The notes under the pieces are model-generated. The model made no database searches. It saw only the letters and a program-made list of their open reading frames with translations, and was not told the origin of the DNA. From an uncultured Flavobacteriales bacterium (GTDB lineage: Bacteria; Bacteroidota; Bacteroidia; Palsa-965), in NCBI GenBank assembly GCA_903873905.1, contig CAIQQJ010000097.1:1-64000 (forward strand): 64,000 nucleotides of DNA, written 5' to 3'. How positions within the stretch are numbered: the stretch's first letter is position 1; every line of letters starts with the position of its first letter. Below, one piece after another: positions 1 through 64,000 of this stretch. The position numbers were made by a program, and so were the translations under genes.

Positions 1-73
1 TAAAATAATATGTATTTGGGAACAAGCTTAATGCTGTTACTTAACATACATTTTGATAATTGGAATTCGGATA

Positions 74-105
74 TAAAAAAAGGATGAAGATTCCTCTTCA
101 TCCTT
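74..105 (-). terminator. Intrinsic terminator of the amidase gene
   Basis: A perfect 11-bp inverted repeat (80-90 with 95-105, loop TTCC) is followed on the minus strand by a run of seven T. It lies about 20 bases past the amidase stop codon. Confidence 0.8.
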
Positions 106-124
106 AATTAGGGGTTCTCAAAAT

Positions 125-2620
125 TTAATTCCTAAATATTTTCACGGTCGAAAATTCTTCGTTCACATTTAATCGCAAGAAATAAATTCCTTTTGAAACA
201 TTGAGTTTATTCAAATCAATTTCCAGTTCATGCGTTCCTTCCAATTGATTGTTTACAATAGGAATTTGGATTTCTCTTCCCAAAACATCAACTAGAAACA
301 ATTGAACATCCGAATTTTTTGCAAGAAAATACTTGACATGCAACTCATCTGTAAATGGATTTGGAAAAGCATTCAACGAAAATGCGTTTGTGTTTTCATT
401 TATGTCAGTTGAGAGTTGGGTGCAAGACCATGTTGATGCAAATCCTGCATTATTTACAAATGGATCTGAAATGAAATGCAAGGTGATTGCTCCTCCTGTT
501 GACGAAACGGTTCCAGGTGAATTGGTGCCTGTGTATGCTCCAATCAGTGGCGCAGCAGTTGATGCACCATTATAAATAAACAGCGAATCAAAGTTTGGCT
601 CAAGATCAAAACTTGAAAAATTCATTGTTACTGAAGCTGCATTCGTTGGTGTAATGACATAAGTATAATCCTCATTTCCTGTGTATGGATTCGATGGTCC
701 GCCCGTATCATCAAAAGTCCCCGAACAATTAAAATCGGAATATTGACAAATTGGAGTTGTAAAACTCGATCCTGCAGTATGTGTTGTTCCATCAAAAATT
801 CTCCAATAGTAAGTTGTATTCGGTTGAAACTTCAAGTAAGTCGTACAACCCGGATAATTACAAAAACCACCAGGACATGCAACGCTCGTTAAATTCGCAA
901 CGGTTTTAGTATAATACGATGTGAAAGTTGGATCTCTAGAAACATCAACAGACCACGCAGCTCCCGAATTTGTCCAATTCAAAATCACACCAATATTTGG
1001 ACATGTCAACGATGTGACAAAAAGATTCGCAGGAATATTAGACGTCGCATTACTTGTCCAACTTGCATTCCAACCAACTCCGGGTGTGGCGCAATCGCTT
1101 CGAAATTCCAATGTGAGTGATCCTCCACTAGAAATTATTGTACCTGGAGAATTTGTTCCTGTATAATATCCAATCAATGGAGCGTTAATAGAATTTCCAT
1201 CATAGATATATAAATAGTCCCAAGTGCTTTCTGTGTTAAAAGAATTGAATGTAAGTGTAACCGACGTAGCGGCGGTTGGCGATATTCTCCAAATACTTCT
1301 TTCATCGTTCGTGTAATTTCCACTTGCTCCTCCGGAATCAAATATATTTCCAGTTGAAGTTGTATAAACTGTTGCAGCAGGTGGAGGATTGATTAGCTCA
1401 TAAAAATAATTCCAATCCCAATTCGGTCCAGGATCATTATGTGTTTGATTCGGAAAATGTTGATGTCCTTTTATTTTTACGCATGAGCCAGGAATGCTTG
1501 AAACATTATAATAAGTTGTGTGGAGCCATGGCCACCAACCTGTACGCAAGGGACTAATTCCATATCCGCTTGCGCAAATGTCCGCACATAGTCCAGCACT
1601 TCCTGCATACATCGCATTCGTATACCAACCGGTTTGTGCAGCATAACCTTCATGTTCAATTCCTATTGTATACGGATTTTCCGAACCTACATGCCAAGCC
1701 TTATTTGCTTCAAGAACCATTTGTGTAACCTGTCCATCAGAAGAACGCACCACGTAGTGCGCTGATACAACTGCTGCGCAATTCTGAAACCAAGAAATAC
1801 AACCTGCATAACTTCCTTCTACATCATGAATGGTTACCGCAGAAATTGCCTGTGTTCTTCCTACAGTGTAATTACACGTTGCGGCGGCATTCCAAATTGC
1901 TGGACCATAATCGGCCGATTCAACTTCCTGATTACTTCCTAATCGAAAACTATCTCCATTTTTATCATTGATCTCATCTTCTGAAATCATAATGGAAGAG
2001 GAACTAAGTATTTTATAATTATCTCCAAAATAATTTTCCAAATTAAAATGTGGATTGGCAAAACCATAAATCGATTGGTAGTGCGAATTGTTCATGAAAA
2101 CAAAATAACCGTAAAGCTGTGTGTTTAAAGCGAACCACTGTCCATTAGTAGTGTGTGGCAATTCACTCAACGCAATGAGTACCGAAGCAACTCGATCAAT
2201 TTTGTTGTTCGATTTTTTCCCGACAGAAAGTTCATTGTCAATGCTGGCGTATGCTTTGGCATAAGCAAGAATATTTTTTTCAGGACTATTTAAAATTTCA
2301 TAAACTGAATAGCCTGACAGACGTGAAATCAAATCAAGATTATTGTTGAAATAATTTTCCCCATCAAGAAACATTCCCATTACTCCAAAAGCTTTTGGCA
2401 TTCCAACGCAACTTCCTTCTTCACCCGCTTGGTGTGTAATATGATTGAAGTGTGTGTTATTAAAGGAAACAGATTCAAGAAGTCCACGTGGAATTTCTGG
2501 ATGCTGTTGATAAGCTTCCTCGAAAAACGCAACAAATGGATTTACAACGTCAACATCAGAATGAGCAAAACCTGAAATGGAGAAAAATAAACTTATGAAA
2601 AGTGAAAGTTTTGCTTTCAT
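125..2620 (-). CDS. T9SS-exported N-acetylmuramoyl-L-alanine amidase with CUB domains
   Basis: Probably cleaves the amide bond between muramic acid and the stem peptide of peptidoglycan, outside the cell. Numbering from the longer reading frame (ATG at 2656): signal peptide 13-32; helical N-terminal region about 40-170 resembling the lytic transglycosylase-like domain found before some amidases (GLLES motif near 60); Amidase_2 domain about 268-422 with likely zinc ligands H277 (TIHD), H398 (GHQH) and D408 (DPGP); CUB-like domains about 430-535 and 643-745, each with a DYLYIYDG/DSLFIYNG-type strand; C-terminal T9SS type A sorting domain about 762-843. The ATG at 2620 was chosen because the signal peptide begins there; the ATG at 2656 adds 12 residues. 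Transcribed away from rplM. Alone on its transcript, with a terminator behind it. Function is confident at family level; the biological target (self or foreign wall) is unknown. Confidence 0.88.
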   Translation of the reverse strand: MKAKLSLFISLFFSISGFAHSDVDVVNPFVAFFEEAYQQHPEIPRGLLESVSFNNTHFNHITHQAGEEGSCVGMPKAFGVMGMFLDGENYFNNNLDLISRLSGYSVYEILNSPEKNILAYAKAYASIDNELSVGKKSNNKIDRVASVLIALSELPHTTNGQWFALNTQLYGYFVFMNNSHYQSIYGFANPHFNLENYFGDNYKILSSSSIMISEDEINDKNGDSFRLGSNQEVESADYGPAIWNAAATCNYTVGRTQAISAVTIHDVEGSYAGCISWFQNCAAVVSAHYVVRSSDGQVTQMVLEANKAWHVGSENPYTIGIEHEGYAAQTGWYTNAMYAGSAGLCADICASGYGISPLRTGWWPWLHTTYYNVSSIPGSCVKIKGHQHFPNQTHNDPGPNWDWNYFYELINPPPAATVYTTSTGNIFDSGGASGNYTNDERSIWRISPTAATSVTLTFNSFNTESTWDYLYIYDGNSINAPLIGYYTGTNSPGTIISSGGSLTLEFRSDCATPGVGWNASWTSNATSNIPANLFVTSLTCPNIGVILNWTNSGAAWSVDVSRDPTFTSYYTKTVANLTSVACPGGFCNYPGCTTYLKFQPNTTYYWRIFDGTTHTAGSSFTTPICQYSDFNCSGTFDDTGGPSNPYTGNEDYTYVITPTNAASVTMNFSSFDLEPNFDSLFIYNGASTAAPLIGAYTGTNSPGTVSSTGGAITLHFISDPFVNNAGFASTWSCTQLSTDINENTNAFSLNAFPNPFTDELHVKYFLAKNSDVQLFLVDVLGREIQIPIVNNQLEGTHELEIDLNKLNVSKGIYFLRLNVNEEFSTVKIFRN

Positions 2621-2685
2621 TACTAAAGGATTTATGAGTTTCAATATTTTCGACAAAAATCAGACTATTCATACAATAATCGAAG

Positions 2686-2697
2686 TTTGTCGACAAA
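2686..2697. promoter_or_regulatory. 12-bp palindrome in the amidase/rplM intergenic region
   Basis: TTTGTCGACAAA is a perfect palindrome. The flanking sequence CGACAAAAAT occurs twice (2651-2660 and 2691-2700), 40 bases apart. This could be an operator for the divergent amidase gene, but no regulator can be named and it may be chance. Confidence 0.3.
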
Positions 2698-2840
2698 AAT
2701 ATATGATTTATCGCACTAATATGCAGGTCTACACTATTATAACGATACGATAACAATCCAGATTGACACTGAAAATTATTCATAATCATCCCTTTATCAT
2801 CCGCCTTTGCTGAGATTTCAACAATTTCTTTGTGTATAAA

Positions 2841-2871
2841 TTTGTCAGGACAGATAATGTGTTTATCTTCG
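2841..2871 (+). promoter_or_regulatory. Predicted Bacteroidota-type promoter of the rplM operon
   Basis: TTTG at 2841-2844, a 19-base spacer, and TATCTTCG at 2864-2871, one mismatch from the TAnnTTTG -7 consensus. Transcription would start near 2877, leaving a leader of about 50 bases before the GTG start. The leader has a weak CCC/GGG hairpin; autoregulatory L13 leaders exist in some bacteria, but no specific match can be claimed. Confidence 0.6.
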
Positions 2872-2927
2872 CACCCCCGTAATAAGGGACAATTCTGCAT
2901 TAGTAGAACTATTGAACTGAAAATCAA

Positions 2928-3392
2928 GTGGATACAGTATCTTACAAAACAAAAAATGTCAACAAAGTAACAGCTACAAAAAGCTGGCTATTGGTTGACG
3001 CCGAAAATGAAACAGTTGGACGCCTTGCAAGCAAGGTTGCTTATTTGGTTCGCGGAAAACATAAAACAGCTTACACTCCTCACGTTGATTGTGGCGACAA
3101 TGTCGTGATTATCAATGCAGAGAAAGTTCGTTTTACTGGAAAAAAAATGGACGAGAAGGTTTACACTCGCTACACAGGTTATCCTGGTGGGCAGCGTTTT
3201 GCCACTCCTAAAATGCTTTTGGACAAAAATCCAGAGCGTTTACTCGAACATGCAATCGGCCGTATGTTGCCGAAAACCCGTCTTGGTGATCGTCTTCGTC
3301 GTAATGTATTTATTTACGCTGGAGCCGCACACGAACAAGTAGCACAGAATCCACAGAAAGTTGATCTCAAAAAAATTAAAGAGCGCCCATAA
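2928..3392 (+). CDS. rplM: 50S ribosomal protein L13 (uL13)
   Basis: Assembly protein of the large ribosomal subunit. The 154-aa product has the family signature: SWLLVDAENETVGRLASKVA near the N-terminus, the GDNVVIINAEKV strand, KMDEKVYTRYTGYPGG, and the MLPKTRLGDRLRRNVFIY block near 110-130. It starts with GTG; no upstream in-frame ATG exists close by. The stop codon overlaps the rpsI start (TAATG), so the two are translationally coupled. First gene of the rplM-rpsI-rpsB-tsf cluster. Confidence 0.97.
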   Translation: MDTVSYKTKNVNKVTATKSWLLVDAENETVGRLASKVAYLVRGKHKTAYTPHVDCGDNVVIINAEKVRFTGKKMDEKVYTRYTGYPGGQRFATPKMLLDKNPERLLEHAIGRMLPKTRLGDRLRRNVFIYAGAAHEQVAQNPQKVDLKKIKERP

Positions 3393-3778
3393 TGGAAGTC
3401 ATCAATAAACTTGGCCGTCGTAAAACAGCAATCGCACGTATCTATATGGAGCGTGGTAACGGCGTAATCACAATTAATAATCGTGATTATAAGGAATACT
3501 TCCCAACAGAAGTTCTCCAAAATAAAGTAACTCAGTCATTGACATTGACAAACAACGCTGGTCAATGGGACATCAAAGTAAACGTTGAAGGTGGTGGTGT
3601 AACCGGACAAGCAGAAGCTATCCGACTTGCAATTTCCCGCGCACTCGTTGAGGTTGATGTTGAAAACAAACCAAAGCTTCGCGCTGAAGGTTTGATGACA
3701 CGCGATCCTCGTATGGTTGAGCGTAAGAAATTCGGTCGTCGTAAAGCACGTCGTCGTTTCCAATTCAGCAAACGTTAA
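3392..3778 (+). CDS. rpsI: 30S ribosomal protein S9 (uS9)
   Basis: Small-subunit protein whose C-terminal tail reaches the tRNA binding sites of the P site region. The 128-aa product begins with LGRRKTAIARIYM and ends with the conserved basic tail RFQFSKR, both diagnostic of S9. It overlaps the rplM stop by one base and is separated from rpsB by 39 bases. Confidence 0.97.
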   Translation: MEVINKLGRRKTAIARIYMERGNGVITINNRDYKEYFPTEVLQNKVTQSLTLTNNAGQWDIKVNVEGGGVTGQAEAIRLAISRALVEVDVENKPKLRAEGLMTRDPRMVERKKFGRRKARRRFQFSKR

Positions 3779-3817
3779 TTCTCCATCGATTTTTTTCACA
3801 ATTCATAGTAGAAGTAC

Positions 3818-4762
3818 ATGTCAAGAACATCTTTCAACGAACTCCTCGAATCTGGCGCACATTTTGGCCACTTGAAACGTAAGTGGAATCCAGCAATGGC
3901 TCCTTATATCTTCACAGAGAAGAATGGTATTCACATTATTGATCTCAATAAGACTGTTGTCAAAATTGAAGAAGCATGCAATGCGATGAAATCCATCACA
4001 CGTTCCGGCAAAAAAATTCTTTTTGTTGCTACAAAAAAGCAAGCAAAAGATATCGTTGCTGAACGCGTAAAAGCGGTTGGAATGCCATACGTTACAGAAC
4101 GTTGGCCTGGTGGAATGCTTACCAACTTTGCAACCATTCGTAAAGCGGTTCGCAAAATGGGTAGCATTGATAAAATGGCTATCGATGGAACTTTCGAAAA
4201 CCTTTCCAAAAAAGAAAAACTCATGCTTTCCCGCGAACGCGCGAAACTTGAACATAACCTTGGTTCTATTGCAGATCTAACTCGTCTTCCTGCAGCGATT
4301 TTCATTATTGATATCGTAAAAGAACACATCGCAGTTGCTGAAGCAAAACGTTTGGGTATCCCAACTTTCGCAATCGTTGACACAAATGCTGACCCAAATA
4401 AAGTGGATCATGCAATTCCTGCAAACGATGATGCTTCTACTTCTATCAAATTGATCATGGATATCGTTTGCAAATCTATTGCAGAAGGTCTCGAAGAACG
4501 CAAAGTTGATAAAGACAAAGCTGACGAAGAAAAAGAAGAGATGACCGATGAGCAACGTACCGCTCGTTTGCTAGCTGAAGAAGAAGAGGAAATCGGTGGA
4601 GAAAGAAAGCCTGGTCTTAAACGCAAACCTGTAAATGCAGGCGCTCAAGGAAAACCTGGTTCGCAAGGAAAACCTGGCGCACAAGGAAAACCTGGTGCTG
4701 GCCGTGGTGGTCCAAGAGGTGGTGGAAATACAGGTGGTGGTCCAAGCCGTCCACGCCGCTAA
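3818..4762 (+). CDS. rpsB: 30S ribosomal protein S2 (uS2) with collagen-like C-terminal tail
   Basis: Late-assembling small-subunit protein that sits on the back of the 30S near the mRNA exit region. Residues 1-230 are an ordinary S2 (LLESGAHFGHLKRKWNP start, VTERWPGGMLTNF, PAAIFIIDIVKE). The product is 314 aa, longer than the common 230-260 aa. The extra part has a very acidic stretch (about 238-262) followed by Gly-X-Y triplets at 275-295 (GAQGKP units) and a Gly/Arg/Pro-rich end. The triplets are encoded by three 18-base near-identical repeats at 4640-4693. The tail may be disordered and bind RNA; that is inference. Confidence 0.96.
   Translation: MSRTSFNELLESGAHFGHLKRKWNPAMAPYIFTEKNGIHIIDLNKTVVKIEEACNAMKSITRSGKKILFVATKKQAKDIVAERVKAVGMPYVTERWPGGMLTNFATIRKAVRKMGSIDKMAIDGTFENLSKKEKLMLSRERAKLEHNLGSIADLTRLPAAIFIIDIVKEHIAVAEAKRLGIPTFAIVDTNADPNKVDHAIPANDDASTSIKLIMDIVCKSIAEGLEERKVDKDKADEEKEEMTDEQRTARLLAEEEEEIGGERKPGLKRKPVNAGAQGKPGSQGKPGAQGKPGAGRGGPRGGGNTGGGPSRPRR
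4640..4693 (+). repeat. 18-base tandem repeats encoding collagen-like triplets in rpsB
   Basis: Three consecutive 18-base units sharing the core CAAGGAAAACCTGG, each encoding G-(A/S)-Q-G-K-P. Confidence 0.85.
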
Positions 4763-4798
4763 TAATTCTTAATTACTAAAGTTTTTATTCTTACGAAT

Positions 4799-5620
4799 AT
4801 GTCTGTTACGATCACTGCTTCTGACGTTAACAAGCTTCGCACCATGACAGGTGCTGGCATGATGGATTGCAAAAAAGCCCTAACAGAAACTAGCGGTGAT
4901 TTTGAAGCTGCAATTGATCTTCTTCGCAAAAAAGGACAAAAAGTTGCAGCGAATCGCAGCGACCGTGATGCGAAAGAGGGAAAAGTTATTGCTAAAACAA
5001 ATGGCTCCCGCGGAATTCTTGTCGTAATTAATTGCGAAACAGATTTCGTAGCAATTAACGAAGATTTCGGAAAAACAGCTGACGATATGGCAACTCTTGC
5101 CCTTGAAAAAGCTCCTGCTGATCTTGAAACTTTATTGACACTTCCTTTTGCAGGAATGACAGTAGGTGAAAAGATCATTGAAATGGTTGGCCGTATCGGT
5201 GAAAAAATTGAACTTAAGAAATACGAACAAGTTTCTGCTAAATCTGTTGTTGCATACAATCACCCAGGAAATAAATTGGCTTGTATTGTTGGTTTCAACA
5301 AAGAGGTTTCTGAAGAAATTGGAAAAAATGTAGCAATGCAAGTTGCTGCGATGGCTCCTGTTGCTGTTGACAAAGACGATGTTGATACCACATTGCTTGA
5401 ACGCGAACTTGAAATTGCTCGCGAACAAATTCGTGCTGAAGGAAAACCTGAAGAAATGGTTGAGAAAATCGCTCAGGGAAAAATCAACAAGTTCTATAAA
5501 GAATCTACGCTCCTCAATCAGGAGTTTATCAAAGACAATAAGAAAACAATTCGCCAGTACCTACAAGATTCCGATAAGGAATTAACGGTTACCGGGTTTC
5601 AACGAATTATTCTCGGTTAA
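4799..5620 (+). CDS. tsf: Elongation factor Ts
   Basis: Nucleotide exchange factor that releases GDP from EF-Tu. The 273-aa product has the N-terminal UBA-like domain ([20 protein letters not shown]), the EF-Tu-contacting ETDFVA motif near 76-81, and the usual dimerisation and C-terminal regions. It follows rpsB by 36 bases and ends at a strong terminator, so it closes the first transcription unit of the cluster. Confidence 0.97.
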
Positions 5621-5627
5621 TTTTCTT

Positions 5628-5660
5628 CCCCCCCACAGAAATGTGGGGGGGATTTTTTTT
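5628..5660 (+). terminator. Strong intrinsic terminator after tsf
   Basis: A perfect 10-bp GC-rich stem (5628-5637 with 5642-5651, loop GAAA) followed by A and eight T. It ends 22 bases before the pyrH start. Confidence 0.9.
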
Positions 5661-5682
5661 GTCATTCCCAATCGTCGCAACA

Positions 5683-6390
5683 ATGAAATACAAACGAATT
5701 CTTCTCAAGCTCAGTGGTGAAGCACTTATGGGCAATAAACAATTTGGTATCGACCACGATGTTCTCAGTCAATATGCGCTGGAAATAAAAGGAATCGTAG
5801 ATGCTGGAGTTCAAGTGGCTATTGTAATTGGAGGTGGAAATATTTTCAGAGGAATTCAGGCTGAGAATGGTGGAATGGATCGCGTGCAGGGAGATTATAT
5901 GGGAATGCTTGCAACGATGATTAACAGCATGGCTTTGCAAGCCTCATTGGAGAAATTGGAAGTCCAAACACGTTTGCAATCGGCTATTGAAATGAATCAG
6001 ATTTGCGAACCATATATCCGTCGCCGGGCTGTGCGTCATTTGGAAAAAAATCGTGTGGTGATTTTTGGAGCTGGGACAGGAAACCCATATTTCACAACTG
6101 ACACTGCCGCTTCACTTCGTGCAATAGAAATTGAAGCTGATGTGGTATTAAAAGGGACACGCGTGGATGGAATTTATACTGCAGATCCGGAAAAAGATAA
6201 GACAGCAACGAAATTCCAAACCATTACTTTTGACGAAGTGTACGAGAAAAATCTCAACGTAATGGACATGACTGCATTTACATTATGCAAGGAGAATAAA
6301 CTTCCAATTATTGTGTTCGACATGAACAAAAAGGGGAATTTGAAAAAGGTTGTTGATGGCGATGGAGTTGGAACACTGGTTGGATTCTAA
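5683..6390 (+). CDS. pyrH: Uridylate kinase (UMP kinase)
   Basis: Phosphorylates UMP to UDP in pyrimidine nucleotide synthesis; cytoplasmic hexamer of the amino-acid kinase fold. The 235-aa product starts [17 protein letters not shown] and has the nucleotide-binding [11 protein letters not shown] loop, TDTAASLRA and [14 protein letters not shown] longer reading frame begins at 5641, but that ATG is inside the tsf terminator hairpin and the first 14 residues do not match the family, so 5683 is the start. Translation after a terminator suggests its own promoter or regulated readthrough. Confidence 0.96.
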
Positions 6391-6425
6391 ATTCGTTGAT
6401 TGGCGAGAAAATATTTGAAAAACAA

Positions 6426-6446
6426 TTGCCACTTGTCACTTGTCAC
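6426..6446 (+). repeat. Period-7 repeat arm upstream of frr
   Basis: Three heptamers (TTGCCAC, then TTGTCAC twice) end 20 bases before the frr start codon. It shares its core with the larger array at 62768-62890. Confidence 0.7.
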
Positions 6447-6466
6447 TTTTACACTATTTTAGCAGT

Positions 6467-7030
6467 ATGAATGAAGAACTGAAATTTATCATCGATAGCG
6501 CAGAAGAAGCCATGCAGGCTGCTATGCAACATCTGGAAGAGGGATTGGTGAAAATCCGAGGTGGTCGCGCTAATGCGGGAATTCTTGATGGACTGTACGT
6601 AGATTATTACGGAAACAATACACCACTCACTCAAGTTGCAAACATCAATACGCCAGATGCTAGAACAATTTCTGTTCAGCCATGGGAAAAGGCAATGTTG
6701 GAACCAATTACCAAATCAATTCAAGCTGCAAATCTTGGATTCAATCCGACTAACAATGGAACGATTGTAATTTGCTCGATTCCTCCAATGACAGAAGACC
6801 GTAGAAAAGATTTGGTGAAGAGAGCGAAAAACGAAGGTGAGACTGCAAAAGTAAGTGTGCGCAATTCTCGTCGTGATGCAAATGAAGAAGTAAAAAAATT
6901 AATCAAAAATGGTTTGCCTGAAGATGAAGGAAAAGAAGCCGAAGCAAAAATTCAAATCATGACAGATAATTTCAGCACAAAAGTTGACAAACATCTTGAA
7001 GTGAAAGAGAAAGAGATCATGACTGTTTAA
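6467..7030 (+). CDS. frr: Ribosome recycling factor
   Basis: Works with EF-G to split the ribosome after termination. The 187-aa product starts MNEELKFIIDSAEEAM and contains KIRGGRANAGILDGLYVDYYG, the PWEKAMLEPITKSI block and the RRKDLVKRAKNEGE block, all typical. A longer frame opens at 6440 but its nine extra residues fall in the repeat-like leader; 6467 fits family length. It follows pyrH by 76 bases and has a terminator behind it. Confidence 0.96.
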   Translation: MNEELKFIIDSAEEAMQAAMQHLEEGLVKIRGGRANAGILDGLYVDYYGNNTPLTQVANINTPDARTISVQPWEKAMLEPITKSIQAANLGFNPTNNGTIVICSIPPMTEDRRKDLVKRAKNEGETAKVSVRNSRRDANEEVKKLIKNGLPEDEGKEAEAKIQIMTDNFSTKVDKHLEVKEKEIMTV

Positions 7031-7045
7031 TTTAATATTTACAAT

Positions 7046-7080
7046 AAAAAAACGCTCCGGAAATTTCGGGGCGTTTTTTT
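7046..7080. terminator. Terminator between convergent frr and lipoprotein gene
   Basis: A 9-bp stem with one G-T pair (7051-7059 with 7067-7075), flanked by an A-run on the left and a T-run on the right, so it could act in both directions. Confidence 0.85.
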
Positions 7081-7168
7081 TATTTCTACTAATATTTCAA
7101 CTTGGTAAACGAATCTATTATAACATTGACAAGTTTCAACAATCAATAGAAGAATTCTGAGTTCTCCC

Positions 7169-8113
7169 CTATTCCAACTTCAAAACTTCTGTCAAATCCA
7201 GATAAAATAATTTTCCACTTCCTGGTGCAGATCGTTCTTCGGTCAAATAAATTTCATTATTGCTTTTGAAACAAACTCCTTCCATTGACAAATTCTTCCC
7301 GTAAAAAGAAAGTTCAACAACATTCCCACTAAAAAAATGATCACCCTTAAAATCTGTAAACACCCAGATTTTTTCATGACTGATCAACACAAGAGTCGAG
7401 TGTGATTTATTTATTGCTGCTCCGGTAATAGAACATTCTTTAACTGAAGAATGTCCTGTATAAAAACTATCCACCAATTGCGCGACATAACGACCGGGCA
7501 ATGCGGGAAGGCAATACAGCTTGGTATATCCAGAATAAGGTTCACTTCGGTTTTTTGAAAAAACATAAATCGATTGTTTGAATTCAATCATGGCCTCCGC
7601 ATCAAAATTCATCGCATGATTTTTCGGAGGAAAATCAATTTGATCGGGATAGGTGAAAATAATGTCTTGAGCAGAAATGGAATCTGATTTTATAAAATCA
7701 GGATTGGGGATTTTATAAATCATCAATTGACGTCGCTTGCATTCGTTATTGCCAAAATCACCTACATAAACATTTCCGCTGATGTCTTTTGTGATTTCTT
7801 CCCAATCAATATTGTTTTCGTTGGTCAGCGTAATTTTTCTCTTCAGAATTCCGAGGGAATCCAAATTGAAAATATCGGGTTTCCCACGACTGTCATTATG
7901 CGTCCAAAGAGAATTTTCAGAAGTTAAAACAAGTCCGGATGACTCACTGATTTCGGAAGGCAAATTTGCCACTGAAAAAAGATGAACCGAATAATGATAA
8001 GTATGATGATGTTTTTGCCTGTCAATTTGATTTTTTCGCGCAGTAGGTTTTGCGCAAGTTGAAAAAACAAACGAAAAGCATAGGACGAAAAAATAAATTT
8101 TTAATCGGCCCAT
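7169..8113 (-). CDS. Beta-propeller-like lipoprotein of unknown function
   Basis: The 314-aa product has an N-terminal signal with a lipobox-like FSTC ending at C20, so it is probably lipid-anchored and faces the periplasm or surface. Repeated blade-like segments such as LWTHNDSRGKPDIFNLD, NIDWEEITKD, VYVGDFGNN and YLTEERS resemble bacterial proteins with a six- or seven-bladed propeller of the kind often labelled hypothetical in Bacteroidota. No catalytic residue is recognised. The start overlaps the last 13 bases of the upstream radical SAM gene, implying translational coupling and perhaps a shared pathway. Confidence 0.72.
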   Translation of the reverse strand: MGRLKIYFFVLCFSFVFSTCAKPTARKNQIDRQKHHHTYHYSVHLFSVANLPSEISESSGLVLTSENSLWTHNDSRGKPDIFNLDSLGILKRKITLTNENNIDWEEITKDISGNVYVGDFGNNECKRRQLMIYKIPNPDFIKSDSISAQDIIFTYPDQIDFPPKNHAMNFDAEAMIEFKQSIYVFSKNRSEPYSGYTKLYCLPALPGRYVAQLVDSFYTGHSSVKECSITGAAINKSHSTLVLISHEKIWVFTDFKGDHFFSGNVVELSFYGKNLSMEGVCFKSNNEIYLTEERSAPGSGKLFYLDLTEVLKLE

Positions 8114-9120
8114 ACCTTAGTGCCTTCTGAACAATTTTTACAAATATCAATATCTTTCCTGGAAGTCAACACTGCTGCACGAAACCTATTATAAGGCTCA
8201 CTATGCCAAATTTGTTTCATCGAAAAATCCGTTAGCATTCCCAAACGATGTGTGGCATCCTTATCAAAACAACATGGAACAACCGCGCCATCCCAAGTTA
8301 TTACACAAGAGTTCCACATTTTCCAGCAATGATTCTCAAATTTATTTTTATTCACCCAAGTTCCATCAGCTTTCTGTTTGTAGCGCGAATATTTTTCCTG
8401 TGTTGGAATCAAGGCATTTCCATTTTCAAAATCATTTATCTGAGCCGTTTTCAATAACACTTCATCCACTCCTAATTCTTCAGCGAGAAATTTCACATGC
8501 TCAACTTGATGTTCATTTTGTTTCACAACAAGGAATTGAAAAATTAGATGTGGCGTTGACGATCGCAATTGTTTTTTCCATTTCAAGACATTTTTTGTGC
8601 CTTCAATTACCTTATCCAAATTTCCGCCTACACGATAAGAGGAATAGGTTTCTTGTGTTGTTCCGTCAATGGAAATGATCAGTCTTTCCAATCCAGATTC
8701 CACTGTACGTTTTGCGGTTGCGTCATCGAGATAATGAGCATTTGTTGAGGTAGATGTATAAATCCGTTTTGAATTTGCATACTTCACCATCTCCAAAAAA
8801 TTCGGATTTAAATACGGTTCACCTTGAAAATAAAACGTAATGTATAATAAATGCGAACTCATTTCATCAATCGATTTGCGAAAAAACTTTTCATCCAACA
8901 TTCCTGTTGGTCTGGTAAAACTTCTAAGACCACTTGGACATTCAGGACAACGCAGATTACAAGAAGTAGTTGGTTCGATTGAAACACTGATTGGCATGCC
9001 CCATTGCGTAGCTTTCTTATTCCACTTCGACCAATAGAATGATGAAAGCACTTTCATGGCGTTGAGATTGCGCTTGAAAGTAAAACTCCTGATTAATGAA
9101 AAAAAAGATTGTGCCTGCAT
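8101..9120 (-). CDS. Radical SAM protein with SPASM domain
   Basis: Likely a [4Fe-4S] enzyme that cleaves S-adenosylmethionine to a radical. The 339-aa product has the canonical CxxxCxxC motif at C54, C58 and C61 (CNLRCPEC), a partial TIM barrel, and a C-terminal SPASM-type Cys cluster (CWKMWNSCVITWDG, VVPCCFD, DICKNC) that would bind additional iron-sulfur clusters. SPASM proteins often modify peptides or sugars; no precursor peptide is visible next to it. It is followed by, and overlaps by 13 bases, the lipoprotein gene. Substrate unknown. Confidence 0.85.
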   Translation of the reverse strand: MQAQSFFSLIRSFTFKRNLNAMKVLSSFYWSKWNKKATQWGMPISVSIEPTTSCNLRCPECPSGLRSFTRPTGMLDEKFFRKSIDEMSSHLLYITFYFQGEPYLNPNFLEMVKYANSKRIYTSTSTNAHYLDDATAKRTVESGLERLIISIDGTTQETYSSYRVGGNLDKVIEGTKNVLKWKKQLRSSTPHLIFQFLVVKQNEHQVEHVKFLAEELGVDEVLLKTAQINDFENGNALIPTQEKYSRYKQKADGTWVNKNKFENHCWKMWNSCVITWDGAVVPCCFDKDATHRLGMLTDFSMKQIWHSEPYNRFRAAVLTSRKDIDICKNCSEGTKVWAD

Positions 9121-9217
9121 TGAATTTCTACCCCGTCCGATTTATTAAAGTTAGTAAACAAAATCGGAGCGTTGAATTTCGGTTGAGTTCAGATTGTGTT
9201 TTTTTAAGACAATTTTT

Positions 9218-10405
9218 TCAAATAAAATGCAACAAATATCCCATCACACCTGCAATCGGAATAAGAATAGCACTATCCATATTTTTCCATAACGCGAGAA
9301 TAAGAATCGTTATGAAAATCACTGCTGATTGCCAATCGTGTGGAGCACTTTTTCCAATCACCCATACTGACACTAAAATCATTCCGATAACTGCTGGTCG
9401 CACGCCTTTAAACACGGCTTCAACCGACGGCCTTCCCTTTATTCGATCGATGAATTGTTGAGCGAGCAACATGATAAATGCAGGTGGAATAAAAATCGTT
9501 AATGCAGAAATAATTGCGCCCCAAATCCCTGCCACTTTATATCCAACAAATGATGCAGTAATGGCAACTGGTCCTGGAGTAATTTGTCCCATCGCAATTC
9601 CATCTGCAAATTCTTTTGACGACACCCAATGATGCAAACCGACAACCACTTTTTCAATGGCGGAAATAAAAACATAACCCCCTCCAAATAAAGTCACACT
9701 AATACTACCGAAAGTGAGTCCCAGCATTCTCAATTCCTGTAATAAAAGTGACGCTGGATGAAAAATAAAAATGATTAATCCAATCACGAATAATGAAATT
9801 GCACTTACGAATGGGACTTGGGATTTGGGGCTTGGGACATGGGGTTTTTCATTTTGATTTTTCGTTTTTTTATTGAAAAAGAAAAAACCAATTACTCCAG
9901 AAATGATTATTACGAAAAGTGTGATGAGAAAGCCCTTAAGTAAAACAATTGCTGTTCCTGCAGCGAGCACAATAAACACCTGCAATGGATTTGAAATGTT
10001 TTTTCTTACCAATGACCATACTGTTGCTGCAATGATCGCTGCAACTCCAGGAAGAAACCCCTGAAATATTTTTATCATAACGGATGATGCTCCATAATGG
10101 AAATAAGCCTCCGACAAAACACAAATCAGAATCAAAGCTGGAAGAATTACACCTAACAATCCTGCAATTGCTCCTGCCATACCACGAATTGCATAGCCAC
10201 ATGCAGCAATTACATTGGTGGAAAGTGGCCCTGGCAAAACATTTCCTAAAGTTGTAAAATCAAGGATCTGTTCATCATTCAGCAGATTTCTTTTAGAGCA
10301 AAGCTCCTTTCGAACCGCTGCCACAAGAGCAATATAACCTCCAAAAGACACAGTTCCAATTTTAAGAAAAATCAGGAAAAGGCGGAAGAGGGAAATCTGT
10401 GGCAT
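9218..10405 (-). CDS. chrA: Chromate transporter family protein (ChrA, two-domain)
   Basis: Inner-membrane protein of the CHR family; characterised members export chromate. The 395-aa product has two homologous halves: residues 1-170 with KIGTVSFGGYIALVAAVRKE and GNVLPGPLSTNVIAACGY, and 200-395 with LTFGSISVTLFGGGYVFI and MGQITPGPVAITASFVGY. The linker between them (about 170-200) is charged and includes residues encoded by a period-7 DNA array (9813-9840). It diverges from the MMPL gene. Family assignment is firm; the substrate is not shown by sequence. Confidence 0.9.
   Translation of the reverse strand: MPQISLFRLFLIFLKIGTVSFGGYIALVAAVRKELCSKRNLLNDEQILDFTTLGNVLPGPLSTNVIAACGYAIRGMAGAIAGLLGVILPALILICVLSEAYFHYGASSVMIKIFQGFLPGVAAIIAATVWSLVRKNISNPLQVFIVLAAGTAIVLLKGFLITLFVIIISGVIGFFFFNKKTKNQNEKPHVPSPKSQVPFVSAISLFVIGLIIFIFHPASLLLQELRMLGLTFGSISVTLFGGGYVFISAIEKVVVGLHHWVSSKEFADGIAMGQITPGPVAITASFVGYKVAGIWGAIISALTIFIPPAFIMLLAQQFIDRIKGRPSVEAVFKGVRPAVIGMILVSVWVIGKSAPHDWQSAVIFITILILALWKNMDSAILIPIAGVMGYLLHFI
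9813..9844 (-). repeat. Period-7 array inside the chrA coding sequence
   Basis: Read on the plus strand, the units are GGGACTT, GGGATTT, GGGGCTT and GGGACAT plus a partial unit. The array encodes a Pro/Ser-rich piece of the inter-domain linker. It matches the arrays at 22019-22046. Confidence 0.75.
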
Positions 10406-10546
10406 AGAGGGGCAAAGATGAGCATATTAATATAAAACAACCCCTATCCTATCACCCGAAAATACTTACTTTTACCCTTCATTGAAAAGTCAAAACCTGG
10501 ATCCGTTTTTCATCTGAAAAATCTTGTCCATTGAGTTTGGAATTTT

Positions 10547-13060
10547 ATGTGGGCTAAGTTATCTCATCTTATTTTGCGTAATCGCGTCACGATTATTATC
10601 GTGATGTCACTCATTAGCGCATTCATGATTTATGAGGCGAAATCGCATCTCTCACTTTCCTACAAATATGCCCGAGTCCTTCCAAAAGACGATTCCCTAA
10701 ATATCGATTACGAAGCCTTCAAAGCGCGTTATGGTGAAGATGGAAATGTTTTGATTTTTGGATTTCAGGATTCAACCATGTTCCAACTCAAAAAATTTCA
10801 GGACTGGTGTAATCTTGGAGATACCATAAAAAAAATTGAGGGTATTCAGGAGGTAATGTCAACTGGACGACTTTACAATGTTGTTCCAAATGACAGTCTT
10901 GAAAAATTTGAATACCCACAAATTGTCAAGCATCTGCCGACAACACAAGAGGAAGCTGACAGCATCAAAAAAATTATTTTTAATCTTCCTGCTTACGAGG
11001 GTCTCATCATCAACAAGAAAGATCATGTTACGGTAATGGCCGTAACCTTTACTCAGAAAGAACTGAATACAAAAAACAGACTTGGAATTGTTGCAAGCAT
11101 CAAAGAAAAAGCTTTGGCATTTGGGAAAGCGAATCATGTAGAAATGCATTTTTCGGGAATGCCTTACATCCGCACAGAATATATGCGAATGATTGGAGGC
11201 GAAGGCGTTTTATTTTTGCTGCTTTCCATTTTCGTTACAGCAGTAATCCTATTTATTTTCTTCCGTTATTTCAATGCCGTATTTTTTTCCTTGATAGTTG
11301 TGCTTGTTGGACTTGCATGGTCACTTGGAACAATCGCATTGTTTGATTACAAGATTACCATTCTTACCAGTTTGATTCCATCGCTCATTGTAATCATCGG
11401 GATTCCGAATTGTATTTTCCTGATCAATAAATATCAAGAAGAATTACTCAAGCACGGAAACAAAACGAAAGCGCTTTCGCGAATGGTACAGAAAGTTGGG
11501 CTTTCCAATTTCCTTGCGAATTTGACTACTGCTATTGGCTTCGGTGTTTTTTATTTTACAAATAGTTCCATGCTTGTTGAATTCGGTGTTGTTGCCGCAA
11601 TCAATGTCATGACTACTTATTTCATTGCGCTCATTCTCACACCAATTATTTTCTCTTATCTGCCGGAACCAAAACCGAAGCAGATGAAACACCTTGAAGG
11701 CAAGCGGATCAACAAATTAATGGACAGCATAAACACCCTCGTTCATAATCGCCGACGCACAATTTATTTTACCGTTGCAATTGTCACCTTGATTTCTGTT
11801 TTAGGATTTCTGAAAATCAAAGTGAATGGTTATGTAGTGGATGATCTTCCAAAAGATTCTCCAATTTATACGGACCTAAAGTTTTTTGAAAAACATTTTA
11901 ATGGCATTCTTCCTTTCGAAATTGCGTTGGAAGTAAAACCTCAATTGACAAAAGCGGTAAGAGATTCACTTGCAAAAAAAGGAATTGTTCCAAATCCTAA
12001 AGATTACGCTGGTGATACATTGGGCCCGAAGAATATTTTTGACCAGGAAGGTGATGTGTTGGATCGAATCAATGCATTGCAAAATGTTATTGCTGCAAGG
12101 CCTGAGTTCTCAAAACCAGTTTCTATTGTTGAGGCAGTAAAATTTTCAAACCAAGCTCTAAAAGGTGGAAAAAAAGTTGCGTACAGACTTCCAAATAATT
12201 TGAGCGACAAAAGTCAAATTGCAAATTATTTCAAACCAAAACCAGGACAAAAAGCCGACAAGCAACAACAGAAAAAACTAAGTGCCTTTCTTGATTCAAC
12301 TTACCGTTACACAAGAATCAGCATTCAGATGGCCGACGTTGGTTCAGATAGTGCTAAACGTGTTTTTGCAAAAATAACACCAGCAGTTGATTCACTTTTC
12401 CCAAGAAAATATTTCAATGTTGACCTCACAGGAAATTCCAGAATGTTCTTGCGCAGTTTTGATTACATGCTACATCACTTGTTTGTGAGTTTGTTGATTG
12501 CAATTGGATTGATTCTTATTCTTGGAATGGTATTGTTCCGCTCTGTTTGGATTATTGTATTATCAAAACTTCCTTGTTTGATTCCGCTTGTGATTACGGC
12601 TGGAATCATGGGATTTCTTGGCATCCCTTTCAAATCTTCCACAATTCTGATTTTCTCCATTGCGTTCGGTATTGCTTCCGACGGAACTATTTATATTCTT
12701 ACGGAATATCGTCATCAGCTAAGAAAACTTTCTCCATCCAATTATTCCAAAGCGGTTTCCAATGCGATTCATGAAACTGGTGTGAGTATGGTTTATACCA
12801 ATACCATTTTGTTTTTCGGATTTGCCATTTTTGTTCTTTCCAGTTTTGGTGGAACTGTTGCACTTGGAATTTTACTATCCATCACACTGATTGTTTCGCT
12901 TGCAACAAATCTGATTCTGCTGCCTTGCATTTTGCTTTCACTCGAAAAACGTACTGCCACAAAAGCATTCATGAAAGAACCGCTAATTGAGATTTATGAT
13001 GAGGAAGAAGATATTGATTCTGGGAAATTAGTGATTCAACAAGAAGATGCTGCCAAATGA
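10547..13060 (+). CDS. RND superfamily (MMPL-type) transporter
   Basis: Probable inner-membrane exporter driven by the proton gradient. The 837-aa product has the two-repeat layout of the family: a TM helix near the N-terminus, a first soluble domain (about 35-210), a TM bundle (about 215-365), a second soluble domain (about 420-620) and a second TM bundle (about 625-790). The second bundle carries IAFGIASDGTIYILTEYRHQ, typical of MMPL and sterol-sensing-like domains. The C-terminus is acidic and cytoplasmic. No membrane-fusion or outer-membrane partner is adjacent. Cargo could be a lipid or hydrophobic compound, but the sequence does not say. Confidence 0.85.
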   Translation: MWAKLSHLILRNRVTIIIVMSLISAFMIYEAKSHLSLSYKYARVLPKDDSLNIDYEAFKARYGEDGNVLIFGFQDSTMFQLKKFQDWCNLGDTIKKIEGIQEVMSTGRLYNVVPNDSLEKFEYPQIVKHLPTTQEEADSIKKIIFNLPAYEGLIINKKDHVTVMAVTFTQKELNTKNRLGIVASIKEKALAFGKANHVEMHFSGMPYIRTEYMRMIGGEGVLFLLLSIFVTAVILFIFFRYFNAVFFSLIVVLVGLAWSLGTIALFDYKITILTSLIPSLIVIIGIPNCIFLINKYQEELLKHGNKTKALSRMVQKVGLSNFLANLTTAIGFGVFYFTNSSMLVEFGVVAAINVMTTYFIALILTPIIFSYLPEPKPKQMKHLEGKRINKLMDSINTLVHNRRRTIYFTVAIVTLISVLGFLKIKVNGYVVDDLPKDSPIYTDLKFFEKHFNGILPFEIALEVKPQLTKAVRDSLAKKGIVPNPKDYAGDTLGPKNIFDQEGDVLDRINALQNVIAARPEFSKPVSIVEAVKFSNQALKGGKKVAYRLPNNLSDKSQIANYFKPKPGQKADKQQQKKLSAFLDSTYRYTRISIQMADVGSDSAKRVFAKITPAVDSLFPRKYFNVDLTGNSRMFLRSFDYMLHHLFVSLLIAIGLILILGMVLFRSVWIIVLSKLPCLIPLVITAGIMGFLGIPFKSSTILIFSIAFGIASDGTIYILTEYRHQLRKLSPSNYSKAVSNAIHETGVSMVYTNTILFFGFAIFVLSSFGGTVALGILLSITLIVSLATNLILLPCILLSLEKRTATKAFMKEPLIEIYDEEEDIDSGKLVIQQEDAAK

Positions 13061-13127
13061 TCGGCAGATGTGCAGAATAAATTTTTCATCTTTCAATTAT
13101 AATTTTTTGTTACCAATTGCTCGCTTC

Positions 13128-13155
13128 CTACTGACCATTGAAAACCGACAACTGA
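13128..13155 (+). repeat. Period-7 repeat arm just before rfbA
   Basis: Four degenerate heptamers (CTACTGA, CCATTGA, AAACCGA, CAACTGA) end one base before the rfbA start codon. Confidence 0.55.
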
Positions 13156-13156
13156 A

Positions 13157-14020
13157 ATGAAAGGAATTATTCTCGCTGGAGGATCTGGCACACGACTTCA
13201 TCCCTTGACACTTGCCGTGAGTAAACAACTCATGCCTGTTTATGACAAGCCGATGATTTATTATCCACTTTCCGTTTTGATGATGGCGGGCATTCGTGAA
13301 ATATTGATTATTTCAACTCCCACAGACTTGCCTAACTTCAAAAGATTACTTGGTGATGGCAAACAATTGGGTTGTGAATTCAGTTATGTGGAACAAGTAG
13401 TTCCGAATGGACTTGCGCAAGCTTTTGTATTGGGTGAAAAATTCATTGGGAAAGAAAAAGTTGCATTGATTCTTGGCGACAATATTTTTTACGGTGCAGG
13501 AATCGGCGGATTGCTTTTGGAAAATAATAATCCTGAAGGAGGAGTTGTATTTGCATACCACGTCTCCGATCCTGAACGATACGGTGTTGTGGAATTTGAT
13601 ACCAATGGAAAAGCACTATCTATTGAAGAAAAGCCAAAACAACCTAAATCAAATTATGCCGTTCCTGGATTGTATTTTTACGACAATAGCGTTGTTGAAA
13701 TTGCAAAAAATCTGAAACCAAGTGCACGTGGTGAATGTGAAATTACCGACGTCAATAAAAAATATCTTGAGAGCGGGAAATTGAAAGTGGGAATTTTACA
13801 ACGTGGCACAGCATGGCTAGATACAGGTACATTTGCCTCCTTGACACAAGCGGGACAATTTGTGCAGGTTATTGAAGAACGACAAGGATTAAAAGTAGGA
13901 TGCGTTGAAGAAGTTGCTTTTCGAATGGGGTATATCGATAAAGAACAATTGAAAAAAATTGCTCAACCCTTATTGAAAAGTGGCTATGGAGAATATCTTT
14001 TGAATTTAGTAAATCAGTAA
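13157..14020 (+). CDS. rfbA: Glucose-1-phosphate thymidylyltransferase
   Basis: Makes dTDP-glucose from glucose-1-phosphate and dTTP, the first step toward dTDP-rhamnose and related sugars; cytoplasmic. The 287-aa product has the signature [18 protein letters not shown], the substrate-binding [22 protein letters not shown] and the RGTAWLDTG segment, and is of normal family length. It lies 8 bases upstream of an epimerase gene, forming a small sugar-nucleotide unit. rfbB, rfbC and rfbD are not in the window. Confidence 0.95.
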
Positions 14021-14028
14021 TATAAATT

Positions 14029-14988
14029 ATGGCCAACTCATCCTCGTCAGATATTGTGAAGATTCTAGTTACAGGCGGTGCCGGTTTTATTGCCAGTTCA
14101 GTGGTGAAAAGATTGGCTGCTGATCCTAAAAACTATGTTGTAATAGTAGACAACTTGTTGACTGGCGACCTGAAGAAACTTCCAAAATCCGTTTATAACA
14201 ACATTGAATTCATAAAGGCAGATGTCAATAATTTTAATGATATAACCGACGTTTTCCTTCTGCACCATTTTAAATATGTTTTTCATTATGCTGCGGTTGT
14301 TGGAGTGCAAAGAACTTTGGATCACCCTTTATTGGTATTACAGGATTTGCAAGGCATGCGAAATATCCTGAATTTGGCAGCAACCTCTGAATCAAAACGC
14401 GTATTCTTTTCTTCGTCATCAGAAGTTTATGGCGAGCCCGTTGAATATCCACAGAATGAGGAAACAACTCCCCTGAATTCCAGACTTCCTTATGCCATTG
14501 TGAAAAATGCAGGAGAAGCGTATTTAAAAGCGTACCACAAAGAGTATGGTCTGAGTTATACCATTTTCCGTTTCTTCAACACCTACGGCTCAAAACAAAG
14601 TCCTGATTTCGTTATTTCACGTTTCATTCAAGCTGCCTTGAAAAACGAACCGATTACAATCAACGGTGATGGAAAACAAACCCGCACTTTCTGTTTTATT
14701 GACGACAATGCTGATGCTTGCATGGAAGCTTTTTTGAATGAAAAATCTGTTGATGATGTAATTAATATTGGAAGTGAAATTGAAACTTCCATTCTCGAAC
14801 TTGCACAACTGATCATTCGCTTGACAAAATCTTCTTCTAAAATTGTTTTTCTTCCTGCATTGACAGAAGGTGACATGACTAGAAGAAAACCCGACACTAC
14901 AAAAATGAAACAACTTCTTCATCGGGAATTGATCCCGCTTGAGGAGGGAATTAAAAAACTATTAACCGACACAACTTTTATTCTATAA
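14029..14988 (+). CDS. NAD-dependent sugar-nucleotide epimerase/dehydratase
   Basis: Short-chain dehydrogenase-type enzyme acting on a nucleotide sugar. The 319-aa product has the NAD-binding ILVTGGAGFIASSV near the N-terminus, an SSSEVYGEP segment carrying the catalytic Ser/Thr region, and the YAIVK version of the YxxxK catalytic pair. The nine residues before the Rossmann motif (MANSSSSDI) are probably a flexible extension. It sits between rfbA and a polyprenyl synthase gene, with very short gaps. The exact substrate (for example UDP-glucuronate or a dTDP-sugar) cannot be decided. Confidence 0.87.
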   Translation: MANSSSSDIVKILVTGGAGFIASSVVKRLAADPKNYVVIVDNLLTGDLKKLPKSVYNNIEFIKADVNNFNDITDVFLLHHFKYVFHYAAVVGVQRTLDHPLLVLQDLQGMRNILNLAATSESKRVFFSSSSEVYGEPVEYPQNEETTPLNSRLPYAIVKNAGEAYLKAYHKEYGLSYTIFRFFNTYGSKQSPDFVISRFIQAALKNEPITINGDGKQTRTFCFIDDNADACMEAFLNEKSVDDVINIGSEIETSILELAQLIIRLTKSSSKIVFLPALTEGDMTRRKPDTTKMKQLLHRELIPLEEGIKKLLTDTTFIL

Positions 14989-14990
14989 TA

Positions 14991-15968
14991 GTGGATTTGA
15001 AGAAGTACCATCAGCTATTGGAAGAATCTTTTTCTGGGTTCAGTAATTCACTTCCAGAAAATCCAAGTGGTTTATACGAACCCATTCGTTACACACTTTC
15101 CATTGGTGGAAAAAGAATGCGGCCATTACTTACTTTAATAGGCGCGGGATTATTTTCTGAAGATGTTACGTGTGCACTTAATGCCGCAAAAGGAATTGAA
15201 CTTTTTCACAATTTCACTTTGTTGCACGATGACATCATGGATAATGCCCCTTTGCGCAGAGGAAAACAAAGTGTTTTTACAAAATGGAATTCAAACATCG
15301 CCATATTAAGCGGTGATGCCATGCACACAGAAGCCGTTCGTCAATTGGCGATGAGTCCAAAAGAAATATTGCCTGAGGTGTTGGACATTTTTACAAAAAC
15401 TGCATTGCAAGTTTGTGAAGGACAACAACTCGACATGGATTTCGAAAAACTTTCAACGGTTTCCATTGACGATTATTTAAACATGATTGAATTGAAGACT
15501 TCTGTTTTACTGGCGGCCTCATTGGAAATCGGAGCGATTTGCGCTGGTGCAGATAAAGTGGAAGCGAAAAAATTATATGAATTTGGAAAACATGTTGGCC
15601 TTGCCTTTCAATTACAAGACGATATTTTGGATGTTTTCGGTGACGCAAATAAATTCGGCAAAAAAGTTGGTGGCGATATTGTTGCCAATAAAAAAACCTA
15701 TTTATTGTTGAAGGCTTTTGAATTAGCAAATCAAAATCAGAAAGATGAATTGCAACACTTGTCTTTATTTTCAGAAGAAGATGCGTCGAAAAAAATTGAA
15801 GCCGTTAAAAATATTTACGACCAACTTGGCGTGAAAAAATTTGCGGAAGATGAAATGCACAAACAGTATCAAACTGGAATTTCAGCCCTTGAAAGTGTGC
15901 AGGTAGACTCAACAAAAAAATCCATTTTAAAAAATTTTACGGACGAATTGATGGTGCGGGAGAATTGA
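14991..15968 (+). CDS. Polyprenyl diphosphate synthase
   Basis: Head-to-tail prenyltransferase that elongates allylic diphosphates with isopentenyl diphosphate, feeding quinone side chains or lipid carriers. The 325-aa product has GGKRMRPLL, the first aspartate-rich motif DDIMD in LLHDDIMDNAPLRRGK, and the second DDILD in LQDDILDVFG. It begins with GTG two bases after the epimerase stop, so it is likely co-transcribed. Chain length cannot be predicted with confidence. Confidence 0.92.
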   Translation: MDLKKYHQLLEESFSGFSNSLPENPSGLYEPIRYTLSIGGKRMRPLLTLIGAGLFSEDVTCALNAAKGIELFHNFTLLHDDIMDNAPLRRGKQSVFTKWNSNIAILSGDAMHTEAVRQLAMSPKEILPEVLDIFTKTALQVCEGQQLDMDFEKLSTVSIDDYLNMIELKTSVLLAASLEIGAICAGADKVEAKKLYEFGKHVGLAFQLQDDILDVFGDANKFGKKVGGDIVANKKTYLLLKAFELANQNQKDELQHLSLFSEEDASKKIEAVKNIYDQLGVKKFAEDEMHKQYQTGISALESVQVDSTKKSILKNFTDELMVREN

Positions 15969-16002
15969 GTTGGACTGAGAATTGAAAATTGTTGTCTCCG
16001 TT

Positions 16003-16379
16003 TTAATCGGAGTTCATATTCAAGCATTCCATGATTTTTGCTTTACTGAGTGGCTTCTCCAAAAACGCAATCACATCCTTGCACTTCTTTGTCATTTCCT
16101 TTTCACCTCCATCGACTGAGGAAGTGAGAACGATGATTTTTGTTTCTGCACTCAGTTTTCTTTTTATTCTTTCCTTTAAAAATCAAAAAACGTCCATCAC
16201 AGATATGCTTCAATCAAGAAGAATCAAATCGGGAGAATTATTCACCAGGATCTCGGTTACCTCTTTTCCATTAAACGCCTCCAGAATTATTGTAATTCAA
16301 AATTTCTGAAGGACTTTTTTTGAAAGAGATTTGTGATTTCATCATCTTCAACCAACAAGACTGATTCAATTTTCTTCAT
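16003..16379 (-). pseudogene. Decayed response regulator (receiver domain) downstream of the histidine kinase
   Basis: Translating the minus strand gives a receiver domain in two frames: MKKIESVLLVEDDEITNLF, then after a frameshift at or near a run of seven A (16341-16347) LEAFNGKEVTEIL, PDLILLD, SVMD, IIVLTSS and VIAFLEKPLSKAKI. The acidic pocket (EDD), phospho-acceptor region (LLD), switch Thr/Ser and Lys (EKPL) are all recognisable. At least two, probably three, TGA codons interrupt the second frame, one right after the phospho-acceptor Asp. Its start overlaps the kinase stop by 14 bases, so it was the cognate regulator of a coupled pair. Confidence 0.8.
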
Positions 16380-17982
16380 TGGATAAATACAATTTAAATG
16401 TGGTTCCCCTATTTACCTCACTCGTTACTTCAATCTTTCCTCTATGCGAACTGATAATGGAATTAACCAAATACAATCCAATTCCTTTTCCTTCTATATG
16501 CGTGTGAAAACGATTGAATAAACCAAACATTTTCTCCTTTTGTAACTCCAAGTCGATCCCAAGTCCATTATCTTCCACCGTCATACATGGCTTTCCCTCT
16601 TCCAGAAAAGTGGTGATTTTTACAATTGGAACAATATCATCTTGACGATATTTTATTGCATTTGACAAAAGGTTTTGCATTAAACTTTGTAAGTGAATAG
16701 CAGGATAATGAATATGCGTACATTTTGAAAAGTCGGCCACAATAGTTGCACCTGTTTCTTTTATTTGCTCTTCCATATCCGTTCTGATTTCTGCAAATGT
16801 CTTTTCAAAACTGAGGTATTCATTTTGTTGACCATCTACCCGCCGAGAACTAATTGCCTCATTCAACAACAAAACTTTAGCCTGCAATTTATCAAGTGAG
16901 AATTTGATTTTTTCAAAAAGAGGTTCCATTTCAGGTTTAACACCCTTCTTCTCTTCAATTAAAGCAACCAGAGCCTGCAGATTATTGATCGGTGATTTGA
17001 AATCGTGCACTGCTACATAACCAAAGTTTTCCATGTCTTTATTTAAGGTCAGCAAAATCTCGTTGTATTCAATAAGCTTTTTTTCCGCCTTCTTGCTTTC
17101 TGAAATATCATCGACGAAAGTAACTAGGTTTTGCCCAATAATTGAATTGAATTGAACACTTATTCTAACATCAAACTCGCTATCATCTTTTTTTCTGTGT
17201 TTCGATTCAAAACGGTCTGCTCCTACTTCAATAATTTTTTTCACATGGGATTTCACCTCGCTAAGCAATTCAACACTTTCCAAATCTGAAATTTTCATTC
17301 GTAACAATTCCTCCTTACTGTAGCCACTCATTTTGCAATACGCATCATTTACGTCAAGCAATTTTCCTTGCATATCAGATAACAAAAAACCGCTCAAGGA
17401 GGTTTGAATAATTGTACGAAGTTGCTCTTCCTTCAAGAGCAATGATTTTTCGTTCTGCTTGCGGAGAATCATTTCATTTTCCGCCAACAGTCTTTTCTTC
17501 TCGGTGATATCGGTGAACGTACAAATGACATGATCCAACTTCTTCTTTGAATCAAATTGAGGAATCGCGTCTACCAAAAGCCAAACTCTATCTTTTGTAC
17601 GCGGACGAAAAACACCCATCACCACCTCACGAACAACTTTTTTTGTTGCGATAGCTACGGGAACAGGATGAGTTGGACCCGGAAAAGGGGAGCCATCTTC
17701 ATGAATAACACTCCAATCAGGATCAAAAGATGTTTTACCTAATAACTGACTTTCGGTGAGTCCTAATAATTTTAAGGCTGATTTATTGGAAATGATAATT
17801 TCAGCTTTTGGCCCCTGTTTCAAAACTCCAACAGGTAAATTCTCAATGAGTATTTGGAATGACTCGAGGCCTTTCGTCGTTGCTGTATTTTTTATTCTTG
17901 TAACGATAGTTTTTTTCGAAGCCTTTTTATTCTTGGAAATCCCAAGCTTCTTTACTTTGACAACCTTAACTACCTTTTTCAT
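16366..17982 (-). CDS. PAS-domain sensor histidine kinase
   Basis: Soluble histidine kinase; no membrane segment is seen. The 538-aa product starts with a lysine-rich tail (1-35), then PAS 1 (about 40-160), PAS 2 (about 185-295), a dimerisation helix with the phospho-acceptor H326 in VAVHDFKSPINN, and a HATPase domain with N (LLSNAIKYR), G1 (VEDNGLGIDLE) and G2 (GKGIGLYLVNSII) boxes. It is coupled to a receiver-domain gene that is now broken, so it must signal to another partner or be losing function. The kinase itself is intact. Confidence 0.9.
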   Translation of the reverse strand: MKKVVKVVKVKKLGISKNKKASKKTIVTRIKNTATTKGLESFQILIENLPVGVLKQGPKAEIIISNKSALKLLGLTESQLLGKTSFDPDWSVIHEDGSPFPGPTHPVPVAIATKKVVREVVMGVFRPRTKDRVWLLVDAIPQFDSKKKLDHVICTFTDITEKKRLLAENEMILRKQNEKSLLLKEEQLRTIIQTSLSGFLLSDMQGKLLDVNDAYCKMSGYSKEELLRMKISDLESVELLSEVKSHVKKIIEVGADRFESKHRKKDDSEFDVRISVQFNSIIGQNLVTFVDDISESKKAEKKLIEYNEILLTLNKDMENFGYVAVHDFKSPINNLQALVALIEEKKGVKPEMEPLFEKIKFSLDKLQAKVLLLNEAISSRRVDGQQNEYLSFEKTFAEIRTDMEEQIKETGATIVADFSKCTHIHYPAIHLQSLMQNLLSNAIKYRQDDIVPIVKITTFLEEGKPCMTVEDNGLGIDLELQKEKMFGLFNRFHTHIEGKGIGLYLVNSIISSHRGKIEVTSEVNRGTTFKLYLSNEEN

Positions 17983-18203
17983 TCCCGAGTTATTTAATTA
18001 AATATTGTCGAATTTAGTTAACATTATCAATTTCTAATATGAAATTCATCATAAAAACAGGAACAATGAAGCGTGTTGAAAATTAGCGAGCAGTGAAAGA
18101 TTTGATGGTTTGAGCAAATACTATAGATGAAAGTCGAATATAAACAGACCAAATCTTTTCAAATTTCATTTTTGTTCATTTTCTATGATTTTCATTAATG
18201 CGT

Positions 18204-18235
18204 ATTGTTTTCAACTCTTTATTTTCGTACCTTTT
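18204..18235 (+). promoter_or_regulatory. Predicted promoter of the NIDO-domain protein
   Basis: ATTG at 18204-18207, a 20-base spacer and TACCTTTT at 18228-18235, one mismatch from TAnnTTTG, located 29 bases before the start codon. Confidence 0.45.
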
Positions 18236-18263
18236 GATTGGCAAAAATCAATAACTTAATTCC

Positions 18264-19742
18264 ATGAAAAACATTCTACTTTTTTCGTCGGTTCTTCTCG
18301 TTTCATTCGCTTCTGCGCAACAAAAAACAACTCCGCAGGATTATGAGCAAATGAAAAATGCAGGGCAATTAAATGCTCACGCAAATTATGTTATAGTACA
18401 ACCTGACCAGCAAATCAGAAATTCTGCAAATGCGCGCTACTCAGGTCCAATGCAAACACAAAGCACAACTTGTAACTGCATCGTTCCACTCGATACCACT
18501 TTTACCATTGTTCCATTCAATGGATACCAAGCTCCTGATTATAGAAATGATGATGGCTCTTCGTCGGCACTCATGATTCCATTCAACTTCAATTTTTTTG
18601 GAGTGAATTACGATTCGCTTTTCATCAATAACAATGGAAATATTTCTTTCGGGGCGCCCTACTCTACCTTCACCGCAATGGCGTTCCCTAATTCTTCTTT
18701 CCAAATGATTGCTCCCTTTTGGGCAGACGTGGATACTCGCGCTGCACTGAGTGGATTGGTATATTATAAGATAACTCCAACACACATGATTGTGAAGTGG
18801 GAACAAGTTGGTTATTATAGTTCTCACGACGATCTGCTAAGCACTTTCCAACTTATCATCACCGACGGGTTAGACACCATTCTTCCTGCAGGTTCAAACG
18901 TTTCATTCTGCTATGGCGATATGCAATGGACAACTGGTGATGCATCCAGTGGTGTTGGTGGATTTGGTGGCTCTCCTTCCACGACTGGAGTGAATCAGGG
19001 AAATGGAACAGATTATTTTCAAGTAGCACAATGTGATGCAACAGGAAATACATTTGACGGTCCTTATGGTTTGAATGATGGTGTGGATTGGTTGGACAAT
19101 CAGGAAATTTATTTCAATACGAGTCTTTTGGGAAATGTTCCACCGCTCGTAATGAACAGCACCATTTGTGACACGATCGATGTTTACACAGGCGACACAC
19201 TCCGTTCCATCAATCAGGATTCAGTCATGTTCGATTTTTATTTCATGACTCCTGAAATTAATCAGAATGTAACTGCAATAATTTCCACCAATGCACCTGC
19301 TTCTGCTTTGTCGTATGTGCAAACTGTAAATACACCAACCTATAAAGCATACGCTTGTACGTTCCGCGCTATTCATCTTCCTCCTGCAGTTTATACCGTC
19401 ACAGGAACTGCAATAGACGATGGAATTCCTTCAGGGGAAAATTCAGGTCAGGTAATCATTCATAGTTATTATAGTGCTGAATTGGGAATAAACGATCCAA
19501 CCAATTCCACTGCAATAAATATTTATCCGAATCCTGCCAACAATCAAATTTCCATCAACAATATTCCGGAAGGAAATGTACAAATGACCATCACAAATGT
19601 TTTCGGACAAACAATTTTCTCAGCGCCAACTACAAACAAGAATGCAATTGTTGATTGCAGCAGTTTTGCCTCTGGTGTTTATTTCATCAATCTTGTAAAT
19701 AAAAATGGTGAACAGAAAACCATGAAATTTATTAGAAGATAA
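18264..19742 (+). CDS. T9SS-exported protein with a nidogen-like (NIDO) domain
   Basis: Secreted or surface-attached protein of unknown role. The 492-aa product has a signal peptide ending at ASAQQ (about residue 18), a NIDO-like region (about 90-285) with FFGVNYDSLFINNNGNISFG, IAPFWADVDTRAALSG and VYYKITPTHMIVKW, an Ig-like middle region (about 290-395), and a T9SS type A sorting domain at the C-terminus (IYPNPANNQISI ... GVYFINLVNK ... FIRR). NIDO domains occur in adhesive extracellular proteins. It stands alone, with a promoter in front and a hairpin with T-run behind. Confidence 0.87.
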   Translation: MKNILLFSSVLLVSFASAQQKTTPQDYEQMKNAGQLNAHANYVIVQPDQQIRNSANARYSGPMQTQSTTCNCIVPLDTTFTIVPFNGYQAPDYRNDDGSSSALMIPFNFNFFGVNYDSLFINNNGNISFGAPYSTFTAMAFPNSSFQMIAPFWADVDTRAALSGLVYYKITPTHMIVKWEQVGYYSSHDDLLSTFQLIITDGLDTILPAGSNVSFCYGDMQWTTGDASSGVGGFGGSPSTTGVNQGNGTDYFQVAQCDATGNTFDGPYGLNDGVDWLDNQEIYFNTSLLGNVPPLVMNSTICDTIDVYTGDTLRSINQDSVMFDFYFMTPEINQNVTAIISTNAPASALSYVQTVNTPTYKAYACTFRAIHLPPAVYTVTGTAIDDGIPSGENSGQVIIHSYYSAELGINDPTNSTAINIYPNPANNQISINNIPEGNVQMTITNVFGQTIFSAPTTNKNAIVDCSSFASGVYFINLVNKNGEQKTMKFIRR

Positions 19743-19751
19743 AACGATTTC

Positions 19752-19818
19752 AAATTAGGGATTAAGGATTAAAAATTAAGGATGTGAAATATCATTTTTG
19801 ATTTTTAATCCTTTTTTA
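19752..19818 (+). repeat. Period-7 inverted array acting as a likely terminator
   Basis: Heptamers AAATTAG, GGATTAA, GGATTAA, AAATTAA and GGATGTG (19752-19786) face an inverted arm at 19793-19811. Sixteen of 19 positions pair, and a T-run follows at 19812, so the fold could terminate the upstream gene. Confidence 0.65.
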
Positions 19819-19833
19819 TTTACAGAAATTTCT

Positions 19834-19884
19834 GGGCGTGCCCCCCACAGTACTGTGGGGGTCGGGCTATCCGTTCCCTCACGC
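19834..19884 (+). repeat. Structured intergenic element with GGGCGTG ... TCGGGCTATCCG core
   Basis: A perfect 20-bp palindrome at 19842-19861 (C5 ACAGT / ACTGT G5) is enclosed by a second helix GCGTG (19836-19840) with CACGC (19880-19884), leaving TCGGGCTATCCG as a joining strand. I recall similar GGGCGTGCC...CGGGCTATCCG elements dispersed in other Bacteroidota genomes; function unknown. It has no T-run, so it is not a classical terminator. Confidence 0.6.
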
Positions 19885-19918
19885 AAAAAAAAATCTATAT
19901 CAAATTAGTTTCAATTTA

Positions 19919-19975
19919 CAGCCGCGAATTACGCGAATTGCGCAGATTGTTTTTGGATTAACAAAGATTCGATTC
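19919..19975 (+). repeat. Short repeat of GCGAATT type
   Basis: GCGAATTACGCGAATTGCGC followed by a degenerate AACAAAGATTCG. It resembles the dispersed ACGAATTACACGAATT repeats common between genes of Bacteroidota. No function is known. Confidence 0.4.
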
Positions 19976-19986
19976 CGCTTTTCATT

Positions 19987-20021
19987 GGTAATCGGTAATC
20001 TTGTAATTGGTAATTGGTAAT
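19987..20021 (-). repeat. Period-7 arm next to the helicase stop codon
   Basis: Units GGTAATC, GGTAATC, TTGTAAT, TGGTAAT and TGGTAAT, ending three bases before the helicase stop. No inverted partner is seen. Confidence 0.7.
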
Positions 20022-20024
20022 TTT

Positions 20025-21965
20025 TTATTCCCCAACAAATTCCCACGCTGATCGATAAGCATCGATTGACTCAATGTATTCCAGAAAACTTTTATAAAAG
20101 GAATGATTCGCCAATGTCGCGGAATCTCCAAACACAATTAGTTTTTTCTTTGCACGCGTGAGTGCAACATTCATGCGTCGTGTATCCGAAAGGAAACCTA
20201 TTTCTTTTCTGTCATTGCTACGCGTAAGACTGATGCAAATGATATCACGCTCCTGCCCTTGAAAACCATCCACAGTACGAATGGAAAAATGATTTTGTGA
20301 ATCCTTGAAATATTCCTGTTCTTCCAATGCAAGTTTCAAATATTCCGTTTGCATTTTGTAAGGAGAAATAATTCCAATACTGATCGGCTTGCAAGGTTTG
20401 CGTTCGTATTGCGCCAGCACTTTTCCCAAATGTTTCAAAAGCAAATCAGCTTCTTCCTTATTGGAAATGCTCATCGATTCTGGATTTTGTTCTTCATTAA
20501 AACCGCAACCCGCCGTGTCAATGAACTCGATTGGTTTTATCAAAAGATCATCCGCTTCATCGAAACTCAATAAATTATCTTTCACACTCTCATCGGCAAG
20601 CAATTTCCCAGCGTAAAACATGTTGTTGGAAAAATTCATGATCTTCTCATGCATTCGGTATTGCGTGCGCAAAAGTGCCGTTGCTTCAGGTTGTGTTTTA
20701 ACAACACGTTCAAACAAAGTGTATTTCAATCCGCCCTCCTCAGCTCTTTTCGATTTTACTGTTGGCGGAAGTTGACAATGATCACCAGCGAAAATCACAC
20801 GATCGGCCCTTGAAATAGGAATCCAACTCATAGGCTCCAAGGCTTGTGCGGCTTCATCAATAAAAACGGTTTTGAATTTTTTCTCGCGCATCAACCTGCC
20901 TGAAGAAACAACGGGCGTACAGGCAATCACTTGCGCATTTTCAAATTGTTCCCACTGAATATAATCTTCGAGAGTTGTTGCATCCTTCAACAATTGTTTT
21001 GCTTCTGTATAAAGCAAATTGCGCTGCATTCTTTCTTGTGGTCCGAAATTGCGTTTGTATTTTTTCGCCATCGCAAAATATTCTTCCGCCTTCTTCCTGT
21101 ATTCTTTTAGCTCCTTGTAAGAAGCATGATTCATCATTTTCACATCGAGCGTATTGTTCATCACCTCCTCCGAAACTCGAGCAGGATTTCCCAAACGCAA
21201 AACCGTCACACCTTGTCGAACCAATCTTTCCGTCAATAAATCCACAGCAATATTACTTGGACTGCAAACCAAAACTTGTTTTTCTTCAAGAAGTGTGTGA
21301 CGAATTGCTTGAATAAATGTGGTGGTTTTCCCAGTGCCCGGAGGACCATGTACCAAAGCAACATCTTCAGCTGCATCAATTAATTTAACTGCATCATTCT
21401 GAAATTTATTCAGACCAGGCATTTCAATTTTGGAATTGATCTTGTTGAACTTTGCCTTTTCTTCCCCATACATCACATCACGCAAATGTGCGAGCCGACC
21501 TGTTTCCGCATCCATCACTTTCTGCACAGCTACGATCATTTCGCGATAGGAATTTTCATCAAACAATAAATTGATTCCTAATTTTCCTCTTTCCGTCCAA
21601 CCCGGCATTTCATCCGTCTTGAAAGAAATTCGCATTTTATTCGCCCACACTTGTTTTATCGTTCCTTGAAACTTCCAAGTCTCACTTCCCGGTTCGCCCG
21701 AATTTGAAAACAATTCAATATTTTTTCCACTTCCGAATTGATGCACTTCATTCATTCCCTGCGTGCGCTCCAATTCAATATTGAGATAATCACCGTAACC
21801 CAATTCTTCAGAAGTAATTCGAACAGGATACCAGCTCACACCATTTTTGCGGCGCTCTGTTACACTACTGCGTTCGAACTGCGCTTGGTATTGCTTATAG
21901 TCTTCCTCCTTCTCGATGGCGAGAAGATCGATTAAATTACGAAGTGCTTTTTTGGATTCAGACAT
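20025..21965 (-). CDS. Superfamily 1 DNA/RNA helicase (IGHMBP2/Upf1-like)
   Basis: ATP-dependent helicase of the Upf1-like group. The 646-aa product has all motifs: Walker A GPPGTGKTTT (about 210), DEAAQALEP (motif II), GDHCQLPPT (III), QYRMHE (IV), SPYKMQ, TVDGFQGQERDIICISLTRS (V) and RRMNVALTRAKKKLIVFGD (VI). An N-terminal oligonucleotide-binding-like beta domain occupies about 1-150. Family members unwind DNA or RNA; the physiological role in Bacteroidota is unclear. It may share a transcript with the EEP gene, separated by a period-7 hairpin. Confidence 0.92.
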   Translation of the reverse strand: MSESKKALRNLIDLLAIEKEEDYKQYQAQFERSSVTERRKNGVSWYPVRITSEELGYGDYLNIELERTQGMNEVHQFGSGKNIELFSNSGEPGSETWKFQGTIKQVWANKMRISFKTDEMPGWTERGKLGINLLFDENSYREMIVAVQKVMDAETGRLAHLRDVMYGEEKAKFNKINSKIEMPGLNKFQNDAVKLIDAAEDVALVHGPPGTGKTTTFIQAIRHTLLEEKQVLVCSPSNIAVDLLTERLVRQGVTVLRLGNPARVSEEVMNNTLDVKMMNHASYKELKEYRKKAEEYFAMAKKYKRNFGPQERMQRNLLYTEAKQLLKDATTLEDYIQWEQFENAQVIACTPVVSSGRLMREKKFKTVFIDEAAQALEPMSWIPISRADRVIFAGDHCQLPPTVKSKRAEEGGLKYTLFERVVKTQPEATALLRTQYRMHEKIMNFSNNMFYAGKLLADESVKDNLLSFDEADDLLIKPIEFIDTAGCGFNEEQNPESMSISNKEEADLLLKHLGKVLAQYERKPCKPISIGIISPYKMQTEYLKLALEEQEYFKDSQNHFSIRTVDGFQGQERDIICISLTRSNDRKEIGFLSDTRRMNVALTRAKKKLIVFGDSATLANHSFYKSFLEYIESIDAYRSAWEFVGE

Positions 21966-22017
21966 TTTTAAAAATTACTTCTATTCATATTTGCCAGTCC
22001 TCTCACAAAAACAAAAA

Positions 22018-22139
22018 GGGGACTTGGGACTTGTGTCTTGGGGGGGTAAAATGAAAATTGGAAAACGGGTGAATTCCTTCAATGCAAAAACTTTCTACTT
22101 ACAACTATTCACTCCCCAAGTCACATGTCCCTTGTCCCG
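22018..22139 (-). repeat. Inverted pair of period-7 arrays between the EEP and helicase genes
   Basis: Arm 1 (22019-22046): GGGACTT twice, GTGTCTT, then seven G. Arm 2 (22112-22139) is its imperfect reverse complement. On the minus strand arm 1 is followed by TTTTTGTTTTTG, so the fold could terminate or attenuate transcription. Confidence 0.7.
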
Positions 22140-22143
22140 TTTC

Positions 22144-23160
22144 TTACTTCATTTTATAAATATCCGCATAAACAGGAAAGTGATCGCTGTATCCGCCAAT
22201 GTATCTTGAACCTGCATACGTATGCAATGGTCCTGGAGGATCGTTTTTGTAATTTTCTCCTATGGCCCAATCCGCTTTGAAAATGTGTGCGTTGACAATG
22301 TAAATTCCTTTTTTATTCTGAAAATTTCCATTCACCAAAATATTGTCAAGCATATTTACATCTTTCTTGTAATGATAGGAACCATCACCTGCAGTTTTTA
22401 AAGAATCCATTAGATCTACAAAACGGGCTTGGGTAGAATTTGCAAAATTACTTTTCAAACTCATGATGCTTTTGTCGAAAGGCTCATCATTAAAATCACC
22501 CATGGCGACAATCTTTGCATTTGGAAATAATTTCAGGATGCTATCTTCAATGAAATGCAATTTATTGGCAGCGAATAATCTTCGTTCTTCACTGGCCTGA
22601 TCATTACCACCTCTTCTCGAAGGCCAATGATTCACCAAAACATACATCGTATCTTTCTTTCCGAAAACGCCTTTCACAACAAGAATATCTCGCGTTAGAA
22701 TCGTATCCACTGGCATTGCAACAAAAACTGCTTTTGATTCCAGAACTTTAAAGGTTTTCTTTTTGTAAATCAGAGCCACATCAATTCCACGCTTGTCCGG
22801 TGAATCATAATGAACGATTCCATAATTCTGACTTTTCAAATCTGTTTTTGTTGTGAGATCAACAAGCACACCTTGATTTTCAATTTCACTCATTCCCAAA
22901 ATGTCCGGTCCTTTTCCATCGCCAATTGCAAGAATGACTTTCGCAAGATTATTTATTTTGATGGTGTACCGATCGGATGTCCATTTCATTTTCCCATTCG
23001 GAAGAAATTCCTCGTCATCAATTTTTGGATCATTGATGGTATCAAATAGGTTTTCGGTATTCCAAAAAGCAATTCTTGCCATTGGCTTAATCGCGCCTTT
23101 TTGTGCATTCAGAAAGCTGAAGAAAAGAAGGGCGGAAATGAGGGAAATTTTGATTTTCAT
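22144..23160 (-). CDS. Secreted endonuclease/exonuclease/phosphatase family protein
   Basis: Metal-dependent phosphodiesterase or nuclease fold, exported. The 338-aa product has a signal peptide (ISALLFFSFLNAQ), then WNTENLFD, the metal-binding Glu in MSEIENQG, DSPDKRGIDVALIYKK, the catalytic-type NHWPSRRGG, MGDFNDEP and the C-terminal SDHFPVYAD, in the proper order. Substrate may be nucleic acid or a phospholipid; this family cannot be split further by eye. Confidence 0.9.
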   Translation of the reverse strand: MKIKISLISALLFFSFLNAQKGAIKPMARIAFWNTENLFDTINDPKIDDEEFLPNGKMKWTSDRYTIKINNLAKVILAIGDGKGPDILGMSEIENQGVLVDLTTKTDLKSQNYGIVHYDSPDKRGIDVALIYKKKTFKVLESKAVFVAMPVDTILTRDILVVKGVFGKKDTMYVLVNHWPSRRGGNDQASEERRLFAANKLHFIEDSILKLFPNAKIVAMGDFNDEPFDKSIMSLKSNFANSTQARFVDLMDSLKTAGDGSYHYKKDVNMLDNILVNGNFQNKKGIYIVNAHIFKADWAIGENYKNDPPGPLHTYAGSRYIGGYSDHFPVYADIYKMK

Positions 23161-23385
23161 GCCGCAAAGGTAATCTGAAAAGAAGGCTTGAATATCAACT
23201 AATCAGTCATATATCGTTAAATTTTGGTGTTTGGGGCTTCACCAAAAAACCTCCAATAAATGTGATTCATCTCATTTTTGATCATTTTCATCGAGAATAT
23301 AAAAGGGGGTCTTCATTAACACCTAATATTGCTTCAGATGTTCAAAAATGTTCAAACTTATTAGCCTCCAATATAATGCATTCAT

Positions 23386-23393
23386 TAAATTTG
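23386..23393 (+). promoter_or_regulatory. Possible -7 box of the FnIII-like secreted protein
   Basis: TAAATTTG is a perfect TAnnTTTG match 30 bases before the start codon; no TTG is found at the expected upstream distance. Confidence 0.35.
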
Positions 23394-23423
23394 TTTAGAC
23401 TTAAAAACTGTAAAACCCCTACC

Positions 23424-24020
23424 ATGCGTTCAGTATTTACGACAGCACTGGTTTTTTTGTTTGTTTTTTCAATTCAAGCGCAAACTTCAAAATCTTCTGT
23501 TGCATTAACTTCTTTTAATGCAGCCCCACGCGAAAAACAAGTTTTACTTACTTGGAATCCCGAACCTATTGGTGTAACGAATTACCAATTGGAGAGATCA
23601 ACAAACGGTTCTAATTTTGTTCTTTTCGGTTCGGTGCAAGGTGTTGATATGGATATGGAATTTGTTGAAACGGATTTCACACCATTACCAGGTTTATCTT
23701 ATTACAGGCTGAAATTAATTTCAAGCGATGGGACAATTGGTTATTCAAATGTTGTTCCCGTAAAATTTGGTGAAAATGGATTACCAATGTCTGCTACATC
23801 CAATCAAGTAAATGGAAACACTACCGAAACAATAAAAGACAAATCAATTCTTGTAGTTGTGCGCAGTGCTGCTGGAGATGAGTTTTATTCGAAAGTTGAA
23901 GTTGATGGTAATGATCCACTAATCTTCAGAGATGGTGATCCAAGTCTTGCTCAGGGAACTTACACAATCGTAGCTTGTTCGAATCAGGATTTATGTACCA
24001 AACAATTTGAAGTAAAATAG
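23424..24020 (+). CDS. Small secreted protein with a fibronectin type III-like domain
   Basis: The 198-aa product starts MRSVFTTALVFLFVFSIQAQ, a clear signal peptide. A longer frame opens at 23262, but its first 54 residues look like translated leader and a -7 box sits inside it, so 23424 is preferred. Residues about 28-115 resemble a fibronectin III fold (VLLTWNPEPIGVTNYQLERSTNGSNF, GLSYYRLKLISSDGTIGYSN). A second small domain (about 135-198) is not recognised. No T9SS tail is evident. Function unknown. Confidence 0.75.
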   Translation: MRSVFTTALVFLFVFSIQAQTSKSSVALTSFNAAPREKQVLLTWNPEPIGVTNYQLERSTNGSNFVLFGSVQGVDMDMEFVETDFTPLPGLSYYRLKLISSDGTIGYSNVVPVKFGENGLPMSATSNQVNGNTTETIKDKSILVVVRSAAGDEFYSKVEVDGNDPLIFRDGDPSLAQGTYTIVACSNQDLCTKQFEVK

Positions 24021-24039
24021 AAAAATGTTTTTTCAAAGG

Positions 24040-24068
24040 AAGTCCCGTCGTAAGATGGGACTTTTTTA
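24040..24068 (+). terminator. Terminator after the FnIII-like gene
   Basis: Stem AAGTCCC (24040-24046) with GGGACTT (24057-24063), extended inward by G-T, T-A and C-G pairs, followed by a T-run. It separates two convergent genes. Confidence 0.8.
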
Positions 24069-24071
24069 TTT

Positions 24072-25838
24072 TCAGAAATTCAAACCGAGATTTACAGTAA
24101 TTGTCAATTCACCTGTTGTCGCTTGTGTCCTAACAATTGGAAAACGATTGACATAAATCGCACTCAAACTCACTGATGGCTTTCCATAAATTTTCTTTTT
24201 CACTTTCGGAGAAAATGAAAATTGCGCTCGATGACTGAGAATATTACTCATAAGTATTTCATTCGAATAGGAACGATTATAAGAAGAACCTGCAGAAACG
24301 CGTAATGTTCCATTGCATAAAGTTTGAAGCACTTGCATTCCTGGACCAAATAATTCTGTGAGCAACATTCCAGATTCAGATCTATTATAATTTCCAATAA
24401 TTGAAACGGAAGTTTTTGTTTTTACGAATTGTAGGGAATAAGCGCAGTTGCCATTTAAGACAACTGCATTTGACTGAACCAATAAGTTTTGTTGTGTTCC
24501 TGTCAATTGATAAGAACCTATTAAGGAAATACAATGTTTGAAATTTGTTTTCCCAAATGAATGAATGATACTTGTATTGGCCTGCTGCGCAATTTGATAA
24601 AAACTCAATGTGTCAGCAGGTGAAGCTTGCCAGAATGGATCACTTTGCAATCTACGGTTGGTGAAAGTTGTGAAATTAGAATAGGAGGCAGAGAAAATCC
24701 ATTTTTTATTTGGAGTGAAATTGACATTCGTTGAACCCACCCAACGATGTGCTGTGGTCAATTTTGTGCCATCCAAATTATTGTGTTGCCAACCGGTGTT
24801 GAAGGCAATTGATAATTTTCCTTTCAACATTCGAAAACTTGGAGCGATGGTCCAATTATCCAAATCATTATTGAAATAATAGGCACCGAATGTTTGATAA
24901 TCTGGATCAACATGTTCGTGATTGATGGAAACGGAAATGTTTTTCCCTGCATAACCAACAGAACCTTTGTAAGCCTTGAAGAATTGAGTTGTGGATTTTG
25001 TTGGCAACAGAAATTTTTCCATACCACTGAAATCCGTTGTTTCCGTTTCCGATAAAATATTTCTTGTCAATCCTGAAACAGCAAATTCTCCTTCTGCAGA
25101 AAAACATTTCGAAAGTTTTACTTTCCCTGAAAAACTGATAGCGGAATTTTGCGCAGGGGAAAGATTGGTGCCAACTGGAATAAACATCAATGATTTTGCA
25201 TCATCTTTTGCAGTGAAATAAGTCATGCTGATTGAATTCCCATTTTTATCATAACCGATTTTTCCTGCCATTCCCATTCTTTTGAAAGCCATGTTTTCAG
25301 AAGAATTATCAACCAAATTATATTCTACTGCCTTATTCAATCTTCCAAACATCGCTCCGAAATAAAATCCATTCGGGGTGAGTTCAATTCCGCCTCCAGT
25401 AAAAATATGCCCTGCGAGTGTGTAGGAAGAAAAATTCATTGCTGTTGTCCCAATATGTGCTTGTGCCCATTTGTATTTTGGACTGCAACTTTGCATATTG
25501 AAAGGTTGCGTGTACGTTCCATGTAAATTGGAATAGCTGAATGTAAAAGGCAAACTCACATCGAGAACATTGATGTTGAGATTTCCATTGAAATACCACG
25601 TATATGGATCTCTTCTCATTGGGAATCCTTGCGCATCATAAAAAACGGAATTGAAATTCATTCCGCCTCCTACAGTGACCATGTCTTTCTTTCCGATTTT
25701 TTCGAGATTCTGGGAAGGAAGCATTATTGAAAAAGAAATAAAAACAATCATGCCGCAGAGGCGCAGAGTACGCGGATTTTTTCTCTGCGCCTTTGCGCCT
25801 CCGTGGCCAAAATGATTTTTCGCAGATTTTTTCTTCAT
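24072..25838 (-). CDS. Outer-membrane beta-barrel-like protein paired with a T9SS cargo
   Basis: The 588-aa product is rich in alternating aromatic and polar strands (for example WYFNGNLNINVLDVSLPFTFSYS, GAMFGRLNKAVEYN) typical of an outer-membrane barrel; no named family is recognised. Its ATG overlaps the stop of the 1140-aa T9SS protein (ATGA), so the two are coupled. Residues 9-29 (GHGGAKAQRK...RLCG) are encoded by a CTCTGCG-type repeat lying between MKKK and the hydrophobic core IVFISFSIML, as if the repeat had landed inside the signal peptide. The arrangement recalls SprB cargo followed by a membrane partner, but this is not a SprF homologue by eye. Confidence 0.7.
   Translation of the reverse strand: MKKKSAKNHFGHGGAKAQRKNPRTLRLCGMIVFISFSIMLPSQNLEKIGKKDMVTVGGGMNFNSVFYDAQGFPMRRDPYTWYFNGNLNINVLDVSLPFTFSYSNLHGTYTQPFNMQSCSPKYKWAQAHIGTTAMNFSSYTLAGHIFTGGGIELTPNGFYFGAMFGRLNKAVEYNLVDNSSENMAFKRMGMAGKIGYDKNGNSISMTYFTAKDDAKSLMFIPVGTNLSPAQNSAISFSGKVKLSKCFSAEGEFAVSGLTRNILSETETTDFSGMEKFLLPTKSTTQFFKAYKGSVGYAGKNISVSINHEHVDPDYQTFGAYYFNNDLDNWTIAPSFRMLKGKLSIAFNTGWQHNNLDGTKLTTAHRWVGSTNVNFTPNKKWIFSASYSNFTTFTNRRLQSDPFWQASPADTLSFYQIAQQANTSIIHSFGKTNFKHCISLIGSYQLTGTQQNLLVQSNAVVLNGNCAYSLQFVKTKTSVSIIGNYNRSESGMLLTELFGPGMQVLQTLCNGTLRVSAGSSYNRSYSNEILMSNILSHRAQFSFSPKVKKKIYGKPSVSLSAIYVNRFPIVRTQATTGELTITVNLGLNF
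25751..25813 (-). repeat. CTCTGCG-type repeat inside a signal-peptide region
   Basis: Plus-strand reading: GCGCAGAG facing CTCTGCGC, then CCTTTGCGC and CTCCGTGGC, followed by AAAATGA. About 85% identical to the repeat at 48475-48508, and related to 36152-36204. Confidence 0.75.
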
Positions 25839-28800
25839 TGTGTAATCACAAAAACTTTTTGTTTCGAATCAAATTCTGCAATTACCCGCAAAACATAATT
25901 TCCAGGAACTGGATTTGAAATTGCCATTTGGCCATTCCAATTATCAGCGTCATAAACTTGTTGTCTGGCTTTTTCAATTCCATTCGCATCATAAACAAGA
26001 ATCACGAAATTTTGTTTTGCAAAAAGTGTTACACCAAGATTAAAGATTCCATTATTCGGATTTGGATAAAGCGAAATGGAATCAATTCCATTATTGTTCC
26101 ATTGATTTGCAAATGAGCTGTCGAAAGGATGAACAATAATTGTTCGCGAATAAATCACTTCGCAATCACCATAGAACGCATGCATGGTAATTATAAATGC
26201 GCCAGTATCCATATTGATAAATGCCGGCGCAAACATATCGCTGTCAACAAGAGTTGTTGTCAATGGGAAATCCCACCTCACACTATCAGGACGAGGATTG
26301 CTGATGTCGACCACTACAATGGTGTCGCCTTGTTGTGGTCCAGAGCAAACTAGAAATTGCGGAGTAGGACTTAAACTATTTGTATCAATGCTCGCGATTT
26401 CATTTCGTGTACATTCGAGAAAATCTTTAATCAGAAAATTATAATTACCGAAAGGAAGATTTGAAAAAACACCTGTTGAATTCCAACTCAATCCATTATC
26501 CTTGGAATATTGAAATGGAGGAACACCAGCATATGCATAAATCTGAATTTGACCAGTAGCCTGCAATGGATCGCATGGCTGAAATGATAAAACTGAATCT
26601 GCAATTGCATCTGGAACGTTAACAATGATTGTATCACTACCCATACAGCCAGCACCATCTGTTACATTTACAATGTACATTAATGTGTCATTTGGATACA
26701 CGGTTACCAATGAAGAATTACCTGCAGCATTATTCCAAGTAAAATCAAACGAAGGTGTTCCTCCAATAGGAATTGCCTGCAACACTGCGCCTGATCCGAA
26801 ACAAATTGATGTATCGTTTCCAGAATTAACAATCAGCGTATTTCGAAAATCCACAAAAATCGAGTCGATGGAACTGCAGCCATTTTGTGGATTCGTAGCT
26901 GTTACAAAATAATTTCCGAGTTGCGTAGCACTTCCTGGATTTGCTGAAGCATATGCATTTGGCCCTGTCCAATTTAAAATTGCGCTACTTGTCAATGAAG
27001 CTGCATTCAAGGGAAGCGAAGAATAGGAACAATTCAAACTGATCGTATCTATCAATAAAACTATTCCAGGTGGCGTTGTCCATGAAGTGATATTAATCTG
27101 ATTGAAAATGTTATCACAACCATTCATGGTATCCATTGCGTGCAAAAAATAAATACCTGGAATGGAAATGGAATATGGATTTTGGAAATAGGTTCCACTG
27201 GTATCGGTCCATTGATAAGTAACATTTGGAGTTGAAGAATTGCCACTCAATAATATATTCTGAATGGAACAAGTTAAAATTGTATCGGAAGCAATAATAT
27301 TTGCTGATGGAGGAGTAACATTCTGCGGAACAAAAATTACCGTTGTGTCTGAACATCCATTATTTCTATTGGTGACGGTCAATAAATAATTATCAGATTG
27401 AGTTACCATTGCAGGATTAACATGCGAACTCAACATAGGCGAGGTCCAATACAATGAATCATTCGGGTAAATCACGGAAGCGTCCAAAACTGAAATGGTA
27501 TTCTGGCAAGTCAATACGGGAACATTTCCAAATGGAAGAATTGCTGGAGGAATGGTGTCAAGTGAAATAATAGCTGTATCGCGTTTCCAACAGCCATTCG
27601 GACCGTGAACAATCAACTCATAACTTCCTGGAACAAATGCGACGATCGAATCATTTCCAAATGAATTGTTTGGGCCGTTCCAAACAAATGTTGCTCCTAA
27701 AGTTGTTGAAGTACCTAACAAGGTTAGTTGTGATATAATACAATTCAGCGAATCATCCAATCCTGCATTTGCGTTTGGCGTTGGTTTAGAAAAAACAATG
27801 GTCGAGCGAAAAGAGGGTGAAACAGTTCCGCAAGACGTAACTCCATAAGCACGAATGGTTACTGAACCGGAATAATTTTCGTTGAAATCAACCGATCCTG
27901 CATTCGTTGTCCCCGATGCAAATACATTTATGTTATTATCCGTCCAGATATAACTGTTGAAATATCCCAATGGAACCACTTTATAAATAACATTCGAATC
28001 ACCAGGACAAACAGGAGTTGGCGCAATTGAAAATGGGCCTGGCGTATTTGGTGGACGCAAACAATAACTAAAAAAGTGGCAATCGACCGCAGTAGCTGAA
28101 GAAGCATGTGCCGTATAACGTTCCACCTCAAATAATCGAGCATTGCCAACCAATAAGTTGTCATTGTAATATCCATAAATACCAATGAGATTGGATTGAT
28201 ATGTTTTTAAAACACGAATATTATTCGGGCTATTATAATAACTCACATACAACTGATGATACGCCGGCAAATTGGAAGAAGCATCAAAAACGCCAATGAA
28301 CAAACTGTCACGATAATATTCAATATTCAAACGCGATCGCATATCCCAATTGAAAATCGGTATTACTGGATTCCATGTTGTAAAAATTCCAGTTGATAAA
28401 TCACATGCTGTTGCGTAAGACAGATTATGTGAATTCATTGACAAAAAAGGTCCAACAATAAAAGCCAAATTTCCGCGCATGCTGAAATCAGAAATAAAAC
28501 CTAATGAAGGATCAGTTTGTGCACGGAGAATGGAAACTGCACTCGACGCTGTGTCAATAGCATAAAGATTGCTGCATGGAGAAGAATAATTATCCGTCCA
28601 TGCTGCAATCCTATTGGTAAAAGAAATTATTTTTTTCACTGTTCCAGAAATAGCAGGAGCGAGATTCCAGGAACTCAACACTCCATTGACAGTTATTTTT
28701 GCAATGTTATTGTGGGCTACAGATAGAATAGTTGAAAATTTTCCGCCGACATAAATATATTTTCCAAAAACTTTTATTGACATGATGGTGTCATTCACAC

Positions 28801-29257
28801 TAGCTGTTCCAATTGAAAATGTTGAAAACAATAATCCCGTTGACGCGCTCAATGCTGCAATTCTTCCTCTTGCTTGTCCATTAATTTGAGAAAACGTTCC
28901 ACCGATAAATATCGTATCACCACTTTTTGCAATTGCTTTTACAATTCCATTATTGACAATTGGCGCCCAAGAAAGCAGATTTCCTGTGATCGCATCAATA
29001 GCAGCTAATCCATTTCTTGGAAAACCACTCATGTCATTAAAAGGTCCACCAACATAAATCACTTCATGGATGGTATCAAAATAAGAAGCGGAAATGTAGG
29101 TTGGAATTGATGTGTAATAAGGGCAGCCACCACCCACGCAAGATGCAACTGGATAAGTTACATTGCTCGCCCATTGTGCATTCAATGTTGTTGTTTCCAT
29201 TACGAAAAAGAAAAGAAGCAACAAAAAATAATTTCGAAAAGAAAAAGAAAATCGCAT
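25835..29257 (-). CDS. Large T9SS-exported multidomain surface protein
   Basis: The 1140-aa product has a signal peptide (FLLLLFFFVMETTTLNAQ), an N-terminal repeat region (about 60-380) with propeller-type motifs (VYVGGPFND, IFIGGTFSQINGQARGRIAALSASTG, IYVGGKFS), a series of Ig/PKD-like modules (about 400-880) in which ...NGC.S...V is repeated, a SprB-like segment near 885-945 (QIYAYAGVPPFQYSKDNG), and a C-terminal T9SS sorting domain (LYPNPNNGIFNLGV ... PGNYVLRVI). It would be secreted and perhaps surface-anchored, as an adhesin-like protein. It is coupled to the barrel-like gene. Confidence 0.87.
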   Translation of the reverse strand: MRFSFSFRNYFLLLLFFFVMETTTLNAQWASNVTYPVASCVGGGCPYYTSIPTYISASYFDTIHEVIYVGGPFNDMSGFPRNGLAAIDAITGNLLSWAPIVNNGIVKAIAKSGDTIFIGGTFSQINGQARGRIAALSASTGLLFSTFSIGTASVNDTIMSIKVFGKYIYVGGKFSTILSVAHNNIAKITVNGVLSSWNLAPAISGTVKKIISFTNRIAAWTDNYSSPCSNLYAIDTASSAVSILRAQTDPSLGFISDFSMRGNLAFIVGPFLSMNSHNLSYATACDLSTGIFTTWNPVIPIFNWDMRSRLNIEYYRDSLFIGVFDASSNLPAYHQLYVSYYNSPNNIRVLKTYQSNLIGIYGYYNDNLLVGNARLFEVERYTAHASSATAVDCHFFSYCLRPPNTPGPFSIAPTPVCPGDSNVIYKVVPLGYFNSYIWTDNNINVFASGTTNAGSVDFNENYSGSVTIRAYGVTSCGTVSPSFRSTIVFSKPTPNANAGLDDSLNCIISQLTLLGTSTTLGATFVWNGPNNSFGNDSIVAFVPGSYELIVHGPNGCWKRDTAIISLDTIPPAILPFGNVPVLTCQNTISVLDASVIYPNDSLYWTSPMLSSHVNPAMVTQSDNYLLTVTNRNNGCSDTTVIFVPQNVTPPSANIIASDTILTCSIQNILLSGNSSTPNVTYQWTDTSGTYFQNPYSISIPGIYFLHAMDTMNGCDNIFNQINITSWTTPPGIVLLIDTISLNCSYSSLPLNAASLTSSAILNWTGPNAYASANPGSATQLGNYFVTATNPQNGCSSIDSIFVDFRNTLIVNSGNDTSICFGSGAVLQAIPIGGTPSFDFTWNNAAGNSSLVTVYPNDTLMYIVNVTDGAGCMGSDTIIVNVPDAIADSVLSFQPCDPLQATGQIQIYAYAGVPPFQYSKDNGLSWNSTGVFSNLPFGNYNFLIKDFLECTRNEIASIDTNSLSPTPQFLVCSGPQQGDTIVVVDISNPRPDSVRWDFPLTTTLVDSDMFAPAFINMDTGAFIITMHAFYGDCEVIYSRTIIVHPFDSSFANQWNNNGIDSISLYPNPNNGIFNLGVTLFAKQNFVILVYDANGIEKARQQVYDADNWNGQMAISNPVPGNYVLRVIAEFDSKQKVFVITQ

Positions 29258-29453
29258 TTCAGTTTAAGTATAGGGGAAGCAAAAATAGTTTTCTTCACTT
29301 GTTTAAGTCGGTCGCAAGCATTTGTTGTCGGAATTAGGAGAAATCAATGTTTTATCATAAGAAAAAAACCAGTTTTACTTTAAAAGATCAATTATGAACT
29401 ATTGTCTGTTCACGCTTATTTCTACAATGAAAATTAGTGAAGTTCACACCAGT

Positions 29454-29461
29454 TACCTTTG
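29454..29461 (+). promoter_or_regulatory. Conserved -7 box of the first SulP gene
   Basis: TACCTTTG lies at the same position relative to the coding region as TATCTTTG upstream of the second SulP copy. This supports a TTG translation start at 29485 rather than the GTG at 29437. Confidence 0.5.
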
Positions 29462-29484
29462 ATCAATCAATTTTTCACAATGTT

Positions 29485-31035
29485 TTGAAACGCGCAATAA
29501 AGTATTATCGCATCATTTGGCTCAAACACGATTTACCTGCGGGCCTTTCTGTTTTTCTTGTTGCACTTCCACTTTGTATGGGAATTGCATTAGCATCTGG
29601 AGCCCCACTTTATTCAGGATTGCTTTCTGGAATGATCGGTGGATTAGTGGTTTCCCTTGTTAGTGGATCTCAGTTAGGCGTTTCAGGTCCTGCTGCAGGT
29701 TTAACTACGGTTGTTGCCGCTTCCATAATCTCATTGGGAGATTTCAAGATTTTTCTGCTTGCCGTAATGGTGGCAGGATTATTTCAATTTCTATTGGGAA
29801 TTTTTCGACTTGGAGGTTTCTCCAATTATTTTCCTTCGTCGGTAATCAAAGGAATGTTGGCGGCGATTGGAATCATTCTGATCTCAAAACAAATTCCATT
29901 ATCACTTGGCTATGACCAACCTGATTTTTGGACAAGTGGATTTCCACAAATATTTTCGAGCAAACATTTTCTTGGAAATCTCGAGAGTTTCTCCGTTCAT
30001 ATCACTAGAGCTCCAATTATCATAACGCTTGTTTCACTGGCCATTCTCATTATCCTTCAACAGCGATTTGCAAAAAAGCTTAAAGTCATTCCTGCGCCAC
30101 TACTTGTTGTAATTGTTGGAATTGGAATCAATTATTTTTTTGCAAAATTTATTCCTGATCTAACACTGAAACCAACTCAACTGGTAAGCATTCCCTCAAA
30201 TATTTTTTCCAACATTTCCTTTCCTGATTTTTCCAAATTATTTTCCACAGTGGAGATTTGGAAAGATGGTTTGATAATTGGGATTCTTGCAACGCTTGAA
30301 ACATTACTGTGTGTCGAGGCCGTCGACAAATTGGATATACGTCACCGTATCACTCCCGTGAACAGGGAATTGATTGCACAGGGAATTGGAAATATGGCCT
30401 GTGGTTTATTGGGAGCCATTCCAATGACATCCGTTGTGGTGAGAGGGGCCGCAAATGCGGATGCGGGTGGAAGAACAAAACTTTCTGCATTTACGCACGG
30501 ACTTTTTCTTTTACTGGCAGTTGTTCTGATTCCTTCTTTTCTCAGTAAAATCCCTTTTGCTTCTCTTGCTGCAATTTTATTGGTAACCGGATTCAATTTG
30601 ACAAAACCAAAATTGTACAGCGATATGTGGAAATTGAAATGGAAACAATTCTTACCATTTGCAATTACCATCGTTGTGATTCTTTGCACCGATTTATTAA
30701 TTGGAGTGAGCATTGGTCTGTTGATTTCCATTTATTATATCATACAGAATAATTTTCGTGCTGATTATAAAATCACAAAAACAATGCAGCACGAAACCGA
30801 GGTCCATTACATGAAGCTCAACACCAATGTTACTTTTCTAAATAAAGTAAACGTGCGAAATGCTTTGGACCAGATTCCAGAATACAGTGTATTGACGATT
30901 GACGGAAGTGAAAGTAATTTTATTGATTATGATATTCTGGAAATTATCAGTGAATTCACCAACAAAGCACACGACCGACATATTGAATTGCATTTGAAGG
31001 GAATTGAAAAAGTGTCCGTTACAGCGGCACATTAA
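29485..31035 (+). CDS. SulP family anion transporter, copy 1
   Basis: Inner-membrane transporter of the SLC26/SulP family; members move sulfate, bicarbonate or other anions. The 516-aa product has about 12-14 TM helices (LPAGLSVFLVALPLCMGIALA is the family signature) and a C-terminal cytoplasmic STAS-like domain (about 440-516, SVLTIDGSESNFIDYDILEIISE). A GTG at 29437 would add 16 residues, but a -7 box lies between; the TTG at 29485 gives exactly the same length as copy 2. About four in five residues agree with copy 2, so this is a tandem duplication. Substrate not determined. Confidence 0.9.
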   Translation: MKRAIKYYRIIWLKHDLPAGLSVFLVALPLCMGIALASGAPLYSGLLSGMIGGLVVSLVSGSQLGVSGPAAGLTTVVAASIISLGDFKIFLLAVMVAGLFQFLLGIFRLGGFSNYFPSSVIKGMLAAIGIILISKQIPLSLGYDQPDFWTSGFPQIFSSKHFLGNLESFSVHITRAPIIITLVSLAILIILQQRFAKKLKVIPAPLLVVIVGIGINYFFAKFIPDLTLKPTQLVSIPSNIFSNISFPDFSKLFSTVEIWKDGLIIGILATLETLLCVEAVDKLDIRHRITPVNRELIAQGIGNMACGLLGAIPMTSVVVRGAANADAGGRTKLSAFTHGLFLLLAVVLIPSFLSKIPFASLAAILLVTGFNLTKPKLYSDMWKLKWKQFLPFAITIVVILCTDLLIGVSIGLLISIYYIIQNNFRADYKITKTMQHETEVHYMKLNTNVTFLNKVNVRNALDQIPEYSVLTIDGSESNFIDYDILEIISEFTNKAHDRHIELHLKGIEKVSVTAAH

Positions 31036-31103
31036 GACATCGATCCAAGGGTGAAATATCACTCCAATTTACCAATGAAATTAACATTGGAGTAACGAAT
31101 TGT

Positions 31104-31111
31104 TATCTTTG
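31104..31111 (+). promoter_or_regulatory. -7 box of the second SulP gene
   Basis: TATCTTTG, a perfect match, 22 bases before the TTG start. The -33 element is not evident. Confidence 0.5.
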
Positions 31112-31133
31112 CCCAACCAATTTTTCATTTGAA

Positions 31134-32684
31134 TTGAAACGCGCACTTAAGTATTACCGCATCATTTGGCTCAAACACGATTTGCCAGCGGGACTTTCCG
31201 TTTTTCTCGTTGCACTTCCACTTTGTATGGGAATTGCATTGGCTTCTGGAGCGCCACTTTATTCGGGATTACTTTCTGGAATTATTGGTGGATTAATTGT
31301 TTCTCTCATTAGTGGATCACAATTAGCAGTTTCAGGTCCTGCTGCAGGATTATCAACTTTGGTTGCGGCTACCATTATTTCATTGGGGGATTTCAGACTA
31401 TTTCTTCTTGCGGTAATGGTTGCGGGATTATTTCAATTTCTATTGGGAATATTTCGTCTTGGTGGATTTGCAAATTATTTCCCATCTTCTGTCATCAAGG
31501 GTATGTTAGCAGCCATTGGAATTATTCTGATTTCAAAACAAATTCCATTGTCACTTGGTTATGACCAGCCTGATTTTTGGTCGAGCGGATTTACATCGAT
31601 ATTCAAAGGCCAACATTTTCTGGACAATCTTCAAAATTTTTCATTGCACATGACTGCCGGACCCATCATGATTACATTATTATCAATGGGAATTTTGATT
31701 TTTCTCAATCAGCCCTTCGCAAAAAAATACAAGGTTATTCCTGCACCATTATTGGTTGTTCTTATTGGCATTGGTTTGAATTTATTGTTTGCAAAATTTG
31801 CGCCTGGCTATTCCTTGAAACAAACACAATTGGTAAATATTCCAAAAAATCTTTTTTCCAATATTGTATTTCCTGATTTTTCAAAACTTTTTTCAAATGG
31901 TGAAATCTGGAAATCAGGTTTGATCATTGGAATGCTTGCAACATTGGAAACCTTGCTTTGTGTAGAAGCAATGGACAAATTGGACAAGCGAAATCGCATT
32001 ACTCCTGTGAATAGGGAATTGATTGCACAAGGAATTGGAAACATGACGTGTGGCTTATTGGGTGCCATTCCAATGACAGCTGTTGTGGTGCGCGGGTCTG
32101 CGAATGTGAATGCCGGTGGAAGAACAAAACTTTCCGCTTTTACACATGGGCTTTTTCTTTTGCTTGCCGTATTGTTGATTCCTTCCTTACTCAGTAAAAT
32201 TCCATTTGCATCACTTGCCGCCATTCTATTGGTTACAGGATTCAATCTGACCAAGCCAAAATTGTACAGCAACATGTGGAAATTAAAATGGAAACAGTTT
32301 TTCCCCTTTATGATTACCATCGTTGTAATTCTTTGTACTGATTTATTGATAGGTGTAAGCATTGGACTTTTGATTGCTGTTTATTATATCATCCAGAATA
32401 ATTTCCGTTCCGATTATAAAATCACAAAAACAATCCTGCATGAAACGGAAGTGTATTTAATCAAACTCAATAGCAATGTTACCTTCTTGAATAAAGTGAA
32501 ACTACGACATGCACTTGATCAGATTCCAGAATACAGTGTGCTGACGATTGATGGAAGTGAAAGTAATTTTATTGATTACGATATTTTGGAAATCATCAGC
32601 GAGTACAAAGGCAAGGCACACAATCGACACATTGAATTGCACTTGAAAGATATTGAACAAGTGAGCGTGACTGCAATGCATTAA
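31134..32684 (+). CDS. SulP family anion transporter, copy 2
   Basis: Tandem paralogue of the preceding gene, same length (516 aa) and layout: SulP membrane domain with HDLPAGLSVFLVALPLCMGI, GMLAAIGIILISKQIPLSLGY and TRPKL-type helices, then the STAS-like C-terminus. It starts with TTG, at the position homologous to the copy 1 start. Differences are concentrated in the region about 155-260. A terminator follows. Retaining two promoters suggests separate expression of the two copies. Confidence 0.9.
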   Translation: MKRALKYYRIIWLKHDLPAGLSVFLVALPLCMGIALASGAPLYSGLLSGIIGGLIVSLISGSQLAVSGPAAGLSTLVAATIISLGDFRLFLLAVMVAGLFQFLLGIFRLGGFANYFPSSVIKGMLAAIGIILISKQIPLSLGYDQPDFWSSGFTSIFKGQHFLDNLQNFSLHMTAGPIMITLLSMGILIFLNQPFAKKYKVIPAPLLVVLIGIGLNLLFAKFAPGYSLKQTQLVNIPKNLFSNIVFPDFSKLFSNGEIWKSGLIIGMLATLETLLCVEAMDKLDKRNRITPVNRELIAQGIGNMTCGLLGAIPMTAVVVRGSANVNAGGRTKLSAFTHGLFLLLAVLLIPSLLSKIPFASLAAILLVTGFNLTKPKLYSNMWKLKWKQFFPFMITIVVILCTDLLIGVSIGLLIAVYYIIQNNFRSDYKITKTILHETEVYLIKLNSNVTFLNKVKLRHALDQIPEYSVLTIDGSESNFIDYDILEIISEYKGKAHNRHIELHLKDIEQVSVTAMH

Positions 32685-32715
32685 TTTCTCTTCCCTACCC
32701 GAACTTAAACATTTG

Positions 32716-32749
32716 AAAACGGCTATTCCAAAAAGGATAGCTTTTCTTT
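32716..32749 (+). terminator. Terminator after the SulP pair
   Basis: Stem GCTATtCC (32722-32729) with GGATAGC (32735-32741), one bulged T, flanked by AAAA and TTTTCTTT. Confidence 0.6.
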
Positions 32750-32767
32750 GCGATCCTGTGTGTTATT

Positions 32768-32793
32768 GCCACTAAGGCACAAAGGCACGAAGG
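32768..32793. repeat. Left inverted terminus of the GxxExxY cassette
   Basis: A 26-base GGCAC-type repeat starting GCCACTAAGG and ending GGCACGAAGG, 7 bases before the GxxExxY start codon. Its first 24 bases match the reverse complement of 33215-33238 with one mismatch. Confidence 0.85.
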
Positions 32794-32800
32794 TCCTCCG

Positions 32801-33202
32801 ATGGAAGAGAAAATATTTGCAGCAATCGACTCGAATACAGAAAGAATTGCCAAGGCTATTGTTGATTCTGCATACCATGTCCACAAGAATCTTGGACCAG
32901 GTCTTTTAGAAAAAGTTTATGAGGTTTGTTTATGTCACGAACTCACAAAACGTGGAATTTCAACATTGAGGCAAATTGATATACCTATCAAATATGATGG
33001 AATAAAATTCAATGAAGGCTTGCGTTTGGATATTCTCGCAGGTGATGAAGTAATAATTGAGTTGAAAGCAGTTGATCAAGTAAACCCTGTATGGGAAGCT
33101 CAAGTGCTAAGCCACCTAAAACTCACAGGAAAACGACTTGGTTTTCTGATCAATTTCAATGTGCCAAAAATTTATGCGGGAATGAAAAGAATAATCCTAT
33201 GA
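32801..33202 (+). CDS. GxxExxY protein (PD-(D/E)XK nuclease-fold family)
   Basis: Belongs to the GxxExxY family, abundant in Bacteroidota, Chlorobi and Verrucomicrobia, with a predicted PD-(D/E)XK nuclease fold and no established function. The 133-aa product has the name-giving motif G34-LLEKVY-Y40 and the nuclease-like core D77 ... E87-L-K89, followed by Q101 and the VLSHLKLTG helix. Length is normal for the family. It is bracketed by near-perfect 24-base inverted repeats at 32768 and 33215, giving a unit of about 470 bases that looks transposable or repeat-associated. It sits between a terminator and an unrelated operon. Confidence 0.9.
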   Translation: MEEKIFAAIDSNTERIAKAIVDSAYHVHKNLGPGLLEKVYEVCLCHELTKRGISTLRQIDIPIKYDGIKFNEGLRLDILAGDEVIIELKAVDQVNPVWEAQVLSHLKLTGKRLGFLINFNVPKIYAGMKRIIL

Positions 33203-33214
33203 TTCTAAAAAACG

Positions 33215-33238
33215 TTCGTGCCTTTATGCCTTAGTGGC
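33215..33238. repeat. Right inverted terminus of the GxxExxY cassette
   Basis: Reverse complement of the left terminus with 23 of 24 bases identical, 12 bases after the stop codon. Confidence 0.85.
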
Positions 33239-33268
33239 AAAACAAAAATTTGAACCGCTCACTCCCTA

Positions 33269-36127
33269 ATGAAATTATTTCATTTATACATATTTCTTTT
33301 TTTCTCCGGAAATCTCTTTTCCCAAATTGACAGTACCATCAATCCAATGCAAAGCATGGTGCTTTCCATTTGCAACAAAGTGGAAAATGAAAACCGTCTC
33401 GCAGGAAATATGAATCCTGATTCTGCAGCTTCCCTTCCTTTCGGAATTGTAAAAGAAATCGGATCAACTCGCTACATCATTGCCATTGATTCTGCAAAAT
33501 TCCAAACCAATCATGCAAGTTTTTCCGCATTCATGGCATTGGAATTTCCAGGTGCAACTCAGAAAATTTGTTTCTCCGCTCAAAATATTGCGTTCAATCC
33601 GAAAGGTGTCATGCCAGGACCCAATACGAAATTGGTTCTTGTTAGCGAACACAGAATTTCACTTGGACCAAAAGTCACAATGGTTTTAAAACCCGATGGA
33701 TTTAATTATGTTGAATGGGATTGTAATGGGTTTTCCTCCGTAAATCTCAAAGGATATTTTGAATTTGATCCCGGAACAATTTATCCCGATCCATCCTCAC
33801 CACATCCCGATTCACTTGTCCGCGCAGCATTTCAAATTCATGTCAACGACATTCACAATTTCATTGTGCAAACTTCCATAGCGCCATTTTGTATTCGAGG
33901 AATCAACGATATGTCATTTACCGTGCTCGATGCTACTGCCGATTTCAGCGAATTGTCCAATGCTCCCAATATGGTTTTTCCTGCGGGTTACAACCTTGCC
34001 AATTGCAACAATGATCCTTTGATGTGGAATGGATTTTACATGCGGCAATTTCGGGTCAAACTCCCTAAGGAACTTTCTAAGAGTGGGCAACGTCCAGAAA
34101 TTATGGCATCGAATTTATTGATTGACAATTCTGGGGTATCTGGATTATTCCAAGCGAATAATTTGTTTTCTTGTTCACAAGGAAGCATGAGTGGTTGGGG
34201 ATTTTCTGTCAATTCCATTGGAGCATCCATTACTTCCAATCATATCAATGGAGGAACTATGGGCGGTTTTCTAAAATTACCCGTGAGTGAAAATGATTCT
34301 CTTATTTATGCAGCATCCCTATTTGAAAACCTTCAAACGCATCAAACAGATTATAGTTTTACAATTTCTCCTGTAGCAAACATGCATGCAAATGTTTTGT
34401 CTGCACAATTGACACTTTACAATACTTCAACACTCTCCATCAGTAAAACAAATGGGAAACTCAAACCCATTGCTATTCTCAATGGCTTACTCACACTTAA
34501 CACTTCTAATGTAAAAGCAAAGGGTCTGCAATTTCAACAACTGACCATTGCAGCAGAAGCGCCAATTTTGCGAGCGGGGATTTTTTCTTTGACGCCGCTG
34601 AATCCTGACAGTAGCAAACTTGGTGGCTTTGGTTTCAGTCTCAATATGATTCACGTTGGCATTGTGAATAATCAACCTGCAATTGCTTTTAATATTGGTT
34701 TGAATTTTATGGATACCAATTCCGTGAACATCAGTGTAACCGGCGGATTTACGGTCATCACCAAAACAACAACAGTCACTGATGAGGCTGCTGGAGGAAA
34801 TAATACAAAACTACATTGGGAATATGACCATTTACGAGTCGATACTGTTGGTCTTGCTTTCAATTCTTCTGCATTTCATCTCAATGGTACAATTGCCTTT
34901 AAAGACAACGACCCTGTTTATGGAAACGGTTTTTTCGGAAGCATCCAATTTACAGTTGAAAAGGTGATGGCCTCACCTGCCATTGCAAATGTTTGGTTTG
35001 GGAAAAAAGATTCGTATCACTATTTCTATGTGGACGCTTCCGTTCCAATTCCAGTTCCCATTGGTGGCGTTACAATTTACAGATTCATGGGAGGGATTTA
35101 TTATCACATGCAACGTGGAGGAAATGTTCCTTTGGAAAATCAATTGTATTCACCAGCATTTGGATCTGCCTCCACTTATGTTCCGGATAATTCCATTGCG
35201 CTTGGAATAAAAGCAGGCGTTACATTGGGAACAAGTGAAAATCCAAAACCTTGCAACGGTGATGTAGCTCTAGAAATGAATTTTAATGCAAATGGTGGAA
35301 TTAATTTATTACAACTCAGTGGAAATGTCTATTTCATGATCGGAATAATTGAACGACAAAATAAACCTGCCAATCAAATTCCTATTGTGGCTTCCATGCA
35401 AATGCAATTCGATTTTATGAATGATGCATTTCATGCAGTACTCGGAACACAGATACACGTTCCTGGACTTGTAGGAACGGGACAAGCAGTAATTCATTTC
35501 GATCCCCAACTCTGGTACATTCATATTGGCCGTCCGCAAACAAGATTGAATGTAACTGTAGGTGGAATTGGAAATTTCAGTGCCTATCTGGAAGTCGGAC
35601 AATTGATTGACCCAATGCCTCCACCACCACAAGAAGTAACTTCTGTTGTAAATGCAAATGGTTTGAATGATCAGCGAAATGAAAACGCATTGAATAATGC
35701 AAGCGGATTTGCCTTCGGTGCAAATTTCGGAACTGGTTTTGATGGACAAGTTGGGTTTGAGAATTGGTATTTGTATTACAATTTCGCAGCGGGAGTTGGA
35801 TTTGATGTAATGGTTTTGGATTATGGATCAAATGCGCATTGCACCAATACCAATGATGTCATAGGACTTCATGGTTGGTATGCCAGTGGGCAAATTTATG
35901 CTTACCTGCAAGGAGCAATTGGTTTGCATGGACGCGTATCCGCTCAGGATTTTGATTTTACCATTGTCACACTTTCCGCAGCTGCCATTTTGCAAGCGAA
36001 AATTCCGAATCCAAGTTGGGTGGGTGGTGCGATGGGGTGTGACTATGATGTCCTCGGTGGAATAGTTTCAGGGCATTGTGATTTTTCATTCGAAGTTGGT
36101 AACCAATGTAGCATTGTACAGAATTGA
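33269..36127 (+). CDS. Very large secreted protein of unknown function
   Basis: The 952-aa product has a signal peptide (LYIFLFFSGNLFSQ) and no family I can name. The sequence is low in charge, rich in beta-prone stretches with Asn/Gly turns, and has a C-terminal part (about 780-952) with repeated aromatic strands and a few cysteines (C871, C929 region, C938, C947 approximately) that could form disulfides. No T9SS tail is visible. Its TGA stop overlaps the TTG start of the next gene, so the two are coupled and probably function together at the cell surface. Confidence 0.65.
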   Translation: MKLFHLYIFLFFSGNLFSQIDSTINPMQSMVLSICNKVENENRLAGNMNPDSAASLPFGIVKEIGSTRYIIAIDSAKFQTNHASFSAFMALEFPGATQKICFSAQNIAFNPKGVMPGPNTKLVLVSEHRISLGPKVTMVLKPDGFNYVEWDCNGFSSVNLKGYFEFDPGTIYPDPSSPHPDSLVRAAFQIHVNDIHNFIVQTSIAPFCIRGINDMSFTVLDATADFSELSNAPNMVFPAGYNLANCNNDPLMWNGFYMRQFRVKLPKELSKSGQRPEIMASNLLIDNSGVSGLFQANNLFSCSQGSMSGWGFSVNSIGASITSNHINGGTMGGFLKLPVSENDSLIYAASLFENLQTHQTDYSFTISPVANMHANVLSAQLTLYNTSTLSISKTNGKLKPIAILNGLLTLNTSNVKAKGLQFQQLTIAAEAPILRAGIFSLTPLNPDSSKLGGFGFSLNMIHVGIVNNQPAIAFNIGLNFMDTNSVNISVTGGFTVITKTTTVTDEAAGGNNTKLHWEYDHLRVDTVGLAFNSSAFHLNGTIAFKDNDPVYGNGFFGSIQFTVEKVMASPAIANVWFGKKDSYHYFYVDASVPIPVPIGGVTIYRFMGGIYYHMQRGGNVPLENQLYSPAFGSASTYVPDNSIALGIKAGVTLGTSENPKPCNGDVALEMNFNANGGINLLQLSGNVYFMIGIIERQNKPANQIPIVASMQMQFDFMNDAFHAVLGTQIHVPGLVGTGQAVIHFDPQLWYIHIGRPQTRLNVTVGGIGNFSAYLEVGQLIDPMPPPPQEVTSVVNANGLNDQRNENALNNASGFAFGANFGTGFDGQVGFENWYLYYNFAAGVGFDVMVLDYGSNAHCTNTNDVIGLHGWYASGQIYAYLQGAIGLHGRVSAQDFDFTIVTLSAAAILQAKIPNPSWVGGAMGCDYDVLGGIVSGHCDFSFEVGNQCSIVQN

Positions 36128-38235
36128 AATCTGCCATCAAATATTTTTTATCGCAAATACGCGGAGATCACCGAGATTCTTTGCGTTCTCTGCGCCTCTG
36201 CGGCACAATCCTGTTTCTAATAAACTCTGCATCTCTCCATTCACAATCATCTCCCGATATTTTCATTCGCACATTCGCTACACATGATAGCATTATGTTG
36301 CGCTGGGTTCCTGCAAATACAGAAACATGGAAACTTGGAAATAAATATGGCTATGAAATTGAACGGTTCACTGCGGATGAATATCTCGATTTGAAAGGAC
36401 AAGATCCGACAGGAAAAGGAACAATACTTAATTCAAATCCAATTCTCCCATTGGCAAAAAACGATTCGACATGGAATAAGTTAATTCGTGAAGACAAAAT
36501 AAATGCTTTTGTATATCAAAGTATTTATGAAAATACAAATTCAACAAGCAGTGATCCTGCAAAAAGAAAACTGGAAGAACAAACCAAATTCGGATTGATT
36601 CTGAAAGCTTGTGATGTTTCTCTCAATACGGCAAAAGCACATGGCCTGTTTTTTGTAGACAAAAATATTGTTCGAGGACAAATTTATTTTTACAGAATTC
36701 GAATAGCCAATCTTCCTGCAGAAATAAAATGCAATCCAGGAATCGCAACAGCTGATGAAAAAATCTCCGTTCTTAAATCACCGAATAAATTGTGTGGGGA
36801 TTTTCGGAATAGAAAAGTCGCATTGACATTTGATGTTGCAACTACGCGGGAAGAATTTGCAGGATATATCATTGAGCGTTCGGAGGATAGTATTCATTTT
36901 GAAAGGATAAATTCAACACTACTCACATTCACCCATTCACAATACGAACAAAATAAAACTGAAGTGGTTTTTCAAGATACATTTCCATTAAATCATAAAA
37001 CATATTGGTATCGTGTACGCGGATATTCCTATTTCGGATTTGCTGGTCCACCTTCTTCAACTGTGAAAGGAAAAGGTCGTGATGAGTGGAATTACTATCC
37101 GGAGATTGACACTTTGTTTTCCATTGACAACAAACAAGTGAAATTGAAATGGCATATTCCCCCAATGAAAGACTCAAGTTATTTGAAAGGATTTGTTGTT
37201 TTGTGTGCAACGAAATCGGATGGACATTATGAAAACAAAAACTCTTTGGGTAAGAATATTTTTGAATTCAATGATGACAAACCTTTGTTTGTAAACTACT
37301 ACATCATTTGCGCTTTAAGCACTGAAGGAGATTCCGCATTTTCATTTCCTTATTTATTTCAACTGAAGGATAATGAGCCCCCGCCTATTCCTGAAAATCT
37401 TGCTGGCACGGTTGACACCAATGGAATTGTTCGGTTGTCCTGGAATAGAGTTTCCGCTGTTGATTTAAAAGGCTATCGTGTTTTCCGAAGCAATAGTTTG
37501 AAAGAGGAATTTTATGAAGTAAGTGATTCCATTCTTCCGGAAAATATTTTTATTGACACCATCGCCATAAAAACATTGACACGAGATGTTTTTTATTGTG
37601 TGAGAAGCGTTGACAAAATGTACAATAATTCAAAAAACGCTCCACCTTGCAAATTGAAACGTCCAGACAAAATCCCACCCGTTCCAATTGTTGTAAAAAC
37701 AATTTTCCACTCTGATACAACGATTGATTTTTCCTGGATCAACAGTAGTAGTGATGACATCAGGTGTATGGAATTAATTCGCAAATCTTCATTGGGGGAA
37801 ACGCAAAAATTGGGAAACTGGAATGGTAAAGACACTGTTCAACATTTCACGGATTTTTCTGCGACAATCGGATTGGATTATAGCTATTTCATAATCCTAA
37901 CTGACAGTAGTGAAAATAGCTCAACAACAAATTTTCCAACAATACATTTCCAACCAAGAATTAATCCTGCACTGAAAAATCTTTCCGCCGTTCCTGATTT
38001 TGAAAAACGGATCATCACGCTTTCTTGGGATGCACCTCAACAAAAAGTTGACCGCTATATTATTTACAAATCAAAAGTCGAAGAACCCTTGCGAGAATGG
38101 AAAACAATTGATGGAAACAAAGTCTCCATTATTGACAAGGAACTTTATCCGGGAAACACTTATGTTTACAAAGTGAAAGCAATAATGAAAAGTGGAGCAG
38201 AAACGAAATTAGTGATGGTGCAATTGGTTTTTTGA
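36124..38235 (+). CDS. Secreted protein with multiple fibronectin III-like domains
   Basis: The 703-aa product contains several Fn3-like modules, seen as the recurring pattern ...LSWNR...DLKGYRVFRSNS..., ...LTFDVATTREEFAGYIIERSEDS..., ...WDAPQQKVDRYIIYKSK.... It starts with TTG inside the stop codon of the preceding gene. Residues 13-28 (RGDHRDSLRSLRLCG) come from a CTCTGCG-type repeat (36152-36204) placed just before the hydrophobic core TILFLINSASLHSQ. Together with the 952-aa protein it forms a two-gene unit. Role unknown; Fn3 repeats suggest binding or spacing. Confidence 0.72.
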   Translation: MKSAIKYFLSQIRGDHRDSLRSLRLCGTILFLINSASLHSQSSPDIFIRTFATHDSIMLRWVPANTETWKLGNKYGYEIERFTADEYLDLKGQDPTGKGTILNSNPILPLAKNDSTWNKLIREDKINAFVYQSIYENTNSTSSDPAKRKLEEQTKFGLILKACDVSLNTAKAHGLFFVDKNIVRGQIYFYRIRIANLPAEIKCNPGIATADEKISVLKSPNKLCGDFRNRKVALTFDVATTREEFAGYIIERSEDSIHFERINSTLLTFTHSQYEQNKTEVVFQDTFPLNHKTYWYRVRGYSYFGFAGPPSSTVKGKGRDEWNYYPEIDTLFSIDNKQVKLKWHIPPMKDSSYLKGFVVLCATKSDGHYENKNSLGKNIFEFNDDKPLFVNYYIICALSTEGDSAFSFPYLFQLKDNEPPPIPENLAGTVDTNGIVRLSWNRVSAVDLKGYRVFRSNSLKEEFYEVSDSILPENIFIDTIAIKTLTRDVFYCVRSVDKMYNNSKNAPPCKLKRPDKIPPVPIVVKTIFHSDTTIDFSWINSSSDDIRCMELIRKSSLGETQKLGNWNGKDTVQHFTDFSATIGLDYSYFIILTDSSENSSTTNFPTIHFQPRINPALKNLSAVPDFEKRIITLSWDAPQQKVDRYIIYKSKVEEPLREWKTIDGNKVSIIDKELYPGNTYVYKVKAIMKSGAETKLVMVQLVF
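36152..36204 (+). repeat. CTCTGCG-type repeat in the signal-peptide region of the Fn3 protein
   Basis: Period-9 units TTCTTTGCG, TTCTCTGCG and CCTCTGCGG (36177-36203), with a partial inverted arm (CGCAAATACGCGGAG) at 36152. Confidence 0.7.
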
Positions 38236-38302
38236 ATTGACAAATTCCTTTTCACGGAAACATTCAAATACATTCACACAACAATAAAAAGCAACTACGT
38301 TT

Positions 38303-40006
38303 TTAAAACTTAAATTTTCCCAAATCGTTTGGATTCGAATGACTCAAGAATACGGCATTGGCAGCATTGTGGGAGCGAGCAAAACGCAAAAACACTTCCA
38401 AGGTTTTCCAATAGGAATGTTCTCGTTGAGTATCGGCCAATAACAAATAACCCATAATGATATTCCCGGCCATTTCAATTAATCTGCGTGCATGGAAATC
38501 AATAAATTCTGGATTATTTGGTTCTGTAATTTTTGCTTCCAACTCTTCGTATTCATCGGTCATGCTACTTAGAATATATCTATAGGATTCCGTTTCAGGT
38601 TTGATGGAAGCTTTTTCATATTCCTTAATTTGCGCAAGATAAGCGCCTGTCGTAATGCCTTTCATTGCCGCCACCATTTGAAGTTGCGTTGTTCCTTCAT
38701 ATATGGAAGTGATACGTGCATCTCGGAAAATTCTTTCGATAGGATAATCTTTCATGAATCCGGAACCACCATGAATTTGTAGTGAGTCGTACGCAATTTC
38801 ATTGCAGAATTCAGAAGTTAATCCTTTTGCGAGTGGTGTAAAAACGTCTGCCAATTTTTGATACTTGCGTTGTTCTTCTTTTTCCTCCTTCGTCAATTCT
38901 CTTTCCTTTCCAAGGTGCGCAAGCGTTTTGTACATATCTACAAAACGTCCTGTTTCATATAGCAAGGAACGTGAAGCAGTAAGTTTAGCTTTCATCACTG
39001 CTAGCATTTCGTACACTGCAGGAAATTGGATAATTGGTTTGCCGAATTGAATACGCTTTTGTGCATACTCCAACGCTTCACGATATGCCGCTTCACTCAC
39101 ACCTACAGACTGTGCTGTGATTCCAAGTCGTGCGCCATTCATCAAGGACATTACATATTTAATCAAGCCCAATTTTCGTGAACCACAAAGCTCTGCAGGT
39201 GCATCTTTGAAAACAAGTTCGCAAGTTGGTGATCCTTTTATTCCCAATTTATTTTCCAATCGTCGAACGGTAACTCCTCCACTCTGTTTGTCATAAATGA
39301 ACATGGATAATCCACGACCATCTTGTGTTCTGTCTTCAGAACGAGCAAGCACAAGTGAAATATCTCCGTCTCCATTAGTGATAAAACGTTTTACACCATT
39401 GAGCAACCATGTTTTTTTATTTTCATCATAGCTAGCTTTCAACATCACCGCTTGCAAATCTGAGCCTGCATCTGGTTCAGTTAATGCCATAGCCATTGTT
39501 TCACCTTTACAAACGCGAGTTAAGTAATGTTCACGCTGTTCTGGAGAACCAAATTCATTGATGGTTTCAGCACAATCTTGCAATCCCCAAATATTTACAA
39601 ATCCAGCATCTGCTCTAGAAACAATATCGGCAGCCATGATGTAAGGAATGATTGAAAAATTCAGCCCGCCGAATTTACGTGGCAAAGTAATTCCCATTAA
39701 TCCGGCTTTATTGATAGCATCGATATTTTCCTGGGTGCCTCGTGCATATTTTACTCTTCCATCTTTCAAAACTGGACCATCATGATCAACGGATTCCGCA
39801 TTGGGTGCAACAATATCCCCACAAATTTCCCCAATAATTTCAAGCACTTGTTTGTAACTGTCCATTGCATCTTCAAAATCTCTTGGAGAAAAATCAAACT
39901 CATTTTTCTCCTTGAAATTATTTTCCTTCAATGAAACAATTCGTTGCATCAATGGGTGTGACAGTTGAAATTGAATATCCGGATTATCAGTAAAAAAATT
40001 TGCCAT
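38303..40006 (-). CDS. Acyl-CoA dehydrogenase
   Basis: FAD enzyme that introduces the alpha-beta double bond in acyl-CoA and passes electrons to ETF. The 567-aa product is longer than the usual 380-400 aa because of a C-terminal extension (about 460-567). The core has ALTEPDAGSDLQ (FAD binding), WLLNGVKRFITNG, RIQFGKPIIQFPAV and IYEGTTQLQM with the catalytic-type Glu of this clade. It is followed upstream by etfA and etfB on the same strand, with gaps of about 27 bases, forming one electron-transfer operon. Confidence 0.93.
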   Translation of the reverse strand: MANFFTDNPDIQFQLSHPLMQRIVSLKENNFKEKNEFDFSPRDFEDAMDSYKQVLEIIGEICGDIVAPNAESVDHDGPVLKDGRVKYARGTQENIDAINKAGLMGITLPRKFGGLNFSIIPYIMAADIVSRADAGFVNIWGLQDCAETINEFGSPEQREHYLTRVCKGETMAMALTEPDAGSDLQAVMLKASYDENKKTWLLNGVKRFITNGDGDISLVLARSEDRTQDGRGLSMFIYDKQSGGVTVRRLENKLGIKGSPTCELVFKDAPAELCGSRKLGLIKYVMSLMNGARLGITAQSVGVSEAAYREALEYAQKRIQFGKPIIQFPAVYEMLAVMKAKLTASRSLLYETGRFVDMYKTLAHLGKERELTKEEKEEQRKYQKLADVFTPLAKGLTSEFCNEIAYDSLQIHGGSGFMKDYPIERIFRDARITSIYEGTTQLQMVAAMKGITTGAYLAQIKEYEKASIKPETESYRYILSSMTDEYEELEAKITEPNNPEFIDFHARRLIEMAGNIIMGYLLLADTQREHSYWKTLEVFLRFARSHNAANAVFLSHSNPNDLGKFKF

Positions 40007-40033
40007 AATCTTATTAATTATATTTTTTACAAA

Positions 40034-41053
40034 TTATTTTGTGTTCTCTTTATAATATCTGATCATTTTTGGAATTACATTTTCCACTTTTCCAACAATG
40101 ACATAATTCGCGATTTTATTTATCGGTGCATTTGGATCGCTGTTAATGGAAATAATAATGCTCGATTCCAACATTCCCGCTAAGTGCTGAATCTGTCCTG
40201 AAATTCCGCAAGCGATATAAAGTTTCGGACGTACTGTAACTCCTGTTTGTCCAATTTGTCTTTCATGTTCAACGTAACCTGCATCCACTGCGGCACGTGA
40301 CGCACCAACTTCGCCACCGAGCAGAGCTGCCAAATTAAATAGTAGTTTGAAATTTGCAGCAGAGCCGACGCCAAATCCTCCTGAAACAACCACTGGAGAA
40401 TTTTTTATATCAATCTTCGATTGTTCAATGTGACGTTCAATAACTTTCACAATAAAAGCGGTCTCATCAACGTACTTACTCACGTCTAGGTTGACGATTT
40501 TCCCTTTGTAATTTGCATCGGTGATTTCCTTTTTCATTACACCTTCTCGAACCGTCGCCATTTGTGGACGACAATCCGGATTGATGATGGTTGCAATAAT
40601 ATTACCACCAAAAGCAGGACGAATTTGGTAGAGAAGACTTTTATAAACCTTGTTCAATTTTTTGTCTTCATGATCACCAATTTCCAGTTCTGTGCAATCA
40701 GCAGTCAATCCACTTTTCAAAGCAGAAGAAACACGCGGCCCCAAATCACGACCAATTGTTGTTGCACCCATCAAGGCAATTTGCGGCTTTTCTTCCTTGA
40801 AAAGATTTACCATTACCGATGTGTGTGGCAAGGTGGAATAAGGCGACAGTCGGTTGTCGTCAGCCAAATAGAGTGTGTCAACTCCATATGGAAAAATTTC
40901 TTTTTCAAATCCTTTCAGGTTATTTCCTAAAAGAAGTGCTTCCAACTGGCAATTCAATTGATTGGCAAGACTACGTCCTTTGGTGAGTAGTTCGAAACTA
41001 ACATCAGCAATTTTACCTTCATCCAATTCGCAATAAACAATAACATTATTCAT
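40034..41053 (-). CDS. etfA: Electron transfer flavoprotein alpha subunit
   Basis: Carries the redox FAD of ETF. The 339-aa product has the C-terminal FAD domain with SGGFGVGSAANFKLLFNLAA, GASRAAVDAGYVEHERQIGQTG, LYIACGISGQIQHLAGM and the INSDPNAPINKIANYVIVG tail, and a normal N-terminal domain with GATTIGRDLGPRVSSAL. Lies between etfB and the acyl-CoA dehydrogenase gene. Confidence 0.95.
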   Translation of the reverse strand: MNNVIVYCELDEGKIADVSFELLTKGRSLANQLNCQLEALLLGNNLKGFEKEIFPYGVDTLYLADDNRLSPYSTLPHTSVMVNLFKEEKPQIALMGATTIGRDLGPRVSSALKSGLTADCTELEIGDHEDKKLNKVYKSLLYQIRPAFGGNIIATIINPDCRPQMATVREGVMKKEITDANYKGKIVNLDVSKYVDETAFIVKVIERHIEQSKIDIKNSPVVVSGGFGVGSAANFKLLFNLAALLGGEVGASRAAVDAGYVEHERQIGQTGVTVRPKLYIACGISGQIQHLAGMLESSIIISINSDPNAPINKIANYVIVGKVENVIPKMIRYYKENTK

Positions 41054-41080
41054 AGTAAACTATTTTTCAGAATTAATGTG

Positions 41081-41953
41081 TTATCCAATAATATGTGAAG
41101 TGATCAATTCTTTCATCAAAACATTGATGTCATCATCAAAATCGTCAAGCCTTCTAGATTCTTTTGATTGGAAAACAATGTTGTCCACTTTTTTCACTTT
41201 AGTTGGTGAGCCACCAAGTCCAAGTTGTGCATGATCACATTCAATGTCAACAACGCCCCATTCTTTAATATTCAAATGCGCATGATTTCCAGTTGACAAA
41301 TAATCCTCTTCACTCTCTTGACGTTTGCTTAATGTAGAAGCGTGTTTGTATTTCATCAATCGCTTCGCATTTCTTGGACGACAATGCGGAGCAGAATTAT
41401 TTACAGTAATTAAAACTGGAAAAGAAGATTCCACAATCTCCACTCCTCGTTCAAGTCTGCGTTTTATTTGAATTTTATTTTCTGTCAATGAAACAATTTC
41501 CTCCGCATACGTAATTTGTGGTATCCCTAATTTTTCAGCCACCTGCGGACCAACTTGTGCGGTATCCCCATCAATGGCTTGACGACCACAAACAATAATA
41601 TCGAAGTTTTTTATTTTTCGAATGGCGCAAGAAAGTGCGTAGGAAGTTGCAAGTGTATCGGAACCTGCAAACGCACGATCGGTCAATAAAATTCCATCAT
41701 CAGCCCCTCGATAGAAACCTTCACGCAGAATTTCCGCGGCACGAACTGGTCCCATCGTAAGTAGCGTAATGGTAGAGTCCGGGAATCGATCCTTGATACA
41801 CAAAGCTTGCTCCAAGGCATGCAAATCTTCTGGATTAAAAATGGCGGGCAAAATAGCTCTGTTCACAGTTCCATCAGCCTTCATGGCGTCTTTTCCAACA
41901 TTCCTTGTATCAGGAACCTGTTTGGCAAGAACTACAATTCGAAACGATTTCAT
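41081..41953 (-). CDS. etfB: Electron transfer flavoprotein beta subunit
   Basis: Second ETF subunit. The 290-aa product (from the ATG at 41953; a TTG at 41959 would add two residues) has KQVPDTRN, NPEDLHALEQAL, LLTMGPVRAAEILREG and CGRQAIDGDTAQVGPQVAEKLG. It is longer than the standard 250 aa, with an extended C-terminal arm that contacts EtfA. The length and pairing match the group of ETFs linked to a dedicated dehydrogenase; electron bifurcation cannot be inferred. Confidence 0.94.
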   Translation of the reverse strand: MKSFRIVVLAKQVPDTRNVGKDAMKADGTVNRAILPAIFNPEDLHALEQALCIKDRFPDSTITLLTMGPVRAAEILREGFYRGADDGILLTDRAFAGSDTLATSYALSCAIRKIKNFDIIVCGRQAIDGDTAQVGPQVAEKLGIPQITYAEEIVSLTENKIQIKRRLERGVEIVESSFPVLITVNNSAPHCRPRNAKRLMKYKHASTLSKRQESEEDYLSTGNHAHLNIKEWGVVDIECDHAQLGLGGSPTKVKKVDNIVFQSKESRRLDDFDDDINVLMKELITSHIIG

Positions 41954-42442
41954 TGGCAATTAATTTATTTATAAAACACTATAGATATTTTTATCTACTG
42001 AATATTTGAAATAATCCAACACTTCTTTCTTTAGCAGAATCATTAATGACTCTCGTTAAGCATTGTAAAACCCAGCTATATTCTAATAAAATATTTTGAT
42101 TGGGGGGTGAACAAATATCCTAAATCGTGATGCTCAAAACATGTTCTGCATCATGGTTTAAAAAAAAGAAATAAGAAAAATTCAGGTGAAACAAGGTTTC
42201 CTATTTGGATATTTCTTATTGAGGAAATATCATTTATTTCCAATGATCATAGAATGTTACTCAACAATTTTTGTTCTTATTGCGTAACCCATTTCGAGAA
42301 AATCACACGCGCGCAAAAAAAGCAGTCGTCACAAAAGATGCCGAAAGAAAAAGATGCTGAAAGCGGAAAATGATTTCACAACAAATTTCTTCGTCCCATT
42401 TTTCTGAAACAATTCACTGAAATTCTTCAACCAAAGAAAAAA
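41954..42442. other. 489-base intergenic stretch without a gene
   Basis: No reading frame with family resemblance, tRNA or strong hairpin is seen. The only structure is an AT-rich 8-bp stem (42208-42215 with 42224-42231). It probably holds the promoter of etfB and the 3' end of the phosphatase transcript. Confidence 0.5.
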
Positions 42443-43597
42443 CTAAATCTTGAATCCTATCACCGCAATATCATCGGTCTGTTCTTCTTGCTGTTTCCAA
42501 TTGTTGTGCGCGTATTCAAGAAAGTCGTGTTGCTCATCCATTTTCATTTCTTGAATTGTCAATAACAATTCACGGAATCTTGGTTTGTTTAGTTTCTTAT
42601 TTCTTTCTCCACCAAACTGATCAGCATAACCATCCGAATAAATATAACACACATCATCCTTCTCCAACTTTATTTGTTGCGTTGTGAAAAGTTTATCCGC
42701 ATGATCATAGAATCCTATTGGATAACGACAAGCGGAAATTTCGTGAATGATGCCTTTCCTTACCAATATCAATGGACGAAGCGCTCCAGCATAATGCAAC
42801 ATGCCCGAAGAAATATCATATCGACATAAAGCCACATCCATTCCATCCTTGTATGGATCAGAAGAATGATTTTTGTTCAGCGTTGCAAAAAGTTCCTTGT
42901 CAATTTCATACAGTAATGCAGCTGGATCACGCAAATTTCCATTGATGAAAACTTCCTTGAAAATGGAATGTCCAATCACAGACATAAGAGCGCCTGGGAC
43001 TCCATGGCCAGTACAATCTGCAAGCGAAAGAAAAATCGAATCTTCTTTTTGATGGTGAAACCAAAAATCTCCACTCACAATATCTTTTGGCTTATACAAA
43101 ACGAAACCGTCTGAAAATGATTTTTTTAATAATTCAGAATTTGGTAAAATAGATTCCTGAATGCGCTTTGCATAATTCATGCTGTCGGTGATCTCCTTAT
43201 TGCGTTCGTGCAATTCACGCGTTCGATCTTCCAACACTTTCTGTTGACGCTTGCGTTCTGTTATATCATACCCGATGCCAATTAATTTCCCATCATTGAC
43301 ATTGGAAATATTCCAAAGAATCCACCGATCTGCACCGGATGAAGTATGCAACAAACGCTCTTCCGTCGCGGGTAAAGAAATTCCCCGGCGAATCAATTCA
43401 GCTCTATCAATAAAATGTTGTCTTTCACTTTCAGAATTTCTAGTGCGTTGTAACCACCCTTCGCCCATTAATTCTTTCGAATCAAAACCAAGGATTTGTG
43501 TACAGGAAGAACTTACATATTCAGCTTTGTTCTCCTTATCGAGAACAACGATTAGAGAACCTGCATTGTTGAGTATATGATCGGTGAACGATTGCAT
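42443..43597 (-). CDS. PAS domain-containing SpoIIE-type serine phosphatase (PP2C)
   Basis: Likely dephosphorylates a protein regulator in a partner-switching or stress pathway. The 384-aa product has an N-terminal PAS domain (about 5-115, VVLDKENKAEYVSSSCTQILGF), a coiled-coil linker with the SMNYAKRIQESILPN motif, and a SpoIIE PP2C domain (about 160-384) with the metal ligand Asp in SGDFWF, LADCTGHGVPGALMS, GMDVALCRYD, YSDGYADQFGG and the final DDIAVIGFKI. All the catalytic aspartates are present. No partner anti-sigma gene is nearby. Confidence 0.9.
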   Translation of the reverse strand: MQSFTDHILNNAGSLIVVLDKENKAEYVSSSCTQILGFDSKELMGEGWLQRTRNSESERQHFIDRAELIRRGISLPATEERLLHTSSGADRWILWNISNVNDGKLIGIGYDITERKRQQKVLEDRTRELHERNKEITDSMNYAKRIQESILPNSELLKKSFSDGFVLYKPKDIVSGDFWFHHQKEDSIFLSLADCTGHGVPGALMSVIGHSIFKEVFINGNLRDPAALLYEIDKELFATLNKNHSSDPYKDGMDVALCRYDISSGMLHYAGALRPLILVRKGIIHEISACRYPIGFYDHADKLFTTQQIKLEKDDVCYIYSDGYADQFGGERNKKLNKPRFRELLLTIQEMKMDEQHDFLEYAHNNWKQQEEQTDDIAVIGFKI

Positions 43598-43823
43598 AAC
43601 AATTGGAATTTTCTCTTCGATAGAAGAGTATTGAGAAATAGAAATAATTTGGGAAAGGGGTTCGACTTATCGAATAATAATTCGCGCGAGCATAAACATG
43701 CGATTGCCATAACACCAAATATTGGTGCTCATGACATTTTTGAAATACATATTAGAAATATGCGACATGTTTTATTTAATGAAGAACAAAACTAGGAAAG
43801 ATTTTTGAATTTCAGAGAATTCA

Positions 43824-44252
43824 TTACACAAGCTTAACATTCTTGAGCAAATCCAACAACACATGATGCTCTTGCACAAAATCCTTTTCTCCAATTTCTG
43901 AACGATCAAACCATTTCAATTCTGCAATATCATCAGCAGCAATAGGCTCTCCGGTCCACGCGATTGCCAAAAACAAATGGGTGATGATGCAGTCTTCCGT
44001 ACCACGATATCGCGGATCATCAATTCTTGCCGAGCCGAGGTATTTTACAGATTCAACAATCAAACCTGTTTCCTCTTTTGTTTCTCGTTTGGCGGCATCT
44101 TCATACGAATTGTCAAAAGCAGGATCAGAAAATCCACCAATGAATCTGAATTTTTGTTGATGTGGTTTTCTTCCAAGCAACAATTTCCCGTTGCGTTCTA
44201 TTACAACATCAACTGTAGCAAATACTGTTGGAAATAATTTTTGTTTCATCAT
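43824..44252 (-). CDS. Nudix hydrolase
   Basis: Hydrolyses a nucleoside diphosphate linked to another moiety. The 142-aa product carries the Nudix box around FIGGFSDPAFDNSYEDAAKR and ETKEETGLIV, with the REx-x-EExG catalytic core intact (RETKEETG). The position that is Glu early in the strict consensus is replaced (FDN), and the box is one residue longer, as in some ADP-ribose- or NMN-type enzymes. Substrate unknown. Confidence 0.88.
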   Translation of the reverse strand: MMKQKLFPTVFATVDVVIERNGKLLLGRKPHQQKFRFIGGFSDPAFDNSYEDAAKRETKEETGLIVESVKYLGSARIDDPRYRGTEDCIITHLFLAIAWTGEPIAADDIAELKWFDRSEIGEKDFVQEHHVLLDLLKNVKLV

Positions 44253-44303
44253 TAAGTGCTGAAATGCTTTTGAGAAAAACGAGTAGGAAATTCACAAAAA
44301 ACA

Positions 44304-44741
44304 TCAATGAGTTAAATGCATTTCCACATTTACGCCCAATGAATTAGTCGTTTCAATCCAAAATTCCTTAACAGTCAATCGATAAATAGTCCAATCATTA
44401 CTAATTGTAGGAAGTGCATTCACATCATTGTTCGAAAACAACAAATGGGTTTTATTGTTACTGAATTTCCATGTTCCCATTTCACTATAAGGCAACGTGT
44501 TATAAGCAGTGTATGAAAGAATATAATTTTGCAATTTATCAATGTACCAAGAGAAATTACAATACAAATTTTTATATTCTGTGGTTTTATCTACGCCATT
44601 CTCAAACACCTTGTCAATAACCCAGCCCCTTGCCAAACGATACTTTTTCGGATAAAGTGTAAACGAAGGACCATCCTGATATTTTTTGCAGGCAGTAAAT
44701 GTGATGAGAATGGAAAGAAAAATGAAAAGCAACTTTTTCAT
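44304..44741 (-). CDS. Small lipoprotein, lipocalin-like
   Basis: The 145-aa product has a signal with a lipobox ITFTAC, lipidated at C18. The rest (WVIDKVFENGVDKT, GTWKFSNNKTHLLFS, WTIYRLTVKEFWIETT) has the strand pattern of the lipocalin-like proteins frequently encoded in Bacteroidota. No ligand can be guessed. It follows metH with a 48-base gap, so readthrough from the metH unit is possible. Confidence 0.72.
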   Translation of the reverse strand: MKKLLFIFLSILITFTACKKYQDGPSFTLYPKKYRLARGWVIDKVFENGVDKTTEYKNLYCNFSWYIDKLQNYILSYTAYNTLPYSEMGTWKFSNNKTHLLFSNNDVNALPTISNDWTIYRLTVKEFWIETTNSLGVNVEMHLTH

Positions 44742-44789
44742 GCAGAAAAATTATGGCTATTTGAACAAACAAATTTACGGCGAATTCAG

Positions 44790-47700
44790 TTAGTACCCCA
44801 AATTCGGAGCCAACCATCTTTCCGCTTCTACAATATTCATCCCTTTTCGTTTCGCGTAATCCTGAACTTGATCATTCGAGATTTTTCCCAAACCAAAATA
44901 TTGTGAATTTTTATGAGAAAAATACAAACCACTCACAGCAGCTGTTGGCATCATTGCAAAACTTTCTGTCAATGTAATTCCTGTGTTCTTTTCAACTTCG
45001 AACAAATCGAATTGCAAACGTTTTTCCGTGTGCTCTGGACATGCAGGATAACCTTGCGCAGGACGAATGCCCACATATTCCTCACGAACTATTTGGTCGC
45101 TCGACAATTTTTCATCTTTAGCATAACCCCAATATTCCTTGCGCACCATTTCATGCATGTGTTCCGCAAATGCTTCTGCAAGACGATCTGCAATTGCTTT
45201 TAACATGATCGCAGAATAATCATCGTGATTTTTTTCAAACTCGGCCACTTTTTCATCAATGCCAAATCCTGTAGAAACTGCAAATCCTCCAATGTAATCG
45301 GCTTGGCCTTTTGGTGAAATGAAATCCGCAAGCGCCAGATTCGGTTGTCCTGCCGGTTTTTGCGTTTGTTGACGAAGTGTATGTAAAACTGTTTTTACTT
45401 TTGACCGCGAATCATTTTCATAAACTTCAATATCATCATCGTTAATGGTATTCGCTGGATAAAAACCGATAACCGCATTTGCACGCAACCACTTTTCAGC
45501 AATAATTTTCTTCAACATATCTTGAGCATCATCTAACAATTTTTTCGCCTCAGCACCACGTATTGCATCAGACAGAATTTTCGGATACGAACCTTTCATT
45601 TCCCAAGAATGGAAAAATGGTGTCCAATCGATATAAGGCAGGAGCTTCTCCAATGAATAATCGGTAAAAACTTTATTTCCGAGAAAAGATGGTTTTACCA
45701 AATGTGCCGCATCCCAATCTATATCCAATTTATTGTTGCGTGCATCTGTCAACGGAATGAATTTATTTTGTCCTTGGGCATTTCTATTTTGCTCACGGAC
45801 TTTTTCATATTCCATATTCAAATTATCCATAAAAGGCCCGCGCCATTCATCCGAAATCAAACTGCTTGCAACAGGAACGGATTTGCTCGCATCATTCACA
45901 TGCACAACGGGACCTGAATAATTCTGCGCGATTTTCACGGCAGTATGAACACGGGAAGTTGTAGCTCCTCCAATCATCAATGGGATTTTGAAATTCAAGC
46001 GTTCCATTTCTTTTGCGACATGAACCATTTCATCCAAGGAAGGTGTGATCAATCCGCTCAAGCCAATTACATCCACATTGTGTTCTTTAGCCGCTGCAAG
46101 AATTTTCTCACAGGAAACCATCACACCCAAATCGATGATTTCATAATTGTTGCATGCTAATACAACTCCAACAATGTTTTTCCCAATGTCATGCACATCA
46201 CCTTTGACAGTCGCCATTAATATTTTTCCAGCGTTCGTTCTTCCGTTGCCCACAATTCCAGCTAATTTATTAGCATCCTTTTCAGCCTGTAAATAGGGTT
46301 CAAGATAGGCCACAGCCTTTTTCATGACACGCGCACTCTTCACGACTTGCGGCAAAAACATTTTTCCACTTCCGAACAAATCACCAACAATATTCATTCC
46401 CGCCATCAATGGTCCTTCAATCACATGCAATGGGCGACCCAATTTCACTCTAGCTTCCTCCGTATCCGAGTCAATATGATCCACAATTCCCTTTACCAAA
46501 GCATGGCTCAATCGCTCTTCAACGGTTCCTCTTCTCCACTCTTCATCCTTTTCAGTTTTCACATTCGAAACACCTTTTAATGTTTCAGCATGATTCACCA
46601 ATCGTTCCGTTGCATCATCTCTTCTGTTCAGCAAAACATCTTCCACTAATTCCAATAAATCTTTTGGAATATCATCATACACTTGCAACTGAGATGGATT
46701 AACAATTCCCATATCCATTCCGGCCTTTACGGCATGATATAAAAATGCACCATGAATTGCTTCACGCATTACATCGTTTCCACGAAAAGAAAAAGAAACA
46801 TTACTCACACCGCCACTCACTTTTGCCAATGGGAGATTTTCCTTGATCCATTTTGTAGCATTGAAAAAATCAAGCGCATTCAAACGATGTTCTTCCATTC
46901 CCGTGGCGACAGGAAAAATATTGGGATCGAAAATAATATCCTGTGGCGGGAAATGAACTTTGTTGATCAGAATATCATAGGCGCGTTTGCAAATATCTTT
47001 TCTGCGTTGCAAAGTATCCGCTTGCCCAACTTCATCAAAAGCCATGACAATAACAGCGGCACCATATTGCTTTACCTTGTTTGCGTAATAAATAAATTTC
47101 GCTTCGCCTTCTTTCAACGAAATGGAATTCACAATTGCTTTTCCTTGTACACATTTCAATCCCGCTTCAATAACAGTCCATTTGGAAGAATCGATCATGA
47201 TTGGAACACGCGCAATATCCGGTTCAGCAGCAATGAGATTCAGGAATTTTGTCATGGACGCTTCACTGTCCAACATTCCCTCATCCATATTCACATCAAT
47301 CACTTGCGCACCACCTTCCACTTGTTCTTTCGCAATGGAAAGTGCTTCATCAAAATTTCCTTCCTTAATTAATCGAAGAAATTTTTTCGACCCCGTTACA
47401 TTTGTTCGTTCACCAACATTCATGAAATTTGATTCTGGACGAAGCGTTACGGGTTCAAGTCCGCTCAAATGCATCATGGTATCGGCAACTGGTTTTTTTC
47501 TAGGTTTTGCTTTCTTTGCCAATTCCGAAATTCTGGCAATGTGCGAAGGAGTTGTTCCGCAACATCCGCCAACGATATTCAAAAATCCAGCTTTTAAAAA
47601 ATCTTCAATCTGATGGCCCATTTCATGCGCATCCTGATCATATTCACCAAACTGATTTGGCAAACCTGCGTTAGGATAAGCACTAACATAAAAAGGCGCT

Positions 47701-48470
47701 TTCACAGAAAGCTCTTCGAGATAAGGACGCATTTCTTTTGCACCCAAGGCACAATTCAATCCCACGCTCAACAAATCAACATGCGAAACAGAATTTAAAA
47801 ATGCTTCTGTCGTTTGTCCTGATAAAATTCTTCCACTTGCATCCGTAATCGTTCCCGAAATCATTACGGGGATTTTCAGATTATTTTTCTCACAATAATT
47901 TTGTGTTGCAAACAAAGCAGCTTTTGCATTGAGCGTATCGGTAATCGTTTCGAACAAGAGTAAATCAACACCACCTTCAATCAATCCTGCAATTTGTTCG
48001 GAATATGCTTCCACCAGCTCATCAAACGTAACAGATCGAAATCCAGGATCATTTACGTTTGGTGACATGGAAGATAATTTTGTTGTCGGACCAACAGCAC
48101 CAGCAACAAATTTCGGAGTAGTTCCTCCGAATTCTTTCACAGCTTCTTTCGCAACTTTGGCGGCGGCAAAATTCAATTCATAAGCAAGACTTCCCATGTG
48201 ATAATCTGCCAATGAAATGGTTTGTGCATTGAACGTATTGGTTTCAATGATATCAGCGCCAGCCGACAAATATTCCTTGTGAATGTCTTTTATAATTTGT
48301 GGTTGTGTAAGCACAAGCAAATCATTATTCCCTTTCAGATCATGGGGCCAATTCGCAAAACGTTCACCGCGATAATCCGCTTCCGCAAGTTTATAGCGTT
48401 GAATCATCGTGCCCATCGCACCATCAATGACCAAAATTCTTTTTTCTAACTCTTCTCTGATATTTGCCAT
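44790..48470 (-). CDS. metH: Cobalamin-dependent methionine synthase
   Basis: Transfers a methyl group from methyltetrahydrofolate to homocysteine via B12. The 1226-aa product is full length: homocysteine domain (1-330) with the zinc cysteines in VGLNCALG and [10 protein letters not shown]; pterin domain (about 340-620, [11 protein letters not shown]); B12 cap and Rossmann domain (about 640-890) with [13 protein letters not shown] carrying the cobalt-ligating His; and the AdoMet-binding reactivation domain (about 900-1226, [15 protein letters not shown]). It is the second gene behind the SAM-I riboswitch, after a methyltransferase and a 41-base gap made of a CTCTGCG-type repeat. Confidence 0.97.
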
Positions 48471-48474
48471 ATTT

Positions 48475-48508
48475 TTCTCTGCGTCTCCGCGCCTCGGCGG
48501 CTAAAATG
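48475..48508 (-). repeat. CTCTGCG-type repeat filling the methyltransferase/metH gap
   Basis: Plus-strand units TTCTCTGCG, TCTCCGCGC and CTCGGCGGC followed by TAAAATGA. Nearly the same as 25781-25813. It takes up almost the whole intercistronic space. Confidence 0.75.
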
Positions 48509-48511
48509 AAT

Positions 48512-49267
48512 TTATAATTTTCCGTAATAAACAATCGTATCATATTCAAATCGCACCAAGCCATTCTCTTGGTAGCGCATGAATATTTTTTTCAAAACAT
48601 ATTCCATGAAGGCACTATCAGGATGATCCTCTGCGGGAACATAAGAAGAGGAAAATAATCTTCCTTTTAATCCCTCAAAAGTGAAATCCTGAAAATTCTC
48701 CACACTGAAATGATTCCACTTTTTAATTCCGAAAAACGAATCGAAATTTTTCTCATCAATATTTTTGTGACTCACATTTTTATAATCCGTTCCAAAATAA
48801 TTCAGAAGATCTTCATACGATTTCAAAAAATCTGTAGCATCCATTCTTCTATCATTCCACATCAACACAACATTTCCGTTCGGTTTCAAAATGCGTTGGA
48901 ATTCCAATTTCGATTTCTCAGCATTAAACCAATGAAATGCCTGTCCAGCAAGAACAAGGTCAATGGAATTGTCTTTTAAATTCGTTTCTTCCGCAGTTCC
49001 ATTCACACTATGAAAACGAGTTTCATTCCTCAGAAATTCTTCTGCCGCTTCACGCATTTCAGTATTCGGCTCTACACCAAAAACATCATATCCGTTTTCC
49101 AAAAATAATTTTGAAGAAATTCCTGTTCCGGAACCAATATCAGCTACAACAGAATTTTCAGCAAGTACTCCAACATCACGCAAACGCACCAAGACATCAC
49201 TTGGATATGTCGGACGATACTTCACGTAATTTTCAACGCGGTTTGAAAAACGTTCTGTTGTGTTCAT
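48512..49267 (-). CDS. Class I SAM-dependent methyltransferase
   Basis: The 251-aa product has the seven-strand methyltransferase fold: motif I VADIGSGTGISSKLFLENGY, VEPNTEMREAAEE and DLVLAGQAFHWFN. A longer frame begins at 49288, but its first seven residues are translated from the riboswitch terminator, so the ATG at 49267 is the start. It is the first gene behind the SAM-I riboswitch and precedes metH. Substrate unknown; a role in SAM or sulfur metabolism is an inference from the regulation. Confidence 0.85.
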   Translation of the reverse strand: MNTTERFSNRVENYVKYRPTYPSDVLVRLRDVGVLAENSVVADIGSGTGISSKLFLENGYDVFGVEPNTEMREAAEEFLRNETRFHSVNGTAEETNLKDNSIDLVLAGQAFHWFNAEKSKLEFQRILKPNGNVVLMWNDRRMDATDFLKSYEDLLNYFGTDYKNVSHKNIDEKNFDSFFGIKKWNHFSVENFQDFTFEGLKGRLFSSSYVPAEDHPDSAFMEYVLKKIFMRYQENGLVRFEYDTIVYYGKL

Positions 49268-49277
49268 GCCTAAAATA

Positions 49278-49317
49278 AAAAATCCCATCTGCTATATCAG
49301 AAGGGATCGGGATTTTT
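49278..49317 (-). terminator. Expression-platform terminator of the SAM-I riboswitch
   Basis: On the minus strand AAAAATCCC (49309-49317) pairs with GGGATTTTT (49278-49286), with an inner CTG/CAG helix, and the T-run continues toward the start codon. It ends 10 bases before the methyltransferase start. Confidence 0.8.
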
Positions 49318-49337
49318 ATTGAAGATCAAACCTCTGA

Positions 49338-49526
49338 CTTATTTCTCCCCGAATCCTAACAATGCTGTTGGGACGGGATACGAGTTGGCACCTTCTTCGA
49401 TAGTGCTTGGTTCGGAGTTTGGAGTTCGTAGATTGTAATATCTCCGAACCAAAAACTAAAAACTCGTCACTAAATCAGGGTTGCCAAGGCTTCAAAGGGC
49501 GCAATCCCTCAGCCTTTCTGAATAAG
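49338..49526 (-). promoter_or_regulatory. SAM-I riboswitch with an expanded P3 arm
   Basis: Minus-strand landmarks of the S-box aptamer: P1 CTTATT (49521-49526) with AATAAG (49338-49343); AGAAAGGCTGAGGGA and GCCCTTTGAAGCC around 49483-49517; the invariant GGCAACC at 49490-49496 region; and GGTGCCAA at 49385-49392. The aptamer is about 189 nt instead of the usual 100-120 because its P3 arm contains an inverted pair of period-7 arrays (49409-49469). SAM binding should favour the downstream terminator and reduce methyltransferase and metH expression. Confidence 0.9.
49409..49469 (-). repeat. Period-7 inverted pair inside the riboswitch P3 arm
   Basis: Left units GGTTCGG, AGTTTGG, AGTTCGT, AGATTGT; right units CTCCGAA, CCAAAAA, CTAAAAA, CTCGTCA. 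Most positions pair across a short loop near 49437-49441. Confidence 0.75.
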
Positions 49527-49547
49527 TTGAATTTTAAAGAACCGCGA

Positions 49548-49574
49548 CAAAGATAGGAAAAATGGAAATAGCAA
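49548..49574 (-). promoter_or_regulatory. Promoter of the riboswitch-methyltransferase-metH unit
   Basis: Minus-strand TATCTTTG (49548-49555), a perfect -7 match, with TTG 16 bases further upstream (49572-49574). Transcription would begin a few bases before the aptamer P1 helix. Confidence 0.55.
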
Positions 49575-49786
49575 TGGTGGAACAATGTTCTCTAATTGGC
49601 GCATTCAGTGAAAACAACCTTTGAGGTAGGAGAAACACTTTAGTATTTCTTCTTTACTTCAATCGTAAGAAAATTGAAAATGCACTTAAAGAAAATGAGA
49701 ACAAGTTTCTGAAATGATTTGTGTGTGTTGACGAATGCAACAGGCTCTAGAAAACATTCGGAATACTAATCAAATAATATATCCAT

Positions 49787-50026
49787 TTAACTCCAAAGTC
49801 CACGAAGTTCTTTGAGAAAAGTCCATATTTTTTTGCGGAAGAAAACAACTAGCAAAACATAAGGCACGATCATCAAATAGAGAATTGCATTGTTCAAGCC
49901 GCCACCAATACTTTGGCCGTTCTTGTTCCCCGTTTCCGCCACCGCTCTGCACATGGCGCATTGTGCTGATGAAGCGATGGTCATCAGCGTGAGCATTGTG
50001 AGCGTGAAGAAAATACGAATTTTCAT
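49787..50026 (-). CDS. Small membrane protein with CxxC motif, oxidase-associated
   Basis: The 79-aa product has a signal or TM helix (IFFTLTMLTLMTIASSA), the motif QCAMCRAVAE, a Gly-rich stretch, a second TM helix (AILYLMIVPYVLLVVFF) and a basic end. Proteins of this pattern are commonly encoded beside cytochrome oxidase genes in Bacteroidota. The CAMC pair could bind a metal or be redox active. It is the last gene of the oxidase-associated block. A longer overlapping frame (49770-50156) is in another frame and has no such features. Confidence 0.75.
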   Translation of the reverse strand: MKIRIFFTLTMLTLMTIASSAQCAMCRAVAETGNKNGQSIGGGLNNAILYLMIVPYVLLVVFFRKKIWTFLKELRGLWS

Positions 50027-50068
50027 TGTTGTATAAAGATACTACTTCTATAGGGGAAATTATCAGTG

Positions 50069-50647
50069 CTAGGCTGGGAAATGGTAATAAGGTGATATCA
50101 AAAAATAAACCACAACACCAGTAATCGTCACGTAAAGCCAAACTGGAAAACTCCAACGTGTAAGTTTACGATGCTTCGCAACATTGTTTTTGAGTCCATG
50201 ATAAAATGAAAGCAATATCAATGGGAAAACCACAATTGCAAGAAGAATATGAGAAGAGAGAATCCCCAAATAAATCGGCCGAGCCATTCCTGCTGCAGCT
50301 TTTTCGGCAACATCTACCACTCCATCGTGATTGGTATCACCATACAATGTTTCAATTGCAAGCCAATGATAGGTTACGTAAGAAACAATAAAAAGTGCAG
50401 AGAGAACGAAAGCTGTTATGTTTAACTTTTTGTGAATGGCAATTTTCTTTTTACGAATAGCCATCAAGGAGCAAATCAACAAAACACTACATGTACCATT
50501 AATGATTGCATGTAACATTGGCAAATGATAAACGAAAGAAGGGATTTCCGCTGGAACAGGAAGGATCTTTTTATTAAGAACAACAACAAGTCCGACAACG
50601 ACCACAGAGATCACCATTACTAATCTGAATATTGCTTTTTCACTCAT
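50069..50647 (-). CDS. DUF420 (CtaM-like) membrane protein with an EF-hand loop
   Basis: The 192-aa product belongs to the DUF420 family, which in some bacteria supports haem-copper oxidase maturation. It has about five TM helices and conserved histidines (H41, H46, H94, H133). Between TM helices, residues 104-115 form a complete 12-residue EF-hand loop (D104, N106, D108, G109, V111, D112, E115). The gene lies in the oxidase block, separated from the SCO gene by a period-7 hairpin. The EF-hand would face the periplasm, an inference from topology. Confidence 0.85.
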   Translation of the reverse strand: MSEKAIFRLVMVISVVVVGLVVVLNKKILPVPAEIPSFVYHLPMLHAIINGTCSVLLICSLMAIRKKKIAIHKKLNITAFVLSALFIVSYVTYHWLAIETLYGDTNHDGVVDVAEKAAAGMARPIYLGILSSHILLAIVVFPLILLSFYHGLKNNVAKHRKLTRWSFPVWLYVTITGVVVYFLISPYYHFPA

Positions 50648-50660
50648 CGGTATTGTTTTT

Positions 50661-50745
50661 GGTATCGGGTATCAAATATCTGGTATCTGGTATTCAACAC
50701 ACAATATTACTTTTTTTGTACCTGATACTTGATACCCGATACCTT
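50661..50745 (-). repeat. Period-7 inverted pair between the SCO and DUF420 genes
   Basis: Left arm units GGTATCG, GGTATCA, AATATCT, GGTATCT, GGTATTC (50661-50695); right arm GTACCTG, ATACTTG, ATACCCG, ATACCTT (50718-50745), ending one base before the SCO stop codon. Confidence 0.8.
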
Positions 50746-50746
50746 T

Positions 50747-51391
50747 TTATTTCTCCTTCAAAAGAGTTCTAATATCCACAATCAAACTATCAATTGCTGT
50801 TGAATCTGTTCCACTATAATAACCACGAATGTTGGAGTTTTTGTCAACCAAAATCAGTTGATCGCTGTGAATAAAATCTTCTGAGTTCCCATTTCCTGGT
50901 TGAACAGGAAGGTAAAATCCAGTCCGTGCAAGATCGTACAATATTTTTTTTGGACCCGTTAAAAATTTCCATTGGATTGTATCTGCATGAAATCGTTCAG
51001 CGTAATGTTGTAGGGAATTAGCTGAATCGCGTTCTGGATCAACTGTAAATGAAACGATTTTTAAATTTTTCTCTTGCGAAAATGCGGCTTGCACGCGTGT
51101 GAGTTGGGAAGTCATTCTTGGACATATCCCTTGACAACTGGCAAAGAAAAAATCTGCGAGAACAATTTTACCCTTTAATGTCGCTGTTGAAAATGGTTTT
51201 CCGTCTTGTGCTATAAGTTGAACTTCAGGAATGGTATGGTAAAGTGTGTCGCCATTTGAAGCTAAAGAATCCAATGGGTAATATTTTGCCAAGCGTTTTA
51301 TTCCGGTAAAAGAATTTTCTTCCTTACTATTTTCGTTGTTACAGGAAAATAAAAAAACAAAAAAGATTCCGACTAAACCAAAATATTTCAT
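50747..51391 (-). CDS. SCO family copper-binding assembly protein
   Basis: Delivers copper to, or reduces, the CuA site of cytochrome oxidase. The 214-aa product is a lipoprotein (lipobox FLFSC, C17) with a thioredoxin fold. The copper ligands are present: C86 and C90 in CQGICP, and H174 in FIHSDQ. It is coupled by an ATGA overlap to an upstream paralogue-like gene that lacks these residues. Confidence 0.9.
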   Translation of the reverse strand: MKYFGLVGIFFVFLFSCNNENSKEENSFTGIKRLAKYYPLDSLASNGDTLYHTIPEVQLIAQDGKPFSTATLKGKIVLADFFFASCQGICPRMTSQLTRVQAAFSQEKNLKIVSFTVDPERDSANSLQHYAERFHADTIQWKFLTGPKKILYDLARTGFYLPVQPGNGNSEDFIHSDQLILVDKNSNIRGYYSGTDSTAIDSLIVDIRTLLKEK

Positions 51392-52083
51392 TTTCTTTTC
51401 TGTTCCACTTTTGAGTTTTCCAAGGTCTCCACTGCCTCATCACGAAATTTGATAAAACGAATATCTTCTTTCATTTTTTTCAACTCTGCAGCATAACGAA
51501 TATTGTAGTATCCGCGAATTCTTCCCAAACGATCAATCAACACAGCGTCACTCCAGGATTGCCAAGGATTTTTCTTGCGGCTTGCATCAGCAATAAAAAA
51601 CTGATTGTCATGCAAGGTGTCAAACGATTGTGCGGGAACAAAAAGTGTAAAGGCCGTATCAAAACCCAATTTCATTTCTGTAGCAAAATTTGGTGCGTTT
51701 GGCAACGGGTTTCCGCTTGAATCACCAGGAAAGAAAAAAACAAACCGTGCAAAATTATAACTCATGCGATTGAGTCTAATGTCTTCAGCGAAAATCGGAA
51801 GGGTGCTTGCCATTGAATCGGGATTCACGAATAATGCGAGGTATAAATTCCCATCAAGCGTTTTACTGTCGAACTGCTGTGTTCCTGTTGTATTAAAATG
51901 AAACTCAGGAATGGAATAATAGGCTGTGTCCGTTTTCGGATTGCCGTTTTTATCCTTTACCTGAATGGCATGGCGTGGGCCAAAAAAAGGCGCTCGGAAT
52001 GTTCTTGGAACACCGAGCGCGAAATAAATATAAATAAGAACCGGCAGTATTAGTACAGTGATCAGCGTGAGACGCTTTTTCAT
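51388..52083 (-). CDS. Membrane-anchored SCO-like protein lacking copper ligands
   Basis: The 231-aa product has an N-terminal TM anchor (TLITVLILPVLIYIYFAL) and a periplasmic domain that parallels SCO: an IPEFHF strand, LALFVNPDSM where the CxxxC would be, and SWSDAVLIDRLGRIRGYYN matching the SCO tail region. Neither the two cysteines nor the ligand His are present, so it cannot bind copper in the same way. It overlaps the SCO gene by 4 bases and follows coxIV by 3 bases. A chaperone or partner role is inference. Confidence 0.7.
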   Translation of the reverse strand: MKKRLTLITVLILPVLIYIYFALGVPRTFRAPFFGPRHAIQVKDKNGNPKTDTAYYSIPEFHFNTTGTQQFDSKTLDGNLYLALFVNPDSMASTLPIFAEDIRLNRMSYNFARFVFFFPGDSSGNPLPNAPNFATEMKLGFDTAFTLFVPAQSFDTLHDNQFFIADASRKKNPWQSWSDAVLIDRLGRIRGYYNIRYAAELKKMKEDIRFIKFRDEAVETLENSKVEQKRK

Positions 52084-52086
52084 GGT

Positions 52087-52500
52087 CTATTTATGTTCCG
52101 GTGCAGACTGCACATTCTCAGTATTGATCGGATTATCAATTCTGCGTGTCTTTGCATAATTTCCTTCACCAATAGTCATCATGAAAATAAGATAAAGGAT
52201 GAATCCTGTGAAAGGAGCAATGATTATCCATTTTGTCCAACGTTCTTCTTCACCAAGATGCATGAAGGTGTAAACGATGTAAAATGCTTTTACGATTGTA
52301 AACCCGATGAAGAAGAATTTAAGGAACAAATGGCTAAGTCCCCATTGTGGAGCCATGATTCCAACCATAACTTCTACAAGCGTAATGATAAGCAACAACC
52401 AAAAAACCTTCCATAGCTTTTTGCGTGCAATTTTTCCATGCGCTTCATCGTGTTGCGCCAATACTTCATAATTCGGAAATGGATCGTTGAATTCTGACAT
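52087..52500 (-). CDS. Cytochrome c oxidase subunit IV-like protein
   Basis: Small membrane subunit of the oxidase. The 137-aa product starts MSEFNDPFPNYEVL and has three TM helices (VFWLLLIITLVEVMVGIM, FIGFTIVKAFYIVYTFMH, WIIIAPFTGFILYLIFMM), typical of the Bacteroidota prokaryotic COX4 type. The longer frame starting at 52599 overlaps the subunit III gene and adds 33 unlikely residues, so 52500 is used. Confidence 0.88.
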   Translation of the reverse strand: MSEFNDPFPNYEVLAQHDEAHGKIARKKLWKVFWLLLIITLVEVMVGIMAPQWGLSHLFLKFFFIGFTIVKAFYIVYTFMHLGEEERWTKWIIIAPFTGFILYLIFMMTIGEGNYAKTRRIDNPINTENVQSAPEHK

Positions 52501-52541
52501 AGATTTAATGTTTTGCGGGAAACAGTTTTCTATTAATTTTT

Positions 52542-53360
52542 TTAGAGAAGGTAGAAGAAGGTAAATACAAATACCCAAACGAGATCGACAAAGTGCCAAT
52601 AGAGACCAACTTTTTCAACCATTTCGTAATGACCACGTTTTTCCATTACGCCATTCAACACCATGATGAAAATAGTGATGTTGATGCACACGCCTGAGAA
52701 TACGTGGAATCCGTGAAATCCGGTAATGAAGAAAAAGAAATCAGCAAATCCTGTGTGACCATATTCATTGTGCTGAAGATTCGCACCATGAAATTCCTGA
52801 CCATCTCGTTTAACTATTGCAGTTTTAGCAGCAGAAACTTCTTGTCCTTTGTAAATGAGAACATTCAATTCGGGCTTATGCGTCTCGTGATTTATCTTGT
52901 ACAGATACATCTGATTCTGATAAAGAATCGCTCCCTGATCAGAACCTTTGATAAAGTTCGACCATTCCCAAGCTTGTGATCCAACGAACATCAAACCACC
53001 AATGATGGTTGCAAACATCCAAACCAAAACTTGGCGTTTGTTTTTACGATGCCCAGCTTCAACGGCAAGAACCATTGTCACGGAACTCATAATGAGAATG
53101 AAGGTCATTAAACCAACATACAACAAGGGAAGATGATGACCTTCCAGAAAAGGAAAGTGATGAAATACCGTTGAAGGAATAGGCCATTCCCCAGCATAAC
53201 GATGACGGAAAAATCCGTATGCGCTTAGAAATCCGGAAAATGTTAAGGCGTCTGATATAAGGAAAAACCACATAAATAGTTTTCCGTGACTAGCTCGTAA
53301 GGGAGACTTTGCGCCATCCCAACCGGCTTGTTTTACATCAACAGAGGCGGCTCCTGACAT
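52542..53360 (-). CDS. Cytochrome c oxidase subunit III
   Basis: Membrane subunit of haem-copper oxidase. The 272-aa product has the subunit III pattern: ASHGKLFMWFFLISDALTFSGF, the FITGFHGFHVFSGV helix with conserved His, and the C-terminal YWHFVDLVWVFVFTFFYL. A soluble insert (about 140-190) between helices is longer than usual. A second, shorter subunit III-type gene follows upstream. Genes for subunits I and II are not adjacent. Confidence 0.92.
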   Translation of the reverse strand: MSGAASVDVKQAGWDGAKSPLRASHGKLFMWFFLISDALTFSGFLSAYGFFRHRYAGEWPIPSTVFHHFPFLEGHHLPLLYVGLMTFILIMSSVTMVLAVEAGHRKNKRQVLVWMFATIIGGLMFVGSQAWEWSNFIKGSDQGAILYQNQMYLYKINHETHKPELNVLIYKGQEVSAAKTAIVKRDGQEFHGANLQHNEYGHTGFADFFFFITGFHGFHVFSGVCINITIFIMVLNGVMEKRGHYEMVEKVGLYWHFVDLVWVFVFTFFYLL

Positions 53361-53435
53361 AGTTTTGGTTCTGATTAATCCCGGTTTTAAAAGCGGGAGA
53401 GTTTGTAAAAATTGAATTATTGCGGATGTGCAAGT

Positions 53436-54029
53436 TTACTTATAAATCGTTAAAAAAACGAACAAATAAATCCACAAAAGGTCAAGGAAATGCCAATAAA
53501 TGGCAGCAACCCTGAGTCCATGAACATTTGACGAGCTATAACGTCCCATAAGAGACTTGATAAAAATGAATATTAAAGCGATAATTCCTCCAACCACATG
53601 GGCCAAATGCAGACCTGACAGAAGGAAAATAAACGATCCAGAAATAAGTGAAGTCTGCCCCTTTGATTGAACCAAATAAACTCCGTTACGGGTTAGTTCG
53701 CCCCATCCAAGGAATTGGCAAAACGCAAAAAGAAGACCAAGGAACAAGGTTGTTCCGAGAAATAATTTTCCAGCAACAATCTTATTCTTGCGAAAACTCC
53801 AAAGTGCAAAATTCATGGAAATGCTGCTGAAAATAATTACGGCAGTGCTCACCCAGAATACTTGTGGAAGAACAATACTGAACCAATCGCCTGCACCACG
53901 ACGAACAACATAAGCACTTGTTAGTCCAGCGAAAATCATGATGATGCTTAATGTGCCAAGCCACATCAGATTGCGTTGTGCTTTCTGTTTTCTTAAAATG
54001 AAATCATCAATGTCAAGATTCGCTTCCAT
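53436..54029 (-). CDS. Second haem-copper oxidase subunit III-type protein
   Basis: The 197-aa product has five TM helices with FLLSGLHLAHVVGGIIAL and the ending IYWHFLDLLWIYLFVFLTIYK, characteristic of subunit III. Tandem long and short subunit III genes next to cyoE are common in Bacteroidota. It lies 5 bases downstream of cyoE, so they share a transcript. Confidence 0.9.
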   Translation of the reverse strand: MEANLDIDDFILRKQKAQRNLMWLGTLSIIMIFAGLTSAYVVRRGAGDWFSIVLPQVFWVSTAVIIFSSISMNFALWSFRKNKIVAGKLFLGTTLFLGLLFAFCQFLGWGELTRNGVYLVQSKGQTSLISGSFIFLLSGLHLAHVVGGIIALIFIFIKSLMGRYSSSNVHGLRVAAIYWHFLDLLWIYLFVFLTIYK

Positions 54030-54034
54030 ATTAT

Positions 54035-54901
54035 TTATCCGAATAAAAGTGCAAGTTGAACTACTGGCAAATAAATGAATGAGCCAAACATTAATTTTTG
54101 TGCTGATGCAACTTCACAATCCTTGTAAAGTTTCAAGGCTTGAATTAAAAATCCTATTCCACAAGCGAGAATGATGATGGAGGAAATTAACCCTGTCATG
54201 TGAAACAACAATGGGAAAAGGCTTACTGGAATTAATACAATTGTATAAATCACAACCTGAAAAGCGCTTGCTTTATCGCGACCGCCGGGAGAAGGCAACA
54301 AATGAAATCCTGCTTTTTTATAATCTTCGTGCGAAACCCAAGCGATGGCCCAAAAATGAGGAAACTGCCACATGAATTGAATTGCAAATAAAAGAATAGC
54401 CACCATTCCAATTGAACCGAATCCTTGTGATGCAGCAACACAACCTAACATGGGAGGAATTGCTCCTGGAAATGCGCCCACAAATGTTGCGAAAGGAGTT
54501 TTTCTTTTTGTTGGTGTATAAACCAACGTGTAAAGCAGCAATGCGCTTGCACCTAAAATTCCACTGAGAATATTTGTAAAAACCAACAGAATTGTAATTC
54601 CTAAAACACCTGTCACAATAGCCACAATCCACGCTTCTGTCAATGTCATTCTTCCTGTAGGAAGCGGACGATTTTGCGTGCGCGTCATCAATTTGTCAAG
54701 ATCACGTTCAATGATTTGATTAAAACCATTTGAGGATCCTGTTACTAAAAAGCCTCCGAGAATTAATGCCGTGAGTTGAATCCAATTTGCATTTTGATCC
54801 AACATATGAACGCCGATGAAATAACCGATGACAGCAGAAAATACAACAAGCGAAGCCAATCGAAGTTTAATAAACTGCGAATAGTCGGCCATTTTGCTCA
54901 T
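54035..54901 (-). CDS. ctaB: Protoheme IX farnesyltransferase
   Basis: UbiA-family membrane enzyme that adds a farnesyl chain to haem b to give haem o for the oxidase. The 288-aa product (from the ATG at 54901) has the Asp-rich motif NGFNQIIERDLDKLMTRTQNR and about eight TM helices. A start at 54994 would add 31 residues (MASSKVVNSHSF...) that look like a translated promoter region; a -7-like TAAATTCG occurs there. The gene opens the oxidase-associated block. Also named cyoE. Confidence 0.9.
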   Translation of the reverse strand: MSKMADYSQFIKLRLASLVVFSAVIGYFIGVHMLDQNANWIQLTALILGGFLVTGSSNGFNQIIERDLDKLMTRTQNRPLPTGRMTLTEAWIVAIVTGVLGITILLVFTNILSGILGASALLLYTLVYTPTKRKTPFATFVGAFPGAIPPMLGCVAASQGFGSIGMVAILLFAIQFMWQFPHFWAIAWVSHEDYKKAGFHLLPSPGGRDKASAFQVVIYTIVLIPVSLFPLLFHMTGLISSIIILACGIGFLIQALKLYKDCEVASAQKLMFGSFIYLPVVQLALLFG

Positions 54902-55033
54902 TATTCTGGCTGGTTTAACTATGGTTTGTGTTTCGGCGGAAATCACGATTTTGTATTGGAAAGAATGCGAATTTACGACTTTCGAGCTTGCCAACGAGAT
55001 GCTTTGAAAAATTTAGATTAGGGTTGAAAATAG

Positions 55034-55068
55034 AGGGACGGGGGACGAGGGGCGGGGGATGAGCGAGG
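55034..55068. repeat. Period-7 G-rich array upstream of ctaB
   Basis: Units AGGGACG, GGGGACG, AGGGGCG, GGGGATG, AGCGAGG, a single arm with no inverted partner, placed between the Wzi-like gene stop and ctaB. Confidence 0.7.
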
Positions 55069-55125
55069 AGAAAAAGTATTTGAGGTGATTTTTATTGACA
55101 ATTATCAATGAAAAATAGGCAATAC

Positions 55126-56766
55126 TTAATAATCCCGATAAGTTCTCCAGAGTGGAAGAGTAAATCCGATTTGAACGTACGCTGAATTTTTTGTCATCAA
55201 GGCGTTGTGTTCTCTTCTTGTTGCAGCCAACAATTCAACTCGAAGCGGAAAGGCTGTTGCAAATGCATACGATGCTTTTAATTCCACATAAAACATATTC
55301 GTTGAAACGCCATCAAACATTCTATGATTATAATCTTTCTGCGTTGGCTTGAGTGGATCAACAGGAGAACGATTCATGTAGGAGATAAAAATATTCTGGC
55401 CATAATCTGTTCCGGCAGTATCCAAACCATAATGTGAATCGATGATTTTTCCTGTCACTGTAAATTGTTTTTTAGAATAAGAAACAATTCCAATCAACTC
55501 CGAAAAGTTTGCGCCGAGAGGGTGTGCGAGTGCCATTCCTGCATTGGAATAATTCTGTTGCACACTTCCATGTGTATAGGTGTAGGGTCGAACAATATTC
55601 AATTCGGTTTGCAGAAATAAATTTTTTACATCGCCTACATTGAAACATTTGTAACCAATTTGGTAAGCTTGTTTATTCGCCCACCATCCATTTCGTGCGC
55701 GAATTTCCTTGAGATAAAATTCATCCAATAAAAGTTGAGCGTAAATCTGATTGTTGGCATTCAATCTTATTTTGAACGCCATTCCCAACATCGAATTATC
55801 AGATGAACCTAAACTATATTCAACAGGACGGAAAAAAATAATCGGATTCAAATAATTCGGATCAAAGCCCCTCTGACGACTCGGATCATTTCCTTGCCAA
55901 ATAACAGATTCGAATACACCAATGTTCAACCATTTCGCCGCGTTGAAACTGATGTAATGAAACGTTCCGAATTTATTTCTAAAATCTTTTGCTGATCCGT
56001 TCGAATGGGAAACATCCGTCATCGCCGTAAAAAGCGAAACGTATTGCAATTTCCAAATGGTAGTAGTCTGTTTGATGTAAGGCATTGCAGCACTCACATC
56101 AGAAAGAAAAAGTGAACGGTAACCATCACCCCAAAAATGTTTATCGCGACCAACTTGTAAATTGAAAATTTTAGAAGGGCGCCAAATTACATTTCCAGAA
56201 AAATGTTGGAAAGAATAATTTGCATTCCCATTTGCATAAGCGCGATCGCCCCAACTCGGCATCATTCCAGTTTTTCTTGCAATAGAATCCAAATAATTCG
56301 GAAGTGTAGAATTTCCTGCTGCGCCTCGCAATTCAATTCCAATCTTTCCCTTGTAACTGGCTGACAGAATCGTTCCAATTGTCGTTGAATAGAGTAATCG
56401 CTTTCCTGCGAAATCCTGTCCAACACTGAAATCATAAATCGGATTGACCTTGAAAACCATTTTATGATAAACAGCATCCGAACCATTCCCATAGGTATTC
56501 CAAGCGCCTCCCAAATAATGGACCGATGCTTTTACTGCAGAGTCATTTCCATAAATTTTCCGTTCAGTCAGGAAATCATCCAACATGGGTTTCACGGATG
56601 AATGCACATCAGAATTATTGCAATAAAATTCTGTTTCCAATACCGTTCCAGAAAGTGGTCGTGTGTGTTGTGAGAAAATATTTTGAGAAATAAAAAATAA
56701 AATCAGAAGAGAAATATTCTTCGCTTTCAATCGCATTCCGCTGAACTCCAACCTCCGAATCATCAT
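55126..56766 (-). CDS. Wzi/RemB-like outer-membrane barrel protein, copy A
   Basis: Related to the Wzi family of capsule-assembly barrels and to Bacteroidota proteins named RemB in gliding studies. The 546-aa product has a signal peptide (ISLLILFFISQNIFSQ), the family landmark VGRDKHFWGDGYRSLFLSD (about 205-225), and ALAHPLGANFSELIG (about 410). Its start overlaps the stop of the WecA-type gene (ATGA). A paralogue lies on the other side of that gene. Likely links surface polysaccharide to the outer membrane; inference from family and context. Confidence 0.8.
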   Translation of the reverse strand: MMIRRLEFSGMRLKAKNISLLILFFISQNIFSQHTRPLSGTVLETEFYCNNSDVHSSVKPMLDDFLTERKIYGNDSAVKASVHYLGGAWNTYGNGSDAVYHKMVFKVNPIYDFSVGQDFAGKRLLYSTTIGTILSASYKGKIGIELRGAAGNSTLPNYLDSIARKTGMMPSWGDRAYANGNANYSFQHFSGNVIWRPSKIFNLQVGRDKHFWGDGYRSLFLSDVSAAMPYIKQTTTIWKLQYVSLFTAMTDVSHSNGSAKDFRNKFGTFHYISFNAAKWLNIGVFESVIWQGNDPSRQRGFDPNYLNPIIFFRPVEYSLGSSDNSMLGMAFKIRLNANNQIYAQLLLDEFYLKEIRARNGWWANKQAYQIGYKCFNVGDVKNLFLQTELNIVRPYTYTHGSVQQNYSNAGMALAHPLGANFSELIGIVSYSKKQFTVTGKIIDSHYGLDTAGTDYGQNIFISYMNRSPVDPLKPTQKDYNHRMFDGVSTNMFYVELKASYAFATAFPLRVELLAATRREHNALMTKNSAYVQIGFTLPLWRTYRDY

Positions 56767-57890
56767 GCAGCTTCCATGGGATTGAGATGCCGAGTTTTAT
56801 TTGCCGAATTTTTCTTTTTCGTATGCAAACGTTTCATCAACCAAGGAATCGTCGCGAGTAAAATCACGAATCCAGCAGTGATGAGAAAGGAAATGGTAAC
56901 TGAATAAATTGCTGTTGCCACCGCCACACCAATTACAGCAATATTCGCGATGTAAATACAAATAACAGTTTTCCCCTGACTCATTCCGCTGTCGATGAGC
57001 AAATGATGCAGGTGATTTCTATCGGCAGAAAATGGAGAAACACCACGCACAGCGCGCCAAATAAAAATTCGAAGTGTATCTGTCAAAGCATAAGCAACAA
57101 TTGACATGGCAACAACAGGAGTAAATAATTTTGAAACAAAAAACGTAGAATTCTCCGGCGGAATTGTTTCCACAAATTTAATTGCAAGAACAGCCATGAT
57201 CAAGCCAATCAACATAGAACCAGAATCGCCCATGAATATTTTTGCAGGAGAAAAATTAAAAATTAAAAATGCTGCAAGTGATCCTGCCAATGAAAATGCC
57301 AACATTCCCATAAAAATATTGCTTGCAAGAAAAAACAAAATTCCAAATGCAAGTCCGCCAATTAATCCAACACCTGCCGCAAGGCCATCAACACCATCAA
57401 TGAGATTATAGGCATTAACCGTAACGATGTAAGTGAAAATGGAAAGAAAAATACTTGCCCACAAAGGAATATCATTAACACTGAATAATCCATGCATGCC
57501 TCTGATTCGCATTTCAGCCATCAATACGAGAATCATTCCAACGAGAATGTGTGCTGCCAGTTTTTTAATCGGTGCCGTTCCAATAATATCATCTTTTATC
57601 CCAACGAAAAATAAAATGAGCATACAAGCAACAATGAATTGAAATTCTTGAATCCATTCTTTTAGCAAATCTAAATCGGGTTGTTGGTAGGGAAACCAAA
57701 GTGCAAATGCAAAAAGTGTTGCTGCAAAAATGATAATTCCACCAATGGTTGGAACAACACGTTTGTGAAGTTTACGTGCATCGCCTGGCTCATCAAAAAG
57801 GCGCTTGAGAAATGCAACTTTTATGAGAGAAGGCGTGGCCAACAAAACCACGATAAAGGAAGTAAGAAGTGTAAAAATGAGGTGTGGCAT
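56763..57890 (-). CDS. Undecaprenyl-phosphate sugar-1-phosphate transferase (WecA/MraY family)
   Basis: Starts lipid-linked glycan synthesis by moving a sugar-1-phosphate (GlcNAc-1-P in WecA) from UDP onto undecaprenyl phosphate, in the inner membrane. The 375-aa product has about 11 TM helices and the family motifs: GDARKLHKRVVPTIGGI, NAYNLIDGVDGLAAGVG (catalytic Asp region), FNFSPAKIFMGDSGSM and DRNHLHHLLID. It is flanked by the two Wzi-like genes and followed upstream by sugar-nucleotide genes, consistent with surface polysaccharide or O-antigen assembly. Confidence 0.92.
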   Translation of the reverse strand: MPHLIFTLLTSFIVVLLATPSLIKVAFLKRLFDEPGDARKLHKRVVPTIGGIIIFAATLFAFALWFPYQQPDLDLLKEWIQEFQFIVACMLILFFVGIKDDIIGTAPIKKLAAHILVGMILVLMAEMRIRGMHGLFSVNDIPLWASIFLSIFTYIVTVNAYNLIDGVDGLAAGVGLIGGLAFGILFFLASNIFMGMLAFSLAGSLAAFLIFNFSPAKIFMGDSGSMLIGLIMAVLAIKFVETIPPENSTFFVSKLFTPVVAMSIVAYALTDTLRIFIWRAVRGVSPFSADRNHLHHLLIDSGMSQGKTVICIYIANIAVIGVAVATAIYSVTISFLITAGFVILLATIPWLMKRLHTKKKNSANKTRHLNPMEAA

Positions 57891-57925
57891 TTTTCTTAGT
57901 CTTTAAAATAAGCTGCCTTGTCGTC

Positions 57926-57933
57926 CAAAGATA
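57926..57933 (-). promoter_or_regulatory. -7 box upstream of the WecA-type gene
   Basis: Minus-strand TATCTTTG, a perfect match, 36 bases before the start codon; no clear -33 element. Confidence 0.4.
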
Positions 57934-57970
57934 TATATTAACCTATAATTTGTGGGTTTTTCCCCCTGTT

Positions 57971-59776
57971 TTATTTCCTGAAAAAATCGAAATACGTATT
58001 GGTCAAAGATGTTCTAAGTGCCAGATAAACAAACTGCGTTGATGCTCGAGTGCCACCGGCATCCACATTTCTGTTGGTAAAACCAATGGCAACATTGAGG
58101 TTGGAAGCATAGCTGATCATATAACCAACCGAAGCATCAAAATAATTAAGCGTTGTTTTTTGGCCCTGTCCTATTTTATTTGTTCCACCTACATTGGTGA
58201 AATAGGCGTTTGCGTCAGACAAAAAAACATTTTGTCCAAAATTATTTCCTGCTGTATCTGCTCCTATCATAGCGGAAGAAATTCGAACATGAACATAAAA
58301 ATCTCCGTATTTATATTGAAGCGATCCGGTCAATTCCGAAAAATTTGCACCTAGCGGATGAGCGAGTGTTTGATTGTAATGTGTGTAAGCCTGGGCAGAA
58401 TCACGCGCAGCATAGGTGTATGGATTCACGCGATTATATTCCAATTGTAAATGAAGATGTTTTACATTGAATGCGTTGTAATATTTCACACCCAATTGAA
58501 ATCCATTTTTATTCGATACAGCTCCTTTTGCGCCAAAATCATCAGCAACAAGTTGACCGTACAAACGAAGTGTTTTGAAAAGATCCCATCGAAATGTTGC
58601 GCCCAATAAATAATTGTGTTTTTCATTCAATCCGAAAAACGGAAGGGAAGTAAACATAACTGGATTCAAATACGCCAACGTAATGCATTGTTTGTTTCGT
58701 TCATCAGCGGCAGACCAAATCAATCCTTGAAAAAGTGAAATTTCTGCTGTGCGACCGATGTTTGCACTCAGTTGAGTAAATGAAGCCGCTTTTTTCTGAT
58801 ACAATCTTTCTGTTCCAGAAGGAATAATTGTATTCGTAACAAGATTCATCAACGAAGCATATATCGTTGAATACTGAAACATTTTATTGGGGCCGAACCA
58901 TCCCGTCAATCTTGCGAATGGATAAGAGAAACTATTATCTGAAAGTAGAAGTGAGCGATAGCCATCTCCAACAAAATGTTTTCCACTGCCAATTTGCATA
59001 TTGAAAAACGAACTCGGAGAATAGGAAAGATATCCAGAGGACATCGCATAATCATACCCTGTGACTTTATATGCTTTCCACCTACCCTGCCCTGGCATGA
59101 CCAAAGTGGCATTTGCAAAATCCTTCAGGTACCGAGGAACAACAGCCTGATTCTCATAAAAAGTTGTTTCAAAAGAAATTTTCGATCCGATATCACCGTG
59201 TGCTGTCACTCCACGCGTATTAAAAAAATACATTCCACTTGTTGCATCATGTTCATCTTTTAAAACTTTCATGTATTCAACATTCAGCAAGGGATCAAGA
59301 TAAATTCTGAAAACAGGTTCTTGATTTTGCGGCTTACGTTCCAATTGAAGTGTACTTGATTTGGAATGATAATTCAAGAAATCAATTGGAAAACGATCTT
59401 GATAAGAAAATATTTCATGTTCATTCGTGGAATTCAACAACAAAATATTTTTCCTGATTGGATGGCCTTGTTCAATCCAAGGGCGCATGGAAGAATGCAA
59501 TGGGAAAGATGCATTTACATTTTGTTTTCCAGAATCACTCATGAGCCGTAATGCCCAAATCAATTGCGAATCGGCCTCATATTTCATCAGGCTCGCCGAC
59601 AAAGGAAATCCTCTTCCTTTTACCATCTGAGCTTCACTCTCCTGAATCCATTGGTAATTCAAGGGAACATTGGATTGCTGAGCTTTCATGAAAACAGAAA
59701 TGAAAATGAATACAACAAATAATGTTGCATACAAATTCATATGGATTTTACAGAAATGTCGCAGTATTGTTTTCAC
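57971..59776 (-). CDS. Wzi/RemB-like outer-membrane barrel protein, copy B
   Basis: Paralogue of copy A. The 601-aa product has an N-terminal signal segment (LYATLFVVFIFISVFMKAQ), IGSGKHFVGDGYRSLLLSD and QTLAHPLGANFSELTG, the same two landmarks. It is about 55 residues longer than copy A at the N-terminal side. It lies 10 bases downstream of fcl, so it probably ends the gmd-fcl transcript. Two divergent copies suggest distinct substrates or partners. Confidence 0.8.
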   Translation of the reverse strand: MKTILRHFCKIHMNLYATLFVVFIFISVFMKAQQSNVPLNYQWIQESEAQMVKGRGFPLSASLMKYEADSQLIWALRLMSDSGKQNVNASFPLHSSMRPWIEQGHPIRKNILLLNSTNEHEIFSYQDRFPIDFLNYHSKSSTLQLERKPQNQEPVFRIYLDPLLNVEYMKVLKDEHDATSGMYFFNTRGVTAHGDIGSKISFETTFYENQAVVPRYLKDFANATLVMPGQGRWKAYKVTGYDYAMSSGYLSYSPSSFFNMQIGSGKHFVGDGYRSLLLSDNSFSYPFARLTGWFGPNKMFQYSTIYASLMNLVTNTIIPSGTERLYQKKAASFTQLSANIGRTAEISLFQGLIWSAADERNKQCITLAYLNPVMFTSLPFFGLNEKHNYLLGATFRWDLFKTLRLYGQLVADDFGAKGAVSNKNGFQLGVKYYNAFNVKHLHLQLEYNRVNPYTYAARDSAQAYTHYNQTLAHPLGANFSELTGSLQYKYGDFYVHVRISSAMIGADTAGNNFGQNVFLSDANAYFTNVGGTNKIGQGQKTTLNYFDASVGYMISYASNLNVAIGFTNRNVDAGGTRASTQFVYLALRTSLTNTYFDFFRK

Positions 59777-59785
59777 ATCGAGAAA

Positions 59786-60751
59786 TTAAACTTCGCGCAA
59801 AACATGATGACCGGAAAGTTCTTCATCAAAAAATGGTCTCACTTCATTATAAACACTTTGAATTCCCACTTCCAGTGAAATCCTATGGCGCCAACCGAGA
59901 TAATGAATTTTGGTAACATCAGACAATTTCCTTGGAGTTCCATCGGGATGTGTTGTATTGAAACGCAACTCTCCTTTAAATCCAACAATTTTTTTGATCA
60001 ACAAGGCTAGATCACCAATACTGATATCCACACCAGTTCCAATATTCGTGAATCCTGGGTCATCAATATTCAACATCACGAACACGCAAGCATCAGCCAT
60101 GTCATCAACATGACAAAATTCGCGTAATGGTTTTCCTGTCCCCCATACTTCTACAAATTCCGAATTACTTGCTTTTGCATTGTGAATTTTGCGTAACAAG
60201 GCTGGAAGTACGTGTGAATTTTTCAGATCGTAATTATCATGCGGCCCATACAAATTTGTTGGCATGACAGAAACAAAATTGCATCCGTATTGTGCGCGAT
60301 AGGCGTCACACATTTTGATTCCTGTAATTTTCGCAATTGCATAAGGTTCATTTGTTGGTTCAAGCGTTCCTGTTAAAAGATATTCTTCCTTCAATGGCTG
60401 CGGTGCATGTTTCGGATAAATGCAGGTCGAACCGAGAAACAATAATTTCTGAACCTTGTTTTCATAGGAGGAATGAATGACATTCGTCTGAATCATCAGA
60501 TTGTCATAAAGAAATTCGCCTCGATAGGTATTGTTGGCGTGAATCCCTCCCACTTTCGCTGCACACAGAAAAACATAATCCGGTTTTTCGTTCGCAAAGA
60601 AATCCGAAACTGCTTTCTGATTTCTTAAATCCAATTCTTCAGAAGTGCGCGTAATGATATTCTTGAAACCTCTTTTCGCAAGATTTCTAATGATGGCTGA
60701 ACCCGCCATTCCACGGTGACCTGCAATGTATATTTTTGAAGAGATTTCCAT
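59786..60751 (-). CDS. fcl: GDP-L-fucose synthase
   Basis: Epimerase-reductase that converts GDP-4-keto-6-deoxymannose to GDP-L-fucose using NADPH. The 321-aa product has GHRGMAGSAIIRNL (cofactor loop), the GSTCIYPKHAPQPL catalytic segment with Ser, the YAIAK YxxxK motif, and LREFCHVDDMADACV. It follows gmd, separated by an AT-rich period-7 hairpin. Confidence 0.95.
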   Translation of the reverse strand: MEISSKIYIAGHRGMAGSAIIRNLAKRGFKNIITRTSEELDLRNQKAVSDFFANEKPDYVFLCAAKVGGIHANNTYRGEFLYDNLMIQTNVIHSSYENKVQKLLFLGSTCIYPKHAPQPLKEEYLLTGTLEPTNEPYAIAKITGIKMCDAYRAQYGCNFVSVMPTNLYGPHDNYDLKNSHVLPALLRKIHNAKASNSEFVEVWGTGKPLREFCHVDDMADACVFVMLNIDDPGFTNIGTGVDISIGDLALLIKKIVGFKGELRFNTTHPDGTPRKLSDVTKIHYLGWRHRISLEVGIQSVYNEVRPFFDEELSGHHVLREV

Positions 60752-60762
60752 TTAAAAAATAA

Positions 60763-60830
60763 TTTTGAATTTTGAGTTATGAATTTGAATAAAAAAAAGG
60801 CAATTCAAAATTTAGAATTTAGAATTCAAA
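60763..60830 (-). repeat. Period-7 inverted pair between gmd and fcl
   Basis: Left units TTTTGAA, TTTTGAG, TTATGAA, TTTGAAT; right units ATTCAAA, ATTTAGA, ATTTAGA, ATTCAAA. On the minus strand the second arm is followed by a T-run, so it may attenuate transcription. Confidence 0.8.
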
Positions 60831-60834
60831 ATTA

Positions 60835-61923
60835 TTACTCATGAAATTTATTTACAGAATGTCCTCCTTCAATAAGATATTTATCACGTTGGAATATTTT
60901 CAAGTCAGAAGCAACCATTTCCTTCACGAGTTCTTCCACAGTGTGCGTTGGTTCCCATCCAAGAATTCTTTTTGCCTTTGATGCATCGCCAACCAATAAA
61001 TCAACTTCTGCTGGACGGAAATATTCCTTGTCCACTTGCACCATTATTTTTCCAGTTGCTTTGTCTATTCCTTTCTCATCAATTCCTTTTCCCTGCCATT
61101 CCAATGTAATTCCTACTTCACGAAAAGCCCATTCTACAAAAGTTCGAACTGCTATTTTTTTGCCGGTTGCCAAAACAAAATCATCTGGAACATCTTGCTG
61201 CAACATTCTCCACATTCCTTCCACATAATCTTTCGCATGACCCCAATCGCGTTCTGCATCGAGATTTCCCAAGTAAAGATTTTCTTGCAATCCCAATTTT
61301 ATTCTTGCAGCAGCACGTGTAATTTTTCTTGTGACAAATGTTTCTCCACGAATTGGACTTTCGTGATTGAATAAAATTCCATTACAAGCAAACATTCCAT
61401 AAGCTTCCCGATAATTTTTCACAATCCAGAAGGCATATAATTTCGCAACACCATAAGGACTTCTCGGATAAAAAGGAGTTGTTTCCTTTTGTGGAACTTC
61501 TTGTACCAATCCGAATAATTCAGAAGTGGAGGCTTGATAGAATTTGGTTTTCTTTTCTGTTCCAAGAATACGAATTGCCTCAAGCAAACGTAATGCGCCA
61601 AGTCCATCTGCATTCGCTGTATACTCTGGCGTATCAAAAGAAACTTTTACATGCGACATGGCCGCCAAATTATAAATTTCATCAGGCTTTACTTCCTGCA
61701 CAATGCGAATGAGATTTGTTGAATCTGTCAAATCGCCGTGATGTAAAAAAAATGGACGACCTTTTTCATGTTGGTCATGATAAAGATGATCAATACGCTG
61801 CGTATTAAAAAGTGAACTGCGACGTTTCACACCATGAACGACGTAGCCTTTGTCGAGCAACAATTCTGCAAGATAAGCTCCATCTTGTCCGGTAATTCCA
61901 GTAATCAATGCGACTTTTGACAT
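60835..61923 (-). CDS. gmd: GDP-mannose 4,6-dehydratase
   Basis: First committed step to GDP-L-fucose. The 362-aa product has [38 protein letters not shown], the STSELFG segment, YGVAKLYA (YxxxK) and [16 protein letters not shown], all diagnostic. A TTG at 61929 would add two residues; the ATG at 61923 is preferred. Co-directional with fcl. Confidence 0.96.
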
Positions 61924-61948
61924 GATCAATTTATATTAGATAACGAAT

Positions 61949-62755
61949 TTACTTAGATTTTTTTGCCTCTACCAGAAACCAATTATTTCTCAATTCCTCA
62001 CGGTTGTATACAAATGCTTTTTGAGAAGGCCATTCAACAAACGTTCCTCCCGCCTGCTCAACGATGACTTGTCCAGCAGCAGTATCCCATTCCATTGTTG
62101 GGGCGAAACGCGGATATACATGTGCTTTACCTTCCGCAATAAGACAAAATTTTAATGAACTTCCTGCAGCCACAAAATCCACTTCACTGAATTTCTTACG
62201 TTGCTCTTCAACAAACGCATCTGTTTCAGGTGATGCATGTGAGCGAGAACCGACAATCGTGAAAGTGGCAGGAGGTAGTTGTAGCGGTAATTGTTTTGCC
62301 AATGCAAAAAAATCTTCAGGAGATTTTATTTCGGAAGCTTTGTCAATACGAAATGATCCGATTCCTTCCGCTGCGAAGTGCAAAACATCTTGAACAGGTG
62401 TATAAATTACGCCCAAAATAGGATGGCCTTTTTCTGCTAGAGCAATATTCACAGTGAATTCCCCATTGCGTTTGATGAATTCTTTTGTTCCATCTAGTGG
62501 ATCAACAATCCAACATTTGTCCCAAGTTTTTCTTGTAGAGAAATCATGCGTGCGAGAATCTTCTTCGCTCAGCATGGGAATATTTGTGGTGGAAAGGTAT
62601 TTGTCAATAATATCATTTGATGCGCGATCAGCATGCGTAAGGGGTGTGCTGTCGTCTTTATATTCTACTTCAATCGCAGCAAGTTTATAAACATTGAGAA
62701 TTGCTTTTCCTGCTTCTATTGATGCGCTGATTGTAAGTTGAAGTAATTCTTTCAT
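61949..62755 (-). CDS. cysQ: 3'(2'),5'-bisphosphate nucleotidase
   Basis: Removes the 3' phosphate from PAP (adenosine 3',5'-bisphosphate), recycling the by-product of sulfate activation; Li-sensitive family. The 268-aa product has the metal-binding motifs SEEDS, WIVDPLDGTKEFIKRNGEFT and WDTAAGQVIVEQAGG of the inositol monophosphatase fold. The KEFIK version of motif 2 is typical of CysQ rather than inositol monophosphatase. Confidence 0.93.
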   Translation of the reverse strand: MKELLQLTISASIEAGKAILNVYKLAAIEVEYKDDSTPLTHADRASNDIIDKYLSTTNIPMLSEEDSRTHDFSTRKTWDKCWIVDPLDGTKEFIKRNGEFTVNIALAEKGHPILGVIYTPVQDVLHFAAEGIGSFRIDKASEIKSPEDFFALAKQLPLQLPPATFTIVGSRSHASPETDAFVEEQRKKFSEVDFVAAGSSLKFCLIAEGKAHVYPRFAPTMEWDTAAGQVIVEQAGGTFVEWPSQKAFVYNREELRNNWFLVEAKKSK

Positions 62756-62767
62756 AATTCAAGTGTG

Positions 62768-62890
62768 GCAAGTGGCAAGTGACAAGTGACAAGTGGCAAG
62801 TGACAAGTGGCAAATGTTCCCTTTTTCATGTTTTTTTATTGAATCAATTTTCGTTTTCAGATTTTATCACTTGTCACCTGTCACTTGCCA
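62768..62890 (-). repeat. Largest period-7 inverted pair, between the aldehyde dehydrogenase and cysQ genes
   Basis: Left arm: seven consecutive units of GCAAGTG/ACAAGTG type (62768-62816). Right arm: CTTGTCA, CCTGTCA, CTTGCCA (62870-62890), with the next unit running into the aldehyde dehydrogenase stop codon (62895-62897). The loop is about 53 bases. Confidence 0.85.
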
Positions 62891-62894
62891 CTTT

Positions 62895-63776
62895 TCAATA
62901 TTTTGCGCCACCAACACCAATGTTTTCAATTGGATGCCAAGTTGTTTTTATTTCCTGTGTATCAAAAATGAAATACGGATTTTGTGATTCCGTTTTATTC
63001 CAATTGTTCTGATAAACAAAAACGCGTTTCACATTCAATGTTGCATTTTCTTTTACCAATTTAATTTCTTTTTGATCTTTTCCTCCGTAAACAAGAGCAT
63101 TCACATCCTTATGTGAACTCATGTGGGAAATCAATTCGGAAGTTTTTCCCGTAATGATATTTACAACTCCAGCTGGCACATCAGACGTTGCAAGAACTTC
63201 ACCGAAAGTGATGGAACACAATGGCATTTTTTCTGAAGCCAAAGCAATACAAACATTTCCTCCAGCAATGATCGGTGCGATAAGAGAAACTAATCCTATC
63301 AAGGAAGAATCTTGAGGTGCAACAATTGCCACAACTCCTGTAGGTTCAGGAACAGAAAAATTAAAATGCGATGAGGCAACAGGATTTACGCTGGAAAAAA
63401 TCTGTTGAAATTTATCACACCATCCTGCGTAATAAACCAAACGATCAATCGAAAGTTCAACTTCCTTTTTCGCATCAGCTTTATTTCCGCCTTGCAAAAT
63501 AATTTCTTCAATGAATTCCGATTTTCTTTTTTCCAACATCTCTGCGATGCGATATAAAATCTGCGAACGATTATAAGCAGTTCTTCCACCCCAAGAATTG
63601 AATGCTCCACGAGCAGAAACAACCGCATTGCGAAAATCTTTTCTTGACCCAAGACAAACATCAGCAATAACATTTTTCTTTTTATCCAATAATGGATAAT
63701 AGCGGCCCGACTCCGTACGTGGAAACTGTCCACCGATGTAGAGTTTGTAGGTTTTTAATATTTCTATTCTTGACAT
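62895..63776 (-). CDS. Truncated aldehyde dehydrogenase family protein
   Basis: The 293-aa product matches the N-terminal NAD-binding half of an aldehyde dehydrogenase (KLYIGGQFPRTESGRYY, NAVVSARGAFNSWGG, PEPTGVVAIVAPQDSSLIGL, IAGGNVCIALASEKMPL, DVPAGVVNIITG). Beyond about 235 it diverges, and the catalytic half with the active-site Cys (GQxC) is missing. It follows a second aldehyde dehydrogenase gene, so the short protein may pair with it as a non-catalytic subunit, or be a stable remnant. It is not visibly frameshifted. Confidence 0.75.
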   Translation of the reverse strand: MSRIEILKTYKLYIGGQFPRTESGRYYPLLDKKKNVIADVCLGSRKDFRNAVVSARGAFNSWGGRTAYNRSQILYRIAEMLEKRKSEFIEEIILQGGNKADAKKEVELSIDRLVYYAGWCDKFQQIFSSVNPVASSHFNFSVPEPTGVVAIVAPQDSSLIGLVSLIAPIIAGGNVCIALASEKMPLCSITFGEVLATSDVPAGVVNIITGKTSELISHMSSHKDVNALVYGGKDQKEIKLVKENATLNVKRVFVYQNNWNKTESQNPYFIFDTQEIKTTWHPIENIGVGGAKY

Positions 63777-63791
63777 ATGAAATTATTTTTT

Positions 63792-63819
63792 TACCACGAA
63801 AGCACAAAGGCACGAAGGT
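63792..63819. repeat. Solo GGCAC-type repeat between the two aldehyde dehydrogenase genes
   Basis: Matches the GxxExxY cassette terminus at about 23 of 26 positions and ends one base before the stop codon of the upstream dehydrogenase. No GxxExxY gene is attached. Confidence 0.75.
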
Positions 63820-63820
63820 T

Positions 63821-64000
63821 TATTTTAAATTGACATAAGGCATTAATCCATGAAGACCGCCTTCTCTTCCGAAGCCACTTTCTTTGTAGCCGCCAAATGG
63901 AGAAGTTGGATCGAATTTATTGTAGGTGTTGGCCCAGATTACTCCAGCACGCAATTTAGTGGTGAGGTTGAAAATTTTCGAGCCTTTGTCTGTCCACACA
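63821..64000 (-). CDS. Aldehyde dehydrogenase (C-terminal end, cut by window edge)
   Basis: Partial gene: the visible 59 residues read ...GVIWANTYNKFDPTSPFGGYKESGFGREGG..., the conserved C-terminal end of aldehyde dehydrogenases, with the FGGYKESGxGRE motif. The start lies beyond 64000. It is probably the full-length partner of the truncated dehydrogenase gene that follows it. Confidence 0.88.

Follow-up and report, generated by a model that had tools for sequence, protein, structure and literature searches.

The GxxExxY gene of the window (the whole stretch of DNA analysed, 64,000 nucleotides of a Flavobacteriales contig) is enclosed by inverted terminal arrays of short tandem units, and we consider that gene and arms together form a minimal mobile element whose nuclease acts on the arrays in a REPtron-like manner (probability about 0.6). 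The cassette has a total length of approximately 470 bp and holds a single small PD-(D/E)XK nuclease gene. Its arms are 29 nt each and 93% complementary, and the best 24-base stretch, GCCACTAAGGCACAAAGGCACGAA, matches at 23 of 24 positions, as expected from the near-perfect inverted repeat described in the initial annotation. Each arm consists of three tandem 8-base units of the word CACNAAGG, a CRCNRAG form. This three-unit structure had been overlooked, as had two gene-less inverted pairs (array matches at 25754-25805 and 36152-36202) and the solo arrays at 19923-19947 and 48477-48499. A solo relative of the arms, already noticed at the far end of the window, is present (25-mer match at 63794-63818). 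The arm 25-mer occurs three times in the window and never in 100 shuffles, and a search of the genome of origin with this 25-mer found 16 copies at three or fewer mismatches, compared with none for the reversed pattern. The element is located between protein-coding genes and not in a 23S rRNA gene, no Rfam or other RNA family match was found at its position, and its lone gene matched only the PDDEXK_3/GxxExxY domains. Immediately upstream are two neighbouring, closely similar SulP-type transporter genes (29437-31035 and 31134-32684), an apparent tandem duplication.

Table 1. Positions of the cassette and of related arrays in the window.
Feature	Positions	Strand	Description
Left terminal array	32766-32794	+	Three units, CACTAAGG CACAAAGG CACGAAGG; outer end TTGC
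GxxExxY gene	32801-33202	+	133 aa, PD-(D/E)XK nuclease; G34LLE37xxY40, D77, E87xK89, Q101
Right terminal array	33212-33240	-	Inverted copy of the left arm; three units, with a single-base difference in the 24-base core
Solo array related to the arms	63792-63819	+	Two strict units and one degenerate unit
Gene-less inverted pair, CGCNGAGG type	25748-25808		About 6 bp between two three-unit arrays
Gene-less inverted pair	36146-36208		63 bp; about 4 bp between arrays
Solo array, CGCNNATT type	19917-19949	+	
Solo array, CGCNGAG type	48475-48507	-	

The window protein belongs to TIGR04256 (E = 2.9e-40; 137.3 bits against a curated cut-off of 35) and PF13366 (E = 4.3e-37; 127.5 bits against 22). Asp77, Glu87 and Lys89, which had been proposed as the PD-(D/E)XK core, are invariant in all 53 aligned relatives together with Gly32, Gly34, Glu37, Tyr40 and Gln101. 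Tyr105 is kept in at least 90% of these relatives and is replaced by His in the window protein. The D-ExK plus QxxxY residue pattern resembles the motif pattern of the RecB family. The AlphaFold (AF2) model has a pLDDT of 95, and among PDB folds it comes closest to LHK-Exo/lambda exonuclease and to SSO0001, a Cas4 protein (probability 0.96-0.98, yet with Foldseek E values above 0.01). The predicted fold thus points to an enzyme of the RecB/Cas4/lambda-exonuclease type with a cutting or end-processing activity. The fold and the D-ExK and QxxxY motifs are shared with those nucleases, whereas the GxxExxY gene stands alone, with no CRISPR, recombinase or helicase partner, and has no sequence match in the PDB. 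In a survey of reverse transcriptases, GxxExxY was called at a place where another tool saw cas4 (PMC8934634). PADLOC and PHROG searches with the window protein also gave no match, including to any described anti-phage defence family in PADLOC. GxxExxY was absent from all 50,697 phage records, and among 2.9 million viral contigs scanned by pattern only two loci were confirmed, indicating that the gene is rare in viruses; seven plasmid or chromid records carry it. Of the genomes sampled from the phylum, about half (74/148) have the gene, with up to 12 copies each. Three proteins that are 61-77% identical to the window protein (L038, L043 and L055) come from assemblies assigned to other phyla, which suggests horizontal transfer or, possibly, MAG contamination.

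Four of the five GxxExxY genes in the genome of origin are enclosed by inverted arrays, and the words differ between them: CACNAAGG in the window element, CGCNGAGG in L018, CGCNGATT in L020, and CRCGRATT with 10-base steps in L021. The L018 gene is decayed by one in-frame TGA, and its arms are still found on either side. Inverted repeats with a score of at least 14 flank 44 of 87 GxxExxY genes, drawn from GTDB genomes and from genus relatives, compared with 0 of 409 shifted positions at the same loci and 11 of 300 cross-pairings. When 132 genes from many phyla were searched for CRCNRAG units (at least two per array), inverted arrays were found on both sides of 62, whereas none of 756 shifted controls had them. 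At 104 of these genes, at least one side carries an array of the G or T type, and many of the others show variant words by eye, such as CACAAAA, CACGACG and CGGACG. At some genes, for example L017, recognisable arms are absent. The hosts, many of them MAGs and some isolates, belong to Bacteroidota, Chloroflexota, Planctomycetota, Acidobacteriota and several Pseudomonadota, with one Methanosarcinales archaeon. The initial annotation had raised the question of whether other GxxExxY genes have the same termini; termini do exist at these genes, in strong excess over the controls, but their sequence is specific to each element and is not the same 24-mer. Neither of the two results that the initial annotation had named as counter-evidence was obtained.

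The general arm mostly has three tandem units, C-R-C-N-R-A-(G/T), at steps of 8, 9 or 10 bp, with RCC at the outer end, and its sequence varies between elements, even inside one genome. The two arms of one element are closely matched: their unit spacing is identical in 98% of cases (37% across elements), and the bases at unit positions 2 and 5 are the same in 93-94%, compared with 63% and 49% across elements. Position 4, in contrast, agrees in only 54% within an element and 42% across. When the comparison is confined to elements of one genome, the agreement at position 2 is 0.85 within and 0.40 between elements; therefore, the host base composition is not the reason. On the protein tree, the unit type (G or T at position 7) changes 4 times, compared with at least 15 in 200 shuffles, and the step length 13 times, compared with at least 31. 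The Mantel correlation between arms and protein is 0.40, whereas the maximum of 1000 permutations is 0.12. At the level of sequence, these comparisons demonstrate that the gene and its arms are one evolutionary unit in which the arm type tracks the protein lineage. Because gene and arms are linked, any co-inherited unit would show such a shared phylogeny, which is a point against the mobile-element explanation. Pairing in a stem would demand a match at every position, whereas here some positions are constrained and position 4 is free; the pattern of agreement therefore appears closer to that of a protein recognition site than to that of a stem. This position-specific agreement of the two arms gives indirect support to recognition of the array units by the nuclease.

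Arrays also occur apart from the gene. In the genome of origin, sampled as stretches totalling 860 kb, there are 17 arrays of at least three units, compared with one in the reversed sequence; three of the 17 are tight CACCAAT-like repeats and probably not part of the set. Only one of the 17 falls inside a long ORF, and the array words match those of the GxxExxY elements of that genome. Some arrays form gene-less inverted pairs with a few bases between them, and unpaired solo arms are frequent. Although the units are short and degenerate, an artefact of chance, or of base composition in low-complexity intergenic DNA, has a negligible probability: it is refuted by the shifted positions, the reversed sequence and the absence of the arm 25-mer from shuffles, and the comparison of elements within one genome is also against it.

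Several arrays have unusual surroundings. The pair at 36146-36208 forms an in-frame part of the signal-peptide region of an ORF (36124-38235). At a second site where arrays extend into a gene start (L253, G003:C8:249000-258000), several CACNAAGG arrays are clustered upstream of the ORF952 orthologue and seemingly lengthen its N-terminus. At G099:C15:221391-221706 and 263416-263749, arrays in the same orientation are repeated at spacings of about 49 and 77-155 bases, as if they had been locally amplified in tandem. A SAM riboswitch (49336-49528, minus strand) near an apparent metH is found in the same region of the window as the solo array at 48477-48499.

The arrays and the gene also occur together at the genome level. 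In a sample of 148 genomes of one phylum, a strict array pattern was found in 25 genomes, all of which carry GxxExxY; against its overall frequency, this corresponds to p = 2.6e-9, a value to be taken as indicative because related genomes are not independent. At the genus level, all 22 genera with arrays have the gene, compared with 48 of 83 overall (p = 4e-7, likewise indicative). The count includes arrays beside GxxExxY genes, and many of the listed arrays are far from any listed gene. These data bear on the alternative that a different enzyme spreads the arrays, with the GxxExxY gene as a passenger caught between two of them. The occurrence of solo and paired arrays away from the gene would agree with such a passenger, as would the still putative role of the nuclease. 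We nevertheless regard this alternative as unlikely: the array type tracks the GxxExxY phylogeny, every genome with strict arrays carries the gene, and in the 860 kb sampled, inverted pairs wide enough for a gene were not seen to hold any other type.

The proposal that the cassette is mobile gained support from orthologous sites with and without the element. The interval between the convergent recJ and dnaG genes is 481 bp in the genome of origin, where it holds the L018 element, and 24 bp in a relative (G001). An element lies between fabD and fabG in Sphingomonas parapaucimobilis, and the two genes are side by side in S. paeninsulae. ORF952 and ORF703 are adjacent in two relatives (G004 and G006); the genome of origin has the inverted pair 36146-36208 there, and in G003 a truncated GxxExxY remnant is still present between the arms. 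This site shows an internally deleted derivative. Between radA and an FAD gene, many species of a Bacteroides-type genus have elements with CACAGAGG, CACAGAGT or CACAGATT/CGCAGATT arms, whereas other species have no element, including one relative with flanks that are 93% and 88% identical. We also considered the radA/FAD elements as three independent insertions, corresponding to three protein groups and three arm types, and set this aside, as one clade was not rejected (AU test, p = 0.90); vertical inheritance with repeated loss at this site is possible. At two empty junctions (L381 and L376), the word CACTGAT occurs twice just past the radA stop codon, at a distance of about 15 bases; this is possibly the decayed arm of a lost element, or could be due to chance. 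A further candidate empty site, from a comparison within a genus (L224 and G118), turned out to be shared. No target-site duplication was seen at the occupied and empty junctions, where the relatives are too diverged for the exact ends to be read. Gain and loss of gene and arms as a unit, with gene-less derivatives, are well supported.

The arrays might instead be binding sites for the regulation or self-protection of a nuclease that serves the host (an operator, a toxin control or a self/non-self mark), and not mobile ends. Although the position-specific code would suit a DNA-binding site and the nuclease residues are strongly conserved, this explanation appears quite improbable because the gene has such sites, mutually inverted, on either side, gene and arms appear and disappear as one block, the decayed L018 gene remains between its arms, and PADLOC gave no match.

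The relation of RAYT transposases to REP repeats had been suggested as an analogy. It is apt for the way of working, while the enzyme and the repeat proved to be unrelated. In REPtrons and REPINs, as here, a gene is flanked by a short repeat in inverted orientation, further copies of that repeat are dispersed, mainly between genes, singly or in inverted pairs, and the repeat type is linked to the enzyme lineage (PMC8266576, PMC3116915). The REPtron enzyme, however, is a Y1 HUH protein, whereas GxxExxY is a PD-(D/E)XK nuclease with no HUH match; the REP repeat is a palindrome with GTAG, whereas the GxxExxY arm is a direct array; and the host ranges differ. The GxxExxY element would thus work like a REPtron, yet its enzyme and its repeat show that it is not one. 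With MITEs and IS elements, it shares terminal inverted repeats, gene-less and truncated derivatives, and presence or absence at orthologous sites, but it has no DDE, HUH, serine or tyrosine recombinase and has many single-ended solo copies, and no target-site duplication was seen at its diverged junctions. PD-(D/E)XK homing endonucleases such as I-Ssp6803I are also small nucleases of this class in selfish elements; the GxxExxY element differs in its intergenic location, its terminal repeat arrays and the lack of an intron or intein.

A parallel in layout is the intervening sequence of 23S rRNA genes with an S23/IVP ORF, in which a small ORF lies within inverted arms of short tandem words and which is suspected to be mobile; in Coxiella, tandem heptamers adjoin the S23 ORF, and the sequence is excised by RNase III (PMC4990558). 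The genome of origin has 16 S23/IVP (PF05635) genes. When the flanks of S23/IVP genes outside rRNA were examined in this genome and the phylum (L022-L035 and L256-L285), 19 of 44 were found to have inverted arms of mostly 7-base words, compared with 0 of 264 controls. Heptamer arrays of at least four copies occur 43 times in the 860 kb and are absent after shuffling. Heptamer arms around S23/IVP and unit arms around GxxExxY mean that two unrelated families of small proteins have one architecture, and the S23/IVP genes look like a second system of similar design. The two systems differ in the protein (four-helix S23/IVP versus PDDEXK_3), the step (7 versus 8-10 bases) and the location, since GxxExxY is not in rRNA.

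This bracketed layout, shared within the same genomes, and the Coxiella precedent raise the possibility of an RNA-level element, in which the arms pair in the transcript with the gene in the loop, and processing, for example by RNase III, spares the host. Such an element seems distinctly unlikely here. The near-free position 4, beside the agreement at positions 2 and 5, is not what selection for pairing predicts, and partnerless solo arms, the lack of an Rfam match and the many unrelated intergenic sites also stand against it. Unlike the arms of the 23S intervening sequences, those of GxxExxY agree in the manner of recognition sites and not as a stem.

We therefore return to a mobile element with a nuclease that acts on its own termini. 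The nuclease would bind the unit arrays, its cleavage would drive the spread of the element, and it may spread solo and paired array derivatives in trans, as RAYT is thought to do with REPs. We infer its role as the driver of movement; solo single arms are poorly explained by cut-and-paste transposition, which counts against this explanation. More tentatively, these could be minimal mobile DNA elements of a new class, present across bacteria and in some archaea. In this broader proposal, a lone RecB/Cas4-type PD-(D/E)XK nuclease would read a modular code of about three CRCNRAK units per end, with positions 2, 5 and 7 set by the protein and position 4 free, and would spread both itself and solo or paired arrays; the same architecture, with 7-base units, would be used by a second and unrelated family, the four-helix S23/IVP proteins, among them those of the intervening sequences in rRNA. 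No description of the GxxExxY/array system was found in the literature searched, which excluded subscription papers.

To our knowledge, PD-(D/E)XK nucleases are not known to move DNA alone, and an element of this type would rest on a nuclease class new in that role. The link of GxxExxY to a dispersed repeat gives a common protein without a known function a directly testable role and accounts for a common class of intergenic repeats. The unit code would allow binding specificity to be read from the genome sequence, and the layout shared with the S23/IVP genes puts the rRNA intervening sequences, a long-standing puzzle, in a new light.

Follow-up and report, generated by a model that had tools for sequence, protein, structure and literature searches.

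A SAM-I riboswitch of a Flavobacteriales bacterium with a heptad-repeat hairpin of a dispersed family in its P3 arm

We found that the P3 arm of the SAM-I riboswitch (RF00162) in the window, the whole 64-kb stretch of DNA analyzed here, is enlarged by a predicted hairpin of degenerate heptads, and that this hairpin belongs to a palindromic family dispersed in the same genome. Based on its sequence, the feature is confirmed as a genuine SAM-I riboswitch with the array in P3. Its SAM-I identity, the placement of the insert in P3, the period of 7, the predicted pairing, the dispersed family, the recurrence of such arms, and their presence or absence in relatives were all computed. P3 is recurrently occupied by heptad hairpins across Bacteroidia, which goes beyond what the original prediction for this locus had claimed. 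We regard it as probable that P3 is a tolerated landing site where heptad hairpins repeatedly arrive and turn over, each with its own helix, which spares the aptamer core.

The riboswitch and its P3 insert

SAM-I riboswitches fold as four helices, P1 to P4, around SAM, and the tip of P3 points away from the ligand pocket. Using cmscan, we obtained a single Rfam match within the window, SAM-I, with 59.5 bits compared to a cut-off of 44.4 and covering the full model (1-108). The genome contains one copy. The following features are referred to below:

49336-49528, reverse strand: SAM-I aptamer, P1 to P4 (cmscan, full model)
49393-49478, reverse strand: P3 interior, 86 nt, between GGCAACC (49479-49485) and GGUGCCA (49386-49392) (cmscan alignment; period and fold tests)
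49400-49474, no strand assigned: heptad palindrome, one copy of the KAGTNNN hairpin family (model R3, built without this copy, end to end)
49344-49385, reverse strand: P4 region, beyond model length, without heptad array (cmscan alignment; sequence)
49277-49308, reverse strand: probable terminator, AUCCC..CUG..CAG..GGGAU and a T-tract, likely the expression platform (conserved in L148)
48512-49267, reverse strand: class I methyltransferase gene, downstream of the riboswitch (Pfam Methyltransf_11, E = 1e-18)
44790-48470, reverse strand: metH, B12-dependent methionine synthase (Pfam Met_synt_B12, S-methyl_trans, Pterin_bind, B12-binding)
50648-50746, no strand assigned: GGTATC-type heptad hairpin filling the DUF420/SCO1-like gap (L148 comparison)

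The cmscan alignment places the insert between the P3 strands GGCAACC and GGUGCCA, the conserved core of P3, which is canonical in this copy, and counts 78 inserted nt in P3. The original prediction had put the riboswitch at 49338-49526, which is correct to within 2 nt, and would have been given up for a score below threshold or an array outside P3; the score lies above the threshold and the array inside P3. The enlargement of P3 was borne out as well, while the estimate of about 60 extra bases was too low, the figure being nearer 65-75 nt when measured against short relatives, which mostly have 10-30 nt. P3 had also been called the one variable arm. This does not hold, as P4 exceeds the model length by 20 inserted nt in the same alignment.

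In the P3 interior, identical bases were counted 72 times at lags of 7 and 14, compared to 38.5 ± 5.3 in shuffled sequences, and none of 20,000 shuffles scored as high. A single degenerate heptad family makes up both arms. The 5' arm, read along the RNA, consists of TAGTGAC, GAGTTTT, TAGTTTT, TGGTTCG and GAGATAT; the 3' arm corresponds to TAGTGCT, TGGTTCG, GAGTTTG, GAGTTCG and TAGATTG in inverse complement. The predicted fold of the insert has an energy of -22.0 kcal/mol; shuffled versions average -13.3 ± 2.9 kcal/mol (z -3.0), and 4 of 500 reached an energy as low as this. When the aptamer core was forced in folding, the minimum energy was still -59.7. In addition, we exchanged arms between species for 45 P3 inserts; the mean energy was -19.8 kcal/mol with an insert's own arms and -9.7 kcal/mol with those of other species. 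The folding energies and arm swaps thus support, at the level of prediction, the earlier proposal that the heptamers pair across the arm. An intact aptamer core had likewise been proposed, in agreement with the full-model match and with a core-forced fold that costs no energy.

Might the periodicity be an assembly artefact, or have come about by chance, given that the arm is variable and rich in A+T? The lengths of P3 and P4 do vary in SAM-I riboswitches, and the sequences stem from draft MAGs. However, the shuffles described above, comparable arms found across dozens of separate assemblies, and the strong enrichment of period 7 alone among P3 inserts and of period 7 in the genome (both below) make such an origin extremely improbable. 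Chance or low complexity as such was ruled out by the shuffles and by the other periods.

P3 in relatives

Relatives were represented by 80 named metH loci from public MAGs, chosen by MetH alone, and were searched with R1, a covariance model of SAM-I built from short relatives. R1 identified a riboswitch at 69 of the 80 loci, and P3 was parsed in 64. Variant P3 cores are common at metH loci, which is why a first regular-expression search had missed most of the SAM-I riboswitches there. In many relatives, for example L157, L176 and L199, the P3 core reads ACCAACC/GGTGGGA or CCCAACC/GGTGGTA; compared to GGCAACC/GGTGCCA, this is a covarying G-C to C-G swap adjoining the ligand pocket.

The comparison of P3 lengths, which had been proposed together with the original prediction, revealed recurrent long arms and a bimodal distribution among metH-linked riboswitches, in which P3 is either short or 69-105 nt long. 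Long arms were present in 37 of the 64, and 34 of these 37 measure 73-93 nt. Among P3 inserts of at least 55 nt from all sources, a pool that includes genomes fetched because of a long SAM-I, 41 of 52 showed significant period 7, compared to 0 to 4 for the other tested periods. The units vary by lineage, e.g. GGAGATT in G003, AAAGTTT in G007 and AAGTCAA in L186. The arrays in the P3 arms of L226, L179 and L206, upstream of metH, look like period 8.

Both states of P3 occur within the genus: G001, G005 and G006 have a short arm; G000, G002 and G003 have a long one with period 7, and G004 has a long one that has decayed. On the MetH tree, the distribution of long and short P3 needs at least 14 changes. 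P3 is long throughout one MetH clade, in each of its 26 parsed members, with differing units. In the same tree, MetH of this genome and of L148/G004 stands apart from MetH of other genomes assigned to the genus; a broad genus would explain this, as would horizontal metH transfer.

Inserts are replaced where the flanking aptamer is 96-98% identical. The aptamer flanks of L156 and L157, whose MetH proteins are 4% apart, are 98% identical, and their inserts align at 0.69 versus 0.59 when shuffled. For L169 and L157, the inserts align no better than shuffled sequences do; those of L166 and L169, which are more distant, share 93%. Not every case is an intact hairpin. G212 carries a one-sided array without an inverted partner, and the P3 array of G004/L148 is decayed, its arms no longer matching, with the other aptamer parts and the downstream terminator conserved.

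The bimodal lengths also bear on a reading in which a long P3 is itself selected: a helix of ~80-90 nt would aid co-transcriptional folding or switch timing, and the heptads would be mere material. The narrow range of the 34 metH-linked arms, the uniformly long clade with its differing units, and arms that stay matched according to the arm swaps are in line with this. On the other hand, P3 is short in many close relatives, and family hairpins lying free between genes are similar in size, so that P3 may owe its length to the element. We consider selection for length rather unlikely as the main explanation; it is compatible with P3 as a landing site.

A dispersed hairpin family in the genome

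Strong period-7 arrays were found 25 times in 231 kb of the genome and not once in the Markov control. In 1.51 Mb, we counted 170 period-7 arrays compared to 8 in the control, and period 8 ranked next with 63 compared to 8. When the threshold was lowered slightly for the 231-kb sample, 43 arrays were obtained, of which 34 fall outside predicted genes, a fraction that makes up 8.6% of the sequence. An antiparallel partner within 150 nt was present for 79 of 153 strong arrays, versus 10 in a reversed control, and approximately half of the arrays are therefore hairpins. Inverted heptad arrays between genes were also observed at 62751-62827 with 62855-62905, at 60750-60845 and at 19743-19820, with the units GTGGCAA, GAATTTT and AAGGATT. 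In G006, which belongs to the same genus and has a short P3, no strong period-7 array was found in 60 kb (L069-L071); hence, closely related species may differ sharply in how many arrays they carry.

With up to two mismatches, the 17-mer TTCGGAGTTTGGAGTTC from P3 occurs at 19 places in the 3.93 Mb of the genome, and its reversed control at none. Many of these places share a common build with the P3 insert: KAGTNNN heptads, GGAGA, a loop, TCTCC, and inverse heptads. A covariance model of eight copies yielded 64 strand matches in the genome, which by our own count correspond to about 35 distinct places, 27 of them outside the eight-copy model; the same model had no matches in G001, G002, G005, G006 and G008. 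The copies are ~72-117 bp long and comprise a KAGTNNN heptad arm, a loop and the inverse complement, with variable starts (TTAG, GTAG, ATAG, AAAG or GAAG).

A further model, R3, was built from 21 other family copies with the P3 copy left out. It matched the P3 insert over its entire length (60.2 bits, E = 1.2e-11, 1-83 of 83) and nothing else in the window, the 21 copies being a set that is not fully independent, since family copies were first collected with P3-derived sequence. The alignment of the P3 insert with these 21 copies runs from end to end and includes the arms, the order of the units and the GGAGA/TCTCC beside the loop. R3 also matched the P3 arms of L188, L158, L210, L190, L178 and L193 (E below 0.001). 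Sharing of 12-mers between the P3 insert and a local genome sample was 78 versus 13 for the reversed sequence in G007; it was uninformative in G000 (171 versus 205 reversed) and likewise in G002. The original description of the insert as a mobile or slippage-generated repeat is directly supported by its membership in a dispersed palindromic family of the same genome and by close relatives that differ in P3 and conserve the other aptamer parts. No transposase or transposon was linked to the family copies, and no target duplication was defined; E. coli RayT gave no tblastn match in 1.51 of the 3.93 Mb (38%).

In the neighborhood of the riboswitch, the hairpin at 50648-50746 fills a gap the orthologue of which measures 4 nt in L148, the closest relative by MetH. 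As the hairpin is missing from there as a whole, such hairpins come or go as units; the divergence from L148 is too high to define a junction.

These observations weigh on an alternative in which nothing moved in and the array expanded in place, by slippage on the P3 hairpin and copying between its arms, with the same process acting at many hairpins. Slippage is a published idea for the abundance of heptamers (PMC4679880, PMC4692102), and in-place expansion would fit the different units of different lineages, the one-sided array of G212, and the arms with an apparent period of 8. It is at odds with the features that the P3 insert shares with 21 copies, which amount to more than one unit, and with the loss or gain of a whole hairpin at the neighboring gap. 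We therefore judge it to be distinctly unlikely, even somewhat more so than selection for length, and prefer arrival of whole hairpins at P3.

Downstream genes and expression platform

The riboswitch lies upstream of genes for methionine or SAM metabolism, a methyltransferase gene followed by metH. A simple promoter and terminator scan found nothing; the probable terminator at 49277-49308 is missed by such a scan because of its internal loop. Its stem and T-tract are kept in L148 despite differing flanking sequence. The methyltransferase gene is located between terminator and metH in this genome, and metH directly follows the terminator in L148, so that the methyltransferase gene was gained or lost inside the riboswitch-controlled unit.

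Other structured RNAs

Further classes of structured RNA were compared as well. Significant period 7 was present in 1 of 13 cobalamin riboswitches and in 1 of 22 RNase P RNAs, both in G012. The cobalamin riboswitch of G012 (L118:1501-1850) contains a long heptad hairpin with GTTTCGA repeats against CCCAAAA repeats, which is also matched by R3, and its RNase P RNA (L126) has an inverted GCAGTAT-type array in one arm. None of 28 TPP riboswitches had significant period 7, and they were rejected as a further site. By genome, the comparison of SAM-I with TPP gave 7 of 42 versus 0 of 29 (Fisher p = 0.04).

A model for the heptad arm

According to the explanation that we favor, a palindrome copy of the dispersed family occupies the tip of the P3 helix. 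Since the repeat is itself an inverted one, it would extend P3 as a helix, with P1, P2 and the binding core unchanged. Whole hairpins may arrive by transposition-like copying or gene conversion, and arrival would be followed by heptad slippage and then decay. SAM sensing would be little affected, so that the RNA presumably still switches, with control via the hairpin and T-tract at 49308-49277 before the methyltransferase gene and metH.

A broader interpretation is conceivable, but we hold it to be doubtful: a new class of mobile heptad palindromes in Bacteroidota, the units of which are rewritten quickly with period and symmetry fixed, might enter hairpin tips of structured RNAs preferentially, SAM-I P3 many times and in G012 also the cobalamin riboswitch and, more weakly, RNase P RNA.

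With a natural series of more than 40 riboswitches, a single arm of which was rebuilt time and again from differing repeats, it becomes directly measurable how far a folded RNA tolerates insertions. In addition, the conserved aptamer flanks fix orthology, and heptad turnover can thus be traced, with whole-hairpin replacement, slippage and decay separable. The results also tie intergenic heptad arrays to transcribed hairpins.

Comparison with known systems

Our literature search, which covered few subscription journals, found no report of heptad repeats in a riboswitch. A related case is the group I intron of tRNA-Leu(UAA) in Nostoc, in which the P6b stem-loop consists of degenerate heptanucleotide repeats pairing across the stem; its length varies by repeats, and two unrelated motifs, TDNGATT and NNTGAGT, replace one another between lineages (PMC4476775). 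As with P6b, the structured RNA described here has a variable stem composed of 7-nt repeats with predicted pairing across it, as seen from period, fold and arm swaps. In contrast to that self-splicing cyanobacterial intron with its two motif classes, the host is a riboswitch arm of Bacteroidota with many unit families, one of which is dispersed in the same genome.

Vioque (1997) reportedly described STRR heptamer repeats in the RNase P RNA genes of heterocyst-forming cyanobacteria. Judging by the title of that work, short tandem heptamers from a class spread through the genome lie within the gene of a structured RNA in both cases, which differ in the RNA and the phylum.

Intergenic heptamer repeats are represented by TAACTGA (PMC4679880) and by GGGNATC in Xanthomonas and Nostoc (PMC4692102), and heptamers are reported, in work cited by these two papers, to be the commonest longer simple repeats in many bacterial genomes. 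The arrays described here resemble them in their period of 7, their mostly intergenic position, and a unit number that varies between close relatives. However, TAACTGA and GGGNATC are fixed units in direct repeats, whereas degenerate units in inverted pairs are found here. REP elements measure 20-40 bp and are tagged with GTAG or CGTC, those with GTAG being accompanied by RAYT transposases (PMC3733652). The family shares with REPs that it consists of dispersed intergenic palindromes, possibly transcribed as RNA hairpins, but its copies of 72-117 bp are heptad-built and have no constant tag, which sets them outside the REP definition by size and tag. Finally, the riboswitch itself resembles other SAM-I (S-box) riboswitches of RF00162 in its aptamer core, its helices and its place before methionine genes, and is distinguished from them by an 86-nt P3 arm built from heptads.
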